Shown: positions 1 through 64,000 of the stretch, piece by piece
How positions within the stretch are numbered: the first letter of the stretch is position 1
Layout: each line of letters opens with the position of its first letter
Assembly (NCBI GenBank): GCA_024280995.1
Contig: JAMXLM010000015.1
Span: forward strand, 62,001-126,000
Direction: 5' to 3'
Source: Candidatus Dormiibacterota bacterium
GTDB taxonomy: Bacteria > Chloroflexota > Dormibacteria > Dormibacterales > Dormibacteraceae
DNA: 64,000 nt
Made by a program: the position numbers and the translations under genes
Notes under the pieces: model-generated
What the model was told of the DNA's origin: nothing
What the model saw: the letters and a program-made list of their open reading frames with translations, nothing else
Database searches by the model: none

Positions 1-315
1 GCGCGCCGGAAGTGGCTCGTGAAAGCGCTCGCCGTAGATCCGGTTCATCGCGTCGAGGTCGCCCTCGTCGATGAACTCGACCTGGGCCTTGACGACCCGG
101 TCGAGCGATGAGCCCGAGGCGAGAAGGATCGCCTCGAGGTTGTCTATCGCCTGGTTGAACTCGGCCTCGAAGCCGCCCTCCACGAACTCGCCCGTCTTCG
201 GGTCGCGGCCGATCTGCGCGGTGACGTAGATCAGGCCGCCGTGCTCGCGCGCGTGAACGTAAGGGCCCCGCGGTATGGGCGCGCCTTCCGTGGTGATCGT
301 CCGATCGGTGCTCAT
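1..315 (-). CDS. RidA family (YjgF/YER057c/UK114) protein, 3' end off the window
   Basis: The complement of 313-315 is an ATG preceded by a clear GAGGAGG ribosome site, and the frame stays open to the left edge, giving 105 residues without a stop. The reading MSTDRTITTEGAPIPRGPYV followed by GLIYVTAQIGRDPKTGEF and a later ASGSSLDRVVKAQVEF is typical of RidA proteins, which hydrolyse reactive enamine/imine intermediates made by PLP or amine-oxidising enzymes. It is the last visible gene of a leftward unit (SDR, LLM, RidA). A RidA protein here fits a pathway that generates imines. The C-terminal conserved Arg/Glu region lies outside the window. Family assignment is firm; the substrate is unknown. 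Confidence 0.85.
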   Translation of the reverse strand, partial: MSTDRTITTEGAPIPRGPYVHAREHGGLIYVTAQIGRDPKTGEFVEGGFEAEFNQAIDNLEAILLASGSSLDRVVKAQVEFIDEGDLDAMNRIYGERFHEPLPAR

Positions 316-336
316 CTGACCTCCTCGAATCTCCGA

Positions 337-1212
337 TTAGGCGACCGCGGCCCGCAGCGTCTCGACCGCCTGCGCCGCGCCGCCGTCGTGGCTCCAATCG
401 ACGTCGATGACGACGTCCGTCGCGCCGGCGGCCGCGAGGTCGCCCAGGCGTCCCGCCAGCTCGTCCGTCCGCCGGTCGGCGCCGGTGATGCGCGCGACGA
501 CGCGAAACTCGCGCCGGTCGTCGCCCGCCGCCTTTCTCATGCCCGCGATCCCCGATGCAACCTTTGCCAGGTCGAGGTCGTCCATCGAGAACTGGGCGAC
601 CCAACCATCCGCGACCCGGCCGGCCCGCTCGATTGCGCGCCGTGACATGCCCCCGACGAGCACCGGCGGCACTCGGGTCGGAACCGGGCGGCAGTAAATG
701 GCTTCTGGCAGGCGGTAGTGGCGGCCCTCGTAAGGGCCGGCCGACCCGGTCCAGCACGCGCGCGCGATCTCCAGCCACTCGTCGAGGACCTCACCGCGCG
801 CGTCGAAGTTTGCATCGAGCGCCTCAAACTCTTCGCGCAGCCACCCGACGCCGACGCCCAGCGCCAGCCTGCCGCGCGACAGCACGTCGATGTTGGCCGC
901 CTGCTTGGCGAACAGCACCGGGTTGCGCATGGGCAGGATCAACACCGAGACGCCGAGCTCGGCGCGCGACGTCGCGGGCGCGATCGCGGAAAGCGCGACC
1001 ACCGGCTCGATGTAGTCGGCGTCCATCGCCCATGTGGGTCTGCCGTCGGCGGCAAACGGGTACCTGGACCTCACCTCGTGCGGAAAGACGACGTGGTCGC
1101 TCACCCATATCGAGTCGAAGCCAGCGGCTTCGAGGCGCTGGGCCATCGTCACCAGACCCAGCCGCAGCAGCGGGCCGGAGTGGGGAAGCTTGGCGCCGAG
1201 GTGGATGCTCAC
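337..1212 (-). CDS. Luciferase-like (F420-type) oxidoreductase, LLM 1
   Basis: A 291-residue TIM-barrel protein of the luciferase-like monooxygenase superfamily. The N-terminus SIHLGAKLPHSG forms beta strand 1, DSIWVSDHVVFP is the strand with the cofactor-proximal Asp-His, and RGRLALGVGVGW is the flavin/F420 loop. The SDHV signature, rather than EHHF, resembles F420-dependent members of the family (family knowledge; cofactor inferred). I chose the GTG at 1210-1212 because it overlaps the upstream SDR stop as GTGA, the junction style used throughout the cluster. The frame is open far upstream, but that part is antisense-like to the SDR and unlikely to be translated. The substrate is unknown. 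Confidence 0.87.
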   Translation of the reverse strand: MSIHLGAKLPHSGPLLRLGLVTMAQRLEAAGFDSIWVSDHVVFPHEVRSRYPFAADGRPTWAMDADYIEPVVALSAIAPATSRAELGVSVLILPMRNPVLFAKQAANIDVLSRGRLALGVGVGWLREEFEALDANFDARGEVLDEWLEIARACWTGSAGPYEGRHYRLPEAIYCRPVPTRVPPVLVGGMSRRAIERAGRVADGWVAQFSMDDLDLAKVASGIAGMRKAAGDDRREFRVVARITGADRRTDELAGRLGDLAAAGATDVVIDVDWSHDGGAAQAVETLRAAVA

Positions 1213-1940
1213 CAGGCGGCGAGGGTGCCGCCGTCGACCGGAACGTAGGCGCCGGTCATGAACGACGACGCGTCGGACGTGAGGAAGGCGATCACGGACG
1301 CGATCTCCTCGGGCGGGGCCGGCCTCCCAAGCGGCGTCTTCTCCATCATCTTTGCGCGCTTTTGGGGATCGGCGAGGCTCTTTGCGGACATCGGAGTGTT
1401 CACGACGCCGGGCGCGACGATGTTGACGCGGATCCCGTACTGCGCCCAATCCAGCGCCAGCGTCCGGCCGAGCATCAGCACGCCACCCTTCGACGCGCAA
1501 TAGGCGCTCGCGCCTGGGTTGCCGACCATGGAGTTGATGGAACCGATCATCACCACCGTCCCACCGTGACCGCGGTTGATCATCGCCCTGGCCGCCGACC
1601 GCGCCGAGAGCCAGGTGCCTTTGAGGTTCACGTCGATGATCCGGTCGAAGTCCTCCTCCGAGAACTCATGGCCGGCGCCGTGCTTTTCGATCCCGGCGCA
1701 TGTCACGATCGCGTCCACGTCACCGAATCGGTGGACGGCGTCTTCGACCATCCGCTCGCAGGACGACGAGTCGCTCACGTCGACCTCGACGGCCAACGCG
1801 TCCGGCAGTCCGCCGGCGGTTTGCTGAGCGAAGTCGAGCCGGACATCCGCGCATACGACTCTGTCCCCTCGCGCCGACAGCATGCGGGCGGTGGCCGCGC
1901 CTATGCCAGATCCGGCTCCCGTAACGATCGCAACCGCCAT
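1209..1940 (-). CDS. SDR family NAD(P)-dependent oxidoreductase
   Basis: A 243-residue classical short-chain dehydrogenase/reductase. The nucleotide-binding motif TGAGSGIG lies at residues 7-14, the active-site motif YCASKGG provides Tyr and Lys, and a Ser-containing IGSINS strand precedes them. The C-terminus TGAYVPVDGGTLAAW is standard for the family. It would oxidise or reduce a hydroxyl/keto substrate. It is the first gene of a leftward unit and is divergent from the LLM at 2058. The shared intergenic region holds the operator at 1968-1981, so the two directions are probably co-regulated. The substrate cannot be deduced. Confidence 0.9.
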   Translation of the reverse strand: MAVAIVTGAGSGIGAATARMLSARGDRVVCADVRLDFAQQTAGGLPDALAVEVDVSDSSSCERMVEDAVHRFGDVDAIVTCAGIEKHGAGHEFSEEDFDRIIDVNLKGTWLSARSAARAMINRGHGGTVVMIGSINSMVGNPGASAYCASKGGVLMLGRTLALDWAQYGIRVNIVAPGVVNTPMSAKSLADPQKRAKMMEKTPLGRPAPPEEIASVIAFLTSDASSFMTGAYVPVDGGTLAAW

Positions 1941-1967
1941 GAGGCCTCCCGCATGTGAGCCATTTGA

Positions 1968-1981
1968 CTAACGAGTGTTCG
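1968..1981. promoter_or_regulatory. Operator site a (CTAACGAGTGTTCG)
   Basis: This pseudopalindrome matches CNAACGNNCGTTNG at all but one position. It lies between the divergent SDR and LLM units and overlaps the -35 element of the rightward promoter, a geometry typical of repression. It is one of eight related sites in this window. Confidence 0.7.
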
Positions 1982-2006
1982 TTCTTATTCGAGCCGGGGG
2001 TATTAT
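1978..2006 (+). promoter_or_regulatory. Putative promoter for the LLM 2/CoA-transferase/thiolase operon
   Basis: TTCGTT (1978-1983), a 17-bp spacer, then TATTAT (2001-2006). The -35 box is embedded in operator a. The start codon at 2058 is about 50 nt downstream and has a ribosome site. Confidence 0.5.
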
Positions 2007-2057
2007 GGTCGCGCCTTCAGCTTTCGGTCAACGCGTGCCTTCCGCACAGAGGTGTTG

Positions 2058-3032
2058 ATGCGCTTCGGAGTCGGTCTGTTCAGCCTCCAGTGCACGGCGA
2101 TGCAGCCTCGGCACTGGACGGGCGCGTATCGCGACATGCGGGAGCTCGCGGTGCTCATGGAGGACCTCGGCTACGACGAGCTCTGGCTCTCGGAGCACCA
2201 CTTTTTCTACGACGGCTACTGCCCCGCCCTCCTGCCCGCGGCGGCCTCGGTGCTGTCCGTGACCGAACGCCTTCGCGTCGGCACGGGGATGCTCCTGCTT
2301 CCGATGTACGACCCGGAGCGCCTGGCGGCCGTCGCCAACGACCTGACCGCTCGCTCGGGCGGCCGCCTCGATCTCGGGGTCGGCATGGGCTACCGCGACA
2401 TCGAGTTCGACGGTCATGGCGTGTCGCGCAAGCAGCGCCTGCCGCGGATGGTCCGCGGCCTGGAGGTGCTCGAGGCGGCCGAAGCCGCCGGCGGCGCACC
2501 GATCTGGATGGGCGCGCAGCTCGTCGACCCGGTCAAGCGTGCAGGACAGCGCGGCCATCCACTCCTCTTCTCCGCGGCCCTGCCTTTTGAGCGCTGCCGC
2601 ACCCTGACGCAGATCTGGGAGGAGGGATGGGCCGAGTCCGGCCGTCCAGCCTCGGACAAACCTGCGCTCGGCGCGCTTCGCAACATCTGGCTGACCGAGG
2701 ACTCCTCCGAGCGCGAGGCTGCGCGAGACTGGGTGCGCGCCAGCTACGTCCAGTACGCGGGCCTCGGCTGGACGCTGCCGGCGGTCGGCGAGCACCAGCA
2801 GCAGGACTACGCAGAGGAAACCGACAAGGCGATCGCCGACACGGTGGAGACGACCATCAGCGGCTCGGCCGAAGAGTGCGTCCGGCAGCTGAAACAGTTC
2901 GACGAGATCGGGATCAAGCACATTGCGTTCCGTTTGATCCTCGACGGCGAGCCGCGCGACGCGCTAGAGAACCAGCTGCGTCGCCTCGCGGATCATGTCC
3001 TTCCGGAGCTCCGCGACAGGGTGCCGGCGTGA
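2058..3032 (+). CDS. Luciferase-like monooxygenase, LLM 2 (EHHF type)
   Basis: A 324-residue LLM-fold protein. Its motifs are MRFGVGLFSLQ (strand 1), LWLSEHHFFYDGYCPA around residues 45-60, and GRLDLGVGMGYRDIEFDG (cofactor-binding loop). The EHHF signature resembles the flavin-dependent luciferase/alkanal-monooxygenase side of the family. It is closely similar to LLM 6 (16131), sharing DGYCPA and the GYRD.EFDG.GV.RK block, and like it is followed at once by a short LLM-like gene. The ATG at 2058 is preferred over the upstream GTG and TTG codons because AGAGG is correctly spaced. It probably oxidises or reduces a pathway intermediate; the substrate is unknown. Confidence 0.88.
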   Translation: MRFGVGLFSLQCTAMQPRHWTGAYRDMRELAVLMEDLGYDELWLSEHHFFYDGYCPALLPAAASVLSVTERLRVGTGMLLLPMYDPERLAAVANDLTARSGGRLDLGVGMGYRDIEFDGHGVSRKQRLPRMVRGLEVLEAAEAAGGAPIWMGAQLVDPVKRAGQRGHPLLFSAALPFERCRTLTQIWEEGWAESGRPASDKPALGALRNIWLTEDSSEREAARDWVRASYVQYAGLGWTLPAVGEHQQQDYAEETDKAIADTVETTISGSAEECVRQLKQFDEIGIKHIAFRLILDGEPRDALENQLRRLADHVLPELRDRVPA

Positions 3033-3769
3033 GGCTGGGACTCGTCCTCGCCGATCGGCAGGAGGCTGAGATGGCGCGTGACGCCGAGAGCCACGGCCTG
3101 TTCGGTGTCCTGGCGGGCACCGGCGACGCCCGCACCGCGGTGACCTCCGCGGTTTACGCCTCCACCGCGACGGATTTCGTGCGCATCGTCGTCAAGGTGC
3201 GGCTCGGTCTCGAGCACCCTGTCACGGTCGCCGAGGAGCTGTCGGTCCTGGACAACGTGAACAACGGGCGCACCGTCGTGCTCGTCGACTCGGGCGACCT
3301 CGCTGTTGACGACGCCGCCGACGAGGTCGCGGTGCTGCGCGAGGCGCTGGGCAACCGGCCGATCCAGCATGAAGGCCCGCGCTGGAAGGTGCCGGCCGGA
3401 CTGCCCGCCAACGCCACCGCACCGAAGGCCATCGCGGTGACGCCGAAACCGGCACAGATCGAAATCCCCTTCTGGACGGCGATCGCTCGCGAACCCGCGG
3501 AGTGCGGTTCCGCCGGCTCCGTACAGCCAGGCATCGCGCGGATCGCCGGGTCGCTCAGTGAAGACCGCGCGTTGGTCACCGCGTGGGCGGAGGCGGGCGC
3601 TACGCATCTTCTGCTCGAGCTGCCGGAGGGCGGCGAGGCGGGCAACCGAGCCGAACTTCTGACGATGATCTCGCGATATCTCGCGCCGGAGGTGGGCATG
3701 CCGCACTTCCCACGCGTGATGTCGGACTCGAGGGTTCCGTTGCCCTGGCCTGGCAACGGGCGCGCCTAG
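3029..3769 (+). CDS. Short LLM-like protein, probable partner of LLM 2
   Basis: A 246-residue protein starting at GTG 3029, which overlaps the LLM 2 stop as GTGA. The N-terminal strand VRLGLVLADRQ and the block HPVTVAEELSVLDNVNNGR mirror LLM strand 1 and the hP..aE..avLd.ls.GR segment, but the EHHF/Asp-His strand is missing and the barrel is about 80 residues short. It therefore looks like a catalytically degenerate LLM paralogue. The same order of full LLM then short LLM recurs at 16131/17090, and both short proteins carry a MP.FP motif near the C-terminus (GMPHFP and RMPGFP). A LuxA/LuxB-like heterodimer is the inference. Confidence 0.7.
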   Translation: MRLGLVLADRQEAEMARDAESHGLFGVLAGTGDARTAVTSAVYASTATDFVRIVVKVRLGLEHPVTVAEELSVLDNVNNGRTVVLVDSGDLAVDDAADEVAVLREALGNRPIQHEGPRWKVPAGLPANATAPKAIAVTPKPAQIEIPFWTAIAREPAECGSAGSVQPGIARIAGSLSEDRALVTAWAEAGATHLLLELPEGGEAGNRAELLTMISRYLAPEVGMPHFPRVMSDSRVPLPWPGNGRA

Positions 3770-3798
3770 ACCGCCACGTACACTTCGGACGAGGACCG

Positions 3799-5037
3799 AT
3801 GAGCCCCAAGCCACTCGACGGCATCACCGTGCTGGCGTTCGAGATCCAGGTCGCCGGACCTTACTGCACGATGATGCTCGCCGACCAGGGCGCCAACGTC
3901 GTCAAGGTCGAGCGTCCGGAGGGTGGCGACACCTCTCGAGGCGGCGCACCCAGGGTCAAGAACGACAAAGGCGAGACCCAGAGCGGATATTTCCTCCGCT
4001 TCAACCGCAATAAGCGGAGCGTGACGATCAACCTCAAGACCGATGCAGGTCGCCGGCTCTTCGCCGACCTGGCGGAGAAGGCGGACGTCGTGGTCGAGAA
4101 CTTCCGGCCGGGTCTGCTGGACGACATGGGCATCGGCTACGAAGCCCTGTCGCGTCGAAACCCGGGGCTCATCTACACCTGCATCTCAGGCTTTGGAAGC
4201 ATGGACGGCTACCTCGGCCCATACAGCAAGCGGCCCGCTTACGACATCGTCGCCCAAGCCATGGGCGGTCTCATGAACACCTGCGGCGCCGCGGACGGGC
4301 CGCCGACGTGGTTGGGCGTCGCACTCGGCGACATCGCGTCGGGCATGAACGCCGCCTACGCGATCATGCTCGCGCTGTACGAGCGAACCCGCACGGGCAA
4401 GGGCCAGTACATCGACATCTCGATGTACGACACGATCATCGGTCTGGCGGAGCGATCCGTCACCGCGTACTCGCTCACCGACCACGTGCTGCAGAGAGGA
4501 CGCGAGCCTTACATGGCGCCCTGGGGACCGTTCGAATGCAAGGACGGGTTCGTCGGCTTGATCGTCGCCACCGAGGGCGACTGGACGAAGTTCTGCACCG
4601 CGATCGAGCGTCCAGACCTCGTCGGGCGCGAAGGTGCGACTTCCGGGCCGGATCGCGCAAAGAACATGTCCGGCTGGCTCGGCGAGATCATCGGCGGCTG
4701 GTTCACAACGAAAACGAAGTCGGAGGCGACGTCGACGCTCCTGGCGGCTGGATTGCCGATCGGCCCCGTGCAGAACGCACAGGAGATCTTCGACGACCCG
4801 CAGGTGGCGGCCAGGAAGCTGATGATCGACGTGCCCGACCCGGTGCTGGGTTCGGTGAAGCTCGTCGGTCCCGCGATGAAGCTTTCGGGCTCGCCCGAAC
4901 CGGTGGCGCGTGCGGCGCCGCGTCTGGGTGAGCACAACGCCGAAGTCTTGATGGAGATGCTCGGTTATACGCGAGACCAGGTCGACCGCCTCGAGGAGGG
5001 CGGCGTACTTTCGATGGCCAAGGAGACGAGTCAGTGA
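3799..5037 (+). CDS. CaiB/BaiF-type (family III) CoA-transferase
   Basis: A 412-residue protein. The N-terminus PLDGITVLAFEIQVAGPYCT, then ADQGANVVKVERPEGGD and FLRFNRNKRSVTINLK, are hallmark blocks of family III CoA-transferases, which move CoA between carboxylic acids through an aspartyl intermediate. The catalytic Asp is D178 in LGDIASGMNAAYA. The frame is open further upstream, but ATG 3799 has a GAGG site and fits the family start. It is third in the unit and overlaps the thiolase by four bases. It probably activates a pathway carboxylate with CoA from a product acyl-CoA. Confidence 0.92.
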   Translation: MSPKPLDGITVLAFEIQVAGPYCTMMLADQGANVVKVERPEGGDTSRGGAPRVKNDKGETQSGYFLRFNRNKRSVTINLKTDAGRRLFADLAEKADVVVENFRPGLLDDMGIGYEALSRRNPGLIYTCISGFGSMDGYLGPYSKRPAYDIVAQAMGGLMNTCGAADGPPTWLGVALGDIASGMNAAYAIMLALYERTRTGKGQYIDISMYDTIIGLAERSVTAYSLTDHVLQRGREPYMAPWGPFECKDGFVGLIVATEGDWTKFCTAIERPDLVGREGATSGPDRAKNMSGWLGEIIGGWFTTKTKSEATSTLLAAGLPIGPVQNAQEIFDDPQVAARKLMIDVPDPVLGSVKLVGPAMKLSGSPEPVARAAPRLGEHNAEVLMEMLGYTRDQVDRLEEGGVLSMAKETSQ

Positions 5038-6254
5038 ACCACGACGAAGTGGCGGTGATCAGCGCCGTCCGCAGCCCGTTCGGGAAGTTCGGCGGCACGC
5101 TGAAGGATTTCACCCTCCCGCAGCTTGGAGGCCTGGTTTTCGCCGAGGCGGTCCGCCGCGCCGGCATCGAGCCTTCCGAGGTCGAGGAGGTCGCGGCTGG
5201 GGTCAACCTGCCCGGCGGCGATCGCTCCATCGCGCGCCAGGTGCTGATCGAGGCCGGCATCCCGACCAACCGCGTGGCCTACACCGTCGACCGTGCGTGC
5301 TGCTCCTCACTCGCCGCCGTGAACATGGCGTCGCGCTCGATCCGCCTGGGAGAAGCCTCGGTGGCGATGGCGGGAGGCACCGAGAACATGAGCAAGGTGC
5401 CTTACTTCCTGACCGACTTCCGCTGGGGCCACCGCCTCGGCGACGTGCATCTGAAGGACCAGCTCGTTATCGCCGATCCGATGACCGGCAAGCCCCGCGC
5501 CGTGCAGGCCGGCGACGAGGCGGTCGAGAACGGAGTCACGCGCGAGGAGCAGGACCGCTGGGCGCTGCAGAGCCACGAGCGCTATTTCAAAGCCAAGGCC
5601 GCGTGCCACTTCAAGGACGAGGTGATGCCCATCTCGGTACCGCAGGAGCGCGGCGATCCGGTCGTGATGACGGACGACGAGTCGCCGCGAGCCGACGTGT
5701 CGCTGGAGAAGCTCGCGAAGCTGCCGACGGTGTACGGCAGTCCCACGGTGACGGCCGGCAACGCGCCCGGCTTGAACACCGGAAGCTCAGCTCTGGTCCT
5801 GATGTCGCCCGACGAGGCGAAGCGCCGGGGCAAGAAGCCGCTCGCCACGCTCATGGCCTGGGCGATGGTCTCCGGCCATCCTGACAAGCTGGCGTCGATC
5901 CCCGCGGTCTCGGCCCGTCTCTCACTCCAGAAGGCGGGTCTGACCATCGACGACATGGACCTGATCGAGATCAACGAGGCGTTCGCGGCGATGCCGCTCG
6001 TGTCGACGCTCCTCCTGGGCGACCGCGACCCCGAGAAGGTCGAGAAGATCCGCCAGAAGACAAACGTCAACGGTGGGGCGATCGCCATCGGCCATCCGAC
6101 CGGCGCCACCGGCGCGCGCCTGATCATGGCCCTGGTGTATGAGCTGCGCCGCCGGCGCGAGGCTTCAGGCGAGGCGCGACCGTTCCACGGAATCGCGACG
6201 ATCTGCGGTGGCATCGGCGAGGGTGAGTCGGTGATCGTCAAGGTGGACGGCTAG
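5034..6254 (+). CDS. Thiolase (acetyl-CoA acetyltransferase family)
   Basis: A 406-residue thiolase of normal length, starting at GTG 5034 in a GTGA overlap with the CoA-transferase. The nucleophilic Cys is C89 in VDRACCSSLAAV. The oxyanion and base motifs are present as EINEAFA, NGGAIAIGHPTGATGAR (His) and ICGGIGEG (second Cys). Motif order and length suit degradative 3-ketoacyl-CoA thiolysis, releasing acetyl-CoA or propionyl-CoA. It is the last gene of the operon, and its 3' end overlaps the convergent HNH gene by four bases. Confidence 0.93.
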   Translation: MNHDEVAVISAVRSPFGKFGGTLKDFTLPQLGGLVFAEAVRRAGIEPSEVEEVAAGVNLPGGDRSIARQVLIEAGIPTNRVAYTVDRACCSSLAAVNMASRSIRLGEASVAMAGGTENMSKVPYFLTDFRWGHRLGDVHLKDQLVIADPMTGKPRAVQAGDEAVENGVTREEQDRWALQSHERYFKAKAACHFKDEVMPISVPQERGDPVVMTDDESPRADVSLEKLAKLPTVYGSPTVTAGNAPGLNTGSSALVLMSPDEAKRRGKKPLATLMAWAMVSGHPDKLASIPAVSARLSLQKAGLTIDDMDLIEINEAFAAMPLVSTLLLGDRDPEKVEKIRQKTNVNGGAIAIGHPTGATGARLIMALVYELRRRREASGEARPFHGIATICGGIGEGESVIVKVDG

Positions 6255-7435
6255 GCCGCCCAGCGGCTTTCGCCCCACCGGCGCCTGGTCGTGATCTGCC
6301 TGTCCGGCGGGATGAACTCGACCCTGTCGCCGGCACGGATGACCTGCCATCCGCCCTCATGGACCAGGCGGTGATGGAAGTAGCACAGCGGGATCAGGTT
6401 GCGGATGTCGCTTCGCCCTCCGCGCGCCCAGAACTCGATGTGATGCGGGTTCGTCATGTTCACCGGCCGGTCGCAACCCGGAAAGGCGCAAGTTCGGTGG
6501 CGTGCCTTTAGCGCCCGCCACTGCGACGGCGACACCGCGCGCGACACCCGGCCGACGTCGACCACCACCGAACCGGCCTTCAGGACGCGATGCAGAGCGC
6601 CGTCGCACGCGAGTCGCTGGGCGGTCTTGCTGGAGATCGTCAGGCCGCCCTCGAGCTCCGACGCCGGTGCGCCCAGCTCTCGCTTCAGGCTTTCGACTGT
6701 GGTCGTGATGCTGATGTGCGGCCGCACGCCGTTTCGCCGCGGGAGCGTGCCGGCGCCGAGCGCCAGGTGCATCGCTTCGACGAGCCCGTCGTGACGGCGC
6801 TGTTTGGAGGTTCGCTGGTCGTCGGCTCCCAGGGGCTTTGACAAGGAGTCGACGACTGTCTTCACGGCAGCTCCACCCTCGAGCGTCAGCCATCCATCGA
6901 TGCGGTACATGCCGCCCGTTTCGCTGATGAACAGCTGGCGCACCTCATGGTCGTTTTCGACTTTCCTGTCGAAGCCCGCGGGGTCGACCGCGTGCCATGT
7001 TCGTGCCGCGACGTCGCGCAGGTCTTTTACGGAGAAGCGCCGCGCGTTGTCGATCCACATCTCTTCGTCGAGCCGGGCGCCGATTGCGCCGACTCGGTCC
7101 CGCAGGTGGCAGATCGTGGCCGCCGCCTGAAAGCCGACCTCGCCGGAGCGGAGGGCTTCGGCCAGGCGAGGCATCGACTCGAGCTGCTCACCGACGCACA
7201 GGCGGTCCGCCGCGGCGCTCAGCGACATCTGGCACTGCCTCGCCGCCCACGAGCACGCGCTCTGTGAGGTCACCTGGTGCTCGTTGCGCTTTCTGGCCCG
7301 GTGGAGCGCCGCGCTGAGGGTGCCCTGCAAGCTGTCGATGAGCGTGCTGAGGCGCCGAGGATCGACGAAGTCGAGATCGGCCTCACGCTGGAAAACGCGA
7401 ACAGCATCCTCCAGGACTTCCACACGACTGGTCAC
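6251..7435 (-). CDS. 13E12-repeat/DUF222 protein with C-terminal HNH nuclease domain
   Basis: A 394-residue protein. The N-terminal two thirds resemble the actinobacterial 13E12/DUF222 region (SLSAAADRLCVGEQL, SGEVGFQAAATICHLRD). The C-terminus carries an HNH fold: CAFPGCDRPVNMTNPHHIEF, then HHRLVHEGGW. These are common mobile or selfish endonuclease-like genes in Actinobacteria. It is unrelated to the catabolic genes around it and has no operator site. The GTG start at 7433-7435 lies about 7 nt from a TATACT box, which suggests a leaderless message. Confidence 0.88.
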   Translation of the reverse strand: MTSRVEVLEDAVRVFQREADLDFVDPRRLSTLIDSLQGTLSAALHRARKRNEHQVTSQSACSWAARQCQMSLSAAADRLCVGEQLESMPRLAEALRSGEVGFQAAATICHLRDRVGAIGARLDEEMWIDNARRFSVKDLRDVAARTWHAVDPAGFDRKVENDHEVRQLFISETGGMYRIDGWLTLEGGAAVKTVVDSLSKPLGADDQRTSKQRRHDGLVEAMHLALGAGTLPRRNGVRPHISITTTVESLKRELGAPASELEGGLTISSKTAQRLACDGALHRVLKAGSVVVDVGRVSRAVSPSQWRALKARHRTCAFPGCDRPVNMTNPHHIEFWARGGRSDIRNLIPLCYFHHRLVHEGGWQVIRAGDRVEFIPPDRQITTRRRWGESRWAA

Positions 7436-7442
7436 GCCCGCT

Positions 7443-7471
7443 AGTATACGAACTTTTGTACGTCTAGTCCA
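7443..7471 (-). promoter_or_regulatory. Putative leaderless promoter of the HNH gene
   Basis: On the minus strand TGGACT (7471-7466), a 17-bp spacer, then TATACT (7448-7443). Seven bases separate the -10 box from the GTG start, so transcription and translation would begin at essentially the same base. Confidence 0.5.
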
Positions 7472-7529
7472 GCAAATCTATGTAAATTCGCGTTGCCACG
7501 GGCTGCCCAATCGCCGCACCCACACCCTC

Positions 7530-7545
7530 TTCTTTGTAAAAAGAA
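7530..7545 (-). terminator. Weak hairpin downstream of the mutase gene
   Basis: TTCTTT-GTAA-AAAGAA forms a 6-bp AT-rich stem about 6 nt beyond the mutase stop. It is a possible simple terminator for the leftward MaoC-HpcH-mutase unit; without a strong GC stem it is uncertain. Confidence 0.3.
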
Positions 7546-7550
7546 CGTGA

Positions 7551-9131
7551 TCAAACGACGGAATCAGGCTGGTAAGCCCCGAAGACCTCCCCGAGCGTCG
7601 CGCTGATCTCCCCGACCGTCGCATAAACCCTCACCGCGTCGATCGTCGGCGGCACGATCGATGAGCCGTCGCGCGCCGCACGCTCGAGCTTCGCCAGCGC
7701 ATCGCGCACCGCCCCGTTGTCCCGCTCCTTCCGCAGCCGCCGCAGCCCCTCGACCTGCTCCTCCTCGATCGCGGGGTCGATGGCGAAGGGGTCCGGCCCC
7801 TTCTCGCCATCCTTGACGACAAAGCAGTTCACACCGACGACGCCACGCTCCCCGCTGTCGATCTCGTTCTGGATCCGGTAGGCGGACTCGGCGATCTGCT
7901 CCTTGAACCAACCGGACTCGATGCACCGCAAAGCGCCCCCCAGCTCGTCGATCTTGTCCAGCTCGACCCGCACCCGGCTTTCTATCTCGGCTGTCAACGC
8001 CTCGATCGCGTATGAGCCTCCGAGCGGGTCGACTACTTTCGTGATCCCGGTCTCTTCGAGGATCACCTGCTGCGTCCGAAGCGCCAGCGTCGCAGCATCC
8101 GGTGTCGGCAGACCCAGCACCTCGTCGTAAGCCGACGTGTGCAGCGTCTGCACCCCGCCGAGCACCGCCGCGAGCGCGTTGAGGCTGACGCGGATCACGT
8201 TGACGAGGGGCTGCTGCGCGGTGAGGTTGGAGCCGGCCGAGAACGCAAAGATGCGCAGGGCGCGGCTCTCGGGGTTCTTCGCCCCGAACCGCTCGGCCAT
8301 GATCCAGTCCCACACCCGGCGCGCCGCCCGAAACTTGGCGACCTCTTCGAGCAGCTCCATGTCGGCGGTGAGAAACGTGAACAGCGACGGCGCGAAGTCG
8401 TCGACCGACAGCCCCTTTTCGATCGCCGCATCGCAGTAGGCGATGCCGTTCGCGAACGTGAAGGCCAGCTCCTGGATGGCGTTGGCGCCGGCCTCGCGCA
8501 TGTGGTAGCCGCTCATGCTCAAAGGCGTCCAGCTCGGAAGGTGGCGCGCGCAGTATTCGATGACGTCGGCGACGATCCTGAGCCCCGCCCGCGGTGGATA
8601 GATCTGGGTGCCACGGGCGATGTACTCCTTGAGGACGTCGTTCTGGATGAGGATCCGAGTTGCGTTCGGGTCCTGGCCCTTCTTCTCCGCCAGCGCGACG
8701 TTGAGCGCAAGCCACAGGTGCCCGATCGAGTTCGCGGTGGTGCGGATCTGGCGCACGGCCTGCAACGGGATGCCGTCGAAGAGCACCTCCATGTCGGCCA
8801 GGGAGTTGATCGCGACCCCGACCCTGCCGACCTCACCCCGCGCGTGCGGATGGTCAGAGTCGAGGCCGAGCTGCGTCGGCAGGTCGAGCGCGACCGAAAA
8901 GCCGGTCTGCCCCGCCTTGAGGAGCTCCTTGAAGCGCCCATTCGTCTGCCCGGCGGAACCGAACCCCGCGTACTGACCCATGATCCAGGGCTTCTCGAGG
9001 TACATGAGCGGAGTGATGCCGCGCGTGTAGGGCGGCCGGCCGGGCGCCTCCGGCTCATCGGCGTGCACGGCGTGCGTCTGGGCGGCGCCGTAGACCGGCT
9101 CGAGCGGGATTCCAGACCTTGTCTCAGCCAT
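7551..9131 (-). CDS. Cobalamin-dependent acyl-CoA mutase large subunit (methylmalonyl-CoA mutase family)
   Basis: 526 residues covering the TIM-barrel substrate domain only; the C-terminal B12-binding domain is absent, so a separate small subunit must come from elsewhere. Motifs include KPWIMGQYAGFGSAGQTN, GFSVALDLPTQLGLDSDHP and SMSGYHMREAGANAIQELAF. Y54, R185 and H210 correspond, by motif matching from memory, to the Tyr, Arg and His of methylmalonyl-CoA mutase. Retaining Tyr and Arg argues for a carboxylated acyl-CoA rather than isobutyryl-CoA. ATG 9131 has AGAGAGG upstream. It is in a unit with HpcH and MaoC genes and probably isomerises a branched intermediate. Confidence 0.88.
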   Translation of the reverse strand: MAETRSGIPLEPVYGAAQTHAVHADEPEAPGRPPYTRGITPLMYLEKPWIMGQYAGFGSAGQTNGRFKELLKAGQTGFSVALDLPTQLGLDSDHPHARGEVGRVGVAINSLADMEVLFDGIPLQAVRQIRTTANSIGHLWLALNVALAEKKGQDPNATRILIQNDVLKEYIARGTQIYPPRAGLRIVADVIEYCARHLPSWTPLSMSGYHMREAGANAIQELAFTFANGIAYCDAAIEKGLSVDDFAPSLFTFLTADMELLEEVAKFRAARRVWDWIMAERFGAKNPESRALRIFAFSAGSNLTAQQPLVNVIRVSLNALAAVLGGVQTLHTSAYDEVLGLPTPDAATLALRTQQVILEETGITKVVDPLGGSYAIEALTAEIESRVRVELDKIDELGGALRCIESGWFKEQIAESAYRIQNEIDSGERGVVGVNCFVVKDGEKGPDPFAIDPAIEEEQVEGLRRLRKERDNGAVRDALAKLERAARDGSSIVPPTIDAVRVYATVGEISATLGEVFGAYQPDSVV

Positions 9132-9150
9132 GTCGGAACCTCTCTGGATG

Positions 9151-9915
9151 CTACCCCTGAGCGTCGCGGCGGAGCGTCGACGCCGCACCGAAGAGCATCA
9201 GCTCGTTGTTGCTGACCGTCATGAACCGAACCCCTTGCTCGACCCAGAATCGCGCCGATTTCGCGTCCGGCACCCAGATGCCGACCGCGACGCCCCGCTC
9301 CGCCGCGCGCTCGACGATCTCCGAGATCGCCTGCCGCACCGTCGGGTGGTCAAACTGGCCCGCCAGGCCTAGCGAGGTCGAAAGGTCGTACGGCCCGATG
9401 AAGATCACGCCGAGGCCTTCGATGTCGAGGATCCCGCCCAGGTCGGTGGTCGCCAGGCGAGCCTCGACCTGCAGCACGATCAGCGGCTGGTCCGCGCCCT
9501 CCGCGGTCAGAGAGGGGAAGGGGAGCGCGGAGTAGTGGAGCTGCCTCGTCGACGGCGATGCACCGCGCGATCCGTGTGGCGGAAAGCGGGTCAGCCGAAC
9601 GGCAGCTGCGCCTGCTTCGGCCGAGGTGACGCCCGGGGTCACGATCCCTGCGGCGCCGAGGTCGAGCGCCTTGCCCACGTCATGGGGTGCGCTGAGAGGC
9701 ACCCGCACGAAGGGTGCCGTGTCCGAAGCCTGCGCCGCGCGAATCAGATGCGGCAGCGTCTCGGGTCCGTAAGGGCCGTGCTCGAGGTCGAGGATGACGA
9801 AGTCCCAACCCGACCAGCCGATGATCTCTACGACCTCAGGACTCGGCGTCTGAATCCAGGTTCCGTACACGACCTCGCGCGAGGCGAGCGCCTGCCTCAG
9901 GCGCTCCGCTTTCAT
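9151..9915 (-). CDS. HpcH/HpaI aldolase family protein
   Basis: A 254-residue TIM-barrel class II aldolase or acyl-CoA lyase. Visible motifs are WDFVILDLEHGPYG (acidic metal ligand), LGAAGIVTPGV, IVLQVEA and FIGPYDLSTSLG (Asp). The family cleaves or forms C-C bonds at 2-oxo or CoA-ester substrates with Mg2+ or Mn2+. The ATG at 9915 overlaps the MaoC stop as ATGA, which favours it over the longer open frame. It lies between MaoC hydratase and the acyl-CoA mutase, consistent with hydration, then cleavage or rearrangement. Confidence 0.9.
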   Translation of the reverse strand: MKAERLRQALASREVVYGTWIQTPSPEVVEIIGWSGWDFVILDLEHGPYGPETLPHLIRAAQASDTAPFVRVPLSAPHDVGKALDLGAAGIVTPGVTSAEAGAAAVRLTRFPPHGSRGASPSTRQLHYSALPFPSLTAEGADQPLIVLQVEARLATTDLGGILDIEGLGVIFIGPYDLSTSLGLAGQFDHPTVRQAISEIVERAAERGVAVGIWVPDAKSARFWVEQGVRFMTVSNNELMLFGAASTLRRDAQG

Positions 9916-10355
9916 GAAGGCGGAGTCTTGTGCAGAAGGATCTTGATCGTGCCCGCCACGCAAACCTCGTTGTGCTGGTTGCAGATCTCGAAGTCGAGAT
10001 CGGCGAGGCCGCGCCCGTCGCCGCGCGGCTGCAGGGCCGCGACCCTGGACGTGTAGGTGATGGTGTCGCCAAGCTTCACCGGGCCGGTGAAGCGCACTTT
10101 GTCGAAGCCATAGAGCGCGACGACCGCCTGGCCCGAGATAGGCGCCATCCCGGTCATCATCGAGACAAGCAACAGGCCGTGCGCGATGCGGGTGCCGAAC
10201 GGTCCCTTCGCCGCGAACGCGGCGTCGTTGTGGATTGGGTTCCAGTCGCCACTGACCGCGCTGAACATTGCGATGTCGGTTTCGGTCAACGTTCGTCCGC
10301 GTGTCCCAGCGAACACGTCGCCGACGCTCAACTGATCGAAGTATTTGTCCAGCAA
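9912..10355 (-). CDS. MaoC-like (R)-specific enoyl-CoA hydratase/dehydratase
   Basis: A 147-residue single hotdog-domain protein. The hydratase 2 dyad is visible as DWNPIH (D37 and H42), followed by FGTRIAHGLLLVSMMTGM. It hydrates trans-2-enoyl-CoA or dehydrates 3-hydroxyacyl-CoA. It begins with TTG at 10355 after GGGGTAGG, is first in the leftward unit, and is divergent from the SDR at 10446. Operator b lies between them. It is the only obvious enoyl-CoA hydratase in the cluster. Confidence 0.9.
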   Translation of the reverse strand: MLDKYFDQLSVGDVFAGTRGRTLTETDIAMFSAVSGDWNPIHNDAAFAAKGPFGTRIAHGLLLVSMMTGMAPISGQAVVALYGFDKVRFTGPVKLGDTITYTSRVAALQPRGDGRGLADLDFEICNQHNEVCVAGTIKILLHKTPPS

Positions 10356-10415
10356 CGCCTACCCCTGTACCGGCGTCGGAATCATATAGCGCGCCGGTGA
10401 CCCCGTCATGCTAAA

Positions 10416-10429
10416 CAAACGCTCGTTAG
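10416..10429. promoter_or_regulatory. Operator site b (CAAACGCTCGTTAG)
   Basis: A perfect match to CNAACGNNCGTTNG. It sits in the spacer just upstream of the rightward -10 box, where a bound repressor would occlude RNA polymerase. It is shared with the leftward MaoC unit. Confidence 0.78.
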
Positions 10430-10433
10430 CCAA

Positions 10434-10439
10434 TACAAT
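10434..10439 (+). promoter_or_regulatory. -10 element TACAAT of the SDR/MFS/LLM operon
   Basis: TACAAT lies six bases before the ATG at 10446, so the mRNA is expected to be leaderless. No good -35 was found; operator b occupies that region. Confidence 0.5.
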
Positions 10440-10445
10440 CTGCCG

Positions 10446-11198
10446 ATGAGATTCACCGGCCAGACCGCTGTGGTCACCGGTGCAGGGCGCGGCATGGGCA
10501 AAGCGGTGGCATCCGCACTCGCCGCAGAAGGCGCGCGCGTCGTGGTCGCCGAGGTCGATGAGACGGCGGGCCGCGAAACGGTGGATGCGATCAACGCAGC
10601 AGGCGGCGAAGCGATTGCGGTGGTTGCCGACGTCAGCCGAGTCGACGACATCCGCAAGCTTTTCGCGCGGACGGTCGAGACGTTCGGGACCGTCGACATC
10701 CTCGTCAACAACGCGGGCATAGGCATCGCCAAGCCGCTGATCGAGTACACCGAGGCGGACTGGGATCGGCAGCTCGACGTCAACCTCAAAGGGATGTTCT
10801 TCGCCACGCAGGAGGCTGCGCGAGTGATGATCCCGAAGCGTCGCGGCAAGATCGTCAACTTTGCGTCGACCGCCGCGTTCGTATCGTCGTCGACGCCCGA
10901 AACCGCTTACGACATCAGCAAGGGTGGCGTTCGTCAGCTGACGGTCTCAGTGGCGGCCGAGCTCGCGCCTCACCAGGTCAACGTCAATGCGGTGGCGCCG
11001 GGGACGATCATGACCGACCTCACGCTTCGCGTTCTCGACACCCCGGAGAAGATGCAGCGAGCCGCGGCCAAGATTCCGATGAACCGCCTGGGTGATCCAC
11101 AGGACATGGTCGGGCCGGTGCTCTTTCTCTGTTCGGCCGACGCCGATTACGTCACCGGCCACACGCTGGTCGTCGACGGCGGGTGGATGCTGTTCTGA
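10446..11198 (+). CDS. SDR family NAD(P)-dependent oxidoreductase
   Basis: A 250-residue classical SDR with TGAGRGMG at residues 12-19, NNAG at the end of strand 4, an active-site Ser in FASTAAF, and YDISKGG as the Tyr/Lys pair. The C-terminus is YVTGHTLVVDGG. It heads an eight-gene rightward operon that continues through the MFS, LLM and amino-acid-type enzymes to 17821. The start lies immediately after a TACAAT box and has no ribosome site, which supports leaderless translation. Its substrate is unknown but is presumably an alcohol or hydroxyacyl-CoA of this pathway. Confidence 0.92.
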   Translation: MRFTGQTAVVTGAGRGMGKAVASALAAEGARVVVAEVDETAGRETVDAINAAGGEAIAVVADVSRVDDIRKLFARTVETFGTVDILVNNAGIGIAKPLIEYTEADWDRQLDVNLKGMFFATQEAARVMIPKRRGKIVNFASTAAFVSSSTPETAYDISKGGVRQLTVSVAAELAPHQVNVNAVAPGTIMTDLTLRVLDTPEKMQRAAAKIPMNRLGDPQDMVGPVLFLCSADADYVTGHTLVVDGGWMLF

Positions 11199-12379
11199 CC
11201 TCAACAGAGGCAATCAGCGGCGGCTCGCTTTTCGGCTTTCGACCGAGGCTGTGGTTGACGACCTTCGGCCACATGGTCATCGACTCGAACCCGGCGCTGC
11301 TGTTCGCGCTCGTGCCGCTGATCGTTACGCACCTTCGCATCGACTTCGCGCAGGCAGGCGCGCTGGTGACCGTGCTGCTTCTCACCTCCAGCATCACTCA
11401 GCCGCTCTTCGGCCTCGTGCAGGACCGGCGCCCGGGTTTTCCGGTGGCCAGCCTCGGTCTGCTCGTCGCCGGCACCGCGATGGCTGCGACGGGATTCGCC
11501 TCAACGTTCATTCAGACCCTCGCCCTCGTCATCGTCGCCGGCATCGGTGTGGCGGCTTTCCACCCGCAGGCGGTGGCGCAGGCAGGCCGAGCGAGCGCGG
11601 GACGGACGGAGTGGGGGATCGCCGTTTTCTTCACCGGGGGCTCGACGGGGACGGCGCTGATGTCGCTTGCCATCGTGCCGCTGGCATCCGTCTTCGGCAC
11701 CCGCGCAACCGCCGTGGCGGTGATCCCGGCGGTCGTGGCTTCCGCGCTTTTCGCCCGCCCGGACGTCAGCGTGAGGGCAGCTCCGCGGGCTGTTGGCGGT
11801 GCGATGAGGGCATCGCTGCAGGCGGTGAGGCTTCCCCTCTCCCTGCTGCTTTCGATCTCGATACTCCGCTCGGCAGTGCTGACCGCCTACCTTGCGTTCC
11901 TGCCGGCTCTCGCGACCTATCGCAGCGGCAGCCTCGCCGTGGGCGGCGCCGCGCTTGCCGTCTTTCTGCTGGCCGGTTCTGCCGGGGCGCTGCTCGGCGG
12001 GGCGGCGGCCCACGCGTTTGGGAGCGCGCGAGTGGTCGCCGTCTCCCTGGTCGGCGGGTTCCTCGGTCTGCTGCCCGCGCCATGGCTGCCGGCGGGGGTG
12101 CTGGTGCCCTGGATGTTCGTCGCCGGCATCCTGCTGTTCGCGTCGGAGGCGCAGGTCACGGCGCTCGCCCAGCGGCTCCTGCCGGCGTTCGTCGGGATCG
12201 CGTCGAGCCTGATGATGGGCGTTGGTCTCGGGATCGGCAACTTCGGCGCGCTTCTGGCCGGCGTCATCGCCGACCGCCGCGGGATTCCAGTCGCGCTGAC
12301 CGCAATCACGCTGCTGATGCTTCCGGCGATCGCCGCTTCGCTCGGGTTTCTGCAGGCGACGCGCCGAGGCTTGCCCTGA
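11183..12379 (+). CDS. MFS transporter, fosmidomycin-resistance (Fsr)-like
   Basis: 398 residues with about 11 to 12 hydrophobic segments. The N-terminal block WLTTFGHMVIDSNPALLFAL and QPLFGLVQDRRPG resembles the Fsr-like branch of the major facilitator superfamily, which mostly contains exporters. It starts 16 bases inside the SDR gene and abuts LLM 4, so it is embedded in the catabolic operon. It could import the substrate or export a toxic intermediate; direction cannot be told from sequence. Confidence 0.85.
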   Translation: MDAVLTSTEAISGGSLFGFRPRLWLTTFGHMVIDSNPALLFALVPLIVTHLRIDFAQAGALVTVLLLTSSITQPLFGLVQDRRPGFPVASLGLLVAGTAMAATGFASTFIQTLALVIVAGIGVAAFHPQAVAQAGRASAGRTEWGIAVFFTGGSTGTALMSLAIVPLASVFGTRATAVAVIPAVVASALFARPDVSVRAAPRAVGGAMRASLQAVRLPLSLLLSISILRSAVLTAYLAFLPALATYRSGSLAVGGAALAVFLLAGSAGALLGGAAAHAFGSARVVAVSLVGGFLGLLPAPWLPAGVLVPWMFVAGILLFASEAQVTALAQRLLPAFVGIASSLMMGVGLGIGNFGALLAGVIADRRGIPVALTAITLLMLPAIAASLGFLQATRRGLP

Positions 12380-13380
12380 TGCGCTTCGGCATCGGCATGT
12401 ACAGCGCACAGCGACCGCCCGACTCGCCATATACGCACGGCGAGCTGTACGCGGACATGCTCCGCCAGGCGCGGATCGCCGACGAGGCGGGGCTCGACTC
12501 GTTCTGGATCGCCGAGCACCACTTCGCCGACGACGGCTACGCGGCCGCCGTCATACCGGTCTGCGCCGCCGTCCTGGGCGCGACCACCAGGCTGACGGCC
12601 GGCACCGCGATCGCGATCGCTTCCTTCTACAACCCGATCCGGCTGGCCGAAGATGCCATCGCGCTCGACCTGCTGAGCGGTGGACGATTCGTGCTCGGCA
12701 TCGGAACCGCCTACCGCCCGCAGGAGTTCGCGGGCATGGGCATCGAGCCATCGACCGACGAAGCCCGTCTCGAAGAGGTGCACGAGATCCTCGAAAAGGC
12801 GTTCACCGGCCGGCCGTTTTCTCATCGCGGCCGTTTCTATGAGGTTCCAGAGCTGACCGTGACGCCGGCGCCTCTCACCGAGGGTGGGCCTCCGATCATG
12901 CTCGCGGGTGACGGGGTCGCGGATCGGGACGCCGCCCGGGCAGGCGAGCGCGGCAAGCGCTACCAGGTCGATCCCTCATTGCCGCTGGACGAGGTGGAGC
13001 GCCTGGTGGGCATCTACGACGCGGCGTTCAACAGGAAGCCAGGCGAGCCGGGGCTGGAGCTGCCGCTGTTCAACTACGGCTACGTCAGCGACGACTCCGA
13101 CCCATGGGCGGAGATTCGCGACGGCTTCACGTATCTCCGCCAGACGTACGACCGGTGGGCGGGCCGCGCGGTTCGGGACGTACGTCGAGAGGATCATCGT
13201 CTGATCCTCGGCACTCGCGATGAGGTGGCGAACCAGGTGCTCGATTATCACCGCATGTTCGGCGACCGGCTGCACTTCATCCTCCGCCTCAACTATCCCG
13301 GCCAGGACCCGAAGCGCTCCGACCGGGCGATCGAGGCGTGGGCCGAGGTAGCGCAGTCGGTGCGGCGCAAGCTCGCGTGA
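12379..13380 (+). CDS. Luciferase-like monooxygenase, LLM 4 (EHHF type)
   Basis: 333 residues, ATG 12379 sharing one base with the MFS stop. Motifs: MRFGIGMYSAQRPPDSPYTH, FWIAEHHFADDGYAAA, LLSGGRFVLGIGTAYRPQEF. It belongs with LLM 8 (23718) as a subgroup, sharing the SAQRPP/SGQRPP start and the DGF.Y.R..YDRW block near residue 250. Flavin-dependent oxidation is likely by family; the substrate is unknown. Confidence 0.88.
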   Translation: MRFGIGMYSAQRPPDSPYTHGELYADMLRQARIADEAGLDSFWIAEHHFADDGYAAAVIPVCAAVLGATTRLTAGTAIAIASFYNPIRLAEDAIALDLLSGGRFVLGIGTAYRPQEFAGMGIEPSTDEARLEEVHEILEKAFTGRPFSHRGRFYEVPELTVTPAPLTEGGPPIMLAGDGVADRDAARAGERGKRYQVDPSLPLDEVERLVGIYDAAFNRKPGEPGLELPLFNYGYVSDDSDPWAEIRDGFTYLRQTYDRWAGRAVRDVRREDHRLILGTRDEVANQVLDYHRMFGDRLHFILRLNYPGQDPKRSDRAIEAWAEVAQSVRRKLA

Positions 13381-14354
13381 GCGTCACCACCGTGGAGACG
13401 ATCGACACCCACACGCTTGGCGAGCCGACGCGCATCGTGCTGGACGGCTTTCCCGAGCTCCGCGGCCGGACCATGAAAGAGCGCTCACGGGACATGCTCC
13501 GCCGTCACGGCGCCATGAGGCGTGCGCTCATGTGGGAGCCGCGCGGACATCACGTGATGTTCGGCGCGGTCGTCGTGGAACCCGCGTCGCCCGGTGCCGA
13601 CCTCGGCCTGGTCTTCATGGACGGCGGCGGCGCGGTCGACATGTGCGTGCACGGGACGATGGGCGCCGTTACGGCGCTCGTCGAAACCGGCCGCCTGAAG
13701 GTGCCGCGCGACGGCGTCGTGGTCGTCGACACCCCCGAGTCGGCCGTCAGGGTCCGGGTCCGCCGTCGGGGGAAGCGTGTACCCGGCGTCGAGCTCGAGG
13801 GTGTGCCGAGCCGCTCGGTCGCGCGCGGCCTGACTGCGCGAGTGGCCGGCAAGAAGGTGACCTACGACCTGGCATACGGCGGCAACCTGATCGCGATCGC
13901 CTCCGGAACGGACCTTGGAGTCGCGGTCACCGCCAGGTCGTTTCGGGAGCTGGTCGAACGCGGCATGGAGGTGAAGACGCAGGCCCAGTCGGCTTGGAAA
14001 AGGTCGCGCGGCCGCCTCGGTCCATGGCCCGAGGTCGTGTCGGCGTTGATCTACGCCCGCCTCGCCCCGCGGCGGTTTCGCGACCTGGTCGTGTTTCGCG
14101 ACCACTCGGTCGACCGCTCGCCGTGCGGTTCCTGCGTGTCCGCGTTGATGGCGAACCTGCACGCGAGGGGCAAGCTCGCGACCGGCGAGTGGATCGAGTG
14201 CGAGAACCTCCTCGGCCTGGCGTTTCGCGGGCGGCTGAAGGAGCGCGGAGGCGAGCTGATCCCCGAGCTTTCAGGCTCGGCGTTCATCACCGGGGAGCAC
14301 CGCTTCCGGATCGACTCCCGCGACCCTCTGCGACACGGATTCCAGCTGTCGTGA
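13377..14354 (+). CDS. Proline racemase/4-hydroxyproline epimerase family protein
   Basis: 325 residues, GTG 13377 in a GTGA overlap. The family catalyses proton exchange at C-alpha of cyclic amino acids with two cysteines acting as acid and base. Both are present: C90 in VDMCVHGTMGAV and C250 in HSVDRSPCGSCVSALMA. The first motif is MCVHG rather than the usual MCGHG, and the second CGSC rather than CGTG, so it is a divergent member. Two Cys argue for racemase/epimerase rather than trans-3-hydroxyproline dehydratase, which has Thr at the first position. The OCD-family gene two positions downstream supports a cyclic amino acid or related N-containing substrate. Confidence 0.82.
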   Translation: MSVTTVETIDTHTLGEPTRIVLDGFPELRGRTMKERSRDMLRRHGAMRRALMWEPRGHHVMFGAVVVEPASPGADLGLVFMDGGGAVDMCVHGTMGAVTALVETGRLKVPRDGVVVVDTPESAVRVRVRRRGKRVPGVELEGVPSRSVARGLTARVAGKKVTYDLAYGGNLIAIASGTDLGVAVTARSFRELVERGMEVKTQAQSAWKRSRGRLGPWPEVVSALIYARLAPRRFRDLVVFRDHSVDRSPCGSCVSALMANLHARGKLATGEWIECENLLGLAFRGRLKERGGELIPELSGSAFITGEHRFRIDSRDPLRHGFQLS

Positions 14355-15259
14355 AGATCGGCGTCGTCCTTCCAACGTATCGGCGCCTGGCCTCCGCAGA
14401 GAACATCGCCCGCGCTGCTCAGACCTGCGAATCCCTTGGCTTCGACTCGGTCTGGGTGACCGACCACATCGTCGTACCGACCGCGCATCTCGACTCATTT
14501 GGCCCGACGTTCTTCGAGGCCGTCTCGGTGATGGCATACATCGCGGGCGTCACGCGTCGCGTCGAGATCGGCGCCGCCATCCTCATCGTTCCGTACCGAA
14601 ACCCGCTCCTGCTCGCCAAGATGATGTCGACGATCGACCAGCTGTCGCATGGACGCGTCATCCTCGGGGCGGGTCTCGGATGGCTCGAGGCGGAGTCGGA
14701 GCTGATGGGGGTGCCGCACCGGGACCGGGCGCGGCTCGCCGACGAGTCCCTGGCTACCCTGCGCGCCTGCTGGGAGGCGGACCAGCCGGACTTCCACTTC
14801 GCCCCGCGTCCGCACGGAGGCCGCAGGCTGCCGATACTCGTCGGCGGCGCGAGCACCGCCGCCCTTCGGCGCGCCGTCCACCTCGGCGACGGCTGGATCG
14901 GCGACGACCAGAGCTTTGAGGAGATGCAGGCTTCGCTCGCTCAGCTGGATCGCGAGCTGCAGTCCGCTGGCCGGACCCGCGATGGATTCCAGGTCGCTGC
15001 GCGAACCGGTCTTCAGATCGTGGCCGACAGCGCGGCGGTCACGGCCTCGCCCTCGGAAAAAGGCTGGAAGAGCGAGGAGTTCGTCACCGCCGGCCGGACC
15101 CCATTCCGCGGTCTGCGCGAGGAGGTCGTGGCCGACTTTCGCCGCGCCGCCGAGCTCGGCGTCGACCACCTCGTGTTCGAGTTTCCCGTCTCCCGCGGGG
15201 AGGAGTCGATGGACCTCTTCGAGACGCTGGCGTCGATCCGCGACGAGGCCGGCGTTTGA
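14351..15259 (+). CDS. Luciferase-like (F420-type) oxidoreductase, LLM 5
   Basis: 302 residues starting at GTG 14351 (GTGA overlap). Motifs VKIGVVLPTYRR, DSVWVTDHIVVP, VPYRNPLLLAKMMSTIDQLS and GRVILGAGLGWLEAE place it with LLM 1 in the TDH/SDH subgroup, which often binds F420. It sits between the racemase-like and ornithine cyclodeaminase-like genes. The exact reaction is unknown. Confidence 0.88.
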   Translation: MKIGVVLPTYRRLASAENIARAAQTCESLGFDSVWVTDHIVVPTAHLDSFGPTFFEAVSVMAYIAGVTRRVEIGAAILIVPYRNPLLLAKMMSTIDQLSHGRVILGAGLGWLEAESELMGVPHRDRARLADESLATLRACWEADQPDFHFAPRPHGGRRLPILVGGASTAALRRAVHLGDGWIGDDQSFEEMQASLAQLDRELQSAGRTRDGFQVAARTGLQIVADSAAVTASPSEKGWKSEEFVTAGRTPFRGLREEVVADFRRAAELGVDHLVFEFPVSRGEESMDLFETLASIRDEAGV

Positions 15260-16134
15260 AGCACGTCACGCGCGAGGACATCGAGGCACTGAGCCCACGG
15301 GACGTGGCCGACGCGATGGCGCGAGCGCTGGCGATGGTGGCGCGGGGCGACGCGGTGGCCCCCGTCCGCACCCACATCGACCTGGGTGCCGGGGCCGGCA
15401 CGTTCCTCATCAGCGGCGTGCTCACCGAGCTCGACCTGATGACGGTGAAGGTCATCAGCGTGCGGCCGAAAAACCCGGAAAGCGGCCTGGCCCGGCTGCA
15501 GGGCGGGCTCATGGCTTTCAGAGCGAGCACCGGCGAGCCGCTCGCGACCCTCGACGCGCAGGCCGCGACCGAGGCGCGGACGGCCGCGTGCAGCGCCGTC
15601 TCTTTTCGTCTCCTGGCGCGGCCGGACTCGAGCGTGCTGGTGATATTCGGCACGGGCCCGCAGGGCTCAGCTCACCGCCGGGCGCTGTGCGCGGAGCACG
15701 AGTTTCGCCAGGTGTCGATGGTCGGCCGCGACGACGATGCTTCCGCTGTACTGCGCTCGGCGGACGTGATCGTCACCGCCACCAACTCGACGAGCCCCCT
15801 GTTCGCGGCCGCCGCCGTCCTGCCCGGGACTCATGTGATCTGCGTGGGGAGTGGAGGTCCCGCGGCCATGGAGGTGGAGCCGGAGTTGCTCGGGCGTGCG
15901 TCGGCGGTCCGCGTCGATCACCGGCAGACGTGCATCGAAGAAGCCGGCGAGGTCGTCGCCGCGGTCAGGTCGGGGCTCGTCGACGAGGCGGACGTGCGGG
16001 AGCTGGGCGAGGTCGTGCTCGGCCGCGCGGCGGGTCGCGTCCAGGCAGACGACATCACGGTCTACAAGTCCGTCGGCAACGGAACGCAGGACGCGGCGCT
16101 CGCGGCACTCCTGCTTGGCGTGAACCCGCGATGA
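15256..16134 (+). CDS. Ornithine cyclodeaminase/mu-crystallin family protein
   Basis: 292 residues, TTG 15256 overlapping the LLM stop as TTGA. Conserved features are RTHIDLGAGAGTFLISG, LMTVKVISVRPKNPE, LDAQAATEARTAACSA and a Rossmann loop VIFGTGPQGSAH. The family includes ornithine cyclodeaminases and NAD(P)H-dependent ketimine reductases such as pyrroline-2-carboxylate reductase. Next to a proline racemase homologue, a ketimine reductase or cyclic imine role is most likely, but this is context inference. Confidence 0.85.
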   Translation: MKHVTREDIEALSPRDVADAMARALAMVARGDAVAPVRTHIDLGAGAGTFLISGVLTELDLMTVKVISVRPKNPESGLARLQGGLMAFRASTGEPLATLDAQAATEARTAACSAVSFRLLARPDSSVLVIFGTGPQGSAHRRALCAEHEFRQVSMVGRDDDASAVLRSADVIVTATNSTSPLFAAAAVLPGTHVICVGSGGPAAMEVEPELLGRASAVRVDHRQTCIEEAGEVVAAVRSGLVDEADVRELGEVVLGRAAGRVQADDITVYKSVGNGTQDAALAALLLGVNPR

Positions 16135-17093
16135 CGCTTCGCCTCGGCCTCGGCATCTTCAGCATTCAGGCTGTGCCCCAGCGGCCCGACCACCACGTGA
16201 AGCTCTACGCCGACCTGCTCGATGACGCGGAGCTCGCGGAATCCCTCGGCTTCGACTCCATCTGGCTCTCGGAGCACCACTTCTGGTTCGACGGCTACTG
16301 CCCGGCCGACCTGGCCGCCGCCGGCGCCATCCTCGGCCGGACGAGCACCCTGCGAGTCGGCACCGCGGTGATGCTGCTGCCGATGCACTCGGTCGAAAAG
16401 GTCGCCGCCGACGCGACGACCGTGAACCGTCTCGGCGACGGCAGGCTCGTCCTCGGCGTCGCGCTCGGTTATCGCGATGCGGAGTTCGACGGATTCGGGG
16501 TGCGGCGCAAGGATCGCGGCAAGTTGATGGACTCGATGCTCCCTCGCCTCGCCGATGCGAGCCGGGCTTCCGATCCTCCCTATGTGGTCTACGTCGGCGT
16601 GGCGACTGCGGTCGCGGCCCAGCGCGCCGGGCGCCTGGGGCTGCCGCTTTTCGCGGACTCGACGATGAACGTGGCCGAGCTCGAGGAGATGCTGGCCACG
16701 TACAACGAGGCGGCCGCGGCAGCCGGGGTCAAACCGCCCGCGGCGCACTCCCTTCAGCGCGACGTCTTCGTCACCGAGGACCGAGAGCGCGACTGGCGCC
16801 TGCTGTTTCCAGAGCTGCGCTACATGCGCCGGCAGTACGGAGGTTGGTCCAACCCTCAGGAGGCGGGCGAGTCCACCCAGGCCTACCTCGAACGCCTGGA
16901 GGGTGACATCGCGGCCAAGCTCAAGAACCTGATCATCGGCGACGAGGCGCACGTCGCCGCGGAGCTGCGACGTTTTGCGGCGCTCGGCTTCGACCTGATC
17001 GTGTGCCGGAGCCAGTTCGGCAACCTGCCACGTCCTCTTTTGCGGCGCGCGGTCGAAGGTCTGGGGCGCGTGAACGCGGCGGTGGCCCGATGA
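16131..17093 (+). CDS. Luciferase-like monooxygenase, LLM 6 (EHHF type)
   Basis: 320 residues, ATG 16131 in an ATGA overlap. Motifs: LRLGLGIFSIQAVPQRPDHH, IWLSEHHFWFDGYCPADLAA, LVLGVALGYRDAEFDGFGVR. It is a close paralogue of LLM 2. Both are followed without a gap by a short LLM-like gene, which suggests a conserved two-subunit enzyme. The substrate is unknown. Confidence 0.88.
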   Translation: MTLRLGLGIFSIQAVPQRPDHHVKLYADLLDDAELAESLGFDSIWLSEHHFWFDGYCPADLAAAGAILGRTSTLRVGTAVMLLPMHSVEKVAADATTVNRLGDGRLVLGVALGYRDAEFDGFGVRRKDRGKLMDSMLPRLADASRASDPPYVVYVGVATAVAAQRAGRLGLPLFADSTMNVAELEEMLATYNEAAAAAGVKPPAAHSLQRDVFVTEDRERDWRLLFPELRYMRRQYGGWSNPQEAGESTQAYLERLEGDIAAKLKNLIIGDEAHVAAELRRFAALGFDLIVCRSQFGNLPRPLLRRAVEGLGRVNAAVAR

Positions 17094-17821
17094 GGCTCGG
17101 GCTCGGCCCCATCTCGCTCGCCGGCGCGACGCGATCGCAGCTTGTCGCGCTTGCCGAAGCCGCGGTCGCGGCGTCGTTCGACGCGGTCTGGATCGCGGAG
17201 GCGCGGTCAGACGGAGTGGGGGGCGGTGTGGCGGCGGCCGCGTTCCTCGCCCAGCAAGTCCCGATCCGGGTGGGCGCGGCGCTCGACTTCGGCGCCTACC
17301 ACCCGCTCTATGCCGCCGAAGACATCGCCGTCGCGGACATCGCGTCCCGCGGACGAATCGAGGTGCTGCTTCGTGGCGGTTCGGCAGAGCAGCGGCGGTT
17401 GCTGCTCGAGGCGCTGGGCGGCGCCCACCTGCGTTTCGACGGCGAGAGCCTGCGGGTGCCGGCGCGCCTGGAGGCGAACCAGCCTTCGCCGGAGCGGCTC
17501 GCTCTGAACCCGCGGCCACTCCAACCTGCGGTCCCGGTCTGGGTCGAGGACGCGGACGAAAGCGAGGCGCGCTCGCTTGGCTTCGGCATCGCGAGGAGCC
17601 GGCGTCCCAACGCAACCGCACCTCCGTCGGTGGGACGCTGGCCGGGGATGCTTCTGTGCCCCGGCGACGTTGCGGCCGAAGATCTGCTCCACGCCGCCGG
17701 CCACGCGGCGGCTTACTTTCTCATCGGCGCGCGCACGGCAGAACACGTCGCGACGGCAGGTCGTCGCCTGGTGGGTCCGCTCCGCATGCCGGGCTTTCCG
17801 GAGTGGATCAACAAGCAATAA
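17090..17821 (+). CDS. Short LLM-like protein, probable partner of LLM 6
   Basis: 243 residues, ATG 17090 overlapping the LLM 6 stop. MRLGLGPISLAGATRSQLVA and FDAVWIAEARSDG keep the LLM strand 1 and strand 2 pattern, but EHHF is replaced by EARS. The segment YHPLYAAEDIAVADIASRGR corresponds to the usual hP..lAe.....d.ls.GR. The protein is about 80 residues shorter than full LLMs and lacks much of the C-terminal half. It is the counterpart of the gene at 3029; both end near a MP.FP motif. A non-catalytic beta subunit is the inference. Confidence 0.7.
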   Translation: MRLGLGPISLAGATRSQLVALAEAAVAASFDAVWIAEARSDGVGGGVAAAAFLAQQVPIRVGAALDFGAYHPLYAAEDIAVADIASRGRIEVLLRGGSAEQRRLLLEALGGAHLRFDGESLRVPARLEANQPSPERLALNPRPLQPAVPVWVEDADESEARSLGFGIARSRRPNATAPPSVGRWPGMLLCPGDVAAEDLLHAAGHAAAYFLIGARTAEHVATAGRRLVGPLRMPGFPEWINKQ

Positions 17822-17832
17822 ACGAGCGTTCG
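17819..17832. promoter_or_regulatory. Operator site c (TAAACGAGCGTTCG)
   Basis: Matches CNAACGNNCGTTNG except for the first base. It overlaps the last codon of the preceding operon and lies just upstream of, touching, the -35 of the next. Confidence 0.7.
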
Positions 17833-17860
17833 TTTGTTTCAGAAAAAGCTGTGCTATCGT
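17832..17860 (+). promoter_or_regulatory. Putative promoter of the selenoprotein/2-oxoacid dehydrogenase operon
   Basis: GTTTGT, 17-bp spacer, TATCGT (17855-17860) with TGC just upstream as an extended -10. The ATG at 17869 follows after eight bases, predicting a leaderless message and independently supporting that ATG as the true start. Confidence 0.5.
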
Positions 17861-17868
17861 GACCGCGG

Positions 17869-18399
17869 ATGAAGGCGCAATCCGACGTCGTCCTCTACAC
17901 CCTCAACAGCCTGACGACCGACCCGACTTGAACCGAATGTTGCAGGGTGAGGGAGTTTCTCTCACAGAACTCGGTCGAGTACGAAGAGCGAAACATCGCG
18001 AAGGAACCGCGCTGGCGGGAGTCGCTGAAGGAGCTCACCGGTGAGGCGGTCGTGCCCGTGCTGCTCGTGGACGGGCGGCAGGTGATCGGGCTCGACGAGC
18101 GGCGCATGGCGGACGCGTTGGGCCTCGACCACTTCGTCGCTGAAAGCAATCGGGACGGCCTCGAGGCGCCTCCAGAGCTCGCCGGCCTGCCGCAGGAAGG
18201 CGACGACGCGACATCCACCGCGCTCATCCACCTCGCGCGCCGGCTGCAGAAGGAGATGGACTACAACGCCGCCAAGGACGGCTCTCCCTATCGCGACGGC
18301 CAGCATGACGGCATGCGTTACGCGCGCGACGCGATACTGCGCATCCTGACGGGTACATATGAGCCTGAAGGGATGGTCATCGAGCGCGGCAAACCCTGA
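17869..18399 (+). CDS. Glutaredoxin-like selenoprotein candidate (in-frame TGA at 17929-17931)
   Basis: From ATG 17869 the frame reads MKAQSDVVLYTLNSLTTDPT, then TGA, then TECCRVREFLSQNSVEYEER and on to the TAG ending at 18399, 176 residues if TGA is read as Sec. DVVLYT is a thioredoxin-fold strand 1. The TGA falls where the first Cys of a CxxC would be, giving U21-T-E-C24. VREFL..N.VEYEERNI and VVPVLLVDGRQVIGLDE (with the cis-Pro region) are classic glutaredoxin elements. A C-terminal helical extension of about 90 residues follows. A hairpin resembling a bacterial SECIS begins 1 nt after the TGA. Starting instead at GTG 17947 would remove strand 1 and the redox motif. Alternatives are a nonsense mutation or a sequencing error. 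It heads the 2-oxoacid dehydrogenase operon. Confidence 0.72.
17933..17974 (+). other. SECIS-like stem-loop after the in-frame TGA
   Basis: Pairs: CCGA (17933-17936) with TCGG (17971-17974), GTT (17939-17941) with AAC (17968-17970), GTGAG (17947-17951) with CTCAC (17961-17965). The 9-nt apical loop GGAGTTTCT begins with G, and 20 nt separate it from the TGA. This fits what is known of bacterial SECIS elements: a short upper stem, a G at the start of the loop, and a loop about 16-37 nt after UGA. Confidence 0.6.
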
Positions 18400-18439
18400 A
18401 CCGGCGCGCCGGGCGCGCGCAGGGCGCACCTCGCCTGAC

Positions 18440-19540
18440 GTGAGCGAAGCGGCGCCCGCCGCACGGAACAGGCTCGACGGTGTTCGGTCCGTGGAGCTCC
18501 CGCCGATGGTGAGATATCTCGACCAGGACGGCGAGCTGCTCGACGACCAACCGATGAGTGACGAGCTTGCGCTCGAGGGCTATCGCGTCATGCTTCGGGG
18601 CCGTCGCTTCGACGAGCGCTGCGTCAGCCTGCAGCGCCAGGGCCGCATGGTCACGCTCGCACCCGGCATCGGGCAGGAGGCCGCCACCGTCGGGGCGGCG
18701 ATGGCGCTCGACCCCAAGACCGACTGGTTCGTGCCGCAGTACCGCGAGCTGGCCGGGCAGCTGTGGCACGGGTATCCATTGCGGCTCGCGTTTCTCTGGC
18801 ACGTCGGCCACCCGATCGCGTTCCAGGTGCCGGACGACTTGAAGATGCTCCCGTTCCAGGCCGCGATCGCGGGTCAGCTGCCGCAGGCTGTCGGTCTGGC
18901 GTGGGGGCTGCGCCTGAAGCACGACCCCGGCGTCGTCCTGGCCGTCTTCGGCGACGGAGGTACGTCGCAAGGTGACTTTCATGAGGCGCTGAACCTCGCC
19001 GGCGTGATGAAGGCGCCGGTCATGTTTCTCTGCCAGAACAACGGGTGGGCGATATCGACGACGGTTGAGCATCAGACCGCCTCGGCGTCACTCGCGCAGA
19101 AGGCGCTCGCATATGGATTTCCAGGCGTCCAGTGCGACGGCAACGACCTGTTCGCCGTCTACGCGACGGTGCGCGACGCAGTGGCCCGTGCTCGGGCCGG
19201 CGAAGGCCCGACCCTCATCGAGGCGATGACGTACAGGCTCGGGTTGCACACGACGGCGGACGATCCGACGCGCTACGAGCCGCGCGAGATGCACGAGATG
19301 TGGGTCGACAGGGACCCGTTGCGCCGGATGCAGATCCATCTCGTGTCTCGCGGCGTCGTCGATCGATCCGGTCTCGAACGCATTGAGGACGAGGTCAAGG
19401 AAGAGCTTCGCGTGGCATGGGACGAAGCGCAGAAGGAACCTGCCCCTGACCCGGCGTACTACTTCGGGCGCGCGTACGCGTCGACGTCACAGCGACTTGG
19501 ATCACAGCTAAGCAGGTTCGAGAGGAAGGGCCTTGGCTGA
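18440..19540 (+). CDS. 2-oxoacid dehydrogenase E1 component, alpha subunit
   Basis: About 366 residues, a thiamine diphosphate-dependent decarboxylase subunit. GIGQEAATVGAAMALDPKTD and WFVPQYRELAGQLW are typical of E1 alpha. The ThDP/Mg motif is GDGGTSQGDFHEALN with NNGWAIS about 25 residues on. A HTTADDPTRYEP phosphorylation-loop-like segment suggests the branched-chain/pyruvate E1 family. The start is uncertain: ATG 18359 overlaps the upstream gene by 41 bases, GTG 18440 is non-overlapping, and ATG 18506 is also possible. With E1 beta it feeds the E2 lipoyl domain. A branched-chain or novel 2-oxoacid is as likely a substrate as pyruvate. Confidence 0.9.
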   Translation: MSEAAPAARNRLDGVRSVELPPMVRYLDQDGELLDDQPMSDELALEGYRVMLRGRRFDERCVSLQRQGRMVTLAPGIGQEAATVGAAMALDPKTDWFVPQYRELAGQLWHGYPLRLAFLWHVGHPIAFQVPDDLKMLPFQAAIAGQLPQAVGLAWGLRLKHDPGVVLAVFGDGGTSQGDFHEALNLAGVMKAPVMFLCQNNGWAISTTVEHQTASASLAQKALAYGFPGVQCDGNDLFAVYATVRDAVARARAGEGPTLIEAMTYRLGLHTTADDPTRYEPREMHEMWVDRDPLRRMQIHLVSRGVVDRSGLERIEDEVKEELRVAWDEAQKEPAPDPAYYFGRAYASTSQRLGSQLSRFERKGLG

Positions 19541-20510
19541 GCTCACGATCGTCGAGGCGATCAACACCGCGCTCGCGATCGAGATGGAGCGGGACGAGCG
19601 CGTGCTCGTCTTCGGGGAAGACGTCGGGGTGACGGGTGGAGTGTTCCGAGCCACCGATGGCCTGTTCCAGAGGTACGGCGATGCGCGCGTCATCGACACG
19701 CCGCTGGCCGAAGGCGTAATCGCCGGCGCGGCTATCGGTCTCGCCATCGCCGGCTGGGTGCCGGTCGCTGAGATCCAGTTCCTCGGCTTCGCCCACAACG
19801 GCTTCAACCAGGTGGTGGATCAGCTGGCGCGAGCGCGCTATCGGTCCGCCGGCCGCTTCTCGGCGCAGGTCACGATCCGGGCTCCATACGGCGGCGGCGT
19901 CCGCGCGCCGGAGCTGCACTCAGACGCTTTCGAAGCGCACTTCACACACGCGCCCGGTCTGAAAGTCGTCGCGCCCGCGACGCCTGCCGACGCAAAGGGG
20001 TTGCTGCTTTCGTCGATCCGCGACCCCGACCCTGTGATGTTTCTCGAGCCTTTGCGCGGATACCGACAGGTGAAGGGCGAGGTCCCCGACGGTGACTACC
20101 CGGTCGAGCTGGGCAGCGCGCGGGTCGCGCGCGAGGGGACCGATGTGACGGTGATCGCATGGAGCGCGGCGGTGCAGGTGGCTCAGCAGGCGGCGGAAGA
20201 CGCGCAGGCGCAGGGCATATCGGTCGAGGTCATCGACCTGCGCACGCTGGTTCCTCTGGACGTCGCTGCGATCGCGGCGTCGGTAACCAAGACGGGCCGC
20301 GCCGTCGTCGTGCAGGAGGCGCCGCTGACCTCAGGCTTCGCCGGCGAGGTCGTGGCGACCATCCAGGAGGAAGCCTTCTTCTCGCTTCAGGCGCCGATTC
20401 GCAGGGTTGCGGCCCCCGACGTGCCCTATCCGGTGCAGATGCTCGAGGAGCACTACGTGCCAAACGCCGAGCGCGTCCTCGAAGCGATCATCGCCACCAC
20501 CCGAGACTGA
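19533..20510 (+). CDS. 2-oxoacid dehydrogenase E1 component, beta subunit
   Basis: 325 residues, TTG 19533 after a good GAGAGGAAGG site and overlapping E1 alpha by eight bases. Motifs: LTIVEAINTALAIEMERDER, VFGEDVGVTGGVFRAT, DTPLAEGVIAGAAIGLA (catalytic Glu region), APYGGGVRAPELHSDAFE and AVVVQEAPLTSGFAGEV. Full length for the family. It completes the E1 heterotetramer. Confidence 0.95.
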   Translation: MAELTIVEAINTALAIEMERDERVLVFGEDVGVTGGVFRATDGLFQRYGDARVIDTPLAEGVIAGAAIGLAIAGWVPVAEIQFLGFAHNGFNQVVDQLARARYRSAGRFSAQVTIRAPYGGGVRAPELHSDAFEAHFTHAPGLKVVAPATPADAKGLLLSSIRDPDPVMFLEPLRGYRQVKGEVPDGDYPVELGSARVAREGTDVTVIAWSAAVQVAQQAAEDAQAQGISVEVIDLRTLVPLDVAAIAASVTKTGRAVVVQEAPLTSGFAGEVVATIQEEAFFSLQAPIRRVAAPDVPYPVQMLEEHYVPNAERVLEAIIATTRD

Positions 20511-20513
20511 GCA

Positions 20514-21704
20514 TTGAGCAAGTTCGAGTTCCGGCTGCCGGACATCGGTGAGGGGCTGGCCGAGGCCGAGGTCGGCAAGTGGCTGGTCGGCGTCGGCGAT
20601 CGAGTCGTCGAGGATCAGCCGGTCGTCGAGATGATGACCGACAAGGCGGCGGTCGAGATTCCCTCGCCCGGCGCCGGCATCGTGGTCGAGCAGCGCGCGG
20701 CGGAGGGCGACGTGGTGAAGACAGGGGCCGTCCTGTACGTGCTCGAAGCCGACCAACCGATCGGGGCGGTGGGACACGCGGCCGCTCCTCGGGCCGAGGT
20801 CCGGTCCGAAGGCGCGGCGGCGCCTGCCCCGTCCGAGTCGGGCGGCGGCGTGCTGGCGCCGCCCGCGGTCCGCAAGCTCGCGCGCGAGCTGGGCGTCGAC
20901 CTGGCGCGGGTAAAAGGCAGCGGCCCGGCCGGCAGGATCACCGCAGAGGACGTGCAGCGTCAGGCGGCGGCGGCCGGAGCGGCCCGCGCCGCACCCGCAT
21001 CGCCCGCCGACGGCGGCCGCCGAGTCCGTCTTCGCGGCGTGCAGAAACGCATGGCCGAGACCATGTCGCTGTCGGCGCGATCGATACCGCACGTCACGGG
21101 TTTTCACGAGGTGGACGCGGGTCACTTTGTCGAGCTCGCGTCGCGCCTGCGTCGGGCGGCCGAGGAGCGCGGCGGCCGCTTTCCGTTCGACACGCTGCTC
21201 GTGCGCGTGGCCGCGCTCGCGCTGAGGCAGCACCCGATCTTCAACGCGTCACTCGACGAGGCGGCGGGCGAGATCGTCATGCACGACGACGTCAACGTCG
21301 GCGTCGCGACCGCGACCCGCGAAGGGTTGATCGTGCCCGTGGTCAAGAACGCCGACACGCTCGACCTCGAGGAGCTCGCCGCGGAAGTCGATCGTGTCGC
21401 CGCGGCCGCCCGGGATGGCAGGGCGACGCTGGCCGACCTGCAGGGCGGCACGTTCACGATCAGCAACACGGGCGCCTGGCGTGGCGGTCTCGGCACGTCG
21501 CTCATCCGCCCGCCAGAGGTCGCGATCGTCGCGTTCGGCCGAGTCGAGGAGCGCGCGGTCGTGCGCGAGGGCCAGGTCGTCGCCCGTCCGATCATGCCGA
21601 TGTCGGTCACATTCGACCACCGGGTCATCGACGGCGAGCAGGGTCTCGGCTTCGCGCTCACGCTTCGAGGCCTGATCGAAGGCCCGCAGGACCTGCACCG
21701 GTAG
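20514..21704 (+). CDS. 2-oxoacid dehydrogenase E2, dihydrolipoyl acyltransferase
   Basis: 396 residues, TTG start at 20514. One N-terminal lipoyl domain (residues 3-78) has the lipoylated lysine K44 in EMMTDKAAVEIPSP. After an Ala/Pro linker comes the E1/E3-binding domain (about 112-150: APPAVRKLARELGVDLARVK, GRITAEDV). The acyltransferase core ends with the HxxxD active site H369-R-V-I-D373 (TFDHRVIDGEQG). It transfers the acyl group from E1 to CoA and passes electrons to E3. Confidence 0.95.
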   Translation: MSKFEFRLPDIGEGLAEAEVGKWLVGVGDRVVEDQPVVEMMTDKAAVEIPSPGAGIVVEQRAAEGDVVKTGAVLYVLEADQPIGAVGHAAAPRAEVRSEGAAAPAPSESGGGVLAPPAVRKLARELGVDLARVKGSGPAGRITAEDVQRQAAAAGAARAAPASPADGGRRVRLRGVQKRMAETMSLSARSIPHVTGFHEVDAGHFVELASRLRRAAEERGGRFPFDTLLVRVAALALRQHPIFNASLDEAAGEIVMHDDVNVGVATATREGLIVPVVKNADTLDLEELAAEVDRVAAAARDGRATLADLQGGTFTISNTGAWRGGLGTSLIRPPEVAIVAFGRVEERAVVREGQVVARPIMPMSVTFDHRVIDGEQGLGFALTLRGLIEGPQDLHR

Positions 21705-23053
21705 TGGTCGCCGGAGACCAGTCCGACCCGGCCGACGTCCTGATCCTCGGCGGCGGCCCCGCCGGCTACGTCTGCGCGATTCGGGCCGCCCAGAACGGGC
21801 GCGCGGTGACGCTGGTCGAGCGGGCGAGAGTCGGGGGCGTCTGCCTCAACGAAGGGTGCATCCCGAGCAAGCACCTGGCCGTCTTCGCGGCCGCAAAAGC
21901 GAGCGCTGAGCGCTTCGCGCCGGCGGGGATGCCGGCGTTCGCGGGGCAACCGGACCTGGTCGCGTTCCAGAAGGTCCGCGCCTCGGCCATCGATGGTCTC
22001 GTCAAAGGCGTCGAAGGCCTGCTCGCAGGGGTTGGGGTGACCCTAATCCGCGGCAGCGCATGGTTCGTCGGCAGGACGAGGGTCTGTGTCGCGGTGGGCG
22101 AGGAGTCGGTCCGCTACTTCGACTTCAAAGACGTCGTGATCGCCACCGGTTCGTGCGCTGCCTCCGTGCCCGGGCTCCCGCTCGATGGCGATCGGGTGGT
22201 GGAAGCGAGCCGCGCGCTCGAGTGGACCTCGGCGCCGGCAAGCCTGCTGGTCACCGGGGATGACTACGTGGCTCTCGAGCTCGCGGTCGCCTTCGCCCGC
22301 CTCGGGAGCAAGGTCACGATCGCCACGCACAGCGACCGTCTGCTTCCCGACTTCGACCCGGACCTTTCGCGGGCTGCGCAGCGTGGCGCGGCGTCCGCCG
22401 GGGTCGAGGTGGCGTTGAGCAGCGACCCGGCGAGCTTCGCGGACGGCGCGGAACGCGTGATCGTCTCCGCCGGGCGCGTGCCGAACGTCGCCGACCTCCA
22501 TCTGCACGCCGCCGGCCTGACAACGGGTCACGCCGCACTCGAGGTCGACGACCACCTGCGCCTCGACCGCCACGCCTACGCCATCGGCGACGTGACCGGC
22601 GCGCCGATGCTGGCGCATCGCGCGTACGCGCAGGGCCGGGTGGCGGGCGACATCCTCGGTGGCCGGCCCGCGGCGATGGACGTCCGCGCGATGCCTCGCG
22701 TCGTGTACGCCGAGCCGGAGATCGCCACCGTCGGACAGACCGATGCCGGCCCGGACGTGCTGGTCGGCAGGTTTCCGCTCGCAGCCCTCGGTCGGGCCGT
22801 GATCGAATCGAGCACGCAGGGCTTCGCCAAGCTCGTGTTCGCGCGCGAGGGAGGAATGTTGATCGGCGCGCACCTGGCGGGCCCCCACGCCACCGATCTG
22901 ATCGCCGAGATGGCGCTCGCGATCGAGATGGGTGCGACCGCCGACGACCTGGCCATGACCGTGCACGCCCATCCGACGTTTGCGGAACCGGCGGCCGAGG
23001 CGGCCGAGGTCGCGCTCGGCAAGCCGATCCACGTCCGGCCGCGCAAGCCGTGA
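21704..23053 (+). CDS. Dihydrolipoamide dehydrogenase (E3)
   Basis: 449 residues, GTG 21704 sharing one base with the E2 stop. FAD motif DVLILGGGPAGYVCAIRAA, redox-active disulfide C47 and C52 in GGVCLNEGCIPSK, a second Rossmann region near residue 180-200, HAYAIGDVTGAP (FAD) and the C-terminal HPTFAE His-Glu pair. The NAD motif is less canonical (LLVTGDDYVALELA, usually GGGYIGLE), an odd but probably tolerated change. It reoxidises the E2 lipoyl group. Confidence 0.93.
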   Translation: MVAGDQSDPADVLILGGGPAGYVCAIRAAQNGRAVTLVERARVGGVCLNEGCIPSKHLAVFAAAKASAERFAPAGMPAFAGQPDLVAFQKVRASAIDGLVKGVEGLLAGVGVTLIRGSAWFVGRTRVCVAVGEESVRYFDFKDVVIATGSCAASVPGLPLDGDRVVEASRALEWTSAPASLLVTGDDYVALELAVAFARLGSKVTIATHSDRLLPDFDPDLSRAAQRGAASAGVEVALSSDPASFADGAERVIVSAGRVPNVADLHLHAAGLTTGHAALEVDDHLRLDRHAYAIGDVTGAPMLAHRAYAQGRVAGDILGGRPAAMDVRAMPRVVYAEPEIATVGQTDAGPDVLVGRFPLAALGRAVIESSTQGFAKLVFAREGGMLIGAHLAGPHATDLIAEMALAIEMGATADDLAMTVHAHPTFAEPAAEAAEVALGKPIHVRPRKP

Positions 23054-23715
23054 TCACTCGCGTTTTCTTCGGACCCCGCCGCGGCGACATGACCACCGAG
23101 GCGTGCCTCGCGCACTGGAAGGGCACTCACTCGGAGATCGGCGCCCGCCTCCCAGGCCTCCGGGCGTACGTCCAGAACCACGGCGTGCTGGCCGATGGCC
23201 GGTTCCTGCTGCCGTATCCGGGGTTCGACATCATGCCCGAGCTCGACTGGGACGACCTCGAGTCGATGGATGCCGCGATCGACTCGCCCGCCCACGAGCA
23301 GGACTCGATCGACGACGAGGCGAACTTTCTCGACGTGACTCGAACCGGCTACGCGGTCACTTGGCGACGCGTGCTGGCCGATGGAGCCGTTCCCGAAGGG
23401 GCCGTCAAGCTGATCACCCTGCTGCGCCTCGCGCCCAACGCGTCGCCGCTGGCCCTTGCCGAAGCGATCGCCGGACCCTACGCCGCGGCAGTCGCCCGTG
23501 CTGGTCCGGCTCGCCACGAGATGCTTCTCACGATGCCCAACCGGCCGAACCGCCCCGAGTTCGCCGTCCAGGCGGTGGACATGATCTGGTTCGGCGATGT
23601 GCGCGACGCCCTCGCGTGGGTCGGCTCCGAGGCCCAGACGGCGGCGTCGTGGCACCTGGCGGGCCTTGCCTTCGGCTCCGAGCGGCTGATCGCCCGGCCG
23701 CACAAGATCGTCTGA
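23050..23715 (+). CDS. EthD-like two-repeat protein
   Basis: 221 residues, GTG 23050 in a GTGA overlap with E3. The N-terminus ITRVFFGPRRGDMTTEACLA followed by HWKGTHSEIGARLPGLRAYV is an EthD-type dimeric alpha/beta barrel half. A second, weaker copy begins around residue 115 (VKLITLLRLAPNASP). EthD proteins accompany oxygenase pathways, and some members are isomerases or cyclases. The function here is unknown. Confidence 0.72.
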   Translation: MITRVFFGPRRGDMTTEACLAHWKGTHSEIGARLPGLRAYVQNHGVLADGRFLLPYPGFDIMPELDWDDLESMDAAIDSPAHEQDSIDDEANFLDVTRTGYAVTWRRVLADGAVPEGAVKLITLLRLAPNASPLALAEAIAGPYAAAVARAGPARHEMLLTMPNRPNRPEFAVQAVDMIWFGDVRDALAWVGSEAQTAASWHLAGLAFGSERLIARPHKIV

Positions 23716-23717
23716 CC

Positions 23718-24668
23718 ATGCGATTCGGGGTCGGTGATTTCAGCGGCCAGCGGCCGCCCGGATCCGGCCCGACTCACGCCCAGCTGTACGCCGAGCTGCT
23801 GGACCAGGCGCAGCAGATCGAGTCCGCGGGCCTCGATTCGATGTGGCTGTCCGAGCATCACTTCGCGGAGGACGGGTACATGCCCGCGGTGGTTCCTCTG
23901 GCCGCGGCACTGCTCGCGAAGACCCAGCGGATCACGGTGGCCACAGACCGCCTCGAGGCCTCGCTGCACCAGCCGGTCAGGCTCGCCGAGGACGCGATCG
24001 CGCTCGACCTCCTGAGCGGCGGGAGGTTTCTCCTAGGCCTGTCCCTCTGCTACCGGGACGAGGAGTTCGGGGGGTTTGGCGTCTCGCGCTCCGCCGACGA
24101 GGACAACCTGGAAAAGGTCGCAGCCTTCTTACGCGAGGCATTCTCGGGTCGCGCCGGAATCACGCCGCTGCCCTCCACGCAAGGAGGTCCCCGACTGATG
24201 ATCGCCGCGGATGGTGAGCACGGGGCATCGCGAGCCGCACGACTTGTGGACATGATGATGGTCGACCCGACGGAGCCGTGGGCCGTGGTCGACGATGCCG
24301 TCGAGAAGTTCGATCGCGCGCGCGGCGACAGCGCGGGCGAGCTTGTGCTGTTCACGTATGGCGGGCTCTCCGAGGCGGGTCCGGATGCCGCGTGGAACGA
24401 GGTCGCAGACGGATTCCGATACATGCGGCACAACTACGACCGGTGGATGGGTCGTGAGCCCACGCGAGAGATCCCGCCGGCGCATTACCGCCTGCTCCTG
24501 GGCACCGTGGACGAGGTGGCCCACCAGGCCGCCGAGTACGGCCGGAGATACGGCGACCGCGTTCACGTCGTCCTTCGCTGCAACTACCCGGGCATGCGGT
24601 CGGATGCCGTGGGGCGCCAGATCCACCTGTGGGGCCGAGCCGCAAATCTCGTTCGAGAAGGGGCGTGA
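23718..24668 (+). CDS. Luciferase-like monooxygenase, LLM 8 (EHHF type)
   Basis: 316 residues, ATG 23718 two bases after the EthD gene. Motifs MRFGVGDFSGQRPPGSGPTH, MWLSEHHFAEDGYMPA, LLSGGRFLLGLSLCYRDEEF. Paralogue of LLM 4. It closes the 2-oxoacid dehydrogenase operon, suggesting that its substrate is made or consumed near that step. Confidence 0.88.
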   Translation: MRFGVGDFSGQRPPGSGPTHAQLYAELLDQAQQIESAGLDSMWLSEHHFAEDGYMPAVVPLAAALLAKTQRITVATDRLEASLHQPVRLAEDAIALDLLSGGRFLLGLSLCYRDEEFGGFGVSRSADEDNLEKVAAFLREAFSGRAGITPLPSTQGGPRLMIAADGEHGASRAARLVDMMMVDPTEPWAVVDDAVEKFDRARGDSAGELVLFTYGGLSEAGPDAAWNEVADGFRYMRHNYDRWMGREPTREIPPAHYRLLLGTVDEVAHQAAEYGRRYGDRVHVVLRCNYPGMRSDAVGRQIHLWGRAANLVREGA

Positions 24669-24683
24669 TCAGGCTTAAACGAA

Positions 24684-24697
24684 CTAGTGCGCGTTCG
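24684..24697. promoter_or_regulatory. Operator site d (CTAGTGCGCGTTCG), degenerate
   Basis: Two mismatches to CNAACGNNCGTTNG, but it lies inside a wider inverted repeat AACGAAC...GTTCGTT (24678-24699). It ends eight bases upstream of the TTGACA box. Confidence 0.55.
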
Positions 24698-24705
24698 TTT
24701 CCTTC

Positions 24706-24733
24706 TTGACACCGAATTCGATCCGGCTATCCT
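24706..24733 (+). promoter_or_regulatory. Promoter of the ABC importer operon (TTGACA-16-TATCCT)
   Basis: TTGACA at 24706-24711 and TATCCT at 24728-24733, the best sigma70-like match in the cluster. It predicts a leader of about 37 nt before the ATG at 24777, with GGGAGG as ribosome site. Confidence 0.65.
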
Positions 24734-24776
24734 TGCCGCAACGCCTCGACACAGGGGCGATTCACGGGAGGCGCAG

Positions 24777-25715
24777 ATGTCAGTCGAAGAGACGGAGCTG
24801 AAACCCGCTATCACGACCCCCAGCTTCCCGACCAGGCGCTCGCTGCTGAAGATCGGCGGCGCGGCCGCGTTGGGGGCGGGGGCGTGGGCTCTGGCCGCGT
24901 GCGAGCAGTCGTCCAACACGCAGGGCACGACGGCGAACGCAGCCGGCGAGAGCTCGGTCCTGGACAAGTGGTTGTCGACGAAGACGGCCAAGCTCGGCGT
25001 CGACCTAACGTTCCCGCCGATCCAGTTCAAGGACTCGTCCGGCAAGCCCACCGGTTACCAGATGGAGCTCACCGAGGCGATGATGGCCGACCTCGGGGTG
25101 ACTCCGCAGTACGTCGAGATACCGTTCGGCCAGCTCTTCGCCGGATTGGTGGCGGGCAAGTTCGACATGATGGGCATCTCGGCCACGATTCTGCCGAGCC
25201 GCGCCCTCAAGGGCCTGTTCTCGAGCTTCCCCGTGTTCTACGAATCGATCGTCGTCCTCCTCAAGCCGGGCTCGACCGTCACGTCGGCGAGCGAGCTCGA
25301 CGGAAAGAAGATCGCCGTTCTGCAAGGTAGCTCGCAGGAGGCGAGCAGCAAGCTCATCTACCCGAATGCCACGTTCTCGCCGTTCGCGCAGCTTGCGGAC
25401 GCAGTGAACGAGGTCGCGGCCGGTCGCGCCGACGCGACCATCCTTTCCGAGTTCGACGTCGATACGTCGATCCAGGCGCATCAGGACCTCAAGCTGCTGG
25501 CCGGCCCTCCGCTCTGGGTGGACGCCAACACCTACCTGATGCCGCTCGGCGACTACAAGCTCCAGGCATGGGTCAACAACTGGCTGCGCTACAACGCGAC
25601 ACACCAGCGGCTGGTGAGCAGCTGGAAGAAGTGGCTGGGACCGGGCCTGCAGAAGTACCACCTCACCACCTACGGCGTCGGCCCGGGGACCGAGCCCGAG
25701 CTCGTCACCGTCTGA
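24777..25715 (+). CDS. Amino-acid-type ABC transporter substrate-binding lipoprotein
   Basis: 312 residues. The N-terminus has a twin-arginine motif R20-R21 (TRRSLLKIGG), a hydrophobic stretch and a lipobox LAAC with the lipidated Cys at 42, so it is probably a Tat-exported lipoprotein. The mature part has the family 3 solute-binding pattern: LGVDLTFPPIQFKDSSGKPT, GYQMELTEAMMADLG, FDMMGISATILPSRA. Ligands of this family are polar amino acids, opines and related amines or acids. It is first in a unit with two permeases. Confidence 0.92.
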   Translation: MSVEETELKPAITTPSFPTRRSLLKIGGAAALGAGAWALAACEQSSNTQGTTANAAGESSVLDKWLSTKTAKLGVDLTFPPIQFKDSSGKPTGYQMELTEAMMADLGVTPQYVEIPFGQLFAGLVAGKFDMMGISATILPSRALKGLFSSFPVFYESIVVLLKPGSTVTSASELDGKKIAVLQGSSQEASSKLIYPNATFSPFAQLADAVNEVAAGRADATILSEFDVDTSIQAHQDLKLLAGPPLWVDANTYLMPLGDYKLQAWVNNWLRYNATHQRLVSSWKKWLGPGLQKYHLTTYGVGPGTEPELVTV

Positions 25716-25729
25716 TCTTCGCCACGCAA

Positions 25730-25755
25730 GGCCGGCCGCGGTGACGCGGCCGGCC
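25730..25755 (+). terminator. Perfect 11-bp GC hairpin between binding protein and permease
   Basis: GGCCGGCCGCG, loop GTGA, CGCGGCCGGCC. No T-tract follows, so it is more likely a 3' stabiliser or partial attenuator giving excess binding protein over permease than a full terminator. Confidence 0.6.
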
Positions 25756-25775
25756 CGATCCTGTCACCCAATCCG

Positions 25776-26450
25776 ATGATTTACCTGCAGGAATACGATT
25801 TCGACTGGCGGGTCGTCACTGATCGCTGGCCTCTTTTCGTCCAGGGCGCGTGGCTCGACGTGCGGATCGCGGTCTTCGGGTTTGCGTTCGCCGCCGCCAT
25901 CGGCCTGATCTTCGCCTTGCTGCGCACCTCGGGTGTGCGCGTCTTTACGATCCCGTCGTTCGCGTACGTGCAGCTGATGCGTGGCATCCCGCTGTACGTG
26001 ATGCTGCTCTGGATCTACTTCGGGATCGCGGCCGTCCTGGGGATCACGTTCACGAACATCGAGGCGATGGTGATCGCGCTCGCGCTGACGGGCTCGGGCT
26101 ACACCACCGAGATCTTCCGCGCCGGCCTCGCCGCCATCGACCGGGGACAGATGGAGGCGGCGCGCTCGATCGGCTTGAGCAGGGTGCGTACGTACAGCCA
26201 CGTGATCCTCCCCCAGGCCTTTCGGATCGTCGTGCCGCCGCTCGGCAACACGTTCGTCGGTCTGCTCAAGGGCGCCACGATCGCCTCGCTGATCGCGGTT
26301 CCGGACATGGTGTTCGTCGCCAACGACCTCAACGTGACGCTCTTCACGCCATTCGAGGTGTTCGCGGCGGTCGCGATCATCCTGGTCGTCCTCGTGTTCT
26401 TCTTCTCCGCGGTCCTCTACCTCGTGGAGCGGAGCTTGCGGATCGCATGA
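25776..26450 (+). CDS. Amino-acid-type ABC transporter permease 1
   Basis: 224 residues with five or so membrane segments. The EAA loop that docks the ATPase is EIFRAGLAAIDRGQMEAARS followed by IGLS. YVQLMRGIPLYVMLLWIYFG is typical of HisMQ-type permeases. It is followed by a second permease in an ATGA overlap, implying a heterodimeric channel. The cognate ATPase is probably the gene at 29048. Confidence 0.93.
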   Translation: MIYLQEYDFDWRVVTDRWPLFVQGAWLDVRIAVFGFAFAAAIGLIFALLRTSGVRVFTIPSFAYVQLMRGIPLYVMLLWIYFGIAAVLGITFTNIEAMVIALALTGSGYTTEIFRAGLAAIDRGQMEAARSIGLSRVRTYSHVILPQAFRIVVPPLGNTFVGLLKGATIASLIAVPDMVFVANDLNVTLFTPFEVFAAVAIILVVLVFFFSAVLYLVERSLRIA

Positions 26451-27130
26451 CCGGCCACGTGCTGCTGACCTATTCGTTCGATTGGTCGGTGACGGTCAAG
26501 AGCCTGCCCTTCTTGCTGAAGGGGCTGCAGGTGACGGTTCGGATAACCGTGCTGTCGATGGCGTTTTCGCTGGTGCTGGGCCTGATCGTCGCCCTGGTTC
26601 GCCTGGCGCCCGGCCCGGTCGGCGCGCTCGGCTTCCTGTACGTCCAGGTCTTCAGGGCGCTGTCCCTTTATGTGTACATCCTCTTCATCTACTTCGGAAT
26701 CGCGGCCGTCTTCCATATCGACTTCGACCCGATCACCGCGGGTGTGGTGTCGCTGACGCTGCTCAACAGCGCCTACATGGCCGAGATCTACCGGGCGGCG
26801 ATCCAGGCCATCGACCCGGGCCAGCGCGAGGCGGCGCGAAGCCTGGGACTCGGCGCCATCGCGTCGTTTGTCAACGTGACGTTCCCCCAGGCCTGGCGGA
26901 TCGCCATCCCGGCCCTCGTCAATCAGTTCACCGACATCATCAAAGACTCGTCGATCGTGGCCGCGATCGGCACGCCCGACCTGATGTACCAGACGATCGA
27001 GCGCAACAGCTTCTACCAGCGCTCGTTCGAGCTCTACACCCAGACCGCGGTGATCTACCTGATCATGGTCTTGATCGTCGCCCAGCTCGCGGCCCGGCTG
27101 GAAAAGCGATTGCAGAGGCACCTGGCGTGA
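26447..27130 (+). CDS. Amino-acid-type ABC transporter permease 2
   Basis: 227 residues, ATG 26447 (ATGA overlap). The EAA loop is EIYRAAIQAIDPGQREAARS followed by LGLG. The region YVQVFRALSLYVYILFIYFG matches permease 1, from which it probably diverged by duplication. It ends in a GTGA overlap with the DUF885-like gene. Confidence 0.93.
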   Translation: MTGHVLLTYSFDWSVTVKSLPFLLKGLQVTVRITVLSMAFSLVLGLIVALVRLAPGPVGALGFLYVQVFRALSLYVYILFIYFGIAAVFHIDFDPITAGVVSLTLLNSAYMAEIYRAAIQAIDPGQREAARSLGLGAIASFVNVTFPQAWRIAIPALVNQFTDIIKDSSIVAAIGTPDLMYQTIERNSFYQRSFELYTQTAVIYLIMVLIVAQLAARLEKRLQRHLA

Positions 27131-28314
27131 CGCTCGAGATCGAGGCGGCGGATCCGTTGGGCACCGAGATGGTGAAGCTCTCCCTGGCCGCCTGGCCGCA
27201 CCTGCCCCAGCTCGTGTCCGACTACCTCGGACCGGAGCCATGGCTGCGCGAGTCCCGGTCCGCCGAGTGGTCGGTGCCCGACCTGGAACGCCGCGCTCGC
27301 GCGCTCATCGGCGAAGCCGAGCGGGCGGGCGACGGCTACGTCGCGGTGCAGGCCCGGGCGATCGCCACCCAGCTCGAGGTCCACGCAGATCCGAAGCGCT
27401 ACGGCTACGTCGAGCTGGTCGAGCGGCTGCTGGCCTGCACCTTCGTCCCGCCCGAGCCGGACGAGGTCGCCGACCTGGCGGCCGAGGTCGACTCGCTCTG
27501 CGCCGCCGCCGGCTTTGCCGGCGCGGGTGGGGTGGAGCGGTGGGAGGCCGCCTCGACGATCGCGGGCGAAGCGAAGTGGGACGTGGCCCTCGACGTCTAC
27601 CGCGAGGGCCGCCTCTATGCCCTCACGCGTTTTCCCGTGCCGTTCGAGGAGAGGCTCGACATCGCCAGGACCGACGACCCGATCACATCGCTGCATCTCA
27701 CGTGGCGCGATCCCGACCGAATGGTGTTCGAGGTGAACGTGGGAGTGCCAAGGACCCCGGCGACGATTCGTTACGAGGTTGCGCACAACATCTATCCCGG
27801 CGACTACCTGCACATGGCCGTGCTGACGCAGCAAACCTACGGCTCCGGCGGTCGGGTCGCCGCCTGCATCAAACTCAAGAACGCTCCTGAGAACGTGATC
27901 GCCGAGGGTATCGAGGACCTTGCTCCTTTCCGGCTCGACCCCACGCCGGACGGCGCGACCGAGCTTGCCTGGAAGCTCGAATGGTTGCGCCGGGCGGCGT
28001 GCATCTCCGGTGCCGTTCGGCGCCGCCAGGACGGCGAACCGCGAGCTGACGTCATCGCCCACCTGCGGCGCGTCGGGCACATGAGCGAGGCTCGGGCAGC
28101 GCAGGACATGGACCGGATCGAGCACCCGTTGTGGGGCACCTACCAGTACACGTACTGGCTCGGCCGCAAGCTGGTCGAGGAAGCGGACCGCATCGCGGGC
28201 GACGGGGTCGCCGGCTCCCGCCACCTCGGGTGGCTGTACGGCGGGCTGCACGTGCCGCAGACCTTCCTCGACGACGCGCGCCGAATGGCCGCGGCGGCCA
28301 CGGTCAGCAGCTGA
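27127..28314 (+). CDS. DUF885-like protein with degenerate metallopeptidase motif
   Basis: 395 residues, GTG 27127. The C-terminal half looks like the DUF885 gluzincin fold: FEVNVGVPRTPATIRYEVAH then NIYPGDYLH, and near the end HPLWGTYQYTYWLGRKL where DUF885 proteins have a P.QA.SY..G motif. The usual HE..PGHH is here HNIYPGDY: the catalytic Glu is Asn221 and a zinc His is Asp226. It is therefore unlikely to be an active peptidase and may be a binding protein or a different hydrolase. Translation is coupled to the permease. Family assignment is by eye, from memory. Confidence 0.6.
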   Translation: MTLEIEAADPLGTEMVKLSLAAWPHLPQLVSDYLGPEPWLRESRSAEWSVPDLERRARALIGEAERAGDGYVAVQARAIATQLEVHADPKRYGYVELVERLLACTFVPPEPDEVADLAAEVDSLCAAAGFAGAGGVERWEAASTIAGEAKWDVALDVYREGRLYALTRFPVPFEERLDIARTDDPITSLHLTWRDPDRMVFEVNVGVPRTPATIRYEVAHNIYPGDYLHMAVLTQQTYGSGGRVAACIKLKNAPENVIAEGIEDLAPFRLDPTPDGATELAWKLEWLRRAACISGAVRRRQDGEPRADVIAHLRRVGHMSEARAAQDMDRIEHPLWGTYQYTYWLGRKLVEEADRIAGDGVAGSRHLGWLYGGLHVPQTFLDDARRMAAAATVSS

Positions 28315-28369
28315 GGGGGAGCATGCCCCCTTGCGCCGCCCCCGGCCAAGCCGGGCACGGCGCGCCCCC
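28315..28369. terminator. GC-rich hairpins between convergent genes
   Basis: GGGGG-AGCATG-CCCCC directly after the stop, followed by a second structure pairing GCGCCG with CGGCGC and CCGGC with GCCGG. It probably serves as terminator for the rightward ABC unit and the leftward DinB gene. Confidence 0.5.
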
Positions 28370-28966
28370 CTAGGTGACCCGCAGCGCCGCCTTGATCAGG
28401 TCGACTTCCCCGAGGTGCCGGTGCAGATGTGTCACCGCCACCGAGGTGAGATAGACCCAGGCCGGCAGGCCGCCCGCGCGCCCGACCGCCTCGTCGTGTT
28501 CCGGTCCGCTGCCCATCTCCGCCCTGAACCCGGCCGTCTGATATTCGGGGTGGGGCGCATCGTGGGCGGCGGCGTCCGGGATCTCGTCGAGCATGGATTC
28601 GTCCTGGTCCCGCAGCCAGCTCACGATCTGGGCGTGGACCGTGTCTGCGTAGGCCAGCAACGTCTCGAGATCGATCCTGGCGGCGACCTCCATCGCCTCG
28701 TCGAGCTCGAAGCCGGTGCCGATGCCAGGCACGGCCACGGAGGTTGCTCGCCACCGCGGGTCCTGGATGACCTCGGGCTCGCCACGGACGGCGGTGTTCA
28801 CGGCCCAGTCCTGGCTGCGCACCATGTGCCAGAGGATGAAGCCGATGGGGTTGACCCCCGGCGCCAGTTGCGAGACCAGCTCGGCCGCGCCGAGGTCTGC
28901 GGTCGTGTGGTGCAGGCGAACGTTGACCGTGTCGAGCTGCTGGATGAGCATCTCGATGGAGTTCAT
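28370..28966 (-). CDS. DinB-like family protein
   Basis: 198 residues, a four-helix bundle. Metal-ligand-like histidines appear as LWHMVRSQDW and VTHLHRHLGE, the usual two His clusters of DinB/DfsB-type proteins. Some relatives are thiol-dependent transferases or isomerases, including mycothiol-dependent maleylpyruvate isomerases. It is divergent from the ABC ATPase unit with operator e between, so it may belong to the pathway as a thiol transferase. The specific function is unknown. Confidence 0.8.
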   Translation of the reverse strand: MNSIEMLIQQLDTVNVRLHHTTADLGAAELVSQLAPGVNPIGFILWHMVRSQDWAVNTAVRGEPEVIQDPRWRATSVAVPGIGTGFELDEAMEVAARIDLETLLAYADTVHAQIVSWLRDQDESMLDEIPDAAAHDAPHPEYQTAGFRAEMGSGPEHDEAVGRAGGLPAWVYLTSVAVTHLHRHLGEVDLIKAALRVT

Positions 28967-28997
28967 CGCGTATCCGAGAGCTTAGCGCCGGCCTGAA

Positions 28998-29011
28998 CTA
29001 ACGCTTGTTCG
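28998..29011. promoter_or_regulatory. Operator site e (CTAACGCTTGTTCG)
   Basis: One mismatch to CNAACGNNCGTTNG. It lies between the divergent DinB-like and ABC ATPase genes and overlaps the putative -35 box. Confidence 0.65.
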
Positions 29012-29037
29012 AACCTCCGCCCGGCCGGGGATAGAAT
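29008..29037 (+). promoter_or_regulatory. Putative promoter of the ABC ATPase/SDR unit
   Basis: TTCGAA, 18-bp spacer, TAGAAT (29032-29037). The box overlaps an upstream ATG (29036), so the next in-frame ATG at 29048, 10 bases on, is the more likely start. Confidence 0.45.
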
Positions 29038-29047
29038 GCGACTGCGG

Positions 29048-29872
29048 ATGGAAGAGCGCAGCCTCGACGTTGCACCCGTTCCCGCGGAGGGCAAGACGAT
29101 CCTGCGTCTCGAGGGCGTCAACAAGTGGTACCACCGCGGCACCCTGCGCAACACGCACGTGCTGAGGGACATCAACCTCGACGTCACGCGCGGCGAGGTG
29201 CTCGTGGTGATCGGGCCGTCGGGGTCGGGCAAGAGCACGCTCTTGCGCTGCATCAACTTCGTCGCCCCGCCGGAGACCGGCACGGTCGTCTTCCTCGGCC
29301 GCAAATGGACCAAGGACAACGTGCCCATCAACCCGATCGAGCGCCTCCGCTACGAGCGCGAGCTGAACGTCCTGCGCACCCGCATCGGCATGGTGTTCCA
29401 GCACTTCAACCTCTTCCCGCACATGACCGCGCTCCAGAACGTGACCCTCGGCCTCACCCGTGTCCTGAAGGTCCCGGGCAAGCAGGCTCGCGACCGTGCG
29501 ATGGCGGAGCTCGAGCGCGTGGGACTTGGCACCAAGGCCAAGAGCTACCCGAGCCAGCTCTCCGGCGGGCAGAAGCAGCGGGTCGCGATCGCCCGGGCGC
29601 TGGCGATGAAACCGCAGCTGATGCTGTTCGACGAGGTCACCTCGGCGCTCGACCCCGAGCTGATCGGCGGCATTCTCGAAGAGATGAAGAAGCTCGCCGT
29701 CGATGGCATGACGATGATCGTCGTCACCCACGAGATGGGCTTTGCGCGCGAGGTCGGGGACCGGCTCATCTTCATGGACGAAGGCGTGATCGTCGAAGAG
29801 GGAGTTGCCCGCGACGTGATCGCAGGCCCGAAGAACGACCGCACGCGCGCGTTCCTGCGGGCAATCCTCTGA
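29048..29872 (+). CDS. Amino-acid-type ABC transporter ATP-binding protein
   Basis: 274 residues. Walker [10 protein letters not shown] (56-64), Q-loop Q118 in [12 protein letters not shown], signature LSGGQKQR (171-178), Walker B LMLFDE with the D-loop SALDPE, and a switch His in VVTHEMGF. GlnQ/HisP type. It probably energises the permease pair at 25776-27130 although it sits in its own unit about 0.7 kb downstream. An insertion of roughly 15 residues between Walker A and the Q-loop is unusual. ATG 29036 is an alternative start. Confidence 0.92.
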
Positions 29873-29881
29873 CCGCCTGAG

Positions 29882-30640
29882 TTGGTGGGTTTCGAAGGCA
29901 AGGTCGCTCTCATCACCGGCGGAGCGTCGGGCCTGGGGCTTGCGGTCGCCCGCCAGATGGCGGACCAGGGCGCGCGACTGCTCCTTGTGGACTGGAACGA
30001 GCTGGGTCTGCAGGCCGCTCGTACCTCGCTCGGGGCGGCCGTGCTCCATGGCGACGTCTCGGAGGAGAGCGTCGCGACAGGGGCCATCGATCTTGCTCGG
30101 TCGGAATTCGGCCGGCTCGACGTTCTGTTCAACAACGCCGGCATCGATCCCCTGAAGGCGAGGTCGGTCGTGGACACCGAGATCGACGACTGGGACCGGG
30201 TGATCGACGTCAACGTGAGGTCGGCCTTCCTTATGTCTCGTGCGGCCATTCCCTTGATGCGAGCCGGCGGGGGCGGGGCGATCGTCAACACGGCTTCGAT
30301 CGCCGGGCTCAAGCCCGCCGGGGACGAGGCGGCTTACTCCGTGTCCAAGGCCGCGATGGTCTCGCTGACCACCTCCCTCGCCGTCGACTTCGCGAAGGAC
30401 GGGATCCGCGCCAACTGCGTTTGTCCAGGGTTCATGGAGATGGTGATGACCGACCGCAGGCGAGATCTCACAGACGAGCAGCAGCGTGCGCGGGCCGAGG
30501 GTGCGGCGGCGAGGGTTCCGCTCGGCCGCCAGGGAACGTACGAGGAGGTCGCGAAGGCCGTCCTGTTCCTGGCCGGGGGCGATGCGTCGTACATCACGGG
30601 CGCCGCGCTGGTCGTCGACGGAGGTCTACTTCTCCGCTAG
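29882..30640 (+). CDS. SDR family NAD(P)-dependent oxidoreductase
   Basis: 252 residues. TGGASGLG nucleotide motif, NNAG, and YSVSKAA as the catalytic Tyr/Lys; C-terminus YITGAALVVDGG. It starts at TTG 29882 or GTG 29885, nine to twelve bases after the ATPase gene, with no obvious ribosome site, so it is probably translationally coupled. It overlaps the convergent aminotransferase by 15 bases. The substrate is unknown. Confidence 0.9.
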   Translation: MVGFEGKVALITGGASGLGLAVARQMADQGARLLLVDWNELGLQAARTSLGAAVLHGDVSEESVATGAIDLARSEFGRLDVLFNNAGIDPLKARSVVDTEIDDWDRVIDVNVRSAFLMSRAAIPLMRAGGGGAIVNTASIAGLKPAGDEAAYSVSKAAMVSLTTSLAVDFAKDGIRANCVCPGFMEMVMTDRRRDLTDEQQRARAEGAAARVPLGRQGTYEEVAKAVLFLAGGDASYITGAALVVDGGLLLR

Positions 30641-31816
30641 CTCTTCGATCCGTTCGATCATGCGGCCGATCCCGACCGAGAGGTCCTCGGGCGAGCTCGC
30701 AAGGCTGATCCGGACGGCATCCCGCGCCGAATTCCCGAAGGCGGTCCCCGGCGCCACGGCTACCTGCTTGCTCTTGACCAGGTCGAACGCGAACTCGCGC
30801 GAGTCGAGGGCCGACCGGCCGACGTCGGCCATGATGTAGAACGCGCCCTGCGGGCGACTGATGAGCAGCTCAGCCTCCTCGAGCAGCCCGACGCACAGGT
30901 CGCGCCGCTCTCGGTACGCCTTGACCATCTCCTGGACAGGCTCCCGCGGGCCGTCGAGGGCCGCTTCCGCCGCCTTCTGGCAGACGGTCGGGATGCACGA
31001 CGAGTTCGACTCGAGGACCTTGGTGATGCTGTCCGAGATCTTGTCGTTGGCGACGACGTAGCCGACGCGCCAGCCGGTCATCGCGTACGTCTTGGAGAAG
31101 GTGAACGCGGAGACGACGCGTCCGTCGGTGCAGAAAGACGCCGGGCTCACGTGCTCGCCGTCCAGGATGACCTCGTCGTAGCACTCGTCCGACAGCAGGT
31201 AGAGGTTGTGGCGGACCGCAACGTCGACGAGCGCCTCCATCAGGGGGCGGGGGAAGATAGCGCCGGTCGGATTGCAGGGGCTGTTGATGATCAGCAGCTT
31301 GGTCCGCGGCGTGATCAGCTCTTCGATGGCGCGCGGCTCGGGAAGGAACTCGTTCTCAGGCGCGCAGGGGTAGGGCACGAGCACGCCGTGCGCCCACGAC
31401 AGCATCAAGCGGTAGTTGGGCCAGGCCGGGTCTGGAACGAGGACCTCGTCACCCGGTTCGAGCAGTGCCGCCATCGCGGCCGCGATGCCGCCGACCCCGC
31501 CAACGGTGCAGTTCACGTTCAGCACGCCGGCCTTGATCCCGTTCACGCGGTCGAGCTTGGCCACGAGCCGCTCGCGCAGGCTCAGCAGGCCCGCCGTCGC
31601 CGTGTACTTGACCTGACCCTTGCGTGCAAACTCGACGGCCGCCTCGACAATGTGCGCTGGGGTGGAGAAGTTGGGCTCGCCGACCTCGAGGCGGATGCAG
31701 CCGGGCGTGACGAGGGCCAGGTTGACGACCTCGCGTATGCCGGAATGGGCGGCCTCAGCCGGGCCGGATGAGATTGCCTGGAGGGGGATTGTGGCCACGG
31801 GACTTCGGGGCAGCAT
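30626..31816 (-). CDS. PLP-dependent aminotransferase, class I/II
   Basis: 396 residues, aspartate-aminotransferase fold. IRLEVGEPNFSTPAHIVEAA, PDPAWPNYRLML, NSPCNPTGAIFP (Asn contacting PLP), SDECYDEVILDG (Asp/Tyr) and the Schiff-base lysine in FTFSKTYAMTGWRVGY are all present, with a final Arg region DAVRISLASS. It converts an amino acid to a 2-oxoacid, the natural feeder for the E1-E3 complex of this cluster. Divergent from the AtuA/carboxylase unit across operator f. Confidence 0.93.
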   Translation of the reverse strand: MLPRSPVATIPLQAISSGPAEAAHSGIREVVNLALVTPGCIRLEVGEPNFSTPAHIVEAAVEFARKGQVKYTATAGLLSLRERLVAKLDRVNGIKAGVLNVNCTVGGVGGIAAAMAALLEPGDEVLVPDPAWPNYRLMLSWAHGVLVPYPCAPENEFLPEPRAIEELITPRTKLLIINSPCNPTGAIFPRPLMEALVDVAVRHNLYLLSDECYDEVILDGEHVSPASFCTDGRVVSAFTFSKTYAMTGWRVGYVVANDKISDSITKVLESNSSCIPTVCQKAAEAALDGPREPVQEMVKAYRERRDLCVGLLEEAELLISRPQGAFYIMADVGRSALDSREFAFDLVKSKQVAVAPGTAFGNSARDAVRISLASSPEDLSVGIGRMIERIEELAEK

Positions 31817-31841
31817 ACGCTACACTCCACGGGAACAAAAG

Positions 31842-31855
31842 TGAACGTTCGTTCG
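31842..31855. promoter_or_regulatory. Operator site f (TGAACGTTCGTTCG)
   Basis: Matches CNAACGNNCGTTNG except the first base; further CGTT repeats follow to 31861, so more than one register could be bound. Shared by the aminotransferase and the AtuA-C/carboxylase unit. Confidence 0.7.
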
Positions 31856-31875
31856 TTCGTTTTGAGGTGCGTGCG

Positions 31876-32181
31876 ATGCAGGTGAAAGACGTCGCTTATG
31901 CACGGTCCGGCGACAAGGGCGACGTCGTCAACGTCGGCGTCCTGGCCCTCGACGACGCCGCCTACAAGCGCCTGGTCGTCGCCTTGACCCCGGACCGACT
32001 CAAGAAGCATTTCGGCGACTGGGTGCGCGGCGACGTCGAAGTCTTCCCGATGCCCAACATCAACGGTTTCAACATCCTGCTCCACAACGCGCTCGGTGGC
32101 GGCGCGACGAAGACGCTTCGGTACGACGTGACGGGCAAAGCTTTCAGCACCGCCCTGCTGCGGATGGAGCTGCCCGAGTGA
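31876..32181 (+). CDS. AtuA C-terminal (ferredoxin-fold) domain as a separate protein
   Basis: 101 residues starting at ATG 31876 with GAGGTG upstream. DVAYARSGDKGDVVNVGVLA and NGFNILLHNALGGG match the small C-terminal domain found in AtuA-type acyclic terpene utilisation proteins. The main AtuA domain is encoded separately at 33734, with the carboxylase gene in between. The role is unknown; the domain is always tied to acyl-CoA carboxylase loci of terpene or branched-chain degradation. Confidence 0.8.
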   Translation: MQVKDVAYARSGDKGDVVNVGVLALDDAAYKRLVVALTPDRLKKHFGDWVRGDVEVFPMPNINGFNILLHNALGGGATKTLRYDVTGKAFSTALLRMELPE

Positions 32182-33737
32182 GCGCCGATCCCAAGCTGGA
32201 CTCTCCGGCGCCCAGCCCTGACGAAGACCTGCGGCGCCGGATCGATGTGGCCCGCGCGGGCGGAGACAAGCGCTACCACGCGAAGCTGAAGGAGCAGAAC
32301 AAGCTCTTCGTCCGCGAGCGCCTCGACCGGATCATGGACCCGGGCTGGTCGTTCGAGGACGGCCTGCTCGCCAGGCATGTCGACGGAAACCTGCCGGCCG
32401 ACGCGGTGGTGACCGTCGTCGGACATATCGGCGGCCGCCCGGTATGCGTGATCGCCAACGACATGACGGTCAAAGCGGGGACGTGGGGCTACCGGACCTT
32501 CCAGAAGATCACCGCGATGCAGGAGCTCGCCGGCAGGACGAAGAGCGCACTGCTGTACCTCGTCGACTCGGCCGGTGCACGGATCGATGAGCAGCGAATG
32601 AGCTACGCGGGCCGGAAAGCGTGGGGGAACATCTTCTACAACCAGATCCAGCTGTCGGGCGTGGTCCCCCAGGTTTGCGTCCTTCTCGGCCCGTCGCCCG
32701 CCGGAACCGCCTACCAGCCGGCGTTGTGCGACGTCTGCATCATGGTCGAAGGCAACGCGACCGCCTACATCGGCTCGCCTCGTATGTCGGAGATGGCGAC
32801 CGGCGAGAAGGTGACCATGGAAGAGATGGGCGGCGCGGAGATGCACAACCGCGTCAGCGGTCTCGGCGACTTCCTGTGCGCGAACGAAGAAGAAGCCCTC
32901 GCGGTCGCAAAGCAGTACCTCTCCTATTTCCCGGGCCACTGGACGGAGAAGCCGCCCCTGCGAGAATCTCGTCCGCCCGCTGCCGGCAAGTCGATCGCCG
33001 AGATCGTGCCGGCCAGCCAGCGTGTGGCTTTCAACATCGTCGACCTGATCAAGGCCCTGGTCGACGACGGCAGCTGGCTGGAGGTCAAGAAGCTGTGGGC
33101 GCGCGAGCTGGTGACCGGCTACGCACGACTGGGCGGGAGGCCCGTGGGCATCGTCGCCAACCAATCGCGCCACAAGGGTGGCGTCCTGTTCCCTGACTCC
33201 TCCGACAAAGCCGCGAGGTTTATCTGGACGTGCAACGCCTTCAACATCCCGCTCCTCTTCCTGCAGGACATCCCCGGTTTCATGGTGGGGAGCCAGGTCG
33301 AGCGAGCCGGCATCATCCGCCACGGCGCAAAGATGCTCTACGCGGTCGCGGAAGCCAGGGTTCCGCGCATCGCCGTGCTCGTGCGAAAGGCGTACGGCGG
33401 CGGTTACCTGGCGATGAGCGGCTCGCCGATGAACCCCGACGCCGTGCTCGCGCTGCCCAGCGCCAAGCCGGCCCTGATGGGGCCGGAGAGCGCGATCAAC
33501 GCCATCTACCTCAACAAGATCAACGAGCTGCCTGAGGAGGAGCGCGCCGCTTTCATCGAGCAGAAGCGACGTGAGTACGAGGAGGACATCGACGTGTACG
33601 AGGTCGCTTCCGATTTCTCGATCGAGGCCGTCGTGCCGAGCGACGACCTGCGCGACGAGCTGATTCGCCGCTATGAGGTCTACTCGCGCAAGGACGTGCC
33701 GCCGCCGAACCGCCGCAATGGAGTCATCCCGGTATGA
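32178..33737 (+). CDS. Acyl-CoA carboxylase beta (carboxyltransferase) subunit
   Basis: 519 residues, GTG 32178 in a GTGA overlap. It has the two crotonase-like halves of carboxyltransferases: FVRERLDRIMDPGWSFEDG, LYLVDSAGARIDEQ, GPSPAGTAYQPALCD, and in the C half GIVANQSRHKGGVLFPDSS, FLQDIPGFMVGSQVE, RKAYGGGYLAMSG. It is most like the methylcrotonyl/geranyl-CoA carboxylase group, which carboxylates alpha,beta-unsaturated branched acyl-CoAs. No biotin carboxylase/BCCP alpha subunit lies in the window, so that partner is encoded elsewhere. Confidence 0.92.
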   Translation: MSADPKLDSPAPSPDEDLRRRIDVARAGGDKRYHAKLKEQNKLFVRERLDRIMDPGWSFEDGLLARHVDGNLPADAVVTVVGHIGGRPVCVIANDMTVKAGTWGYRTFQKITAMQELAGRTKSALLYLVDSAGARIDEQRMSYAGRKAWGNIFYNQIQLSGVVPQVCVLLGPSPAGTAYQPALCDVCIMVEGNATAYIGSPRMSEMATGEKVTMEEMGGAEMHNRVSGLGDFLCANEEEALAVAKQYLSYFPGHWTEKPPLRESRPPAAGKSIAEIVPASQRVAFNIVDLIKALVDDGSWLEVKKLWARELVTGYARLGGRPVGIVANQSRHKGGVLFPDSSDKAARFIWTCNAFNIPLLFLQDIPGFMVGSQVERAGIIRHGAKMLYAVAEARVPRIAVLVRKAYGGGYLAMSGSPMNPDAVLALPSAKPALMGPESAINAIYLNKINELPEEERAAFIEQKRREYEEDIDVYEVASDFSIEAVVPSDDLRDELIRRYEVYSRKDVPPPNRRNGVIPV

Positions 33738-35107
33738 AAAAGATCCGGCTCGGCGCGGGCAGCGCGTATTGGGGTGATCTGCTGGAGCCCGCGGTGGAGC
33801 TGGCGAACAAGGGCGAGCTCGACTACCTGTGCTTCGATCACCTCTCGGAGCTCACCCTCGCGGTGCTGCAGCGGCAGAAGGCGAAGGATCCCAACGAGGG
33901 CTACATCCACGACATCGAGCCGTGGATCGAGGCGACGCTGCCACAGGCGCGGAAGCAGGGCTTCAAGCTCGTGACCAACGCGGGGGGCGCCAACCCGGCG
34001 GCCGCGGCGCGCAAGGTCATCGAGGTCGCCGAGCGGCTCGGCATCAACGACCTGAGGATCGCCGTCGTCACCGGCGACGACATCTTTCCAGACCTGGATG
34101 AGATGCGCTCCATCGGCATCAAGTTCCCGAACCTCGACACCGGCGAGGAGGACATCGACCGCATCCGCCCGGACATCGTCGCGGCGAACGCGTACGTGGG
34201 TGGTGACTACATCGCGCGCGGGCTGGCGGCGGGCGCCGACGTCGTGGTGTGCGGCCGAGTCTCGGACACGGCTCTGTTCATCGGGCCGATGATGCACGAG
34301 TTCGGCTGGACGTACGACCCGAAGGACAACGACAAGATGGGTGCCGCGATCACGATCGGGCACACGGTCGAGTGCGCGGCGCTCGCGACCGGAGCGGTCT
34401 CCAACCTCTGGCGCCAGGCCAGGGATCCGTGGCGACCCGGCTATCCGATCGCCGAGGTGAGCGAGGACGCGACCGCCGTGATCTCCAAGGTCGAGGGTTC
34501 GGGCGGCCTCCTGAACGAGTGGACGGTGAAGGAGCAGCTCGTTTACGAGATCGGCGATCCGAACAACTACTTCATGCCGGACGGCGTCGCCGACTTCACC
34601 AGGGTGAAGGTCGAGGAGATCGCGCCGGAACGGGTGAAGCTGTCGAACATGGGCGGCAAAGGCCTGCCTGAGAAGCTCAAGGTCTGCATCGGCTACCGCG
34701 ACGGCTGGGAAGGCGAGGGCTCCCTGATGTTCAGCTGGCCGGACGCGTACGAGAAGGCAAAGCGAGGCGAGCGGATCATCCGTGAGCGGCTGAAGCTCCT
34801 CGGCGTGGAGCCGATCGAGCTGCACTTCGACTACCTGGGCGTCAACGCTCTCCACGGTCCGGTCGCGCCGGAGCCGCACGAGATGAACGAGGTGGGGCTG
34901 CGCGTCGCCGCGCGGACTCGAACACGGGAGGAAGCGGACACGGTCAAGCGCGAGTCGACACATCTCTGGACGCTTGGCGGGATCGGCACCGGCTACCTGT
35001 CGCCGGCCCAGCCGCGGCCGTCCGTTTCGCTGTGGCCGACGCTCGTGCCGCGCGACCAGGTGCAGATGAAGATGACGATGGTCGAGACGTCTCCCGTGAA
35101 GACGTGA
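33734..35107 (+). CDS. AtuA-type (DUF1446) acyclic terpene utilisation protein
   Basis: 457 residues, ATG 33734 (ATGA overlap). RLGAGSAYWGDLLEPAVELA, LDYLCFDHLSELTLAVLQRQ, KLVTNAGGANPAAAARKV and ADVVVCGRVSDTALFIGPMM are the conserved AtuA blocks. AtuA is required for citronellol/geraniol catabolism in Pseudomonas, but its reaction is not established. Here it lacks the C-terminal ferredoxin-fold domain, which is supplied by the gene at 31876. Confidence 0.88.
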   Translation: MKKIRLGAGSAYWGDLLEPAVELANKGELDYLCFDHLSELTLAVLQRQKAKDPNEGYIHDIEPWIEATLPQARKQGFKLVTNAGGANPAAAARKVIEVAERLGINDLRIAVVTGDDIFPDLDEMRSIGIKFPNLDTGEEDIDRIRPDIVAANAYVGGDYIARGLAAGADVVVCGRVSDTALFIGPMMHEFGWTYDPKDNDKMGAAITIGHTVECAALATGAVSNLWRQARDPWRPGYPIAEVSEDATAVISKVEGSGGLLNEWTVKEQLVYEIGDPNNYFMPDGVADFTRVKVEEIAPERVKLSNMGGKGLPEKLKVCIGYRDGWEGEGSLMFSWPDAYEKAKRGERIIRERLKLLGVEPIELHFDYLGVNALHGPVAPEPHEMNEVGLRVAARTRTREEADTVKRESTHLWTLGGIGTGYLSPAQPRPSVSLWPTLVPRDQVQMKMTMVETSPVKT

Positions 35108-36183
35108 AGCTGGGCCTGGGGGTCTACAGCGCCGAGTGGGTTCCGTCTGAAGGCATAACCCACCACCAGGTCTACGCCAACGATCTCGAGCAGGCAAAGC
35201 TCGCCGAAAAGGTGGGCCTCGACTCGATCTGGTACACAGAGCACCACTTCCTCAACTGGAACCCCAACGTCATGGGTATGTGCGCGGCAGTCGCGGCGGT
35301 CACCTCGCGCATCACGCTCGGGCCGTCGGTCGTGCTCGGTCCGCTGCACAACCCGATCAAGCTTGCCGAAGACTCGGCGATGGTCGACCTGCTTTCGAAC
35401 GGCAGGCTGGTGATCGGGGTCGGCCTCGGTTACCGCGACCCCGAATACGCAGGCTTCAACGTGCGCCGCGCCGCCCGCGCGCCGATGACCGAAGAGCTGG
35501 TCCAGGCGATGAAGCTCGCTTGGCGCGACGACCGATTGACGTTCCACGGCAAGTACTGGACCTTCGACGAGGTGGACGTGCACCCCAAGCCCCAACAGCC
35601 GGGCGGGCCGCCGGTCTGGATCGCCGGCTACGTCGACGCGTCCGTCGACAGGGCGGCGCGCCTCGGCGACGGTTTCATCATGGACGGCGGCACGGACTCG
35701 AAATCGTTCGGCGCGAGCGGTTACAACCGCGACATCTACTGGCGCGTGCAGGACATGGTCGATCGCTACAAGGCCGCGCTGGCGCGCCACGGGAAGCGCT
35801 ACGAGGACCAGGAGTTCGCCATGACGCTGGGTGGGTTCGTCTCCGAGAAGGGTGCAGACGACGCCTGGGACCAGGTCAAGGACGCGTACATGCTCACCCG
35901 CCGCACCTACGGCTCGTGGTACGGGCTGCCTGCCGCCGACTACGCCGACTGGTACCCGGACCGGATGGACGCGAACGAGATCGCGGGCCGCCGGAGCGAG
36001 ATCATGCTCGGCTCGCCGGAGGAGATCGCCGCGAACCTGAGCCGGCTGCGCGACATCGCCGGCGACCGCCTGCACGTGATGTTCCGGGTCAAGTACCCGG
36101 GGATTCCGCACGAGCGCGTGTCGAAGGCGATCGCGCTGCTCGGCCAGATCCGCGATTTGCTGACAGAGAAGGCCGCCGTCTAG
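35104..36183 (+). CDS. Luciferase-like monooxygenase, LLM 9 (EHHF type)
   Basis: 359 residues, GTG 35104 in a GTGA overlap with AtuA. Motifs VKLGLGVYSAEWVPSEGITH, IWYTEHHFLNWNPNVMG, GRLVIGVGLGYRDPEYAGF, PVWIAGYVDASVDRAARLGD. It is the longest LLM in the cluster and has a distinct EHHFLNWNP motif, forming its own subgroup. Coupling to AtuA and the carboxylase suggests it acts on a branched acyl-CoA or acid. Confidence 0.88.
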   Translation: MKLGLGVYSAEWVPSEGITHHQVYANDLEQAKLAEKVGLDSIWYTEHHFLNWNPNVMGMCAAVAAVTSRITLGPSVVLGPLHNPIKLAEDSAMVDLLSNGRLVIGVGLGYRDPEYAGFNVRRAARAPMTEELVQAMKLAWRDDRLTFHGKYWTFDEVDVHPKPQQPGGPPVWIAGYVDASVDRAARLGDGFIMDGGTDSKSFGASGYNRDIYWRVQDMVDRYKAALARHGKRYEDQEFAMTLGGFVSEKGADDAWDQVKDAYMLTRRTYGSWYGLPAADYADWYPDRMDANEIAGRRSEIMLGSPEEIAANLSRLRDIAGDRLHVMFRVKYPGIPHERVSKAIALLGQIRDLLTEKAAV

Positions 36184-37224
36184 TCAGTCGATCGCCGGCT
36201 CTGTCAAGGGAACCATTTGCCCGCCGTGGATCGTCCACAGGCTCACCGGCGCATCTATGCGGTCGCCGCCCGCGCTGAAACGAATGTGGCCGCCGTAGCC
36301 CTCGAGGTCGGTCGCGGCGATCGCGTCCCGCACCTCTGCCCGGTTGCTCGCCCCACTCTCGAGCGCGGCGACGATGACGCTGACGGCGTCGTAGCACTCG
36401 ACGACATACGAGGGCGTCTCGCCGATCGCGTCGCGGCAGCGCCGCACGAGCTCTCGCGTGGCGGGGGTCGCGGTCGGGTCTGAACCCGCGTACAGGTGCA
36501 CGCTGCCCTCGCCCGCCGGGCCGGCGAGCCGGACGATCGGATTGTCGGGGCCGCCTTCGGAGCTGATGACCAGGGGATGCAGCCCAGCCGCGGACAGAGC
36601 GCGCATGAGCTTGCCGCTTTCGATCTCTGTGGCGCCCAGGTCGACGACATCCGCGCCGCCGGCCCGGATCTCTTCGACGATCCCGGCAAAGTCCACCTGT
36701 CCGACGTGCATCGCGAGCACGCGCACCGGCCCCCCGCCGAGGTCTTTGAGGGACAGCGCAAAAGCCTCGATCAGGGGCCGGCCGTAATCGGTGCCGTCGT
36801 GCACCGCGAAGACGCGCCCGCCAGGCCGCCGCCCGTGAGCGAACCGGGCTCCCACCTCGGCCTGCCGCTCGTTGTCGGCGCACATGCGGAAGAACGTGCG
36901 CCACCCTGAGCGGCTCAGCGCGTTGTCGGTCGAGCACTGCGTGACCTGCGCGATGCCGGCCTCGGCGTAGATCGGCGCTGCTGCTTTGCTCGGTCCGCTG
37001 TTCTTGTGTCCGACGACCGCGATCACTCTCGAGTCGGCGACGAGCTCCTTGGCCGCCTGCACGGCGGAAGCCTCAATCTCAAAGTCGTCGACGGCCTTCA
37101 CCTCGACGTCGATTCCACGCTCGCGAGCCTCGGCGACGGCCATCTCGACCGTCCGGAGCATCGGCAGGCCGACGATGGACTGCGGCGTCGTCAACGGGGC
37201 GGCAAAACCGATCAGAAAACGCAC
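36184..37224 (-). CDS. Periplasmic-binding-protein-like ligand-binding protein without signal peptide
   Basis: 346 residues of the branched-chain amino acid binding (LivJ/AmiC) fold: FLIGFAAPLTTPQSIVGLPM, VIAVVGHKNSGPSKAAAPIY, GRVFAVHDGTDYGRPLIEAF, VVDLGATEIESGKLMRAL. The GTG at 37224 starts directly on beta strand 1; no Met/Val start further upstream would add a signal peptide. It therefore looks cytoplasmic, like sensor proteins of the AmiC type, and no ABC permease adjoins it. It is divergent from the MFS gene and its start codon lies inside operator g. Confidence 0.78.
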   Translation of the reverse strand: MRFLIGFAAPLTTPQSIVGLPMLRTVEMAVAEARERGIDVEVKAVDDFEIEASAVQAAKELVADSRVIAVVGHKNSGPSKAAAPIYAEAGIAQVTQCSTDNALSRSGWRTFFRMCADNERQAEVGARFAHGRRPGGRVFAVHDGTDYGRPLIEAFALSLKDLGGGPVRVLAMHVGQVDFAGIVEEIRAGGADVVDLGATEIESGKLMRALSAAGLHPLVISSEGGPDNPIVRLAGPAGEGSVHLYAGSDPTATPATRELVRRCRDAIGETPSYVVECYDAVSVIVAALESGASNRAEVRDAIAATDLEGYGGHIRFSAGGDRIDAPVSLWTIHGGQMVPLTEPAID

Positions 37225-37229
37225 GTTCG
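37216..37229. promoter_or_regulatory. Operator site g (AAAACGCACGTTCG)
   Basis: Matches CNAACGNNCGTTNG except the first base. It overlaps the start codon of the leftward binding-protein-like gene and lies 28 bases upstream of the MFS ATG. Confidence 0.68.
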
Positions 37230-37256
37230 TTCGTCTCAGTACTTTAAGCTGCCTGC

Positions 37257-38573
37257 ATGGCGCGCGTGCCTCTGACCTATCGCCGGCTGTTCCGGCGTGA
37301 GGTCCTGGACATCTGCGCCTTCATCTTCATCGCGGACATCGTCACCGGCGTCCCCATACCTATATTTCCGCTTTACGCCACCAGTCTCGGGGCGTCACTG
37401 GGCCTCCTCGGTCTCGTCACCTCGATGCTCGGTTTGGGGCGCCTGCTGTCGGCGCTTCCCGTCGGCATGCTCTCCGACCGGTTCAATCGCAAGCTCGTGC
37501 TGGTCGGCGGGATGGTCATGTTCGCGGTCGCGTTCGTGGCCTACTCACTGGCGCCTTCGGCCTCCTGGCTGATAATCCCGCGGCTTCTCCAGGCCGTGGC
37601 GATGGTCGCAACGTTTCCGTTGGGAATCGCCTACATCGGCGACGTGCTCGAACCGAGGGACCGGCCCGCGGCCATCGGCGTCTACACCGCGGCGATGGGA
37701 GCGGGGTTTGCGGTCGGTCCGCTGATCGGCAGCTGGCTCGGCGCCACCGCGGGCTATCCCGTCGCCTACCTCGCGGGCGCGGTGATCGCGATCGGCGGCG
37801 CGGCATTCGGTGCGTGGCGCCTCCTGAGCATCAAGTCCGTGCACGGGGGCACATCCATTGGCGCGGGCCTCGTCGACGTGCGCGCCCTCCGCACCCTCAT
37901 CCGGCGCCCGTCGATGTTGATGGCGTGTACCGCCAACATCGCCATGACGCTGTCGATGACCGGCGCGATCTTCACCTACTTTCCCGTGTACGCACGCGGG
38001 GTGGGGATCAGCACCGTGACCATCGGGTCTCTGTTCGCCTGGCGGGCGATCGCGTCCGCGTCGGGCCGCATTCCGATGGGCCCGCTCTCCACGCGAATCC
38101 CGGTGCGCTGGACACTGCCTGGCGTCTTGCTCCTGGAGGCGGGCATCAACCTGGGAATCGCCCACACGAGCTCCGCGGTTGCGCTCACCGCGCTGCTGAT
38201 ACTCGAGGGAATCGGGTTTGGCGTCTTCCTGGTTTCGGGGCAGTCGGGCGTTGCGGCCGCATCCGGGCCCGACAACCGCGGCGCGGCGGTGGGCATGTTC
38301 TGGATGGCAGGCAGCGTGGGTGACCTGTTCGGCCCCCTCGTGCTCGGCGTGGTCGCGCAATCGCTTGGCGTGATCGCGGTGTTCGAGAGCGTCGCGGTCG
38401 CCATCGTCGTCGGAGCGGCCCTCGTCGCCACGCTCGCGGTGGTGGAGGTCGTCGGCTTACGGCGATCCCCCGGCAAGGATTCGGGAGAGGACGGCGGCGT
38501 CGATGTTGCCGCCCGAGACGACGCACACCACGCGGCGGTCGGATCCGAGCCGCTTCAAGCCGGCCGCCACTGA
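37257..38573 (+). CDS. MFS transporter
   Basis: 438 residues, about 12 membrane helices. The loop 2-3 signature appears as GMLSDRFNRKLVLVGG, and GFAVGPLIGSWLGATAGYPV marks helix 5. After the last helix (about residue 400) the chain continues with a hydrophilic tail, SPGKDSGEDGGVDVAARDDA and beyond, which is antisense to the last 117 bases of the convergent dehydratase. The original stop may have been lost, or the tail may be real. No ribosome site is seen; a TACTTT box 11 bases upstream suggests a leaderless message. Confidence 0.85.
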   Translation: MARVPLTYRRLFRREVLDICAFIFIADIVTGVPIPIFPLYATSLGASLGLLGLVTSMLGLGRLLSALPVGMLSDRFNRKLVLVGGMVMFAVAFVAYSLAPSASWLIIPRLLQAVAMVATFPLGIAYIGDVLEPRDRPAAIGVYTAAMGAGFAVGPLIGSWLGATAGYPVAYLAGAVIAIGGAAFGAWRLLSIKSVHGGTSIGAGLVDVRALRTLIRRPSMLMACTANIAMTLSMTGAIFTYFPVYARGVGISTVTIGSLFAWRAIASASGRIPMGPLSTRIPVRWTLPGVLLLEAGINLGIAHTSSAVALTALLILEGIGFGVFLVSGQSGVAAASGPDNRGAAVGMFWMAGSVGDLFGPLVLGVVAQSLGVIAVFESVAVAIVVGAALVATLAVVEVVGLRRSPGKDSGEDGGVDVAARDDAHHAAVGSEPLQAGRH

Positions 38574-39443
38574 AGCCGCCCCCGCGCCCTCGGCGACGAT
38601 CGAAGCGCGCGCGACGAGCAGCCGGATCGCGGCCTCCACCTCCGCCAGGCTGACCACGAGCGACCCGGCAAGCAGCCGGCTTGCGACCGGCCACATCTCG
38701 GTGAGAACGACCGGGCCGCCGATGCCGTCGACGAAGGTCGGTGCGCGAGGCGCCTCGACGGGCCGGCCGGCGTCGAGGGCAGCCCTCAGTGGCGCGGCGG
38801 TCTCGACCTCGCAGCCGTACACGGGCACCCCGGGCTTCACCGATTTGACCGCGGTGGCGATCCCTCCGCTCAGCCCGCCGCCGCCGAAAGGCACCAGCAC
38901 CTCCTGGAGGTCGGGCACGTCCTCGAGGATCTCGAGGCCGATCGTGCCGTTGCCCGCCATCACGCCGACGTCCGACACCGGGTGCACGAACCGCGCCGGC
39001 TCGAGCGGTGGGTAGCTGTGCGTCGCCAGGACGTTCCACCATTCCGCGTACGGCAGCGAGACGATCTCCGCGTCCATCCGGCGCACGGCCTCGAGCTTGG
39101 TCTGCGGTGCGCCGTCGGGGACGACGACCGAACAGCGGACGCCGTGCTGCCGCGCGGCCCAGGCAAGCCCCTGCGCCATGTTCCCGGCGCTGGCCGTGTA
39201 AACGCCCTGGGACAGCTGGTCCGGCGACAGCATCGCGATCGCGTTCGCGGCGCCTCGCACCTTGAACGAACGGATCGGCTGCAGGGTCTCGAGCTTCAGA
39301 AAGAGGCCGTCGACGCCTTCGAGCGGCACGAGTGGAGTCCGTTCGACAACACCTTCGATCCGCTGTCGGGCGGCGACGACGTCGTCGCCCGTGATGGAGT
39401 CGGGTGTGCGTGCGGGCGTCAGCTCTTTACCAGGTCGGGCCAA
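38457..39443 (-). CDS. Threonine/serine dehydratase-like PLP enzyme (fold type II)
   Basis: About 328 residues. PLP lysine in PIRSFKVRGAANAI, Asn loop TASAGNMAQGLAWAA, glycine-rich phosphate loop VPFGGGGLSGGIATAVK, and SGGNIDAAVL near the end. The family deaminates Thr or Ser or racemises Ser. There is no ATG: TTG 39443 has GGGAG eight bases upstream and is preferred; a CTG at 39422 overlapping the acyl-CoA synthetase stop as CTGA is the alternative. Second gene of a leftward unit. Its 3' end overlaps the MFS gene by 117 bases. Confidence 0.88.
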   Translation of the reverse strand: MARPGKELTPARTPDSITGDDVVAARQRIEGVVERTPLVPLEGVDGLFLKLETLQPIRSFKVRGAANAIAMLSPDQLSQGVYTASAGNMAQGLAWAARQHGVRCSVVVPDGAPQTKLEAVRRMDAEIVSLPYAEWWNVLATHSYPPLEPARFVHPVSDVGVMAGNGTIGLEILEDVPDLQEVLVPFGGGGLSGGIATAVKSVKPGVPVYGCEVETAAPLRAALDAGRPVEAPRAPTFVDGIGGPVVLTEMWPVASRLLAGSLVVSLAEVEAAIRLLVARASIVAEGAGAASVAAGLKRLGSDRRVVCVVSGGNIDAAVLSRILAGGSP

Positions 39444-40918
39444 AGCTCCATCTCCCGCAGCTCGCGCTTCATGATCTTGCCGCTCGGATTGACAGGGATC
39501 TTCTCCAGCGGCACGAACAGGATTTGTTTCGGCACCTTGTAGCCGGCGAGGGTGAGCCTGCACTGGTCCTGCAGGTCGCGTTCCGTGACCGACGACCCTG
39601 GCTTCAGCGCGACGACGGCGCGGACCTCCTCATCCCACTGCGCGCTGGGTACGCCCAGCACAGCGGCTTCGGCCACGCCGGGGTGGGAGTAGAGAGCCTG
39701 CTCGACCTCGGCGGAGTACACGTTCTCGCCACCGGTCTTGATCATGTCCTTCAGCCGGTCGTGGAACATGAAATAGCCGTCGGTGCGGGATGCGACGTCG
39801 CCGGTCTTGAGCCACCCGTCGCGCAGCACCGCCGACGTCGCGTCGGGCCGGTTGAAATAGCCGAGCATCACGTTGGGCCCGCGGACCCAGATCTCGCCCG
39901 CGACTCCGTCGGCTACCTCGACGCCTGACTCGTCGCGAATCGAGACGTCGTTGAGCAGTATCTCCTGGCCGATCGACCCGTCCAGCTCCGACTTGAACAT
40001 GTCTTCGGGCCGCAGCCGGGTGACGATCGGCCCCGCCTCCGTGAGCCCGTACTGGTAGTAGATCCGTGCTCCGGGCAGCACGCGTCGCACCGCCTCCTTG
40101 TCGGGGAGACGGAACGTCGCGCCGCCGACGTATAGACGCCGGAAGGAGTCCGTCTTGTAACGCGGCCAGGCGCCGCTGATGAGCATCCGTCGAACCATGT
40201 TGGGAATGAAGAACCCGTTCGTGATCCTCTCCGTCTCGATGAGCTCGGCTGCGCCTTCTTCGTCGAAATGACGCATGAACACGCTGCATGCGCCGAGGAC
40301 GAGGTGGGGGAGAAACCAGCACAGCAGTGAAGCCGAGTGATACATCGGCGCGATCAATAGCGTGATGTCGTCCGCCTCCATGTCGGTGTCGACGATCTCG
40401 TCGATCGCGTTGGCCATGATGTTCGTGTGTGACAGGACCACGCCCTTGGAGGCTCCGGTCGTACCGCCGGTGTAGAGAATCACCGCGGCGGCGTGCGGCG
40501 AAACGTCGATCGCCGGAGGCGTCGGCGGGCCCAGGAACCGCTCGAAGTCGGGGCCTTCTGCTATCACGCGCGGGGTGGAGGGGACCCTGCCGGCGAACTC
40601 CTGGTCCGCAAGCACCACGCTTGCGCCGCTGTCGCTCAAGCCGTGCTCGAGCTCCGCGTCGGACCAACGCCAGTTGAGCGGCACGGCCACCGCGCCGGCC
40701 GCGATGATCCCCAGGATGGCCTCGGCGCTGAAGACGCCATTGCCGCACAGCACGGCCACGTTGTCGCCGGGACGCACCCCGAGAGCAGCCAGGCCGTTGG
40801 CGACAGACCACGACCGTTCTGACAGCTGGCGGTGGGTGAGGCGCCGGCCGGCGTCGATTGCCGCCGGCGCGAGAGGCCGGCGTCTGTGATTGCGGCGCAG
40901 CACCTCCGGAACCGTCAC
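39419..40918 (-). CDS. Acyl-CoA synthetase (AMP-forming, ANL superfamily)
   Basis: 499 residues. P-loop LYTGGTTGASKGVV (A3), YYQYGLTEAGP (A5), GYFNRPDATSAVLRDGWLKT with GD (A7) and the catalytic C-terminal lysine in NPSGKIMKREL (A10). It activates a carboxylic acid to its acyl-CoA via acyl-AMP. GTG 40918 has GGAAG four bases upstream; TTG 40921 is possible. First in a leftward unit with the dehydratase and divergent from the TetR gene across operator h. A likely entry-point activation enzyme of the cluster. Confidence 0.93.
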   Translation of the reverse strand: MTVPEVLRRNHRRRPLAPAAIDAGRRLTHRQLSERSWSVANGLAALGVRPGDNVAVLCGNGVFSAEAILGIIAAGAVAVPLNWRWSDAELEHGLSDSGASVVLADQEFAGRVPSTPRVIAEGPDFERFLGPPTPPAIDVSPHAAAVILYTGGTTGASKGVVLSHTNIMANAIDEIVDTDMEADDITLLIAPMYHSASLLCWFLPHLVLGACSVFMRHFDEEGAAELIETERITNGFFIPNMVRRMLISGAWPRYKTDSFRRLYVGGATFRLPDKEAVRRVLPGARIYYQYGLTEAGPIVTRLRPEDMFKSELDGSIGQEILLNDVSIRDESGVEVADGVAGEIWVRGPNVMLGYFNRPDATSAVLRDGWLKTGDVASRTDGYFMFHDRLKDMIKTGGENVYSAEVEQALYSHPGVAEAAVLGVPSAQWDEEVRAVVALKPGSSVTERDLQDQCRLTLAGYKVPKQILFVPLEKIPVNPSGKIMKRELREMELWPDLVKS

Positions 40919-40942
40919 CAAACTTCCGTCAGGATAGACAAA

Positions 40943-40956
40943 CTAACGATCGCTCT
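40943..40956. promoter_or_regulatory. Operator site h (CTAACGATCGCTCT), degenerate
   Basis: Two mismatches to CNAACGNNCGTTNG. It ends nine bases upstream of the TTGACA of the TetR promoter, the same geometry as site d. It could mediate autoregulation. Confidence 0.55.
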
Positions 40957-40965
40957 TTGGCACAG

Positions 40966-40994
40966 TTGACACCGTCGCCGCATACCACTAAGGT
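40966..40994 (+). promoter_or_regulatory. Promoter of the TetR/LLM/AKR unit (TTGACA-17-TAAGGT)
   Basis: TTGACA 40966-40971 and TAAGGT 40989-40994. It predicts a leader of about 40 nt before the GTG at 41042. Confidence 0.58.
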
Positions 40995-41041
40995 CACCAC
41001 GTGCTCCGGTTCACCATGCTGATGGGGACTGGACATTCACT

Positions 41042-41722
41042 GTGGCCGTAACCAGGCGCCGCGGCAGGGCGGCGGGGGAAAGCACCGCAGGCGAGATCCG
41101 GTCGGTTGCGCTGGACCAGTTCTACAAGCACGGTTTCCAGGCGACGACCCTGCGCGACATTGCTTCTCGGGTCGGAATCCAGGTCGGCAGCCTGTACAAC
41201 CACATCACCTCGAAAGGCGAGCTGCTGTTCGACATCATGGAGACGGTCATGCTCGACCTGCTCGAGGACCAGCGCCAGCAAGCGCAGGAGCCGGACGTCG
41301 TCGAGCGGATGCGTCTCCTCGTCTACCACCACGTCCGATTCCACGGCGATCGCGCCAAAGAGGTGTTCATCGGCAACAGCGAGCTGCGCAGCCTGAACCG
41401 GCAGCAGCGGGCTCGGATCGTGACGCTCCGCCACGAGTACGAGGGAATGTTCCAGAAGGAGCTCGAGGACGGAATTCGGCAGGGCAAGTTTCTTCCGGTC
41501 GACGTCCAGCTGACCGCCTACGGCATCCTTGCCATGACCACCTGGGTTTCATCGTGGTACTCGCCGCGCGGGCGCCTGTCGCTCGAAGAGATCGCGGACA
41601 TCTATTCCGACATGGTCCTGCGCGGAATCTGGAATCCCGCCGCGGGACAGCTTCAGACCCATCTGCGCCGTGTCGGGCGCGACAGCGCGAAGCGCCTGCT
41701 GGCTGCTGCAGCGACGAAGTAG
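41042..41722 (+). CDS. TetR family transcriptional regulator (candidate cluster regulator)
   Basis: 226 residues, GTG 41042. The N-terminal helix-turn-helix is clear: IRSVALDQFYKHGFQATTLR then DIASRVGIQVGSLYNHITSK (residues 19-58). The C-terminal ligand domain is helical, as in acyl-CoA-responsive regulators of fatty acid, steroid and phenylacetate catabolism. It is the only TetR-type gene in the window and lies next to operator h, so it is the natural candidate to bind all eight sites and to be released by an acyl-CoA intermediate (inference). First of three genes with LLM 10 and an aldo/keto reductase. Confidence 0.93.
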   Translation: MAVTRRRGRAAGESTAGEIRSVALDQFYKHGFQATTLRDIASRVGIQVGSLYNHITSKGELLFDIMETVMLDLLEDQRQQAQEPDVVERMRLLVYHHVRFHGDRAKEVFIGNSELRSLNRQQRARIVTLRHEYEGMFQKELEDGIRQGKFLPVDVQLTAYGILAMTTWVSSWYSPRGRLSLEEIADIYSDMVLRGIWNPAAGQLQTHLRRVGRDSAKRLLAAAATK

Positions 41723-41753
41723 CACGCGACCCGCCGGCGCGGTCAAGGTCGGG

Positions 41754-42650
41754 GTGACCTTGAAGATGTACGACTACTACACGTACCGGCCGAAGACGCT
41801 GACGGAGCTGGCCGGCCAGGCACGACAGGCGGAGGCGATCGGCTTTGACTCGGTGTGGGTGATGGACCACGTCTTCATCCAGCGACCTACCGGTCGGGTC
41901 CTCGCTCACGATCCGCTGCTCGTCCTCGCGCACGTGGCGGCGGCGACGTCACGGATCGCGCTTGGCTCGTTGGTCCTGAGCTACGCGTTCCGCAACGTCG
42001 TGCAGCTGGCGCGTGAGGCCGCCGCGCTGGCCGACTCCAGCGCGGGCAGGTTCATCCTCGGGCTCGGCACCGGGTGGCACCGACCCGAGTTCGATGCCCT
42101 CGGGCTTCCCTTCGATCATCTCGTGAGCCGGTTGGAAACGGGTGTCGACCCGCTCCAGCGATTGCTCGTCGGTGAGGAGGTCTCGATCGAGTCTGCCTGG
42201 GCACGCATCGATCGCGCATCTGTCGCGGTCACTGCGCCCGCGCCACCGATCTGGATCGCCGCTGAAGGGCCGCGGATGCTTTCGATCGCCGCTCGCTGTG
42301 ATGGTTGGAATCACGCTTACTGGGGCGCCGCCGACACCGCCAGGTTTCGCGCCGCGCTCGCGGGCCTCGATGAGGCGATCGGGCGCGCCGGCCGAGAGCG
42401 ATCGGCGGTTGAGACGAGCGCGTCGATCGCGTGCGTGCTCGACGGGTGGAGACACGTGCCGGGCGGCTTCAGCGAACCGGAGGTCGCGGTGGGATCAACT
42501 CACGACCTCGCCCGAGTGGTCCGGGACTACGGCGATGCGGGCGCCGATCACGTGATCCTTTCGCTGTCTCCCGACCCGTACGCGGAGGTGAGCGAGGATG
42601 CGCTCGACAGCTCGCGCGAGATCATCGAGCTGGTTCGCCGTAACGGATGA
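41754..42650 (+). CDS. Luciferase-like (F420-type) oxidoreductase, LLM 10
   Basis: 298 residues from GTG 41754 (AAGG upstream). Motifs DSVWVMDHVFIQRPTGRVLA, LSYAFRNVVQLAREAAALAD, GRFILGLGTGWHRPEFDALG. It belongs with LLMs 1 and 5 in the xDHV subgroup. The expected strand 1 (VKVGVTLKMYD) begins four residues before this GTG, so a longer form from GTG 41670, overlapping the TetR gene, is possible. It ends in an ATGA overlap with the aldo/keto reductase. Confidence 0.85.
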   Translation: MTLKMYDYYTYRPKTLTELAGQARQAEAIGFDSVWVMDHVFIQRPTGRVLAHDPLLVLAHVAAATSRIALGSLVLSYAFRNVVQLAREAAALADSSAGRFILGLGTGWHRPEFDALGLPFDHLVSRLETGVDPLQRLLVGEEVSIESAWARIDRASVAVTAPAPPIWIAAEGPRMLSIAARCDGWNHAYWGAADTARFRAALAGLDEAIGRAGRERSAVETSASIACVLDGWRHVPGGFSEPEVAVGSTHDLARVVRDYGDAGADHVILSLSPDPYAEVSEDALDSSREIIELVRRNG

Positions 42651-43648
42651 CCGGCCGGCGTCTCGGTACCACAGAGCTCACGATCAGCTCGCTCGGATTC
42701 GGCAGCTGGTCGGCGGGCGGCCCGGACTGGTCCTTCAGCGGACCGCCGGAGCGCGACGCCGAATCGATAGCCGCGATGCTCGAAGCCTTCGAGCAAGGTG
42801 TGACGTGGGTGGATACGTCACCGAACTACGGCCGCGGCCACTCCGAGGAGCTGGTCGCGGAAGCCCTTCGGCGGACTGGTTCACCGCGTCCGCTCGTCTT
42901 CACGAAATGCGGACGCATCTGGGACGCGCCCGAGAGCAAGCCCTGGTCTGACCTGCGGCCGGAAACGATACGTGCGGGATGCGAGGCTTCTCTTCGCCGC
43001 CTCGGAGTCGACGCGATCGACGTGCTTCAGATCCACTGGCCCGACCCGGAGAACCGGGTGCCGGTCGAGGAGTCGTGGGGAGCGATGCTGCGGCTTGTCG
43101 ACGAGGACATGGTGCGCGTCGCGGCGGTGTGCAACTTCGACGTCGCGCTCCTGGAGCGCTGCGAGCGGGTTGGGCACGTGGCCTGCTTGCAGACGCCGAT
43201 GTCGCCGATCGTCCGCGATTCGGCGGGCGCGCTGCTCGAATGGTGCCGGAAGCACTCGACCGCGGTCCTCGTGTACAGCCCGATGCAGGTCGGCCTGCTG
43301 ACGGACTCTTTTCACCGTGGGCTGGTGGAGGCGTACGGTCCCGGTGACTGGCGGCGGACCCATCCGGAATTCATCTCGCCGCGCCTGGAGCGCAACATCG
43401 CTTTGCGCGATCGGCTTGTGCCGATAGCCCGGCGCCATTCGACGACGGTGGGTGCTGTCGCCGTCGCGTGGACCCTGACGTGGCCGGGCGTGACCGCCGC
43501 CATCGTCGGCGCGAGGACCCGAGAGCAGGTTGAGGGCTGGATCGAGGCCTCGTCTGTGGTCCTGACCCAGGCCGATCTCGACGAGATCGCTGCTGCGATC
43601 GACTCGACGGGTGCCGGTCACGGCCCTACGGCGCCGGCCGGCATCTAG
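42647..43648 (+). CDS. Aldo/keto reductase
   Basis: 333 residues. The catalytic tetrad is visible: D56, Y61 (DTSPNYGRGHSEEL), K87 (FTKCGR) and H130 (VLQIHWPDP). NADPH site region near TAAIVGARTREQV. It reduces aldehydes or ketones, or oxidises the alcohols. It closes the rightmost unit of the supercluster. Confidence 0.92.
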   Translation: MTGRRLGTTELTISSLGFGSWSAGGPDWSFSGPPERDAESIAAMLEAFEQGVTWVDTSPNYGRGHSEELVAEALRRTGSPRPLVFTKCGRIWDAPESKPWSDLRPETIRAGCEASLRRLGVDAIDVLQIHWPDPENRVPVEESWGAMLRLVDEDMVRVAAVCNFDVALLERCERVGHVACLQTPMSPIVRDSAGALLEWCRKHSTAVLVYSPMQVGLLTDSFHRGLVEAYGPGDWRRTHPEFISPRLERNIALRDRLVPIARRHSTTVGAVAVAWTLTWPGVTAAIVGARTREQVEGWIEASSVVLTQADLDEIAAAIDSTGAGHGPTAPAGI

Positions 43649-43657
43649 ACCAGTCGT

Positions 43658-44035
43658 TCATCCCACGCGTACGTCAGAGCCCTGCCGGAACGCGGGCGCG
43701 TTGATCACGAGGTACGTGAACTCGCCGCTGAACTCGTACGCGGTGCCCCTGGGAATCAGCGCGAAATCGCCCGCGCGAAGCACCTCCGGCGGCTCGTCGC
43801 CGATCTGGATCGAGGCCTCTCCGTCGATCACGAACATCGCTCTGTCCGACTCGTCGCACTTCATTCTCGGGTGGGCTGACCAATGCCGGATGTGGGTGAT
43901 GCTGAGTGAATCGGTCGATGTCGGCATCACGAAGTTTGGATCGCGGTGCCTCGATCCGACGGCCTTTTTCATCACCAACGGGTTGGAGCCGGCGACCGAA
44001 AGCTCGGGAACGTCACTGAGATGCACCACCGGCAT
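43658..44035 (-). CDS. Cupin domain protein
   Basis: 125 residues, one double-stranded beta-helix. SITHIRHWSAHPRMKCDESD and FVIDGEASIQIGDEPPEVLR, then GDFALIPRGTAYEF, correspond to the two cupin motifs, though several metal-binding His are replaced. It could be a small isomerase, dioxygenase or binding protein; function unknown. It is convergent with the aldo/keto reductase and has no operator site. Confidence 0.78.
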   Translation of the reverse strand: MPVVHLSDVPELSVAGSNPLVMKKAVGSRHRDPNFVMPTSTDSLSITHIRHWSAHPRMKCDESDRAMFVIDGEASIQIGDEPPEVLRAGDFALIPRGTAYEFSGEFTYLVINAPAFRQGSDVRVG

Positions 44036-44117
44036 GGCCTCCTCCTCCCCAAACCTGATTCGATGACGTGTCTCATCCGAGACTATCGCGACCGCAAGAA
44101 CCGACCAGACTGACTGG

Positions 44118-44588
44118 GTGGGCGCGAATCACCCGACGCCACGGGCTGCCGGCACGAGCGACGCCGCTCACCTTGCCCGCCTGCTCGACGCTTTCAATCG
44201 TGAGTTCGATGAGCCATCGCCCGGACCGGAGGTTCTCGAGCGCCGTCTTACAGCGTTATTGGCTCGCCGTGACGTGTACGCGCTGCTGGCGGGCGATCCA
44301 CCTGTCGGGTTTGCCCTGGTGACCTTGCGACCGAACATCTGGTACGACGGACCGGTCGCCTTGCTCGATGAGCTCTATGTTCGGCCGGACCTGAGGCGGC
44401 AAGGTCTCGGCACCGCACTGCTCGAGGCAACCGAGACCCATGCCAAGGAACTAGGCGCCCGCCTGTTGGAAATCAACGTCGACGGTGAAGACGTCGACGC
44501 TCGCCGCCTGTATGAGCGCCACGGTTTCACCTGCAAGTCTCCGGGTGAGTCCGAACCGGACCTCTACTACTCGAAAGAGCTGCGCTGA
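44118..44588 (+). CDS. GNAT family N-acetyltransferase
   Basis: 156 residues, GTG 44118. The acetyl-CoA loop is DLRRQGLGTALLEA, preceded by LLDELYVRP and followed by INVDGEDVDARRLYERHGF. Standard single GNAT domain; acceptor unknown. Confidence 0.88.
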   Translation: MGANHPTPRAAGTSDAAHLARLLDAFNREFDEPSPGPEVLERRLTALLARRDVYALLAGDPPVGFALVTLRPNIWYDGPVALLDELYVRPDLRRQGLGTALLEATETHAKELGARLLEINVDGEDVDARRLYERHGFTCKSPGESEPDLYYSKELR

Positions 44589-44606
44589 CGCTTCGGGCCC
44601 GGTGGG

Positions 44607-45050
44607 CTATTCGCAGAAGACCCGCACCTTGATCGGATCGGAGCCGTCGGCGGTATCCACCTCCACGGTCAGCTCGCGAAGGGCGTCGATCAACTCCTCG
44701 ATGTTCTCGGGCTTGATCTGTGAAAGGTCGACGCTCAAGCCCTCTTGCCTGAGCGCTTCGTTCACCGCGCCCTGAGCCCGAGCCGGGATCAGGCTGGCCA
44801 GGCGGACTCCAGCGCGCAACAGCTGCAGCGGAACGCGAATGTTGACCTTGAGCGGGTGCCCTTCCTCAGTCCCGTCGACGAGCACGCGCAGGTACTTCAC
44901 GTTGGCCATCGATCGAGGCTCGATGGCGACGGCGGTGGTGGCGCCACCGGAGTCGTCGCGGCCGAGGGCGGCCATCAAGCGCTCGGCCTGGTCCGTCGTC
45001 ACCTTGCCGGCGGCAAGCATCTCCAACACTTGTCGGTGGGTTTCAGTCAC
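44607..45050 (-). CDS. SHOCT-like domain protein (DUF2089 cassette, gene 3)
   Basis: 147 residues. The N-terminus THRQVLEMLAAGKVTTDQAE and RLMAAL is a short helical SHOCT-like/YvlB-type motif, followed by a beta-rich part (KYLRVLVDGTEEGHPLKVNI) and an Ile/Leu-rich amphipathic segment. It lies downstream of a small membrane protein and a DUF2089 regulator, a combination seen repeatedly with DUF4097-type envelope proteins. Function unknown. Confidence 0.7.
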   Translation of the reverse strand: MTETHRQVLEMLAAGKVTTDQAERLMAALGRDDSGGATTAVAIEPRSMANVKYLRVLVDGTEEGHPLKVNIRVPLQLLRAGVRLASLIPARAQGAVNEALRQEGLSVDLSQIKPENIEELIDALRELTVEVDTADGSDPIKVRVFCE

Positions 45051-45062
45051 TTCACTTCTCTC

Positions 45063-45326
45063 CTAGATGAATGTCATGTGAATGTCGGCCTCGTGCGTCT
45101 GGACGTCGAGGCGAAGATCTCGCAGCCCTGCCAGAAGCTGCCAGGCGGTTCCCATCGCCCGAAACGGATCGATTTCGACGACGGCGCACAGAACGATGAC
45201 GACCGGGACCCAGACGATGGCCAGCGGCGCGAGGATCAGCCAGAGAAGAAATAGGGGTAGAGGTATCCACCACCTCCGAGCTCTCGGGTCGCTGCGCAGC
45301 GCCAGTACGGCAACCATCGGGATCAC
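45063..45326 (-). CDS. Small membrane protein (DUF2089 cassette, gene 2)
   Basis: 87 residues, GTG 45326 overlapping the DUF2089 stop as GTGA. One long hydrophobic stretch (RWWIPLPLFLLWLILAPLAI onward) probably forms two tight membrane segments, followed by a charged tail ending THEADIHMTFI. Function unknown. Confidence 0.7.
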   Translation of the reverse strand: MIPMVAVLALRSDPRARRWWIPLPLFLLWLILAPLAIVWVPVVIVLCAVVEIDPFRAMGTAWQLLAGLRDLRLDVQTHEADIHMTFI

Positions 45327-45691
45327 TTCTGCGCCTCCAGCTCCTTGATCGCTTCATCGGGCGTGATATCTCCGCCAGCGAGGCGTTCCAGGATCTCGAC
45401 ACGCGACGGCGATGGGTTGGTCTCGACGAACTCGAGACCATCCGAAAGGCGGGTGAGCCGCGCCTTGATCGTCGGATAGCTGAGGCCGTAGATCCGCTCC
45501 ATCTCCTTGATCGAGCCGTGCGACTTGACGAAGGCCGTGATGAAGACCTGGTCCTCCACGCTGAGCTGCGCGAGCTGCGGGAGCTCGAAGCTGCCTTCGA
45601 TCACGAGATCGTCGTCGGTCAGGCGGACCCGCTCAACCGTCATGTGGCGCCCCTGGGTCAACCGGGTCAGTGCCTGCCAGTCGGTGGTCAC
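45323..45691 (-). CDS. DUF2089 family putative transcriptional regulator
   Basis: 122 residues. LSVEDQVFITAFVKSHGSIK and ERIYGLSYPTIKARLTRLSD form the sigma-like helix-turn-helix typical of DUF2089, with a SHOCT-like C-terminus (EILERLAGGDITPDEAIKEL). The GTG start at 45691 lies six bases after a TAAGAT box, so the mRNA should be leaderless. It probably controls its own three-gene unit. Confidence 0.82.
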   Translation of the reverse strand: MTTDWQALTRLTQGRHMTVERVRLTDDDLVIEGSFELPQLAQLSVEDQVFITAFVKSHGSIKEMERIYGLSYPTIKARLTRLSDGLEFVETNPSPSRVEILERLAGGDITPDEAIKELEAQK

Positions 45692-45697
45692 GGCAGA

Positions 45698-45726
45698 ATC
45701 TTATGAAAAGGTGGCCGAAAAGTCAA
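45698..45726 (-). promoter_or_regulatory. Strong leaderless promoter of the DUF2089 cassette
   Basis: On the minus strand TTGACT (45726-45721), exactly 17 bp, TAAGAT (45703-45698), then the GTG start after six bases. An AT-rich stretch upstream (45727-45750) may act as an UP element. Confidence 0.7.
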
Positions 45727-45781
45727 TTTTATTTAGTTGGAGTTTGATTTTTGATCACCAGACCGCCCTTCGGCCCGGAGG

Positions 45782-46330
45782 TCACGGACGGGTGACGCAC
45801 CCCCGGGCGATGAACGTCGCCAGCTGATCGCCATGCTCGCGTACATGCGCCAGGTTGACCTCGAGCAGCTGCTCGAAGGTCTTGCCGGCGTGTGGGTGTC
45901 CCGGTCGGAGTTTGATGGCGCGCTGCCGGTCGGTCAGATTGGCCAGGGTCGCGCGTACCCGCCCGCGGCAGTAGGCGACGTAGCCGAGGAGCTCCTCGCG
46001 GGAGTAAGTCACGTTCGGGAAGCGGGCGGCCCCGAACTCGTCGATGCCCTGATCTTCGGGTCCGTTCGCGAACTCGGGTGGCGTGGCAAATGAGCCGGCC
46101 TCATCCCAGCAGTACAGGTCGAGGAAGAAGAGGCAGTGATACGCGATCAGCCAGAAGGCGGAGAAGACCTGGATCGCGTCCTCTGTCCTGCCGTCACCGT
46201 CGCCGCCCTTGGGCCACATCCAGGGATCCGTCCGCTTGACGACCCAGAGGCTCGTATGCCAGCGCTCGTCAGGGCATTCCCTGAGGGCGCGCTCGAGACG
46301 ATCGATGGCAACTTCAAACTCGCCCAGCAT
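45782..46330 (-). CDS. DinB superfamily protein
   Basis: 182 residues with a helical bundle pattern. Possible metal ligands are in FWLIAYHCLFFLDLY, VAYCRGRVRATL and LAHVREHGDQLATFI. The final helix with H.REHG..L is characteristic of DinB-like domains. Function unknown; relatives are thiol transferases or damage-inducible proteins. Confidence 0.72.
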   Translation of the reverse strand: MLGEFEVAIDRLERALRECPDERWHTSLWVVKRTDPWMWPKGGDGDGRTEDAIQVFSAFWLIAYHCLFFLDLYCWDEAGSFATPPEFANGPEDQGIDEFGAARFPNVTYSREELLGYVAYCRGRVRATLANLTDRQRAIKLRPGHPHAGKTFEQLLEVNLAHVREHGDQLATFIARGCVTRP

Positions 46331-46473
46331 TGGTCGGAGTCTATCGATCCGGTGGTCGAAACTCGAAGCCGCGGGGCCGTAGGACCGCTAGGTGGTCGCC
46401 CCGCGCCCGCCGTTACTTCGGTAGCGGCATCATCCTGCGTTCATGCCGTGATTTTCGAAACAGGAGTAGTGAA

Positions 46474-46626
46474 TTGATTCACACCTTGCTCGTGATCGCC
46501 GCCATCCTTTTCGTCCTCTGGCTGCTGTTCCACGCTTCGCTGGCCCTGATGAACCTGATCTGGATCGCAATCGTGATACTCGTCGTCCTGTGGCTTGTTG
46601 GATTCCTGGGGCGCCGGACGACTTAG
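46474..46626 (+). CDS. Small hydrophobic membrane protein (lmo0937-like)
   Basis: 50 residues from TTG 46474, with AGGAG seven bases upstream. It is almost entirely hydrophobic (HTLLVIAAILFVLWLLFHAS, then VILVVLWLVGFLG) and ends GRRTT, as in the widespread lmo0937/DUF5670 family of about 50 residues. Two membrane helices. Function unknown, possibly stress related. Confidence 0.75.
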   Translation: MIHTLLVIAAILFVLWLLFHASLALMNLIWIAIVILVVLWLVGFLGRRTT

Positions 46627-46656
46627 CTGCAGACGATCTCGTTGCGACGCGCCGAC

Positions 46657-47550
46657 CTAGGCGCGCGCTCTACGCATCTTCGGCTTTGCGGACTGCTCCC
46701 TGGTGGCGGTCCGCTTCGCTTTTGCAGCCTTGACGCTTGCTTCGAGCGCCTTCATCAGGTCCATGACCCTGGTCGGGCTGGGGGGCGCGGACGGCGCCTC
46801 GATCGGTCTGCGCTCCTCGATTGCTTTCAAGACGCGTGCACGGTGCTCGTCCGTATAGGCTCTGGCCTCGAACGGTGACGTGAGCGCGTCAATGAGCATG
46901 TTCGCCATCTTGATCTCGCGTTCCGTCGGCTTCGCGTCTGCGGCCGGCGTCGGGAATTCCGCCGGCGTCACCTCGTCCGCGTAGACCATCGTGGTCAGGA
47001 GCATCACCTCGCCGTGAGGCCGGATGGCGCTGAGGTAGCGCCTCGAGCGGATCGTGATCGGGGCGATGGCCATGCGGCCGGATCGGCTCATGGCGTCGTG
47101 CAGCAGTTGGAATGACTTCACCGCGTCGCGGTCGGGCGCCAGGTAATAGCGCGACTCGAAATAGATCGGGTCGACCTCGTCAGCGTTGACGAACTGCTCC
47201 ACCTCGATGACGCGGCTCCTTTCCGGCGCCAGCGCCGCGACTTCTTCGCGGGAGAAGCTGACGTACTGCCCCGGGGCAACCTCGTAGCCCTTGCGAATCT
47301 CGCGATAGTCGACCTCCTCGTCACGGTCCGGGAGCGGCGGGCTGGGGCGGACGATCGGGCGCTCGAAGGCCCGCGGCGCTTCCATGTCCAGGTCTGGCTC
47401 GAGGTCTGGCACGCGGACGTGCCGCACCCGACGTCCGCGCTCGTCGAGCTCCCTGAACCGGACGACCTTCTTGCGTATCGCGGGGTAGAGGCGCACCGGA
47501 ATCACGACCAGGCCGAACGAGAGCGACCCACTCCAGATCGAGTTAGGCAT
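46657..47550 (-). CDS. ku: Ku protein, non-homologous end joining
   Basis: 297 residues, ATG 47550. The N-terminus SIWSGSLSFGLVVIPVRLYP, then VDYREIRKGYEVAPGQYVSF and IEVEQFVNADEVDPIYFESR, are diagnostic of bacterial Ku. A basic C-terminal tail (KAAKAKRTATREQSAKPKMR) would aid DNA binding. It forms a homodimer that binds DNA ends and recruits LigD. No ligD lies in this window. Confidence 0.93.
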   Translation of the reverse strand: MPNSIWSGSLSFGLVVIPVRLYPAIRKKVVRFRELDERGRRVRHVRVPDLEPDLDMEAPRAFERPIVRPSPPLPDRDEEVDYREIRKGYEVAPGQYVSFSREEVAALAPERSRVIEVEQFVNADEVDPIYFESRYYLAPDRDAVKSFQLLHDAMSRSGRMAIAPITIRSRRYLSAIRPHGEVMLLTTMVYADEVTPAEFPTPAADAKPTEREIKMANMLIDALTSPFEARAYTDEHRARVLKAIEERRPIEAPSAPPSPTRVMDLMKALEASVKAAKAKRTATREQSAKPKMRRARA

Positions 47551-47721
47551 CGATCGAGATGCTAGCGGCCAGGCGCCGGATGGGCGAGCGGTTGAGCGAT
47601 CAAACCATCGACTTGGACCGCGAGTAGCCGGCGCGATCCGAAGGTTGCTGTTTGTAGGCGGCCCTTCGCGCCGGCGCAGTCCGCTCGGCGCCCCATTGCC
47701 AAACCGAAAAGGAGTGATGAC

Positions 47722-48189
47722 ATGGCCAGGGTAGAGAAGTCGATCGACGTCAACGTTCCCGTTCGCTCGGCGTACGACCAGTGGACGCAATTCGAGACTT
47801 TCCCGCAGTTCATGGAGGGCGTGAAAGAGGTCCGACAGGAAGACGACACGCGGCTTTACTGGAAGGCCGAGGTGATGGGAAAGCAAGAAGAGTGGGACGC
47901 AAAGATCACCGAGCAGGTGCCCGACCGAAAGATCGCCTGGCACAGCGTCAGCGGAGCGGCGAACGCCGGCGAGGTGACGTTCCAACCGATGTCGGACACG
48001 ACGACCAGGGTGAACCTCAGGCTCGAGGCCGAGCCGAGCTCGATGGGTGAGAAGGTCGGCGACGCGGTCGGGGTCCTGGACCGTCAGGTCAAGAGTGACC
48101 TCGAGAAGTTCAAGCACTTCATCGAAAGTCGGAGCGGAGAGGCCACAGGTGGTTGGCGGAGGGAGATCGACCGAGGGCAGCCTTCGTAG
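47722..48189 (+). CDS. SRPBCC (START-like/polyketide cyclase) family protein
   Basis: 155 residues with a strong AAGGAG site. VEKSIDVNVPVRSAYDQWTQ and FETFPQFMEGVKEVRQ, then WDAKITEQVPDRKIAWHSVS, are typical of stress-associated SRPBCC proteins that bind hydrophobic ligands. Divergent from Ku. Ligand unknown. Confidence 0.85.
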   Translation: MARVEKSIDVNVPVRSAYDQWTQFETFPQFMEGVKEVRQEDDTRLYWKAEVMGKQEEWDAKITEQVPDRKIAWHSVSGAANAGEVTFQPMSDTTTRVNLRLEAEPSSMGEKVGDAVGVLDRQVKSDLEKFKHFIESRSGEATGGWRREIDRGQPS

Positions 48190-48209
48190 GCGGAAGCTAG
48201 CCTTGCCGT

Positions 48210-48695
48210 GTGGGCGCGCCGTGGGTCAACTTCTACCTCGCGGCTGCCGGCGCGTCCGCCGGTTTGACCGGTCTTCTGTTCGTCGCGGTGTCGTTGAGGC
48301 CACGCGAGATTCGAAATGACCCGCTGATGGTCGGGCGCGCGATGTCAGCCTTTTATTCGTTCCAGGTCGTCCTGTTCGCCGCATTCCTTGCGCTTGCCGC
48401 GCTCCCGGTGCCGGTGGTCGGCGCGACACAGTCCCTCGTGGCCGGCGCGATCCTGGTCGGGTCCGCGCCGTTCACACTCAATGCGATTCGTGCCCATCAG
48501 CTGAACTACAAGCGTGCGGCCGTCTACCACATCGGGTTGGTGCTCGTTATCGTCGCGGGGCTTCTTCGACTGCCGGCCACGCTGATTACAGCCGCTGACT
48601 GGACCCTGGCGGCCGGCGTGCTGTTGTTGCTGGCGATCGCGTTGAGCAATTCCTGGCAGCTCGTCATCTCACATGGCGCCGACCAGCCGGCTTGA
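48210..48695 (+). CDS. Four-helix membrane protein, paralogue 1
   Basis: 161 residues with four predicted membrane helices. The start WVNFYLAAAGASAGLTGLLF, then VAVSLRPREI, closely resembles the gene at 48738. Unknown function; a small integral membrane family. Confidence 0.7.
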   Translation: MGAPWVNFYLAAAGASAGLTGLLFVAVSLRPREIRNDPLMVGRAMSAFYSFQVVLFAAFLALAALPVPVVGATQSLVAGAILVGSAPFTLNAIRAHQLNYKRAAVYHIGLVLVIVAGLLRLPATLITAADWTLAAGVLLLLAIALSNSWQLVISHGADQPA

Positions 48696-48737
48696 CGTCG
48701 CCGGGGTGGCGAATCCCCTCTGATAGCATCGCGTCCC

Positions 48738-49283
48738 GTGAGTGCGGAGCTCTACAGCCCTGACCAATGGAACAATTTCTTCGTCGTATCGGGGACTGGA
48801 TCTGCCGCACTGACCGGCCTCGTGTTTGTGGCTATATCGGTAAATCTCAGGGACGTCGTCAGAGATGCCACTCACACCTACAGGGCCATAAACATGCTCA
48901 CCGGCTTCACCAGCGTGTTCATCCTCGGCCTGTTCGCGCTGATGGGGCATCAGACACACCAAACGCTGGGTCTGGAGTGGTTCATCGTGGCGGCGTTGGC
49001 GGGCGCCATAAACACTTCAGGTTATGTGCGCGGCTTCGGCTCAGCGGCCAGCCGCTATGCGCTCAGCCTCTTTCGCGTTGCCGGGGGCAGCGCTTGCTAT
49101 CTCGGTCAGATCATCGGCGCCGCGGCGTTCTTTCTTGGCGCGAGTTGGGGAATCTATCTCAGCGCGATCGCGCTGATCGTCAACTTCTACTTTCTGGTCT
49201 CTGGCTCGTGGCTTTTGATCGTGGGCACCCTCCACAGCTCCAACGGAGTGCCCCTGGAGCCGTCGAAACGCACGTCGGGCTAG
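48738..49283 (+). CDS. Four-helix membrane protein, paralogue 2
   Basis: 181 residues, GTG 48738. WNNFFVVSGTGSAALTGLVF then VAISVNLRDV parallels the neighbour at 48210, so the pair arose by tandem duplication. Four or five membrane helices. No recognised domain. Confidence 0.7.
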   Translation: MSAELYSPDQWNNFFVVSGTGSAALTGLVFVAISVNLRDVVRDATHTYRAINMLTGFTSVFILGLFALMGHQTHQTLGLEWFIVAALAGAINTSGYVRGFGSAASRYALSLFRVAGGSACYLGQIIGAAAFFLGASWGIYLSAIALIVNFYFLVSGSWLLIVGTLHSSNGVPLEPSKRTSG

Positions 49284-49350
49284 CGACGTCGTCCGGGGAT
49301 TCCGATGCCGTTCAACTCGGACCTCGGGAGTCGACCCACGAAGGCCGGCG

Positions 49351-49854
49351 ATGCACCTGGTAACCGATCGTCTGGTGCTTCGCCCGCTACCGGCGACGGC
49401 AGCGGCTGCGCTTCCGGCTGATCGCGACAGCGCCTCGCGAGTTCTCGGCGCCGCGCTGTCCGTCGAGTGGCCGCAGACCGACCTCCTCGACGTGCTGCCG
49501 ATTCAGGCGGCCGCGTCGCCCGACGACGAGCGTTTTGGAGTTTGGGTGATGGTCGAGCGCGACACCGAGACCGTCGTCGGCGATATCGGCTTCATGGGAC
49601 CGCCCGACGACGGCGGCGTCATGGAGATTGGCTTCAGCGTGATTCCCGATCGTCGCCGTCGTGGATACGCGACCGAGGCGGCGTGCGCGATGGTCGCATG
49701 GGCGGTAAAGCAGCCGTCCGTCATAGGGATCATCGCCCGCTGCGAAAGTGCCAACCTGCCCTCGATCCGCACCCTTGAACGGGCTGGCTTCCTCCGGACC
49801 GGTGAGGCAGGCGGGCTGATCAACTGGCGCAGCCCGGCGACTGCAGGCGTCTAG
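49351..49854 (+). CDS. GNAT family N-acetyltransferase (RimJ/RimL-like)
   Basis: 167 residues. It begins LVTDRLVLRPLPATAAAALP, has GDIGFMGPPDDGGVMEIGFS, the acetyl-CoA loop DRRRRGYATEAACAMVAWA and RCESANLPSIRTLERAGF. Typical of the RimJ/RimL branch that acetylates proteins, antibiotics or small molecules. Acceptor unknown. Confidence 0.88.
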   Translation: MHLVTDRLVLRPLPATAAAALPADRDSASRVLGAALSVEWPQTDLLDVLPIQAAASPDDERFGVWVMVERDTETVVGDIGFMGPPDDGGVMEIGFSVIPDRRRRGYATEAACAMVAWAVKQPSVIGIIARCESANLPSIRTLERAGFLRTGEAGGLINWRSPATAGV

Positions 49855-49864
49855 AGGTGTTCGG

Positions 49865-50254
49865 TCACATCCGGATGGCCCCGTCGGCTTCGACGGTCCA
49901 GGCGGGGTTGTGGGCCACCTCCCAGGTGTAGCCGTCGGGATCGGAGAAAGCTCCGGTGGTCCCGCCCCACTCGGCGGTGCCGGCCGGCCGCACGATCGAG
50001 CCTCCGGCCCGCTCAGCCTCGGCCAGGACCTTCGACACTTCTTCGGGGGACCGTACGTTGTACGCAAGCTCGATCCCCGGGGCGCCGTGGCCGGCCAGTT
50101 TCGTCCACAGAGCGAAGACCATTCCGCCGGCCTGGAAGAAGCAGACCTCGTCGTCGGGCTGATTGGCGCCGGTCCAGCCAAGGGCCTCATAAAACGCTCG
50201 AGCTCGCGCCAGGTCGGCGACGCCCAGGGTGATGACGCTTATGCGCTGCTCCAT
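49865..50254 (-). CDS. VOC (glyoxalase/bleomycin resistance) family protein
   Basis: 129 residues. RISVITLGVADLARARAFYE, ALGWTGANQPDDEVCFFQAG and FSDPDGYTWEVAHNP give the two beta-alpha-beta-beta-beta modules and the metal-ligand Glu of the vicinal oxygen chelate fold. Function unknown. Confidence 0.88.
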   Translation of the reverse strand: MEQRISVITLGVADLARARAFYEALGWTGANQPDDEVCFFQAGGMVFALWTKLAGHGAPGIELAYNVRSPEEVSKVLAEAERAGGSIVRPAGTAEWGGTTGAFSDPDGYTWEVAHNPAWTVEADGAIRM

Positions 50255-50269
50255 CAGGCAATGATGGGG

Positions 50270-51076
50270 TCAGGGCCAGACCGTGACGACCGCGCCGGCC
50301 TCGGAGTGCACCGGCATTGGCCCAGGGCTGTCTCGTGAAAACCTCCGCTCGACGCCGGCGGCTGCGTAGGCGGCCAACCGTTCCTCGATTGGCCAGTCGA
50401 CCCTCCGGACCTCGATCGTGATCGAGCTCCCGATGCTCACGACCGTGTAGGCGGGACGCGGATCGGCGTCGTTGGATCCGGAGACCGCTCCAACGCTCGC
50501 GATGGCACCGTGTCCGAGCCGGCGCTGATACGGGGTGTGGATGTGACCGTACAGAACGAGCGTGGCCTCTGCGGTCGAGACCATTCGCTCAGCAAGCTCC
50601 TCGTGGTCTTCCGGTAGAACGACGTCCTCGGTGCTCCACGGGGTGGCGTGCACGAGCGTCACCTTTCCGATCGGGAACGGTCGCTCGATCGCCAGCGGCA
50701 GCGCCCGAAGGTACTCGATCTGGTCTGGACTCAGCCTGCGGACACTCCATTCCGATCGGCGCGCCACTTCGGGGCGGGGCGGTCCGTGAGTATGCTCACC
50801 GAAGCGCAGAGCATCCTCCGCGGCCATGCCGTCGGCGATTCGGACCAACAGGTCGTCGGCGTTGCCCCGCACGGATCGCCATCCGCGCCTTCGGATCTCA
50901 TCGATGACTTTGCCGGGCTCGGCACCCCCCTGCGCGATGTCGCCTCCGATCAAGACCTCGTCCACCGGCGCGCCGCCTTCGAGGTGACCTATGACCTTGC
51001 TGAAGGCAACGTGATCCCCGTGTGGATCGGACAGGACGGCGAGTCGCCAACGGTCGCTCGGTTCGCGGTCAGACAC
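50270..51076 (-). CDS. Metallophosphoesterase family protein
   Basis: 268 residues. Calcineurin-like motifs: LAVLSDPHGDHVAF (D-x-H), VLIGGDIAQGG (GD), SVRGNADD (GN.D), TLVHATPWS and LVLYGHIHTPYQR (GH.H). YfcE/MJ0936-like. It hydrolyses a phosphoester with two metals; substrate unknown. Confidence 0.9.
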   Translation of the reverse strand: MSDREPSDRWRLAVLSDPHGDHVAFSKVIGHLEGGAPVDEVLIGGDIAQGGAEPGKVIDEIRRRGWRSVRGNADDLLVRIADGMAAEDALRFGEHTHGPPRPEVARRSEWSVRRLSPDQIEYLRALPLAIERPFPIGKVTLVHATPWSTEDVVLPEDHEELAERMVSTAEATLVLYGHIHTPYQRRLGHGAIASVGAVSGSNDADPRPAYTVVSIGSSITIEVRRVDWPIEERLAAYAAAGVERRFSRDSPGPMPVHSEAGAVVTVWP

Positions 51077-51085
51077 GCTTGCGCC

Positions 51086-51709
51086 TTACCGGTCGCAGCG
51101 CCAGTCGATGCGAGCATTGATCCGCACGCCACCGGCCCCCGTCGCCCCGTGGACCTCGCCGCTGCCCCAGTCGGTCAAGTCCAGCGAGCCCGAACCATCA
51201 GGACCGACCGTCAGCAAGGTTTCGCCATGAATTCCGGAGCTGAAGATCGTCGTCTCGATGCCGGCAGCGTTGTCGACGTCCTGGGCGGCGTAGCCGCTCA
51301 GCGAATGATTTAGCCGGCTGTCGTAGGTCCCCGGACCGGCGTATCCCTTGCTCATCGACACTGAAACGTAGACGCTCTCGTTGTTGATTCTGGCGGTGCG
51401 CACGTCCGGGGCGTCAAAGCCCGTGCCAGTACCGGCGACCGCCGGCGGTTTGAGGCCTGCCGCGTACTCGGAGCAGGTCGCGCCGGCGGGCGCGGGGGAC
51501 TGCTCGCCGGCAACATCTTCGGTGGCCGATGAGTCGAAGCGCGAAACGATCTGGACTGCGCCGGTGACGGTGATGGTCCCGGTGAGTCGAAGAACGGACG
51601 CCGAAGCGGTCGGCTTATGCCTGCCGGCCGACGTGACAGGCGGCGATGATCCGTCGCAGCTCGCGCAGATACAGGCGATCGCAGCGATGAGCGCAATTCG
51701 CTTAACTAT
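51086..51709 (-). CDS. Putative lipoprotein with no canonical start codon
   Basis: The open frame continues upstream of GTG 51403 to a clear lipoprotein signal: IVKRIALIAAIACICASCDG, with a Lys-Arg n-region, hydrophobic core and lipobox ICASC. However, no ATG, GTG or TTG precedes it in frame; only ATA (51709-51707) and ATT (51697-51695) are available. The mature part includes LTGTITVTGAVQIVSRFDSS and a beta-rich C-terminus ending ARIDWRCDR. Either a rare start codon is used, or a base change destroyed the start and the gene is dying. Function unknown. Confidence 0.5.
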   Translation of the reverse strand: MVKRIALIAAIACICASCDGSSPPVTSAGRHKPTASASVLRLTGTITVTGAVQIVSRFDSSATEDVAGEQSPAPAGATCSEYAAGLKPPAVAGTGTGFDAPDVRTARINNESVYVSVSMSKGYAGPGTYDSRLNHSLSGYAAQDVDNAAGIETTIFSSGIHGETLLTVGPDGSGSLDLTDWGSGEVHGATGAGGVRINARIDWRCDR

Positions 51710-51753
51710 GTCGGATTGATCATAGCCCGAGCAATCACTGATAGGTCGCGGAG

Positions 51754-52188
51754 GTGCACCCAGCTCTTGTGATCGGCCGCATCAAGGTCGTTGTGTTGGC
51801 ACTGCTGGCCGCCTACTGGCTCTTCGTCCTGGTGCTCCTGGTTGCCGACCGTCCGGTTTTTGACCAGATCCTCAGCGGGCAAGTGAAAGTGTCGACGGAC
51901 CGTCCTCCCGTGGAGATCGCGACGGTCCTCGTGCTCACTTTGCTGCTTTCGCTGATTTCGGCCGGCGTCGTCCGTGGTTGGCGCTGGACCTTCTGGCTGA
52001 TCCTGGTCGTGTTCCTTGCGGGCATCCTGCGGGTGCCGGCCGCAGCCCTTGAACTCGCGGGCGAGGCTCCAAAACCAGGCCCGAGCTGGTACGTCGCGCT
52101 CACGGCCGTGCTCGGGCTGACCCAGTTCTGCATTGCGCTGGCGATGCTGATCGGCTACCGCCGGGCCGGCATGTGGTCCGACCCTTGA
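51754..52188 (+). CDS. Membrane protein with four helices
   Basis: 144 residues, GTG 51754. Hydrophobic helices begin at IKVVVLALLAAYWLFVLVLL, TVLVLTLLLSLISAGVV, FWLILVVFLAGILRVPAAAL and YVALTAVLGLTQFCIALAML. No recognised domain. Divergent from the lipoprotein. Confidence 0.65.
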   Translation: MHPALVIGRIKVVVLALLAAYWLFVLVLLVADRPVFDQILSGQVKVSTDRPPVEIATVLVLTLLLSLISAGVVRGWRWTFWLILVVFLAGILRVPAAALELAGEAPKPGPSWYVALTAVLGLTQFCIALAMLIGYRRAGMWSDP

Positions 52189-52205
52189 TCAGCTCGTCCG
52201 ATGGC

Positions 52206-53390
52206 CTAGGACCGGTTCAGATAGTCGATCGCGACGCCCACCAGGGCTGAGCTTCCGATCGGAAGCGCGGACTCGTCGATGTCGAAAGTCGCGGTGTGCA
52301 GAGGTTTTGGCTCGGCCCATTCAGGACTCTTGACTCCAAGCCAGAGCATCGCCCCTGGCACCTTTTGAAGCACGAAGGCGAAGTCCTCGGCCCCCATCTG
52401 CGGCCGAGACGTGAACACGGCGTCGGAACCCAACAGGCCTCGGGCGCTCTCACCGAGCAGCTCTGCCATCGCGGGGTCACAGACGGCGGGCGGGTAACGC
52501 ATCTCGAATTCGACATTCGCCGTCGCACGAAGCGCGGATGCGACGCCCGTGACGATGTCTCGCAAACGCTGTTCCAGGTGGGTGAAGAGGCCGTCGTCGA
52601 AGGCGCGGATAGTGCCCTTCAACACGGCGCGGTCGGCGATCACGTTGGACCGATTCCCCGCGTTGAAGCTGCCCAACGTGACGACCGCGGGAACCGTCGG
52701 ATCGACCTCACGCGCGACAAGGGTCTGGATCGCGTTCACGATCTGCGCTCCGACGACGACCGGGTCGACTGCCTGGTGTGGCCGGGCGGCATGCCCGCCG
52801 CGCCCCTCGACCGTGATCGAGAAGGCGTCGGCCCCGGCGAGGATCGGCCCCGCGCCATACGAGACCTGGCCCGCTTCGAGCTCCGGCCGGACATGGAGCA
52901 TGAAGGCGGCGTCGACGGGCGGTCCCGAGAGCACGCCGTCTTCGATCATTCGCGCAGCCCCGGCGCCTCCCTCTTCCGCGGGTTGGAACATGAGCTTCAC
53001 GGTGCCGGCGAACTGCGACCGGCGTTCCAGCAAAAGCTGCGCCGCGCCCAGCAGCATCGCCGTATGAGCGTCGTGCCCACAGGCATGCATGACGCCGGGG
53101 ATCTCAGAGGCGAACGCGACGCCTGATCTCTCCTCTATTGGCAGCGCGTCCATGTCGGCGCGAAGCAACACACACGGACCTTCTCCCAGCTCACCTTTGA
53201 TCTGTGCGACCACGCCGGTCTTTGCCAGTCCGGCACGGAAGGGGATGCCGAGGTCGCGGAGGCGGGCCTGGACGAGAGTGGAGGTCTGCTCCTCGTCATA
53301 CGCCATCTCGGGGTGAGAGTGGATCGTGCGACGGTCGGAGACGATCCTCGGCCCCAGCGCACGAGCCGATTCGAGCAGCTCCGCCGTCAC
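52206..53390 (-). CDS. M20 family amidohydrolase (hippurate/N-acyl amino acid hydrolase type)
   Basis: 394 residues, GTG 53390. Metal motifs: MHACGHDAHTAMLLGAA, FQPAEEGGAGAARMIEDG, AAFMLHVRPELEAGQ, RGGHAARPHQAVDP (dimerisation domain) and MGAEDFAFVLQKVPG. Typical di-metal M20D amidohydrolase that frees an amino acid from an N-acyl conjugate. It is not near the catabolic cluster and has no operator. Confidence 0.93.
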   Translation of the reverse strand: MTAELLESARALGPRIVSDRRTIHSHPEMAYDEEQTSTLVQARLRDLGIPFRAGLAKTGVVAQIKGELGEGPCVLLRADMDALPIEERSGVAFASEIPGVMHACGHDAHTAMLLGAAQLLLERRSQFAGTVKLMFQPAEEGGAGAARMIEDGVLSGPPVDAAFMLHVRPELEAGQVSYGAGPILAGADAFSITVEGRGGHAARPHQAVDPVVVGAQIVNAIQTLVAREVDPTVPAVVTLGSFNAGNRSNVIADRAVLKGTIRAFDDGLFTHLEQRLRDIVTGVASALRATANVEFEMRYPPAVCDPAMAELLGESARGLLGSDAVFTSRPQMGAEDFAFVLQKVPGAMLWLGVKSPEWAEPKPLHTATFDIDESALPIGSSALVGVAIDYLNRS

Positions 53391-53437
53391 GACTCAGAAC
53401 TATAGGGACGCAAGGTCGATGTCCCGAACCGGCTCGA

Positions 53438-54565
53438 TCAAACCGGGAGACGGCCACCCATCACCGAGCTGTACGTGGCGAGCAACCCGTCGACGTGAGC
53501 GTTGAGCGCGAACAGATCACAAGCACGAAGTCGCGCTCGGTCACCCAGGGCCCGACACAGGTCCGGAGACTCGATCAAGTCATGCATCACGCAATTGAGC
53601 TCCACCGTCAGGCGATGCGGGTTCAACAGCCTTCCGGCGCCGTCGAGCACCTCGACGTGGTTGCCAACGGCCGTTGCGACCACGGCGGTCCCGCAAGCCA
53701 TCGCTTCGAGCACCGCGAGTGACTGCGCCTCAAGCTGTGACGGCAGGAAGAAGGCGTCGGAGGCTCGCAAGATGTCGATCCGGCGCTTCTCGTCGAGGAT
53801 GACGCCCGTGAAGACGACGCGCGGGTCGGCATATCGCCGCCTCAAACGAGGAAGATCGACGCCGTCGCCGACGATCAGGAGGCGGGTCCCGGGCGACGGA
53901 GAGGCATCCAGGAAGGCGCGCACGAGCGGCTCCACCTGCTTCTCCGGGTCGACGCGGCCGATGAAGCAAAACATTCGCTCGGCGCCGAAGACGTCCAGCG
54001 CGGTGGACGGGCCGGGGCTGTATTTGTCGAGGTCGACCCCGTTGGGGAGGACTGTGATCCGCGAATCGGGCACGCCGAGACCGATCAGCAGCCTGCGCTG
54101 CTCCCCGCCCAGCACGATCACCCGGTCGCAATCGGCCAGGGTGCGTGCGTAGAGCCGGTACACCGCGGCCGCGAGCCTCGACCAGCGCGACGCCGACTTG
54201 GCGAAGGGAACATGGAAGGTCACCACCAGGGGGACGCCAAGCGCGTGGCACAGGCGCGGCATCCTGAAATCCAGCGTCGAGAAGGGCGCCGAGAGGTGCG
54301 CGATGTCGACCTGCTGCTCTCGGAGGATGTTCACGAGCCGCTTTCGCGATCGCCGGCGGGCGACGACCAGGCGGCGCTGGAAGACCGGCGTTCCGACCAG
54401 TGAGAACGACCGCAGCCCTTCATCCAGGGCCTTCTCGTGATGCACGAAGACGATGTCGGCGCCTCGTTCCGAAAGCCCGGCCGTGACGTTGCGGGAGTAC
54501 GTTCGCAAGCCGTCGCCGACAGTCGCCGATTTGTGACCAAGCCAGCCGATTCGGAGCCTGGTCAC
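53438..54565 (-). CDS. GT4-type glycosyltransferase
   Basis: 375 residues from GTG 54565. The donor-binding region has VLPNGVDLDKYSPG, FCFIGRVDPEKQVEPLVRAF, LLIVGDGVDLPRLRR and the EX7E motif QLEAQSLAVLEAMACGTAVV. GT-B retaining fold using a nucleotide sugar, making lipid- or polymer-linked glycan. The frame is open further upstream but the extension overlaps the divergent YkoP-like gene and is not credible. Confidence 0.92.
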   Translation of the reverse strand: MTRLRIGWLGHKSATVGDGLRTYSRNVTAGLSERGADIVFVHHEKALDEGLRSFSLVGTPVFQRRLVVARRRSRKRLVNILREQQVDIAHLSAPFSTLDFRMPRLCHALGVPLVVTFHVPFAKSASRWSRLAAAVYRLYARTLADCDRVIVLGGEQRRLLIGLGVPDSRITVLPNGVDLDKYSPGPSTALDVFGAERMFCFIGRVDPEKQVEPLVRAFLDASPSPGTRLLIVGDGVDLPRLRRRYADPRVVFTGVILDEKRRIDILRASDAFFLPSQLEAQSLAVLEAMACGTAVVATAVGNHVEVLDGAGRLLNPHRLTVELNCVMHDLIESPDLCRALGDRARLRACDLFALNAHVDGLLATYSSVMGGRLPV

Positions 54566-54589
54566 TGGCTGGGATACTAGACGCTCCGC

Positions 54590-55201
54590 TTGCCCCATTC
54601 CAGACTCCAGCTGAGCAGTTCGGTCACGACGGGTTTGAGGGCTGCCGGGCGGGTTGGCGTGCTGGGGTTGTGGCGGCGCTGGGAACCGATCGAGATGTGG
54701 ATCTGGCGAGTGCGGCCGGTCCAGGCCGGCTCGATCCTCCAGTTCGGCGTGTCGCCCTACCGGGGACCCTCGACCGTTCTGGCCGACGGCACGGTGGTCC
54801 CGCGCGGAGCAAGGATCCTGCATCTCCATCTCGACAACCAGCGGGTGGCGGACCTGAGCCGAAGCGCGAACGGTGACGTCTGGGCGCTGGCGCCTCGAGT
54901 GAACAGCGACCTCGATGCGATCGGCGAGCGCGTGGCGTCCGGCGCCCTCGGCGGGGTGGCCGCAATTCGGGGCATCACCGTGCTGGCGCGGATGGCGCGC
55001 CGGTTCGGTTTCGAAGTGCGCCCCCTGCCGCACAACCTTCGCTGGTCGCTGGTCCACAACCTCGGCGGCCTCGTCCTCGCGTCCTACCAGCCGCGTGACG
55101 GAGGCGAGCTCGAGCGAGGTCTTCCGTGGCCCGGTGAGGTGTGGATGAGCGCGCGCGCCCTGCAGGCACGGATCGCCGGCCGGCAAAAACAAATCACTTA
55201 A
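54590..55201 (+). CDS. YkoP-like protein
   Basis: 203 residues, TTG 54590. LWRRWEPIEMWIWRVRPVQA, GSILQFGVSPYRGPSTVLAD and ILHLHLDNQRVADLSR resemble the YkoP-like domain, which is often fused to or next to polysaccharide deacetylases and glycosyltransferases. Divergent by 24 bases from a GT4 enzyme, which supports a cell-envelope glycan link. The biochemical role is unknown. Confidence 0.7.
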   Translation: MPHSRLQLSSSVTTGLRAAGRVGVLGLWRRWEPIEMWIWRVRPVQAGSILQFGVSPYRGPSTVLADGTVVPRGARILHLHLDNQRVADLSRSANGDVWALAPRVNSDLDAIGERVASGALGGVAAIRGITVLARMARRFGFEVRPLPHNLRWSLVHNLGGLVLASYQPRDGGELERGLPWPGEVWMSARALQARIAGRQKQIT

Positions 55202-55206
55202 CACCG

Positions 55207-57552
55207 GTGGGAAACACACATAATTCCGGTATCCAGGAGGGGGCCACGGACGTACTACCAGCGTCGCGCCGCCTGACCAAACGCACCAATCTTTCCGAAC
55301 AGGTCACGAGCTTTCTCGGCCGCCAGGCCGAGCTCCGCCAGCTCGAGTCGGAGATCGCCAAACACCAGATGGTGACGATCACCGGCCCAGGCGGAATGGG
55401 GAAGACGCGAATCGCCCTGCGCCTTGCCGCGGATCTGCTTGACAACTATGCCGATGGCGTCTGGGTGATCGAGCTCGACGCCCTGGCCGACCCGGCCCTG
55501 GTGCCCCATGAGGTCGCCAACCGACTCGGGATCCGTGAGGTCCCGGGCGACGACCTGGTCGAGACGCTCACGGAGCATCTCGAGTCGTCTTCCTGCCTGC
55601 TGGTTCTCGACAACTGCGAACACCTTGTGGAGGCGTGCGCCGAGCTGTCCAACCGGCTGCTGGCGGGCTGCCGGAGCTTGAAGATCCTCGCCACCAGCAG
55701 GCAGCCCACAGGTGCTCTCAAGGAAAGGGTCTGGCGACTGCCCCCGATGTCTGTGGCAGCCGGAGGCGCGCCCGACCAGGAAGGGCTCAGCGAGGCGGCG
55801 CGCCTGTTCATCGACCGCGCTTGGCCGGGCCTGACGCCGGAAGCGGTAGGACCCGAGAGGTCATCCACGATCGCCCAGATTTGCCGCCGCCTCGACGGCA
55901 TTCCTCTCGCGATCGAGCTTGCCGCGGCACGGGCCAGGGTGATGGAGGTCGGTGAGCTCGGGACACGGCTGGACGATCGCCTGCGGCTGCTCACCGGTGG
56001 CCCGGGAGCGGTCCCTCGCCACCAGACGATGCGCGCGGCGGTGGACTGGAGCTACCAGCTCCTCGATTCCAAGGAACGCTCTCTGTTTCGGAGGCTGTCC
56101 GTGTTCGCGGGCGGCTTCTCCCTTCACGAGGCCGAGGAGATCTGCTCCGGGGATGGTCTTGCGGTGGAAGAGGTCATGGACCTGCTCGTCCGCCTGCTGG
56201 ACAAGTCGCTGGTGATGCCGATCGAGATCGGCGCCCAGGAGAACCCGATGCGGGTGCTGGCGACGCTCCAGCAGTACGCCCAGGAGCAGCTCAACGAGCG
56301 GGGCGAGATCACGAAGTACTCCCACCGCCACGCCGACTACTTCCTGCGGCTGGCGGAGCGAGTGCGCGACCTGCAGAACAGCCCCGACTATTCGCATCGC
56401 CTCGACCTGATCGAACGCGAGCACGACAACGTCCGGGCCGCGCTTGCGTTCTTTCAGACCGTCTCCGCCGAGCTCAACCTCAGAATGGCCACCTCGCTGA
56501 TAGGTTTCTGGGACGCGCGCGGATATCTCACCGAAGGCGCCGACTGGCTGGACAAGGCGCTCACGACCTGGCCCGAGGAGACCGCGTTTCGCGCCGACGC
56601 CCTGGGCGCGGCCGGCTGGCTGGCCCACCGCAGAGGCCAGTTCGAGCAGGCCGCGGCCTACCTGGCGGAGAGCGTTCGCATCGCCGCGGCCGTCGGCGAC
56701 CGGGTCGTCCAGGCCAGGTCGCTGCGCAACCTCGCCCTGGTGACCGTGCTGATGGGCAACAGCCGCGAAGCCGCCGGGCTGGTGAAAGAGGCGTTCTCGA
56801 TCGCCGAGCAGCTCGGCGACCGGCCAGGCACCGCCGGCGCGCTGCTGGTCATGGCGCTTGCGAACTACCTGGAGGGTGATTTCGAGCCCGCGATCGCTTA
56901 CGCAAAGCAGAGCCTGGAGCTGCATCGTGAGCTCGGGGACGAAAAGGTGGTGGCGTTCCTGCTCGCGTGTCTCGCGACGGTCGCAGTCGAACGTCAGGAC
57001 ACGGTGACGGCGCGCGCGCATCTCCTCGAAAGCCTGGAGATCACGCAGCGGCTGCACGAGAAGGTCGACGTGGCCTTCGTTCTGGAGACCTGCGCCCGCC
57101 TCGCCGCGGCCACCGGGGAGCCGGCTCGCGCGGTCCGGCTCGCCGCCGCCGCGGCTTCGATCCGGCGCGCCGCCGGGGCATCGTCGGCACCACTCTGGGA
57201 GGCGATGGTCGAGATGGCCCTGGCGCCCGCCCGCGCGCGGGTGAGCGAGGAGGGGTCCACGATCGGCGCCGAGCTGTCGCTCGAGGAGGCGGTCAACGAG
57301 ACCCTCGAGTGGCTCGTGTCCCACCGACGAGATGCCGCGCCGATCCGGCCGTCACCGGTGCTCACCCCCCGCGAGCTGGAAGTCGCCGCGCTCGTCGGCC
57401 GCGGTCTCCGGAACCGCGACATCGCGACCAGGCTGTTCCTGTCCGTGCGCACCGTCGACGCTCACATCGAGCACATGCGCGACAAGCTCGACTTCCACTC
57501 CCGCGCTCAGATCGCGGCCTGGGCCGTGTCACAGGGGCTCGTCCGGGACTAG
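55207..57552 (+). CDS. STAND-type ATPase/LuxR transcriptional regulator
   Basis: About 781 residues. N-terminal ATPase: Walker A TGPGGMGKTR (59-68), Walker B SCLLVLDNCEHL, sensor ILATSRQP, LDGIPLAIELAAARA and a winged-helix-like RRLSVFAGGFSLHEAEEI. A TPR-like helical repeat region (about 430-690) follows. A C-terminal LuxR helix-turn-helix is LTPRELEVAALVGRGLRNRD then IATRLFLSVRTVDAHIEHM. Such proteins are ligand- or partner-gated activators. The start is uncertain: GTG 55207 has no ribosome site, while AGGAGGGGG at 55232 precedes only non-canonical codons. It probably controls the downstream genes to 61601. Confidence 0.9.
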   Translation: MGNTHNSGIQEGATDVLPASRRLTKRTNLSEQVTSFLGRQAELRQLESEIAKHQMVTITGPGGMGKTRIALRLAADLLDNYADGVWVIELDALADPALVPHEVANRLGIREVPGDDLVETLTEHLESSSCLLVLDNCEHLVEACAELSNRLLAGCRSLKILATSRQPTGALKERVWRLPPMSVAAGGAPDQEGLSEAARLFIDRAWPGLTPEAVGPERSSTIAQICRRLDGIPLAIELAAARARVMEVGELGTRLDDRLRLLTGGPGAVPRHQTMRAAVDWSYQLLDSKERSLFRRLSVFAGGFSLHEAEEICSGDGLAVEEVMDLLVRLLDKSLVMPIEIGAQENPMRVLATLQQYAQEQLNERGEITKYSHRHADYFLRLAERVRDLQNSPDYSHRLDLIEREHDNVRAALAFFQTVSAELNLRMATSLIGFWDARGYLTEGADWLDKALTTWPEETAFRADALGAAGWLAHRRGQFEQAAAYLAESVRIAAAVGDRVVQARSLRNLALVTVLMGNSREAAGLVKEAFSIAEQLGDRPGTAGALLVMALANYLEGDFEPAIAYAKQSLELHRELGDEKVVAFLLACLATVAVERQDTVTARAHLLESLEITQRLHEKVDVAFVLETCARLAAATGEPARAVRLAAAAASIRRAAGASSAPLWEAMVEMALAPARARVSEEGSTIGAELSLEEAVNETLEWLVSHRRDAAPIRPSPVLTPRELEVAALVGRGLRNRDIATRLFLSVRTVDAHIEHMRDKLDFHSRAQIAAWAVSQGLVRD

Positions 57553-57717
57553 CAATTTAGGTAGCTCGATTAGGCGATTTCGCCGATGGAAGGCGAGCGT
57601 CCCAGACATAGCCTGTCCGCAGCGGTTGGCCTCGACCTCCGAGCCAGAAGACCCCCTCGGCTACCCCGATTCCTGGCCGGGGCCAATCGCGAAATCCACA
57701 CCGGAGGAGAAGGCCCG

Positions 57718-57924
57718 ATGTACGCCACCGCCGAGTCGATCCTGTCGAGACGGGAGCGACAAGTGCTCGACCAAATCCAGCTTGGGCTGACCAATCGACA
57801 GATCGCGACCCGGCTCTTCGTTTCGCCGAACACGGTCAACAAGCACGTGCAGCAGGTGCTGAGGAAGCTCGAGGTGAGCAACCGCGTGCAGGCGGCGATG
57901 TGCGGCCGGGGGTTGGCGACGTGA
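57718..57924 (+). CDS. Solo LuxR-type helix-turn-helix protein
   Basis: 68 residues, ATG 57718 with a strong GGAGGAGAAGG site. Essentially only a GerE/LuxR DNA-binding domain: LSRRERQVLDQIQLGLTNRQ then IATRLFVSPNTVNKHVQQVL. It resembles the C-terminus of the STAND regulator upstream and may be a duplicated output domain or an antagonist. It shares one base with the next gene. Confidence 0.85.
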   Translation: MYATAESILSRRERQVLDQIQLGLTNRQIATRLFVSPNTVNKHVQQVLRKLEVSNRVQAAMCGRGLAT

Positions 57925-58073
57925 TGCCCTCGCCCCTCTTCATGACGGCCACTGTCGCCTCGATGAAGTTCGGCCTGCTCGTGCTGGCGGTGGCCGTCGC
58001 CATCTCGAGCCTGGTGGTTGACATCAAGTTCCGGCCCAGACCCGAGGCCGGCGAAGGAGAGGTCGATGCCTGA
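57924..58073 (+). CDS. Tiny membrane protein
   Basis: 49 residues from ATG 57924 (TGATG junction with the solo LuxR gene), ending TGA 58073 after overlapping the hydrolase start by eight bases. One hydrophobic segment (MKFGLLVLAVAVAISSLVV) followed by an acidic tail. Tight packing in the unit argues that it is real. Function unknown; possibly a membrane anchor for neighbouring products. Confidence 0.6.
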   Translation: MPSPLFMTATVASMKFGLLVLAVAVAISSLVVDIKFRPRPEAGEGEVDA

Positions 58074-59577
58074 CCCGACGACCATGAGCCACTTTCCGTT
58101 CGCCGGCAACTTCGAGTACGACGCCGGCCCCACCACGGTTCCGGCCCCCGGCGAGTTCCCGGATCCTGCGCCGCTCGAGCTGAAGGCGGTGGTGTACTTC
58201 CCGGCCGACACCGCCGGCGCCACAGACCCGTCCCAGATCTCCGACCGCTGGGATGACTACCCGATGGTCGTCGTGGTCCACGGCAACAGCGGATCGCTGT
58301 TGAGCTACGAGGGCTACAACTACCTGCTCGAGCACCTCGCCCGCAACGGGATGATCGCGGCGTCGATTCACGTCTATCCGGGCGCTGCGGGCGTCTCCAG
58401 GGCAAGGGCGCTCTTCAAGCACATCGAGATCCTCAAGACCAAGTTCGGTGGCAGCATCGATCTCGACCGGCTCGGCATCATGGGTCACTCGCGTGGCGGT
58501 GAGGCGGTCGTGATCGCGTCGAAGTTGAACGTCGATGAGGGTCTCGGTTACGGGTTCCGGGCGATCGTGTCGCTGGCGCCGACCGACCAGTACGGTCCGT
58601 ACTCGCTGTCAGGTCCCTACGCCGTCCCCTACCTGGTGGTGTACGGCGGGCTTGATGGCGACGTCTCGGGGAGCTGGCCGAAGTCGACCGGCTTCAGCCT
58701 CTTCGACCGGGCCGACCCGGTCAAATCGATGATCTTCGCGGAGCGCGCCTGCCACGACCGCTTCAACACGCAGTGGGACTCGAACGACTTCTACTTCGGC
58801 CAGCTGACCGCCGCGGATCAAGCCCAGGTGGTGAGTGAGGACGCACATCAGAAGATCGTCAACGGCTACATGAACGCATTCTTCCGATGGCGCCTGTTCG
58901 ATGACGACGGCATGCGCAAATACTTCACCGGCGAGAGCATTCCCGACGCCGTCGAGGACGCAGACGGTGGCGCAGTCACCGTCGACGTGCAGTATCGGGA
59001 ACCCCACGGCTTGCTCGTGGACGGCTTTGCCAACGGCGACTGGCACACCAACGACCTCGGCGGCGCGGTGACTTCGAGCCTCGTGTCGAGTCCGGCGGAG
59101 GGAGACCTCAATGCGCTGGACAGCTTTTCCCCGCACGACCACACCGGCGGAGAGCTGGTGTGGAGTGCGGGCCAGCACACGTACACCACCGCGCTGCCAC
59201 CCATCGACGACGACGTCCACCGGTATCGGATGCTCTCGTTCCGAATGACCCAGCGTTACAACAGCTCTTCCAACCCCGCGGGCGCGGACCAGGACTTTCG
59301 GGTGACGCTCACGGACGAGGACGGAAGGTCGCACCACGTGGACGTGGCGCATTACGCCAGGCTCGACTACCCGTTCACCCGCGGCATCCCCAGCCTCATC
59401 AAGTCGTCTCTGAAGACGGTCCGGATTCCTCTTAGGGCGTTCAAGCACGACAACCATGGGCAGCACGACGTCGACCTGAAGGAGATCGTTTCGGTTGCAT
59501 TCGACTTCGGAGTCAAACCGACCGGCGATGTCGAGGTGACCGACATCGAATTCGTGCCCGACGCGAAGGAGGCGTGA
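58066..59577 (+). CDS. Alpha/beta hydrolase with C-terminal beta-sandwich domain
   Basis: 503 residues, ATG 58066 after AAGGAGAGG. Oxyanion region MVVVVHGNSGSLLSYEGY, nucleophile elbow GHSRGGEAVVIAS, and a plausible His in ERACHDRFNTQW. Residues from about 330 on form a beta-rich, carbohydrate-binding-like domain (FRVTLTDEDGRSHHVDVAHY, VEVTDIEFVPD). The catalytic part resembles chlorophyllase/polyester-hydrolase-like enzymes. There is no signal peptide, which is unusual for such an architecture. Substrate unknown. Confidence 0.8.
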   Translation: MPDPTTMSHFPFAGNFEYDAGPTTVPAPGEFPDPAPLELKAVVYFPADTAGATDPSQISDRWDDYPMVVVVHGNSGSLLSYEGYNYLLEHLARNGMIAASIHVYPGAAGVSRARALFKHIEILKTKFGGSIDLDRLGIMGHSRGGEAVVIASKLNVDEGLGYGFRAIVSLAPTDQYGPYSLSGPYAVPYLVVYGGLDGDVSGSWPKSTGFSLFDRADPVKSMIFAERACHDRFNTQWDSNDFYFGQLTAADQAQVVSEDAHQKIVNGYMNAFFRWRLFDDDGMRKYFTGESIPDAVEDADGGAVTVDVQYREPHGLLVDGFANGDWHTNDLGGAVTSSLVSSPAEGDLNALDSFSPHDHTGGELVWSAGQHTYTTALPPIDDDVHRYRMLSFRMTQRYNSSSNPAGADQDFRVTLTDEDGRSHHVDVAHYARLDYPFTRGIPSLIKSSLKTVRIPLRAFKHDNHGQHDVDLKEIVSVAFDFGVKPTGDVEVTDIEFVPDAKEA

Positions 59578-59578
59578 G

Positions 59579-59905
59579 ATGGCAGACCACCCGCCACGAC
59601 CGACGACGCTCGACTCCTATGACCTGGAGGAGGTCGACGTGCCCTTCGGTGAGCGCGACGCGCCGGTGCGCGCTACGCGCATCACGATCCACGGGACGAA
59701 CATCTTCATGCGCGCGCTCGAACCGATCGTGCGGGTGGGCGACGTTCAGGTCCTTTACCCGCGCATCCAACCGGACGAGAAGACGATCGTCGGCTACCTG
59801 ACCACCACGCCTCCCGAGGGTGCCCGCATCGAGCTGGCATATCGCGGCCAGGGCTCTGTGGCAGCCGCCGAGCCGTTCACCATCAAGAAGCTGCGGCGCA
59901 GCTGA
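59579..59905 (+). CDS. Hypothetical beta-rich protein
   Basis: 108 residues, ATG 59579, one base after the hydrolase stop. Beta-strand pattern with VRATRITIHGTNIFMRALEP and IVGYLTTTPPEGARIELAYR, reminiscent of an IPT/TIG-like immunoglobulin domain, which also appears at the end of the next gene. No firm family. Coupled to the hydrolase and kelch genes. Confidence 0.6.
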   Translation: MADHPPRPTTLDSYDLEEVDVPFGERDAPVRATRITIHGTNIFMRALEPIVRVGDVQVLYPRIQPDEKTIVGYLTTTPPEGARIELAYRGQGSVAAAEPFTIKKLRRS

Positions 59906-59921
59906 GCGAAGGAGGCCCATC

Positions 59922-61601
59922 ATGCCCGGAACCTGGCAGCCGCTCACCAATCAGCCCCCGTTTCAAGCGTGCACGATGCTGTTGCTGACTGACGGCTCAG
60001 TCTTCTGCAACGGCTATCAATCGGTCCAGTGCTGGAAGCTGGTCCCAGACCAGGACGGCAGCTACGTCAATGGAGCGTGGACGCGGCTCGCCGACATGTT
60101 GACCACGCGGCTGTACTACGCCTCAGCCGTGCTGGCCGACGGCCGGGTGTTCGTCGCCGGTGGCGAATACTCCACGTCGGGAGGCGACACAACCGACTGC
60201 GAGATCTATGACCCGGTCCTCAATCGGTGGACGTCGCTTGCCCCTCCGGCCGGGTGGACTGCAGTCGGCGATGCGCCGTGCTGCGTTCTTCCCGACGGCC
60301 GGCTGATCCTCGGCAGCATCTCGAGCACCGCGACGGCGATCTTCGACCCTGCGACCGACACCTTCAGCGCGGGTCCGAACAAAGCCGACACGAGCTCGGA
60401 GGAGACGTGGACCTTGCTGCCGGACGGGACGGTCCTTGCAGCCGAGTGCTCGAATCACCCGCAGGCGGAGAAGTACGTCTCGGCGACCAACACGTGGGTG
60501 AGCGCCGGCACCGTCCCTGCGGACCTGGTCCAGGGATACAGCATCGAGATCGGGCCGGCCTTGCTGCTGCCTGACGGGCGCGTCTTCTGTGCCGGCGCGA
60601 CGGGCGCCACCGATCTTTACACGCCTCCGAGCTCCCCGACGGCAACGGGGACCTGGACGTCGGGTCCGACGTTTCCGGTTGACGGCACCGGTCAGCCCCG
60701 AGAGGCGAAGGACACCCCTGGGGTGCTGCTCCCGAACGGCCGCGTCCTGGTCACGGTCGGCCCCGGCGTGGACGGCTTCAACAACGGCGCCACGTTCTAC
60801 GAGTACGACCCACTCGCGAATTCCCTGACCCAGGTCCCTACTCCGGCCAACGCCGGTGGGAATCCGTACAACATGCGAATGCTCCTGGTTCCCTCCGGAC
60901 AGGTGCTCGTTTCCGCGTCGAGCGGCGACGTGGAGGTCTACACCCCCGACGGCGATCCCGAGGAGGACTGGCGGCCCACGATCCTCAGCGTGCCGCACGT
61001 GATTCGCAACAAGCAGACCTACCAGTTGACCGGGACCCAGCTCAACGGTCTATCTCAAGCGTGCTCTTACGGCGATGACGCGACGATGGCGACCAACTTC
61101 CCAATCGTCAAGCTCCGCAGCAACGCCAACGGCAAGGAGTACTTCTGCCGGACCTTTGACCACTCGACGATGGCCGTGGCCACCGGAGGCACTGCCGTCA
61201 CCACGCACTTCAAGGTTCCGTTCAACGTCCCGAAAGGCCCGGCGGACCTGGTGGTGATCGCGAACGGGATCGCGTCGGAGCCGGTCGATGTAACGGTGGT
61301 CCCGTGGCGCCTCAACTTCCCGGTCAACGAAGGGTTGGTCAACAACATCATCGGCAGCCTCGCCGACGGGCCGCTCTGGGTGCTCGGCCCCAACGGTCCG
61401 ATCCCTGTCGACCCCGGTTGGGGAGAGCTGACGACGGAAGCGAAGGCGGCCTGGGCGCAGCTGATCGAGTCCGCCCGCAAGATCGAACGCCTGGGTGAGA
61501 CGGCGGCGCAACGCCAGGTCGCCGACAAGGCCGTCGAGCAGAAGCTCATCGCGAAGGAGCCCACCAGGGGCAAGGCCAAAGACAGTCTTCAACCCGCCTG
61601 A
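59922..61601 (+). CDS. Kelch-repeat (galactose oxidase-like) protein with C-terminal IPT/TIG-like domain
   Basis: 559 residues, ATG 59922 with GAAGGAGG. Repeating kelch blades are seen as SAVLADGRVFVAGGEYSTSG, CEIYDPVLNRWTSLAPP, CVLPDGRLILGS, VLLPNGRVLVTVGPGVDG. Around residue 350 an Ig-like domain starts (WRPTILSVPHVIRNKQTYQL) and the C-terminus is charged and helical. No obvious set of copper ligands of galactose oxidase was recognised and there is no signal peptide. It is probably a binding scaffold working with the hydrolase. Confidence 0.8.
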   Translation: MPGTWQPLTNQPPFQACTMLLLTDGSVFCNGYQSVQCWKLVPDQDGSYVNGAWTRLADMLTTRLYYASAVLADGRVFVAGGEYSTSGGDTTDCEIYDPVLNRWTSLAPPAGWTAVGDAPCCVLPDGRLILGSISSTATAIFDPATDTFSAGPNKADTSSEETWTLLPDGTVLAAECSNHPQAEKYVSATNTWVSAGTVPADLVQGYSIEIGPALLLPDGRVFCAGATGATDLYTPPSSPTATGTWTSGPTFPVDGTGQPREAKDTPGVLLPNGRVLVTVGPGVDGFNNGATFYEYDPLANSLTQVPTPANAGGNPYNMRMLLVPSGQVLVSASSGDVEVYTPDGDPEEDWRPTILSVPHVIRNKQTYQLTGTQLNGLSQACSYGDDATMATNFPIVKLRSNANGKEYFCRTFDHSTMAVATGGTAVTTHFKVPFNVPKGPADLVVIANGIASEPVDVTVVPWRLNFPVNEGLVNNIIGSLADGPLWVLGPNGPIPVDPGWGELTTEAKAAWAQLIESARKIERLGETAAQRQVADKAVEQKLIAKEPTRGKAKDSLQPA

Positions 61602-61623
61602 CAACCCAACCCGACGAGAGGGA

Positions 61624-61657
61624 GAGGGAGAGGTCCGGCCAACCGGGCCTCTCTCTC
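61624..61657 (+). terminator. Strong 15-bp hairpin terminator after the kelch gene
   Basis: 61624-61638 pairs with 61643-61657 around a CCAA loop, with two G-T wobbles. It lies 23 bases after the kelch stop. The following ATTTC is a poor T-tract, but the stem is the strongest in the window. Confidence 0.7.
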
Positions 61658-61705
61658 ATTTCATGCGGGTGGTCATACGATCAGAGCGGTTAACCTTCCG
61701 CCGCA

Positions 61706-62296
61706 ATGGGATCCGCGGCGCGGCGGAACGGAAAGAACGGAGCGGCGTTCGACCGGCGCGAAGTCGCGCGCCTGGTGGCGGCGGCACGTTCGGCCCGGGA
61801 CCGGCTCCTTGTCCAGGTGCTGTGCTGCGGCATCCGGGCGACTGAGTGCCTCAGGCTCCTGGCGAGCTCGGTCTATGCCGACCGCCGCGGTTGTTGGATC
61901 AAGGTCGGAGGTCGGCGGGGTCGCGAGGTGCCGATCCCCGATTCCCTCTATGAGCTGGTGAAGGCTTACCTCAAGGTCGAAGACATCCAGCCGCGCGAGC
62001 GCCTGTTCGCGGGGTCTCGTGCGCCTGGCAGGCCCCCTCACAGCCGTCCCGCGCTGACGCGATCCGGCGTCTCCCAGGCGCTGACCGCCCTGTCCGGCAC
62101 GAGCCATGTATCGCCTCGCGCCTGCTTCGACCTCTGGCTCGCGGCGATGGCCGCTGCCGACGTCGACCCGCGGTTGGCGGCGCGGGTATGCGGGCTGCAT
62201 GCTCTGACCGGAACCATCGCTCGGGCGTATGGGGAGTCCCACCAACCGCTTACGCGCGAGGAACACGACGCGGTGGTGCACGCCCTCCCCTTTTAG
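61706..62296 (+). CDS. Degenerate tyrosine recombinase-like protein
   Basis: 196 residues. FDRREVARLVAAARSARDRL then VQVLCCGIRATECLRLLAS matches the start of the tyrosine recombinase catalytic domain with the first Arg (GIRATE). The usual HxLRHTFAT box is reduced to SPRACFDLWLAAMAAADVD, so His is lost while Arg remains; GH is replaced by GLHA, and RAYGES holds a possible Tyr. The N-terminal SAM-like core-binding domain is missing. It is probably an inactive or repurposed integrase remnant. No attachment site was recognised. Confidence 0.6.
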   Translation: MGSAARRNGKNGAAFDRREVARLVAAARSARDRLLVQVLCCGIRATECLRLLASSVYADRRGCWIKVGGRRGREVPIPDSLYELVKAYLKVEDIQPRERLFAGSRAPGRPPHSRPALTRSGVSQALTALSGTSHVSPRACFDLWLAAMAAADVDPRLAARVCGLHALTGTIARAYGESHQPLTREEHDAVVHALPF

Positions 62297-62310
62297 GCCC
62301 CCCGGGTCGA

Positions 62311-62328
62311 TTCAGTACGTTTCAGTAC
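62311..62328 (+). repeat. Direct repeat TTCAGTAC x2, 10-bp period
   Basis: TTCAGTAC at 62311-62318 and 62321-62328, one helical turn apart and 10 to 27 bp upstream of the TATACT box, at or near the -35 position. A plausible activator site replacing a consensus -35. Confidence 0.5.
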
Positions 62329-62337
62329 TAAACGCGC

Positions 62338-62343
62338 TATACT
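62338..62343 (+). promoter_or_regulatory. -10 element TATACT for the secreted protein/sortase unit
   Basis: A near-consensus -10 hexamer with no good TTGACA 16-18 bp upstream. Expected transcript start is about 62350. Confidence 0.5.
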
Positions 62344-62381
62344 CAGAGTGCTCTGCATGCAAACGCTGTAGAAGTACCAGG

Positions 62382-62527
62382 CCTGCCGGTGAGGGGAGAG
62401 GGAGGGTGCCTTCGGCACCAGGTTCGTGAATCGGATGATGGGGAGGAGAGCCTCCCAGGGACCAGTCGGCGACCCAGCTGGGCGTCTGCTTCCGCCATAA
62501 GCGGTAGGAGGCCAGACCTCAGGCAGG
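62382..62527 (+). ncRNA. Candidate structured leader RNA (riboswitch-like)
   Basis: A closing stem CCTGCC (62382-62387) with GGCAGG (62522-62527) encloses four hairpins: GGTGCC-TTC-GGCACC (62405-62419), GGGAGG-AGAG-CCTCCC (62441-62456), CCCAG-CTGGG (62473-62482) and CCGC-CATAA-GCGG (62492-62504), the last flanked by GCTTCC/GGAGGC. This multibranch layout resembles a riboswitch aptamer, but I could not match it to a known class. Confidence 0.5.
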
Positions 62528-62623
62528 TAGTCGAAACCCCGCGAGCACAGCCGCTCGCATGGTCGGCGCGCCTATGACCTCGCGCGCCCTGAAGATGACA
62601 GGTCCTTTTGGAGGTGTTGTTAC

Positions 62624-63205
62624 ATGCGTTTCGTTCGTCAGGTTCCCGTTGCGATTGCCCTGGCCGCACTGGGCGTCGCCTCGTTCGCGGTCGTGTCGCT
62701 TGCCTCTAACGGCGGCGACTCTCATGAGAAGGTGACCCTGTGTCATGCGACCGGGTCGCAGTCGAATCCGTACGTGAGCGTCGACGTGAACATCTCGTCG
62801 GCGGGTGACGCCGTTGACGCAAAGGGTCACAACGCGCACGACGGTGACATCATCCCGCCGTACGGCTATTCGGGCCAGGACGGCTCGATGAGCTACCCGG
62901 GCAAGAACTGGACCGCCGAGGGCCAGGACATCTGGAACGACGGCTGCAAGGTCGTCGATGACGACAACCCCGGCACACCGTCCCCGTCCTCGAACCCGAC
63001 GCCGTCCCCGTCCTCGAACCCGACGCCGCCCCCGTCCTCGAACCCGACACCGTCCCCATCCTCGAACCCGACGCCGCCCACCAGCCCGAGCCCGACGCCA
63101 ACCTCAGAAGGCGGCGCTCCTGAGCCGCCCAAGTCGACTCCTTCGGCGCCGGTGGTCCCCTCGACCGCTCACGACCCGGTGCCGCCGACAACCGGAGTTG
63201 CGTGA
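62624..63205 (+). CDS. Secreted Pro/Ser/Thr-rich surface protein
   Basis: 193 residues, ATG 62624. Signal peptide FVRQVPVAIALAALGVASFA. A small domain follows with VTLCHATGSQSNPYVSVDVN and AKGHNAHDGDIIPPYGY, a Cys/His-containing module seen in several secreted actinobacterial proteins. Then comes an extended tail of NPTPSPSS repeats and a Pro-rich end, PVPPTTGVA. There is no LPXTG-type signal with membrane anchor, although a sortase gene follows in a GTGA overlap. Probably an extended cell-surface or released protein. Confidence 0.82.
   Translation: MRFVRQVPVAIALAALGVASFAVVSLASNGGDSHEKVTLCHATGSQSNPYVSVDVNISSAGDAVDAKGHNAHDGDIIPPYGYSGQDGSMSYPGKNWTAEGQDIWNDGCKVVDDDNPGTPSPSSNPTPSPSSNPTPPPSSNPTPSPSSNPTPPTSPSPTPTSEGGAPEPPKSTPSAPVVPSTAHDPVPPTTGVA
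62977..63072 (+). repeat. 24-bp tandem repeat, four copies
   Basis: Units begin at 62977, 63001, 63025 and 63049, each a variant of CCGTCCCCGTCCTCGAACCC plus four bases, encoding an 8-residue TPSPSSNP-like unit. Copy number may vary between strains. Confidence 0.85.
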
Positions 63206-63915
63206 ACCTGTTGACTGACTTTGCGGGGGTGCCCGCCGCGGGCCCCCCACCGCATCGCCGGAGACATCTCGCAGCGAAGCTGCTGGGTCTCGCGGCCATC
63301 GTTGCCGTGATCGGTGCCGGGGCCAGCATCCTTTTGCCTCAGCCGCCTGCGCCGAAGGTGACGATCGACAACAGGCGTGTGGCGCCTCCAGGCGATCCGG
63401 TCAGAGTCTCGATCCCGACGATCGGGATCGACTCGCAGTCCGTCGTGCCCGTGGGTCTCGACCGGCACGGCGCCATCGCCACGCCATGCGACCCGGAGAC
63501 GCCTGCCGTCCGCTGCAACGTCAACGCCACGGGCTGGTACACAAGTTCGCCCCGACCGGGCGCGCCCGGCGACGCGATCATCGACGGCCACGTCGATTGG
63601 TACGGGCCGCCGCCGACGTATCGGCCTGACGTGAACGCCATCTTCGCGCACCTCGATCGCGCCAGGGTGGGGGACCAGGTGACGGTGGTGGACAACCTCG
63701 GCCACTCCCGCGTGTTCGTGGTCGATTCGGTCGCGACCCTGCCCTACCCTCAGGTCCCCTCGGGAATGTTTGCGAAGACCGGGCGTCCTTCGCTGACTCT
63801 GATCACATGCAAGGGTGTTCGTTTCGGTCGCGACCGGCTTGACCGAGCGCCTGTACGTGCACGCCTCCCTCGCAAGCGCCGTCTGAGGCTCATGCCCGAC
63901 CGCCATGTCAAGTAG
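63202..63915 (+). CDS. Sortase family protein, class F-like
   Basis: 237 residues, GTG 63202. One N-terminal membrane helix (KLLGLAAIVAVIGAGASILL), then VRVSIPTIGIDSQSVVPVGL, catalytic His130 in IIDGHVDWYG, catalytic Cys203 in LTLITCKG and a candidate Arg in DRLDRAPVRARL. This is the His/Cys/Arg set of sortase transpeptidases, and the spacing and lack of an extra C-terminal helix fit class F of Actinobacteria. Coupled to the secreted protein upstream. Confidence 0.88.
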   Translation: MNLLTDFAGVPAAGPPPHRRRHLAAKLLGLAAIVAVIGAGASILLPQPPAPKVTIDNRRVAPPGDPVRVSIPTIGIDSQSVVPVGLDRHGAIATPCDPETPAVRCNVNATGWYTSSPRPGAPGDAIIDGHVDWYGPPPTYRPDVNAIFAHLDRARVGDQVTVVDNLGHSRVFVVDSVATLPYPQVPSGMFAKTGRPSLTLITCKGVRFGRDRLDRAPVRARLPRKRRLRLMPDRHVK

Positions 63916-63954
63916 CGACGACATTGCCGACGTTGATGAGACAAAGGATCCCGC

Positions 63955-64000
63955 GTGGAAGTTAGATCACCCGCTCGACTGACGGGTAAGGCGATTGCCT
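63955..64000 (+). CDS. Possible start of a gene cut by the window end
   Basis: GTG 63955, preceded by AAAGGA, opens a frame reading VEVRSPARLTGKAIA to the edge. Too short to identify. A 25-codon frame from ATG 63905 is an alternative but less convincing. Confidence 0.3.
   Translation, partial: MEVRSPARLTGKAIA

Follow-up and report, generated by a model that had tools for sequence, protein, structure and literature searches.

A putative selenocysteine-containing glutaredoxin gene at the head of a lipoyl-dependent dehydrogenase operon in a Chloroflexota bacterium

The window analyzed here is a 64,000-nucleotide stretch of contig JAMXLM010000015.1 from Candidatus Dormiibacterota bacterium (assembly GCA_024280995.1), of the phylum Chloroflexota. 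On its plus strand, a frame running from an ATG at 17869 to a final TGA at 18397 to 18399 contains a sole internal stop, a TGA at 17929 to 17931, which falls at the first position of a CxxC motif (U-T-E-C), precisely as the original prediction had described. We annotate this frame (17869 to 18399) as a Sec-glutaredoxin gene, based on a Pfam PF00462 match and a homologue in a related genome, and the internal TGA as a putative selenocysteine (Sec) codon, based on the aligned TGA or Cys codons of homologues and on the selA, selB, selC, and selD genes of the genome. The read-through product, which begins MKAQSDVVLYTLNSLTTDPT-U-TECCRVREFLSQNSVEYEERNI..., would comprise 176 residues, including U21, C24, and C25. 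The residues on both sides of the TGA had been called glutaredoxin-like, and the Pfam Glutaredoxin match indeed spans it, covering residues 7 to 71 (E 2.7e-14; 53.6 bits versus a gathering score of 22.9). The protein carries the UTEC and VVP (cis-Pro) motifs, within a predicted structure of low confidence, and the domain as a whole extends over approximately residues 7 to 86, with an insertion of ~6 residues between strand 1 and a UxxCC active site. The C-terminal extension (~90 residues, from ~90 to 176) has no match in Pfam (best E, 0.11) and is predicted, with low confidence, to be helical. The AlphaFold model is poor (mean pLDDT of 52, from a two-sequence input), and Foldseek with this model returned nothing at an E value below 0.001. 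As had been anticipated for gene callers, the ORF obtained with translation table 11 starts exactly at GTG 17947, and the active site is lost wherever that ORF is used.

Directly downstream, also on the plus strand, lie the genes of a 2-oxoacid dehydrogenase: E1 alpha (18359 to 19540, with a possible start at 18440; PF00676, E 2e-76), E1 beta (19533 to 20510; PF02779/PF02780), the lipoyl acyltransferase E2 (20514 to 21704; PF00198, PF02817, and PF00364), and a dihydrolipoamide dehydrogenase-like E3 (21713 to 23053; PF07992 and PF02852). Upstream of the glutaredoxin gene are genes for a proline racemase, an ornithine cyclodeaminase-like protein, and luciferase-like flavoenzymes. The proposed position at the head of a lipoyl-dependent dehydrogenase operon is borne out, and the order (LLM-like, glutaredoxin, E1 alpha, E1 beta, E2, E3-like) is the same at the homologous locus, L014 (genome G010), where an E1 alpha orthologue with 88% identity lies directly 3' of the glutaredoxin gene. 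Among 17 genomes of the genus, the glutaredoxin gene occurs in two and the orthologous E1 alpha in the same two only, other E1 matches being at most 55% identical. As neither occurs without the other, the glutaredoxin gene and the E1 operon travel together, a co-occurrence that rests on two genomes. The absence of the glutaredoxin gene from the other 15, most of which have selA, marks it as an accessory gene.

Two short elements precede the gene. A weak −10-like TATCGT lies on the plus strand at 17855 to 17860, 8 nt upstream of the ATG; a transcript from it would be leaderless. The −10 box of the original prediction is thus present, and conserved in L014, but it agrees with the consensus at only 4 of 6 positions, and a sigma-70 consensus scan found no promoter. 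Farther upstream, at 17820 to 17835 on the plus strand, is the palindrome AAACGAGCGTTCGTTT, found in the same place in L014 and putatively a TetR-type operator or repressor site. Three copies with up to 2 mismatches occur in the window, against 0.11 expected; these near-copies of AAACGANCGNTCGTTT, at 17820 to 17835, 10413 to 10428, and 37217 to 37232, each lie shortly 5' of a possible start codon and could possibly form a TetR-type regulon.

The closest relative of the window protein is encoded at L014, in the Chloroflexi MAG VBFH01000045, with 81% protein identity over the full length and the same TGA. It was the only match in a full-length search among genome contigs, and full-length homologues of the window-type architecture number two, from one genus. 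Of codons 6 to 20, which precede the TGA, 12 are identical between the two genes, 2 differ synonymously, and 1 is changed; over the full gene, the counts are 52 synonymous and 34 changed. The pre-TGA part is therefore under protein constraint, which would not be seen in a truncated gene starting at 17947. Across the hairpin described below, the two genes are identical for 41 nt without a break; an unchanged run of 13 codons occurs in 0.9% of shuffles (P = 0.009). The original prediction had pointed to related genomes as the place to look for the same TGA, and its recovery from an independent MAG argues against a sequencing error.

A profile search over 400 genomes of the phylum, after which the loci were read directly, turned up another 30 glutaredoxin genes in which TGA occupies the homologous residue, along with many that have Cys at residue 21, the two states anticipated for homologues at this position. 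Together with the window and L014 genes, these make up 32 Sec forms. The TGA in the 30 phylum genes is mostly followed by xxC and K-E-F-L-S, and the residues E-F-L-S are largely retained among Sec forms and largely gone from Cys forms. The codon for the Ser that follows E-F-L lies within the hairpin; this Ser occurs in 27 of the 32 Sec forms and does not rank among the five commonest residues at that position in Cys forms. In a tree of 81 columns, weak at depth and with long branches meeting at this pair, the window protein and L014 stand alone on a long branch with support of 100/97. Sec-glutaredoxins appear to be common in Chloroflexota, being found in L051, L060, L064, L066, L068, L070, L081, L084 to L086, L095, and others. 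The L066 protein is fused to a PDZ tail, and others of equal length look alike; we know of no description of such a fusion. In L036, L039, and L040, from the same class as the window, a glutaredoxin domain lies in frame with thioredoxin reductase, apparently fused. Many genes flagged as having a TGA inside in the class-level search proved to have mere terminal stops of short Cys glutaredoxins and were discarded as support.

Downstream of the TGA is a candidate bacterial SECIS (bSECIS) hairpin (17947 to 17965, plus strand), which we assign from covariation, a leave-out covariance model, and published bSECIS constraints. The stem pairs 17947 to 17954 with 17958 to 17965 (8 bp) around an apical GUU loop (17955 to 17957); it starts 15 nt and its loop 23 nt after the TGA, with an energy of −8.9 kcal/mol. 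A hairpin had been predicted here with 5 bp and a 9-nt loop; the element exists but is better drawn as above. The lower stem proposed beneath it can be predicted in the window but is weak and differs in L014. Published constraints call for an apical loop of 3 to 9 nt with G within its first two positions, a stem of 4 to 16 bp, a distance of 16 to 37 nt from the UGA, and an energy of at most −7.5 (PMC13188914), and the window hairpin agrees with these in its GUU loop, stem, distance, and energy.

The hairpin is common to the other Sec glutaredoxins, which supports the original SECIS reading. Across the 32 Sec forms, it follows the pattern GYGARRGA-GUU-UCYYUCRC, with compensatory changes, at a similar distance from the TGA. 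The common form is GCGAAAGA-GUU-UCUUUCGC; the window has GUGAGGGA-GUU-UCUCUCAC instead, with all pairs preserved despite the substitutions. Over the 32 sequences we count 26 double-changed cells, compared with 7.7 in shuffles, and four pairs changed on both sides; sliding the partner strand kills the signal (89% paired in register versus 40 to 71%). Seven or eight of the eight pairs are kept in 25 of the 30 other Sec forms, and the remaining five have a shifted 7-bp version, GCGAAGG-AGUU-CCUUCGC, or one near it. In contrast, 30 rows of Cys forms (including three thioredoxin reductases and two out-of-register rows) have at most five of the eight pairs, most having one to four. An 8-bp hairpin at that place arises in 0.28% of 5,000 synonymous-codon versions of the window gene, whereas over the full 48 nt the total folding energy is ordinary relative to synonymous shuffles (z of −0.6), so the signal is a local hairpin rather than overall stability. 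A covariance model built from 30 sequences, with the window and L014 left out, scores the window site at 31.1 bits, the top match in the whole 3.02-Mb genome (E 2.2e-5; next, 0.19); these E values are rough, and as the model also carries shared protein-coding signal, the match speaks for a homologous site in addition to a common structure. An earlier model, which had the window among its sequences, gave 33.6 bits to a Cys glutaredoxin at L041:1519-1568, perhaps a recent Sec-to-Cys change. Together with E-F-L-S, the hairpin shared by 32 genes is a clear example from nature of protein sequence being constrained by an RNA element.

All four genes for Sec insertion, whose presence the original prediction had left to be checked, are found in the window genome. 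selA scores above its cut-off and is directly followed by selB on contig C9; selD is on contig C2 and a tRNA-Sec with anticodon tca (UCA) is on C18. SelD itself carries an in-frame TGA (SHGAG-U-ACKLSPVE), so Sec decoding is very probably used elsewhere in this genome. This selD (L010; G000:C2:217819-218730, minus strand) is a candidate selenoprotein gene in its own right, with a strong stem-loop 3' of the TGA. We rejected selA presence as a tracker of the glutaredoxin gene: most of the 15 genus genomes lacking that gene have selA, as does nearly the whole family.

Two readings dispense with Sec altogether. The TGA could be a real or artefactual stop in a decaying Cys glutaredoxin, and both sources are indeed draft assemblies (46 contigs for the window genome and a 20-kb MAG contig for L014). 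However, two distinct species, with proteins 81% identical, have the same TGA, and the changes on either side of it are mostly synonymous. TGA also stands at the homologous codon of 30 more glutaredoxin genes, and the hairpin is conserved with compensatory changes; we consider a pseudogene or an error very improbable and close to refuted. Fewer chances still do we give to a 150-residue product translated from GTG 17947, with the upstream frame untranslated, even though the table-11 ORF starts there. Codons 6 to 20 are conserved as protein in L014 and encode the first strand of glutaredoxin, the SECIS stem begins at this very GTG, and without strand 1 and an active site a glutaredoxin would be expected neither to fold nor to function. 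Wherever the original prediction had named a checkable outcome against itself, the result favored the Sec-glutaredoxin reading.

We therefore hold with high confidence that the gene encodes a Sec-decoded protein with a glutaredoxin-type reaction, leaving aside its redox partner. To the extent that sequence can show it, we regard Sec decoding as established; Sec coding, machinery, SECIS, and operon linkage have support from comparative sequence data, while the catalytic chemistry we infer from the family. The SECIS loop, 23 nt past the UGA, would recruit SelB with Sec-tRNA-Sec, and UGA codon 21 would be read as Sec, with translation going on to a 176-residue protein. In thiol-disulfide or selenenylsulfide exchange, Sec21 would then act as the nucleophile, with Cys24 (or Cys25) as the resolving thiol. 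Encoded at the head of a lipoyl-dependent 2-oxoacid dehydrogenase operon, the protein may work for the complex itself or for its redox neighbors.

That the dehydrogenase complex is the redox partner is plausible but speculative, and we consider it somewhat less likely than not. About as likely as not, the selenoglutaredoxin is a general thiol reductant, fed by thioredoxin reductase or a low-molecular-weight thiol and sharing only a transcript with the dehydrogenase, an alternative to the partner assignment alone. A thioredoxin reductase is present in the genome, a glutaredoxin adjoins or is fused with one elsewhere in the class, and other Sec-glutaredoxins of the phylum have a PDZ tail instead; against this, the gene and the E1 operon occur together in two of 17 genus genomes and neither alone. 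A dedicated, lipoyl-driven selenoredoxin is the more specific proposal, and an unlikely one in our estimate: Sec21 would be reduced by dihydrolipoyl-E2 or E3 and pass electrons to disulfide or peroxide clients, with the helical C-terminal extension docking on the complex. If true, this would give a 2-oxoacid dehydrogenase an electron outlet based on Sec. A literature search, with subscription journals mostly outside it, found no report of a Sec-glutaredoxin paired with a 2-oxoacid dehydrogenase. The operon makes it possible to test whether selenium is tied to a dehydrogenase of central carbon metabolism.

A comparable known system is the Lpd/DlaT/AhpD peroxidase of Mycobacterium tuberculosis, in which a small thiol redox protein is fed by a lipoyl-dependent dehydrogenase complex. 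AhpD has a different fold from glutaredoxin and lacks Sec, and for the window protein the coupling to a dehydrogenase complex is only proposed. As cited in PMC9312934, Kim et al. (2011; PMID 21210868) reportedly verified a selenoprotein glutaredoxin experimentally. Sec glutaredoxins with UxxC are already known (PMC1794560, PMC13188914, and PMC9312934), and reviews list the selenoprotein glutaredoxin (PF00462, UxxC) with WP_010943784 as an example; two reviews on prokaryotic selenoproteins do not mention Chloroflexota in their text. The window protein resembles the known selenoprotein glutaredoxin in its Pfam glutaredoxin domain, Sec at the first redox position, resolving Cys, and bSECIS, but differs in the ~6 extra residues before the active site, the UxxCC motif, the C-terminal extension, and the dehydrogenase operon. 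With the L066 protein it shares the Sec position and a homologous SECIS hairpin; however, its tail is not a PDZ domain, and the window pair has its own tree branch (100/97). Its best NCBIfam scores are to the glutaredoxin-like (seleno)proteins UXX-star and GlrX_YruB, at 37.5 bits for NF041212 (Uxx-star; cut-off, 66) and 43.5 bits for TIGR02196 (GlrX_YruB; cut-off, 88.55), which places it outside both curated families by their cut-offs. The longer pre-active-site loop, the Pfam-less C-terminal extension, the isolated tree branch (from few columns), and the link to an E1-E2-E3 operon are new and extend the known Sec glutaredoxins by one divergent architecture.
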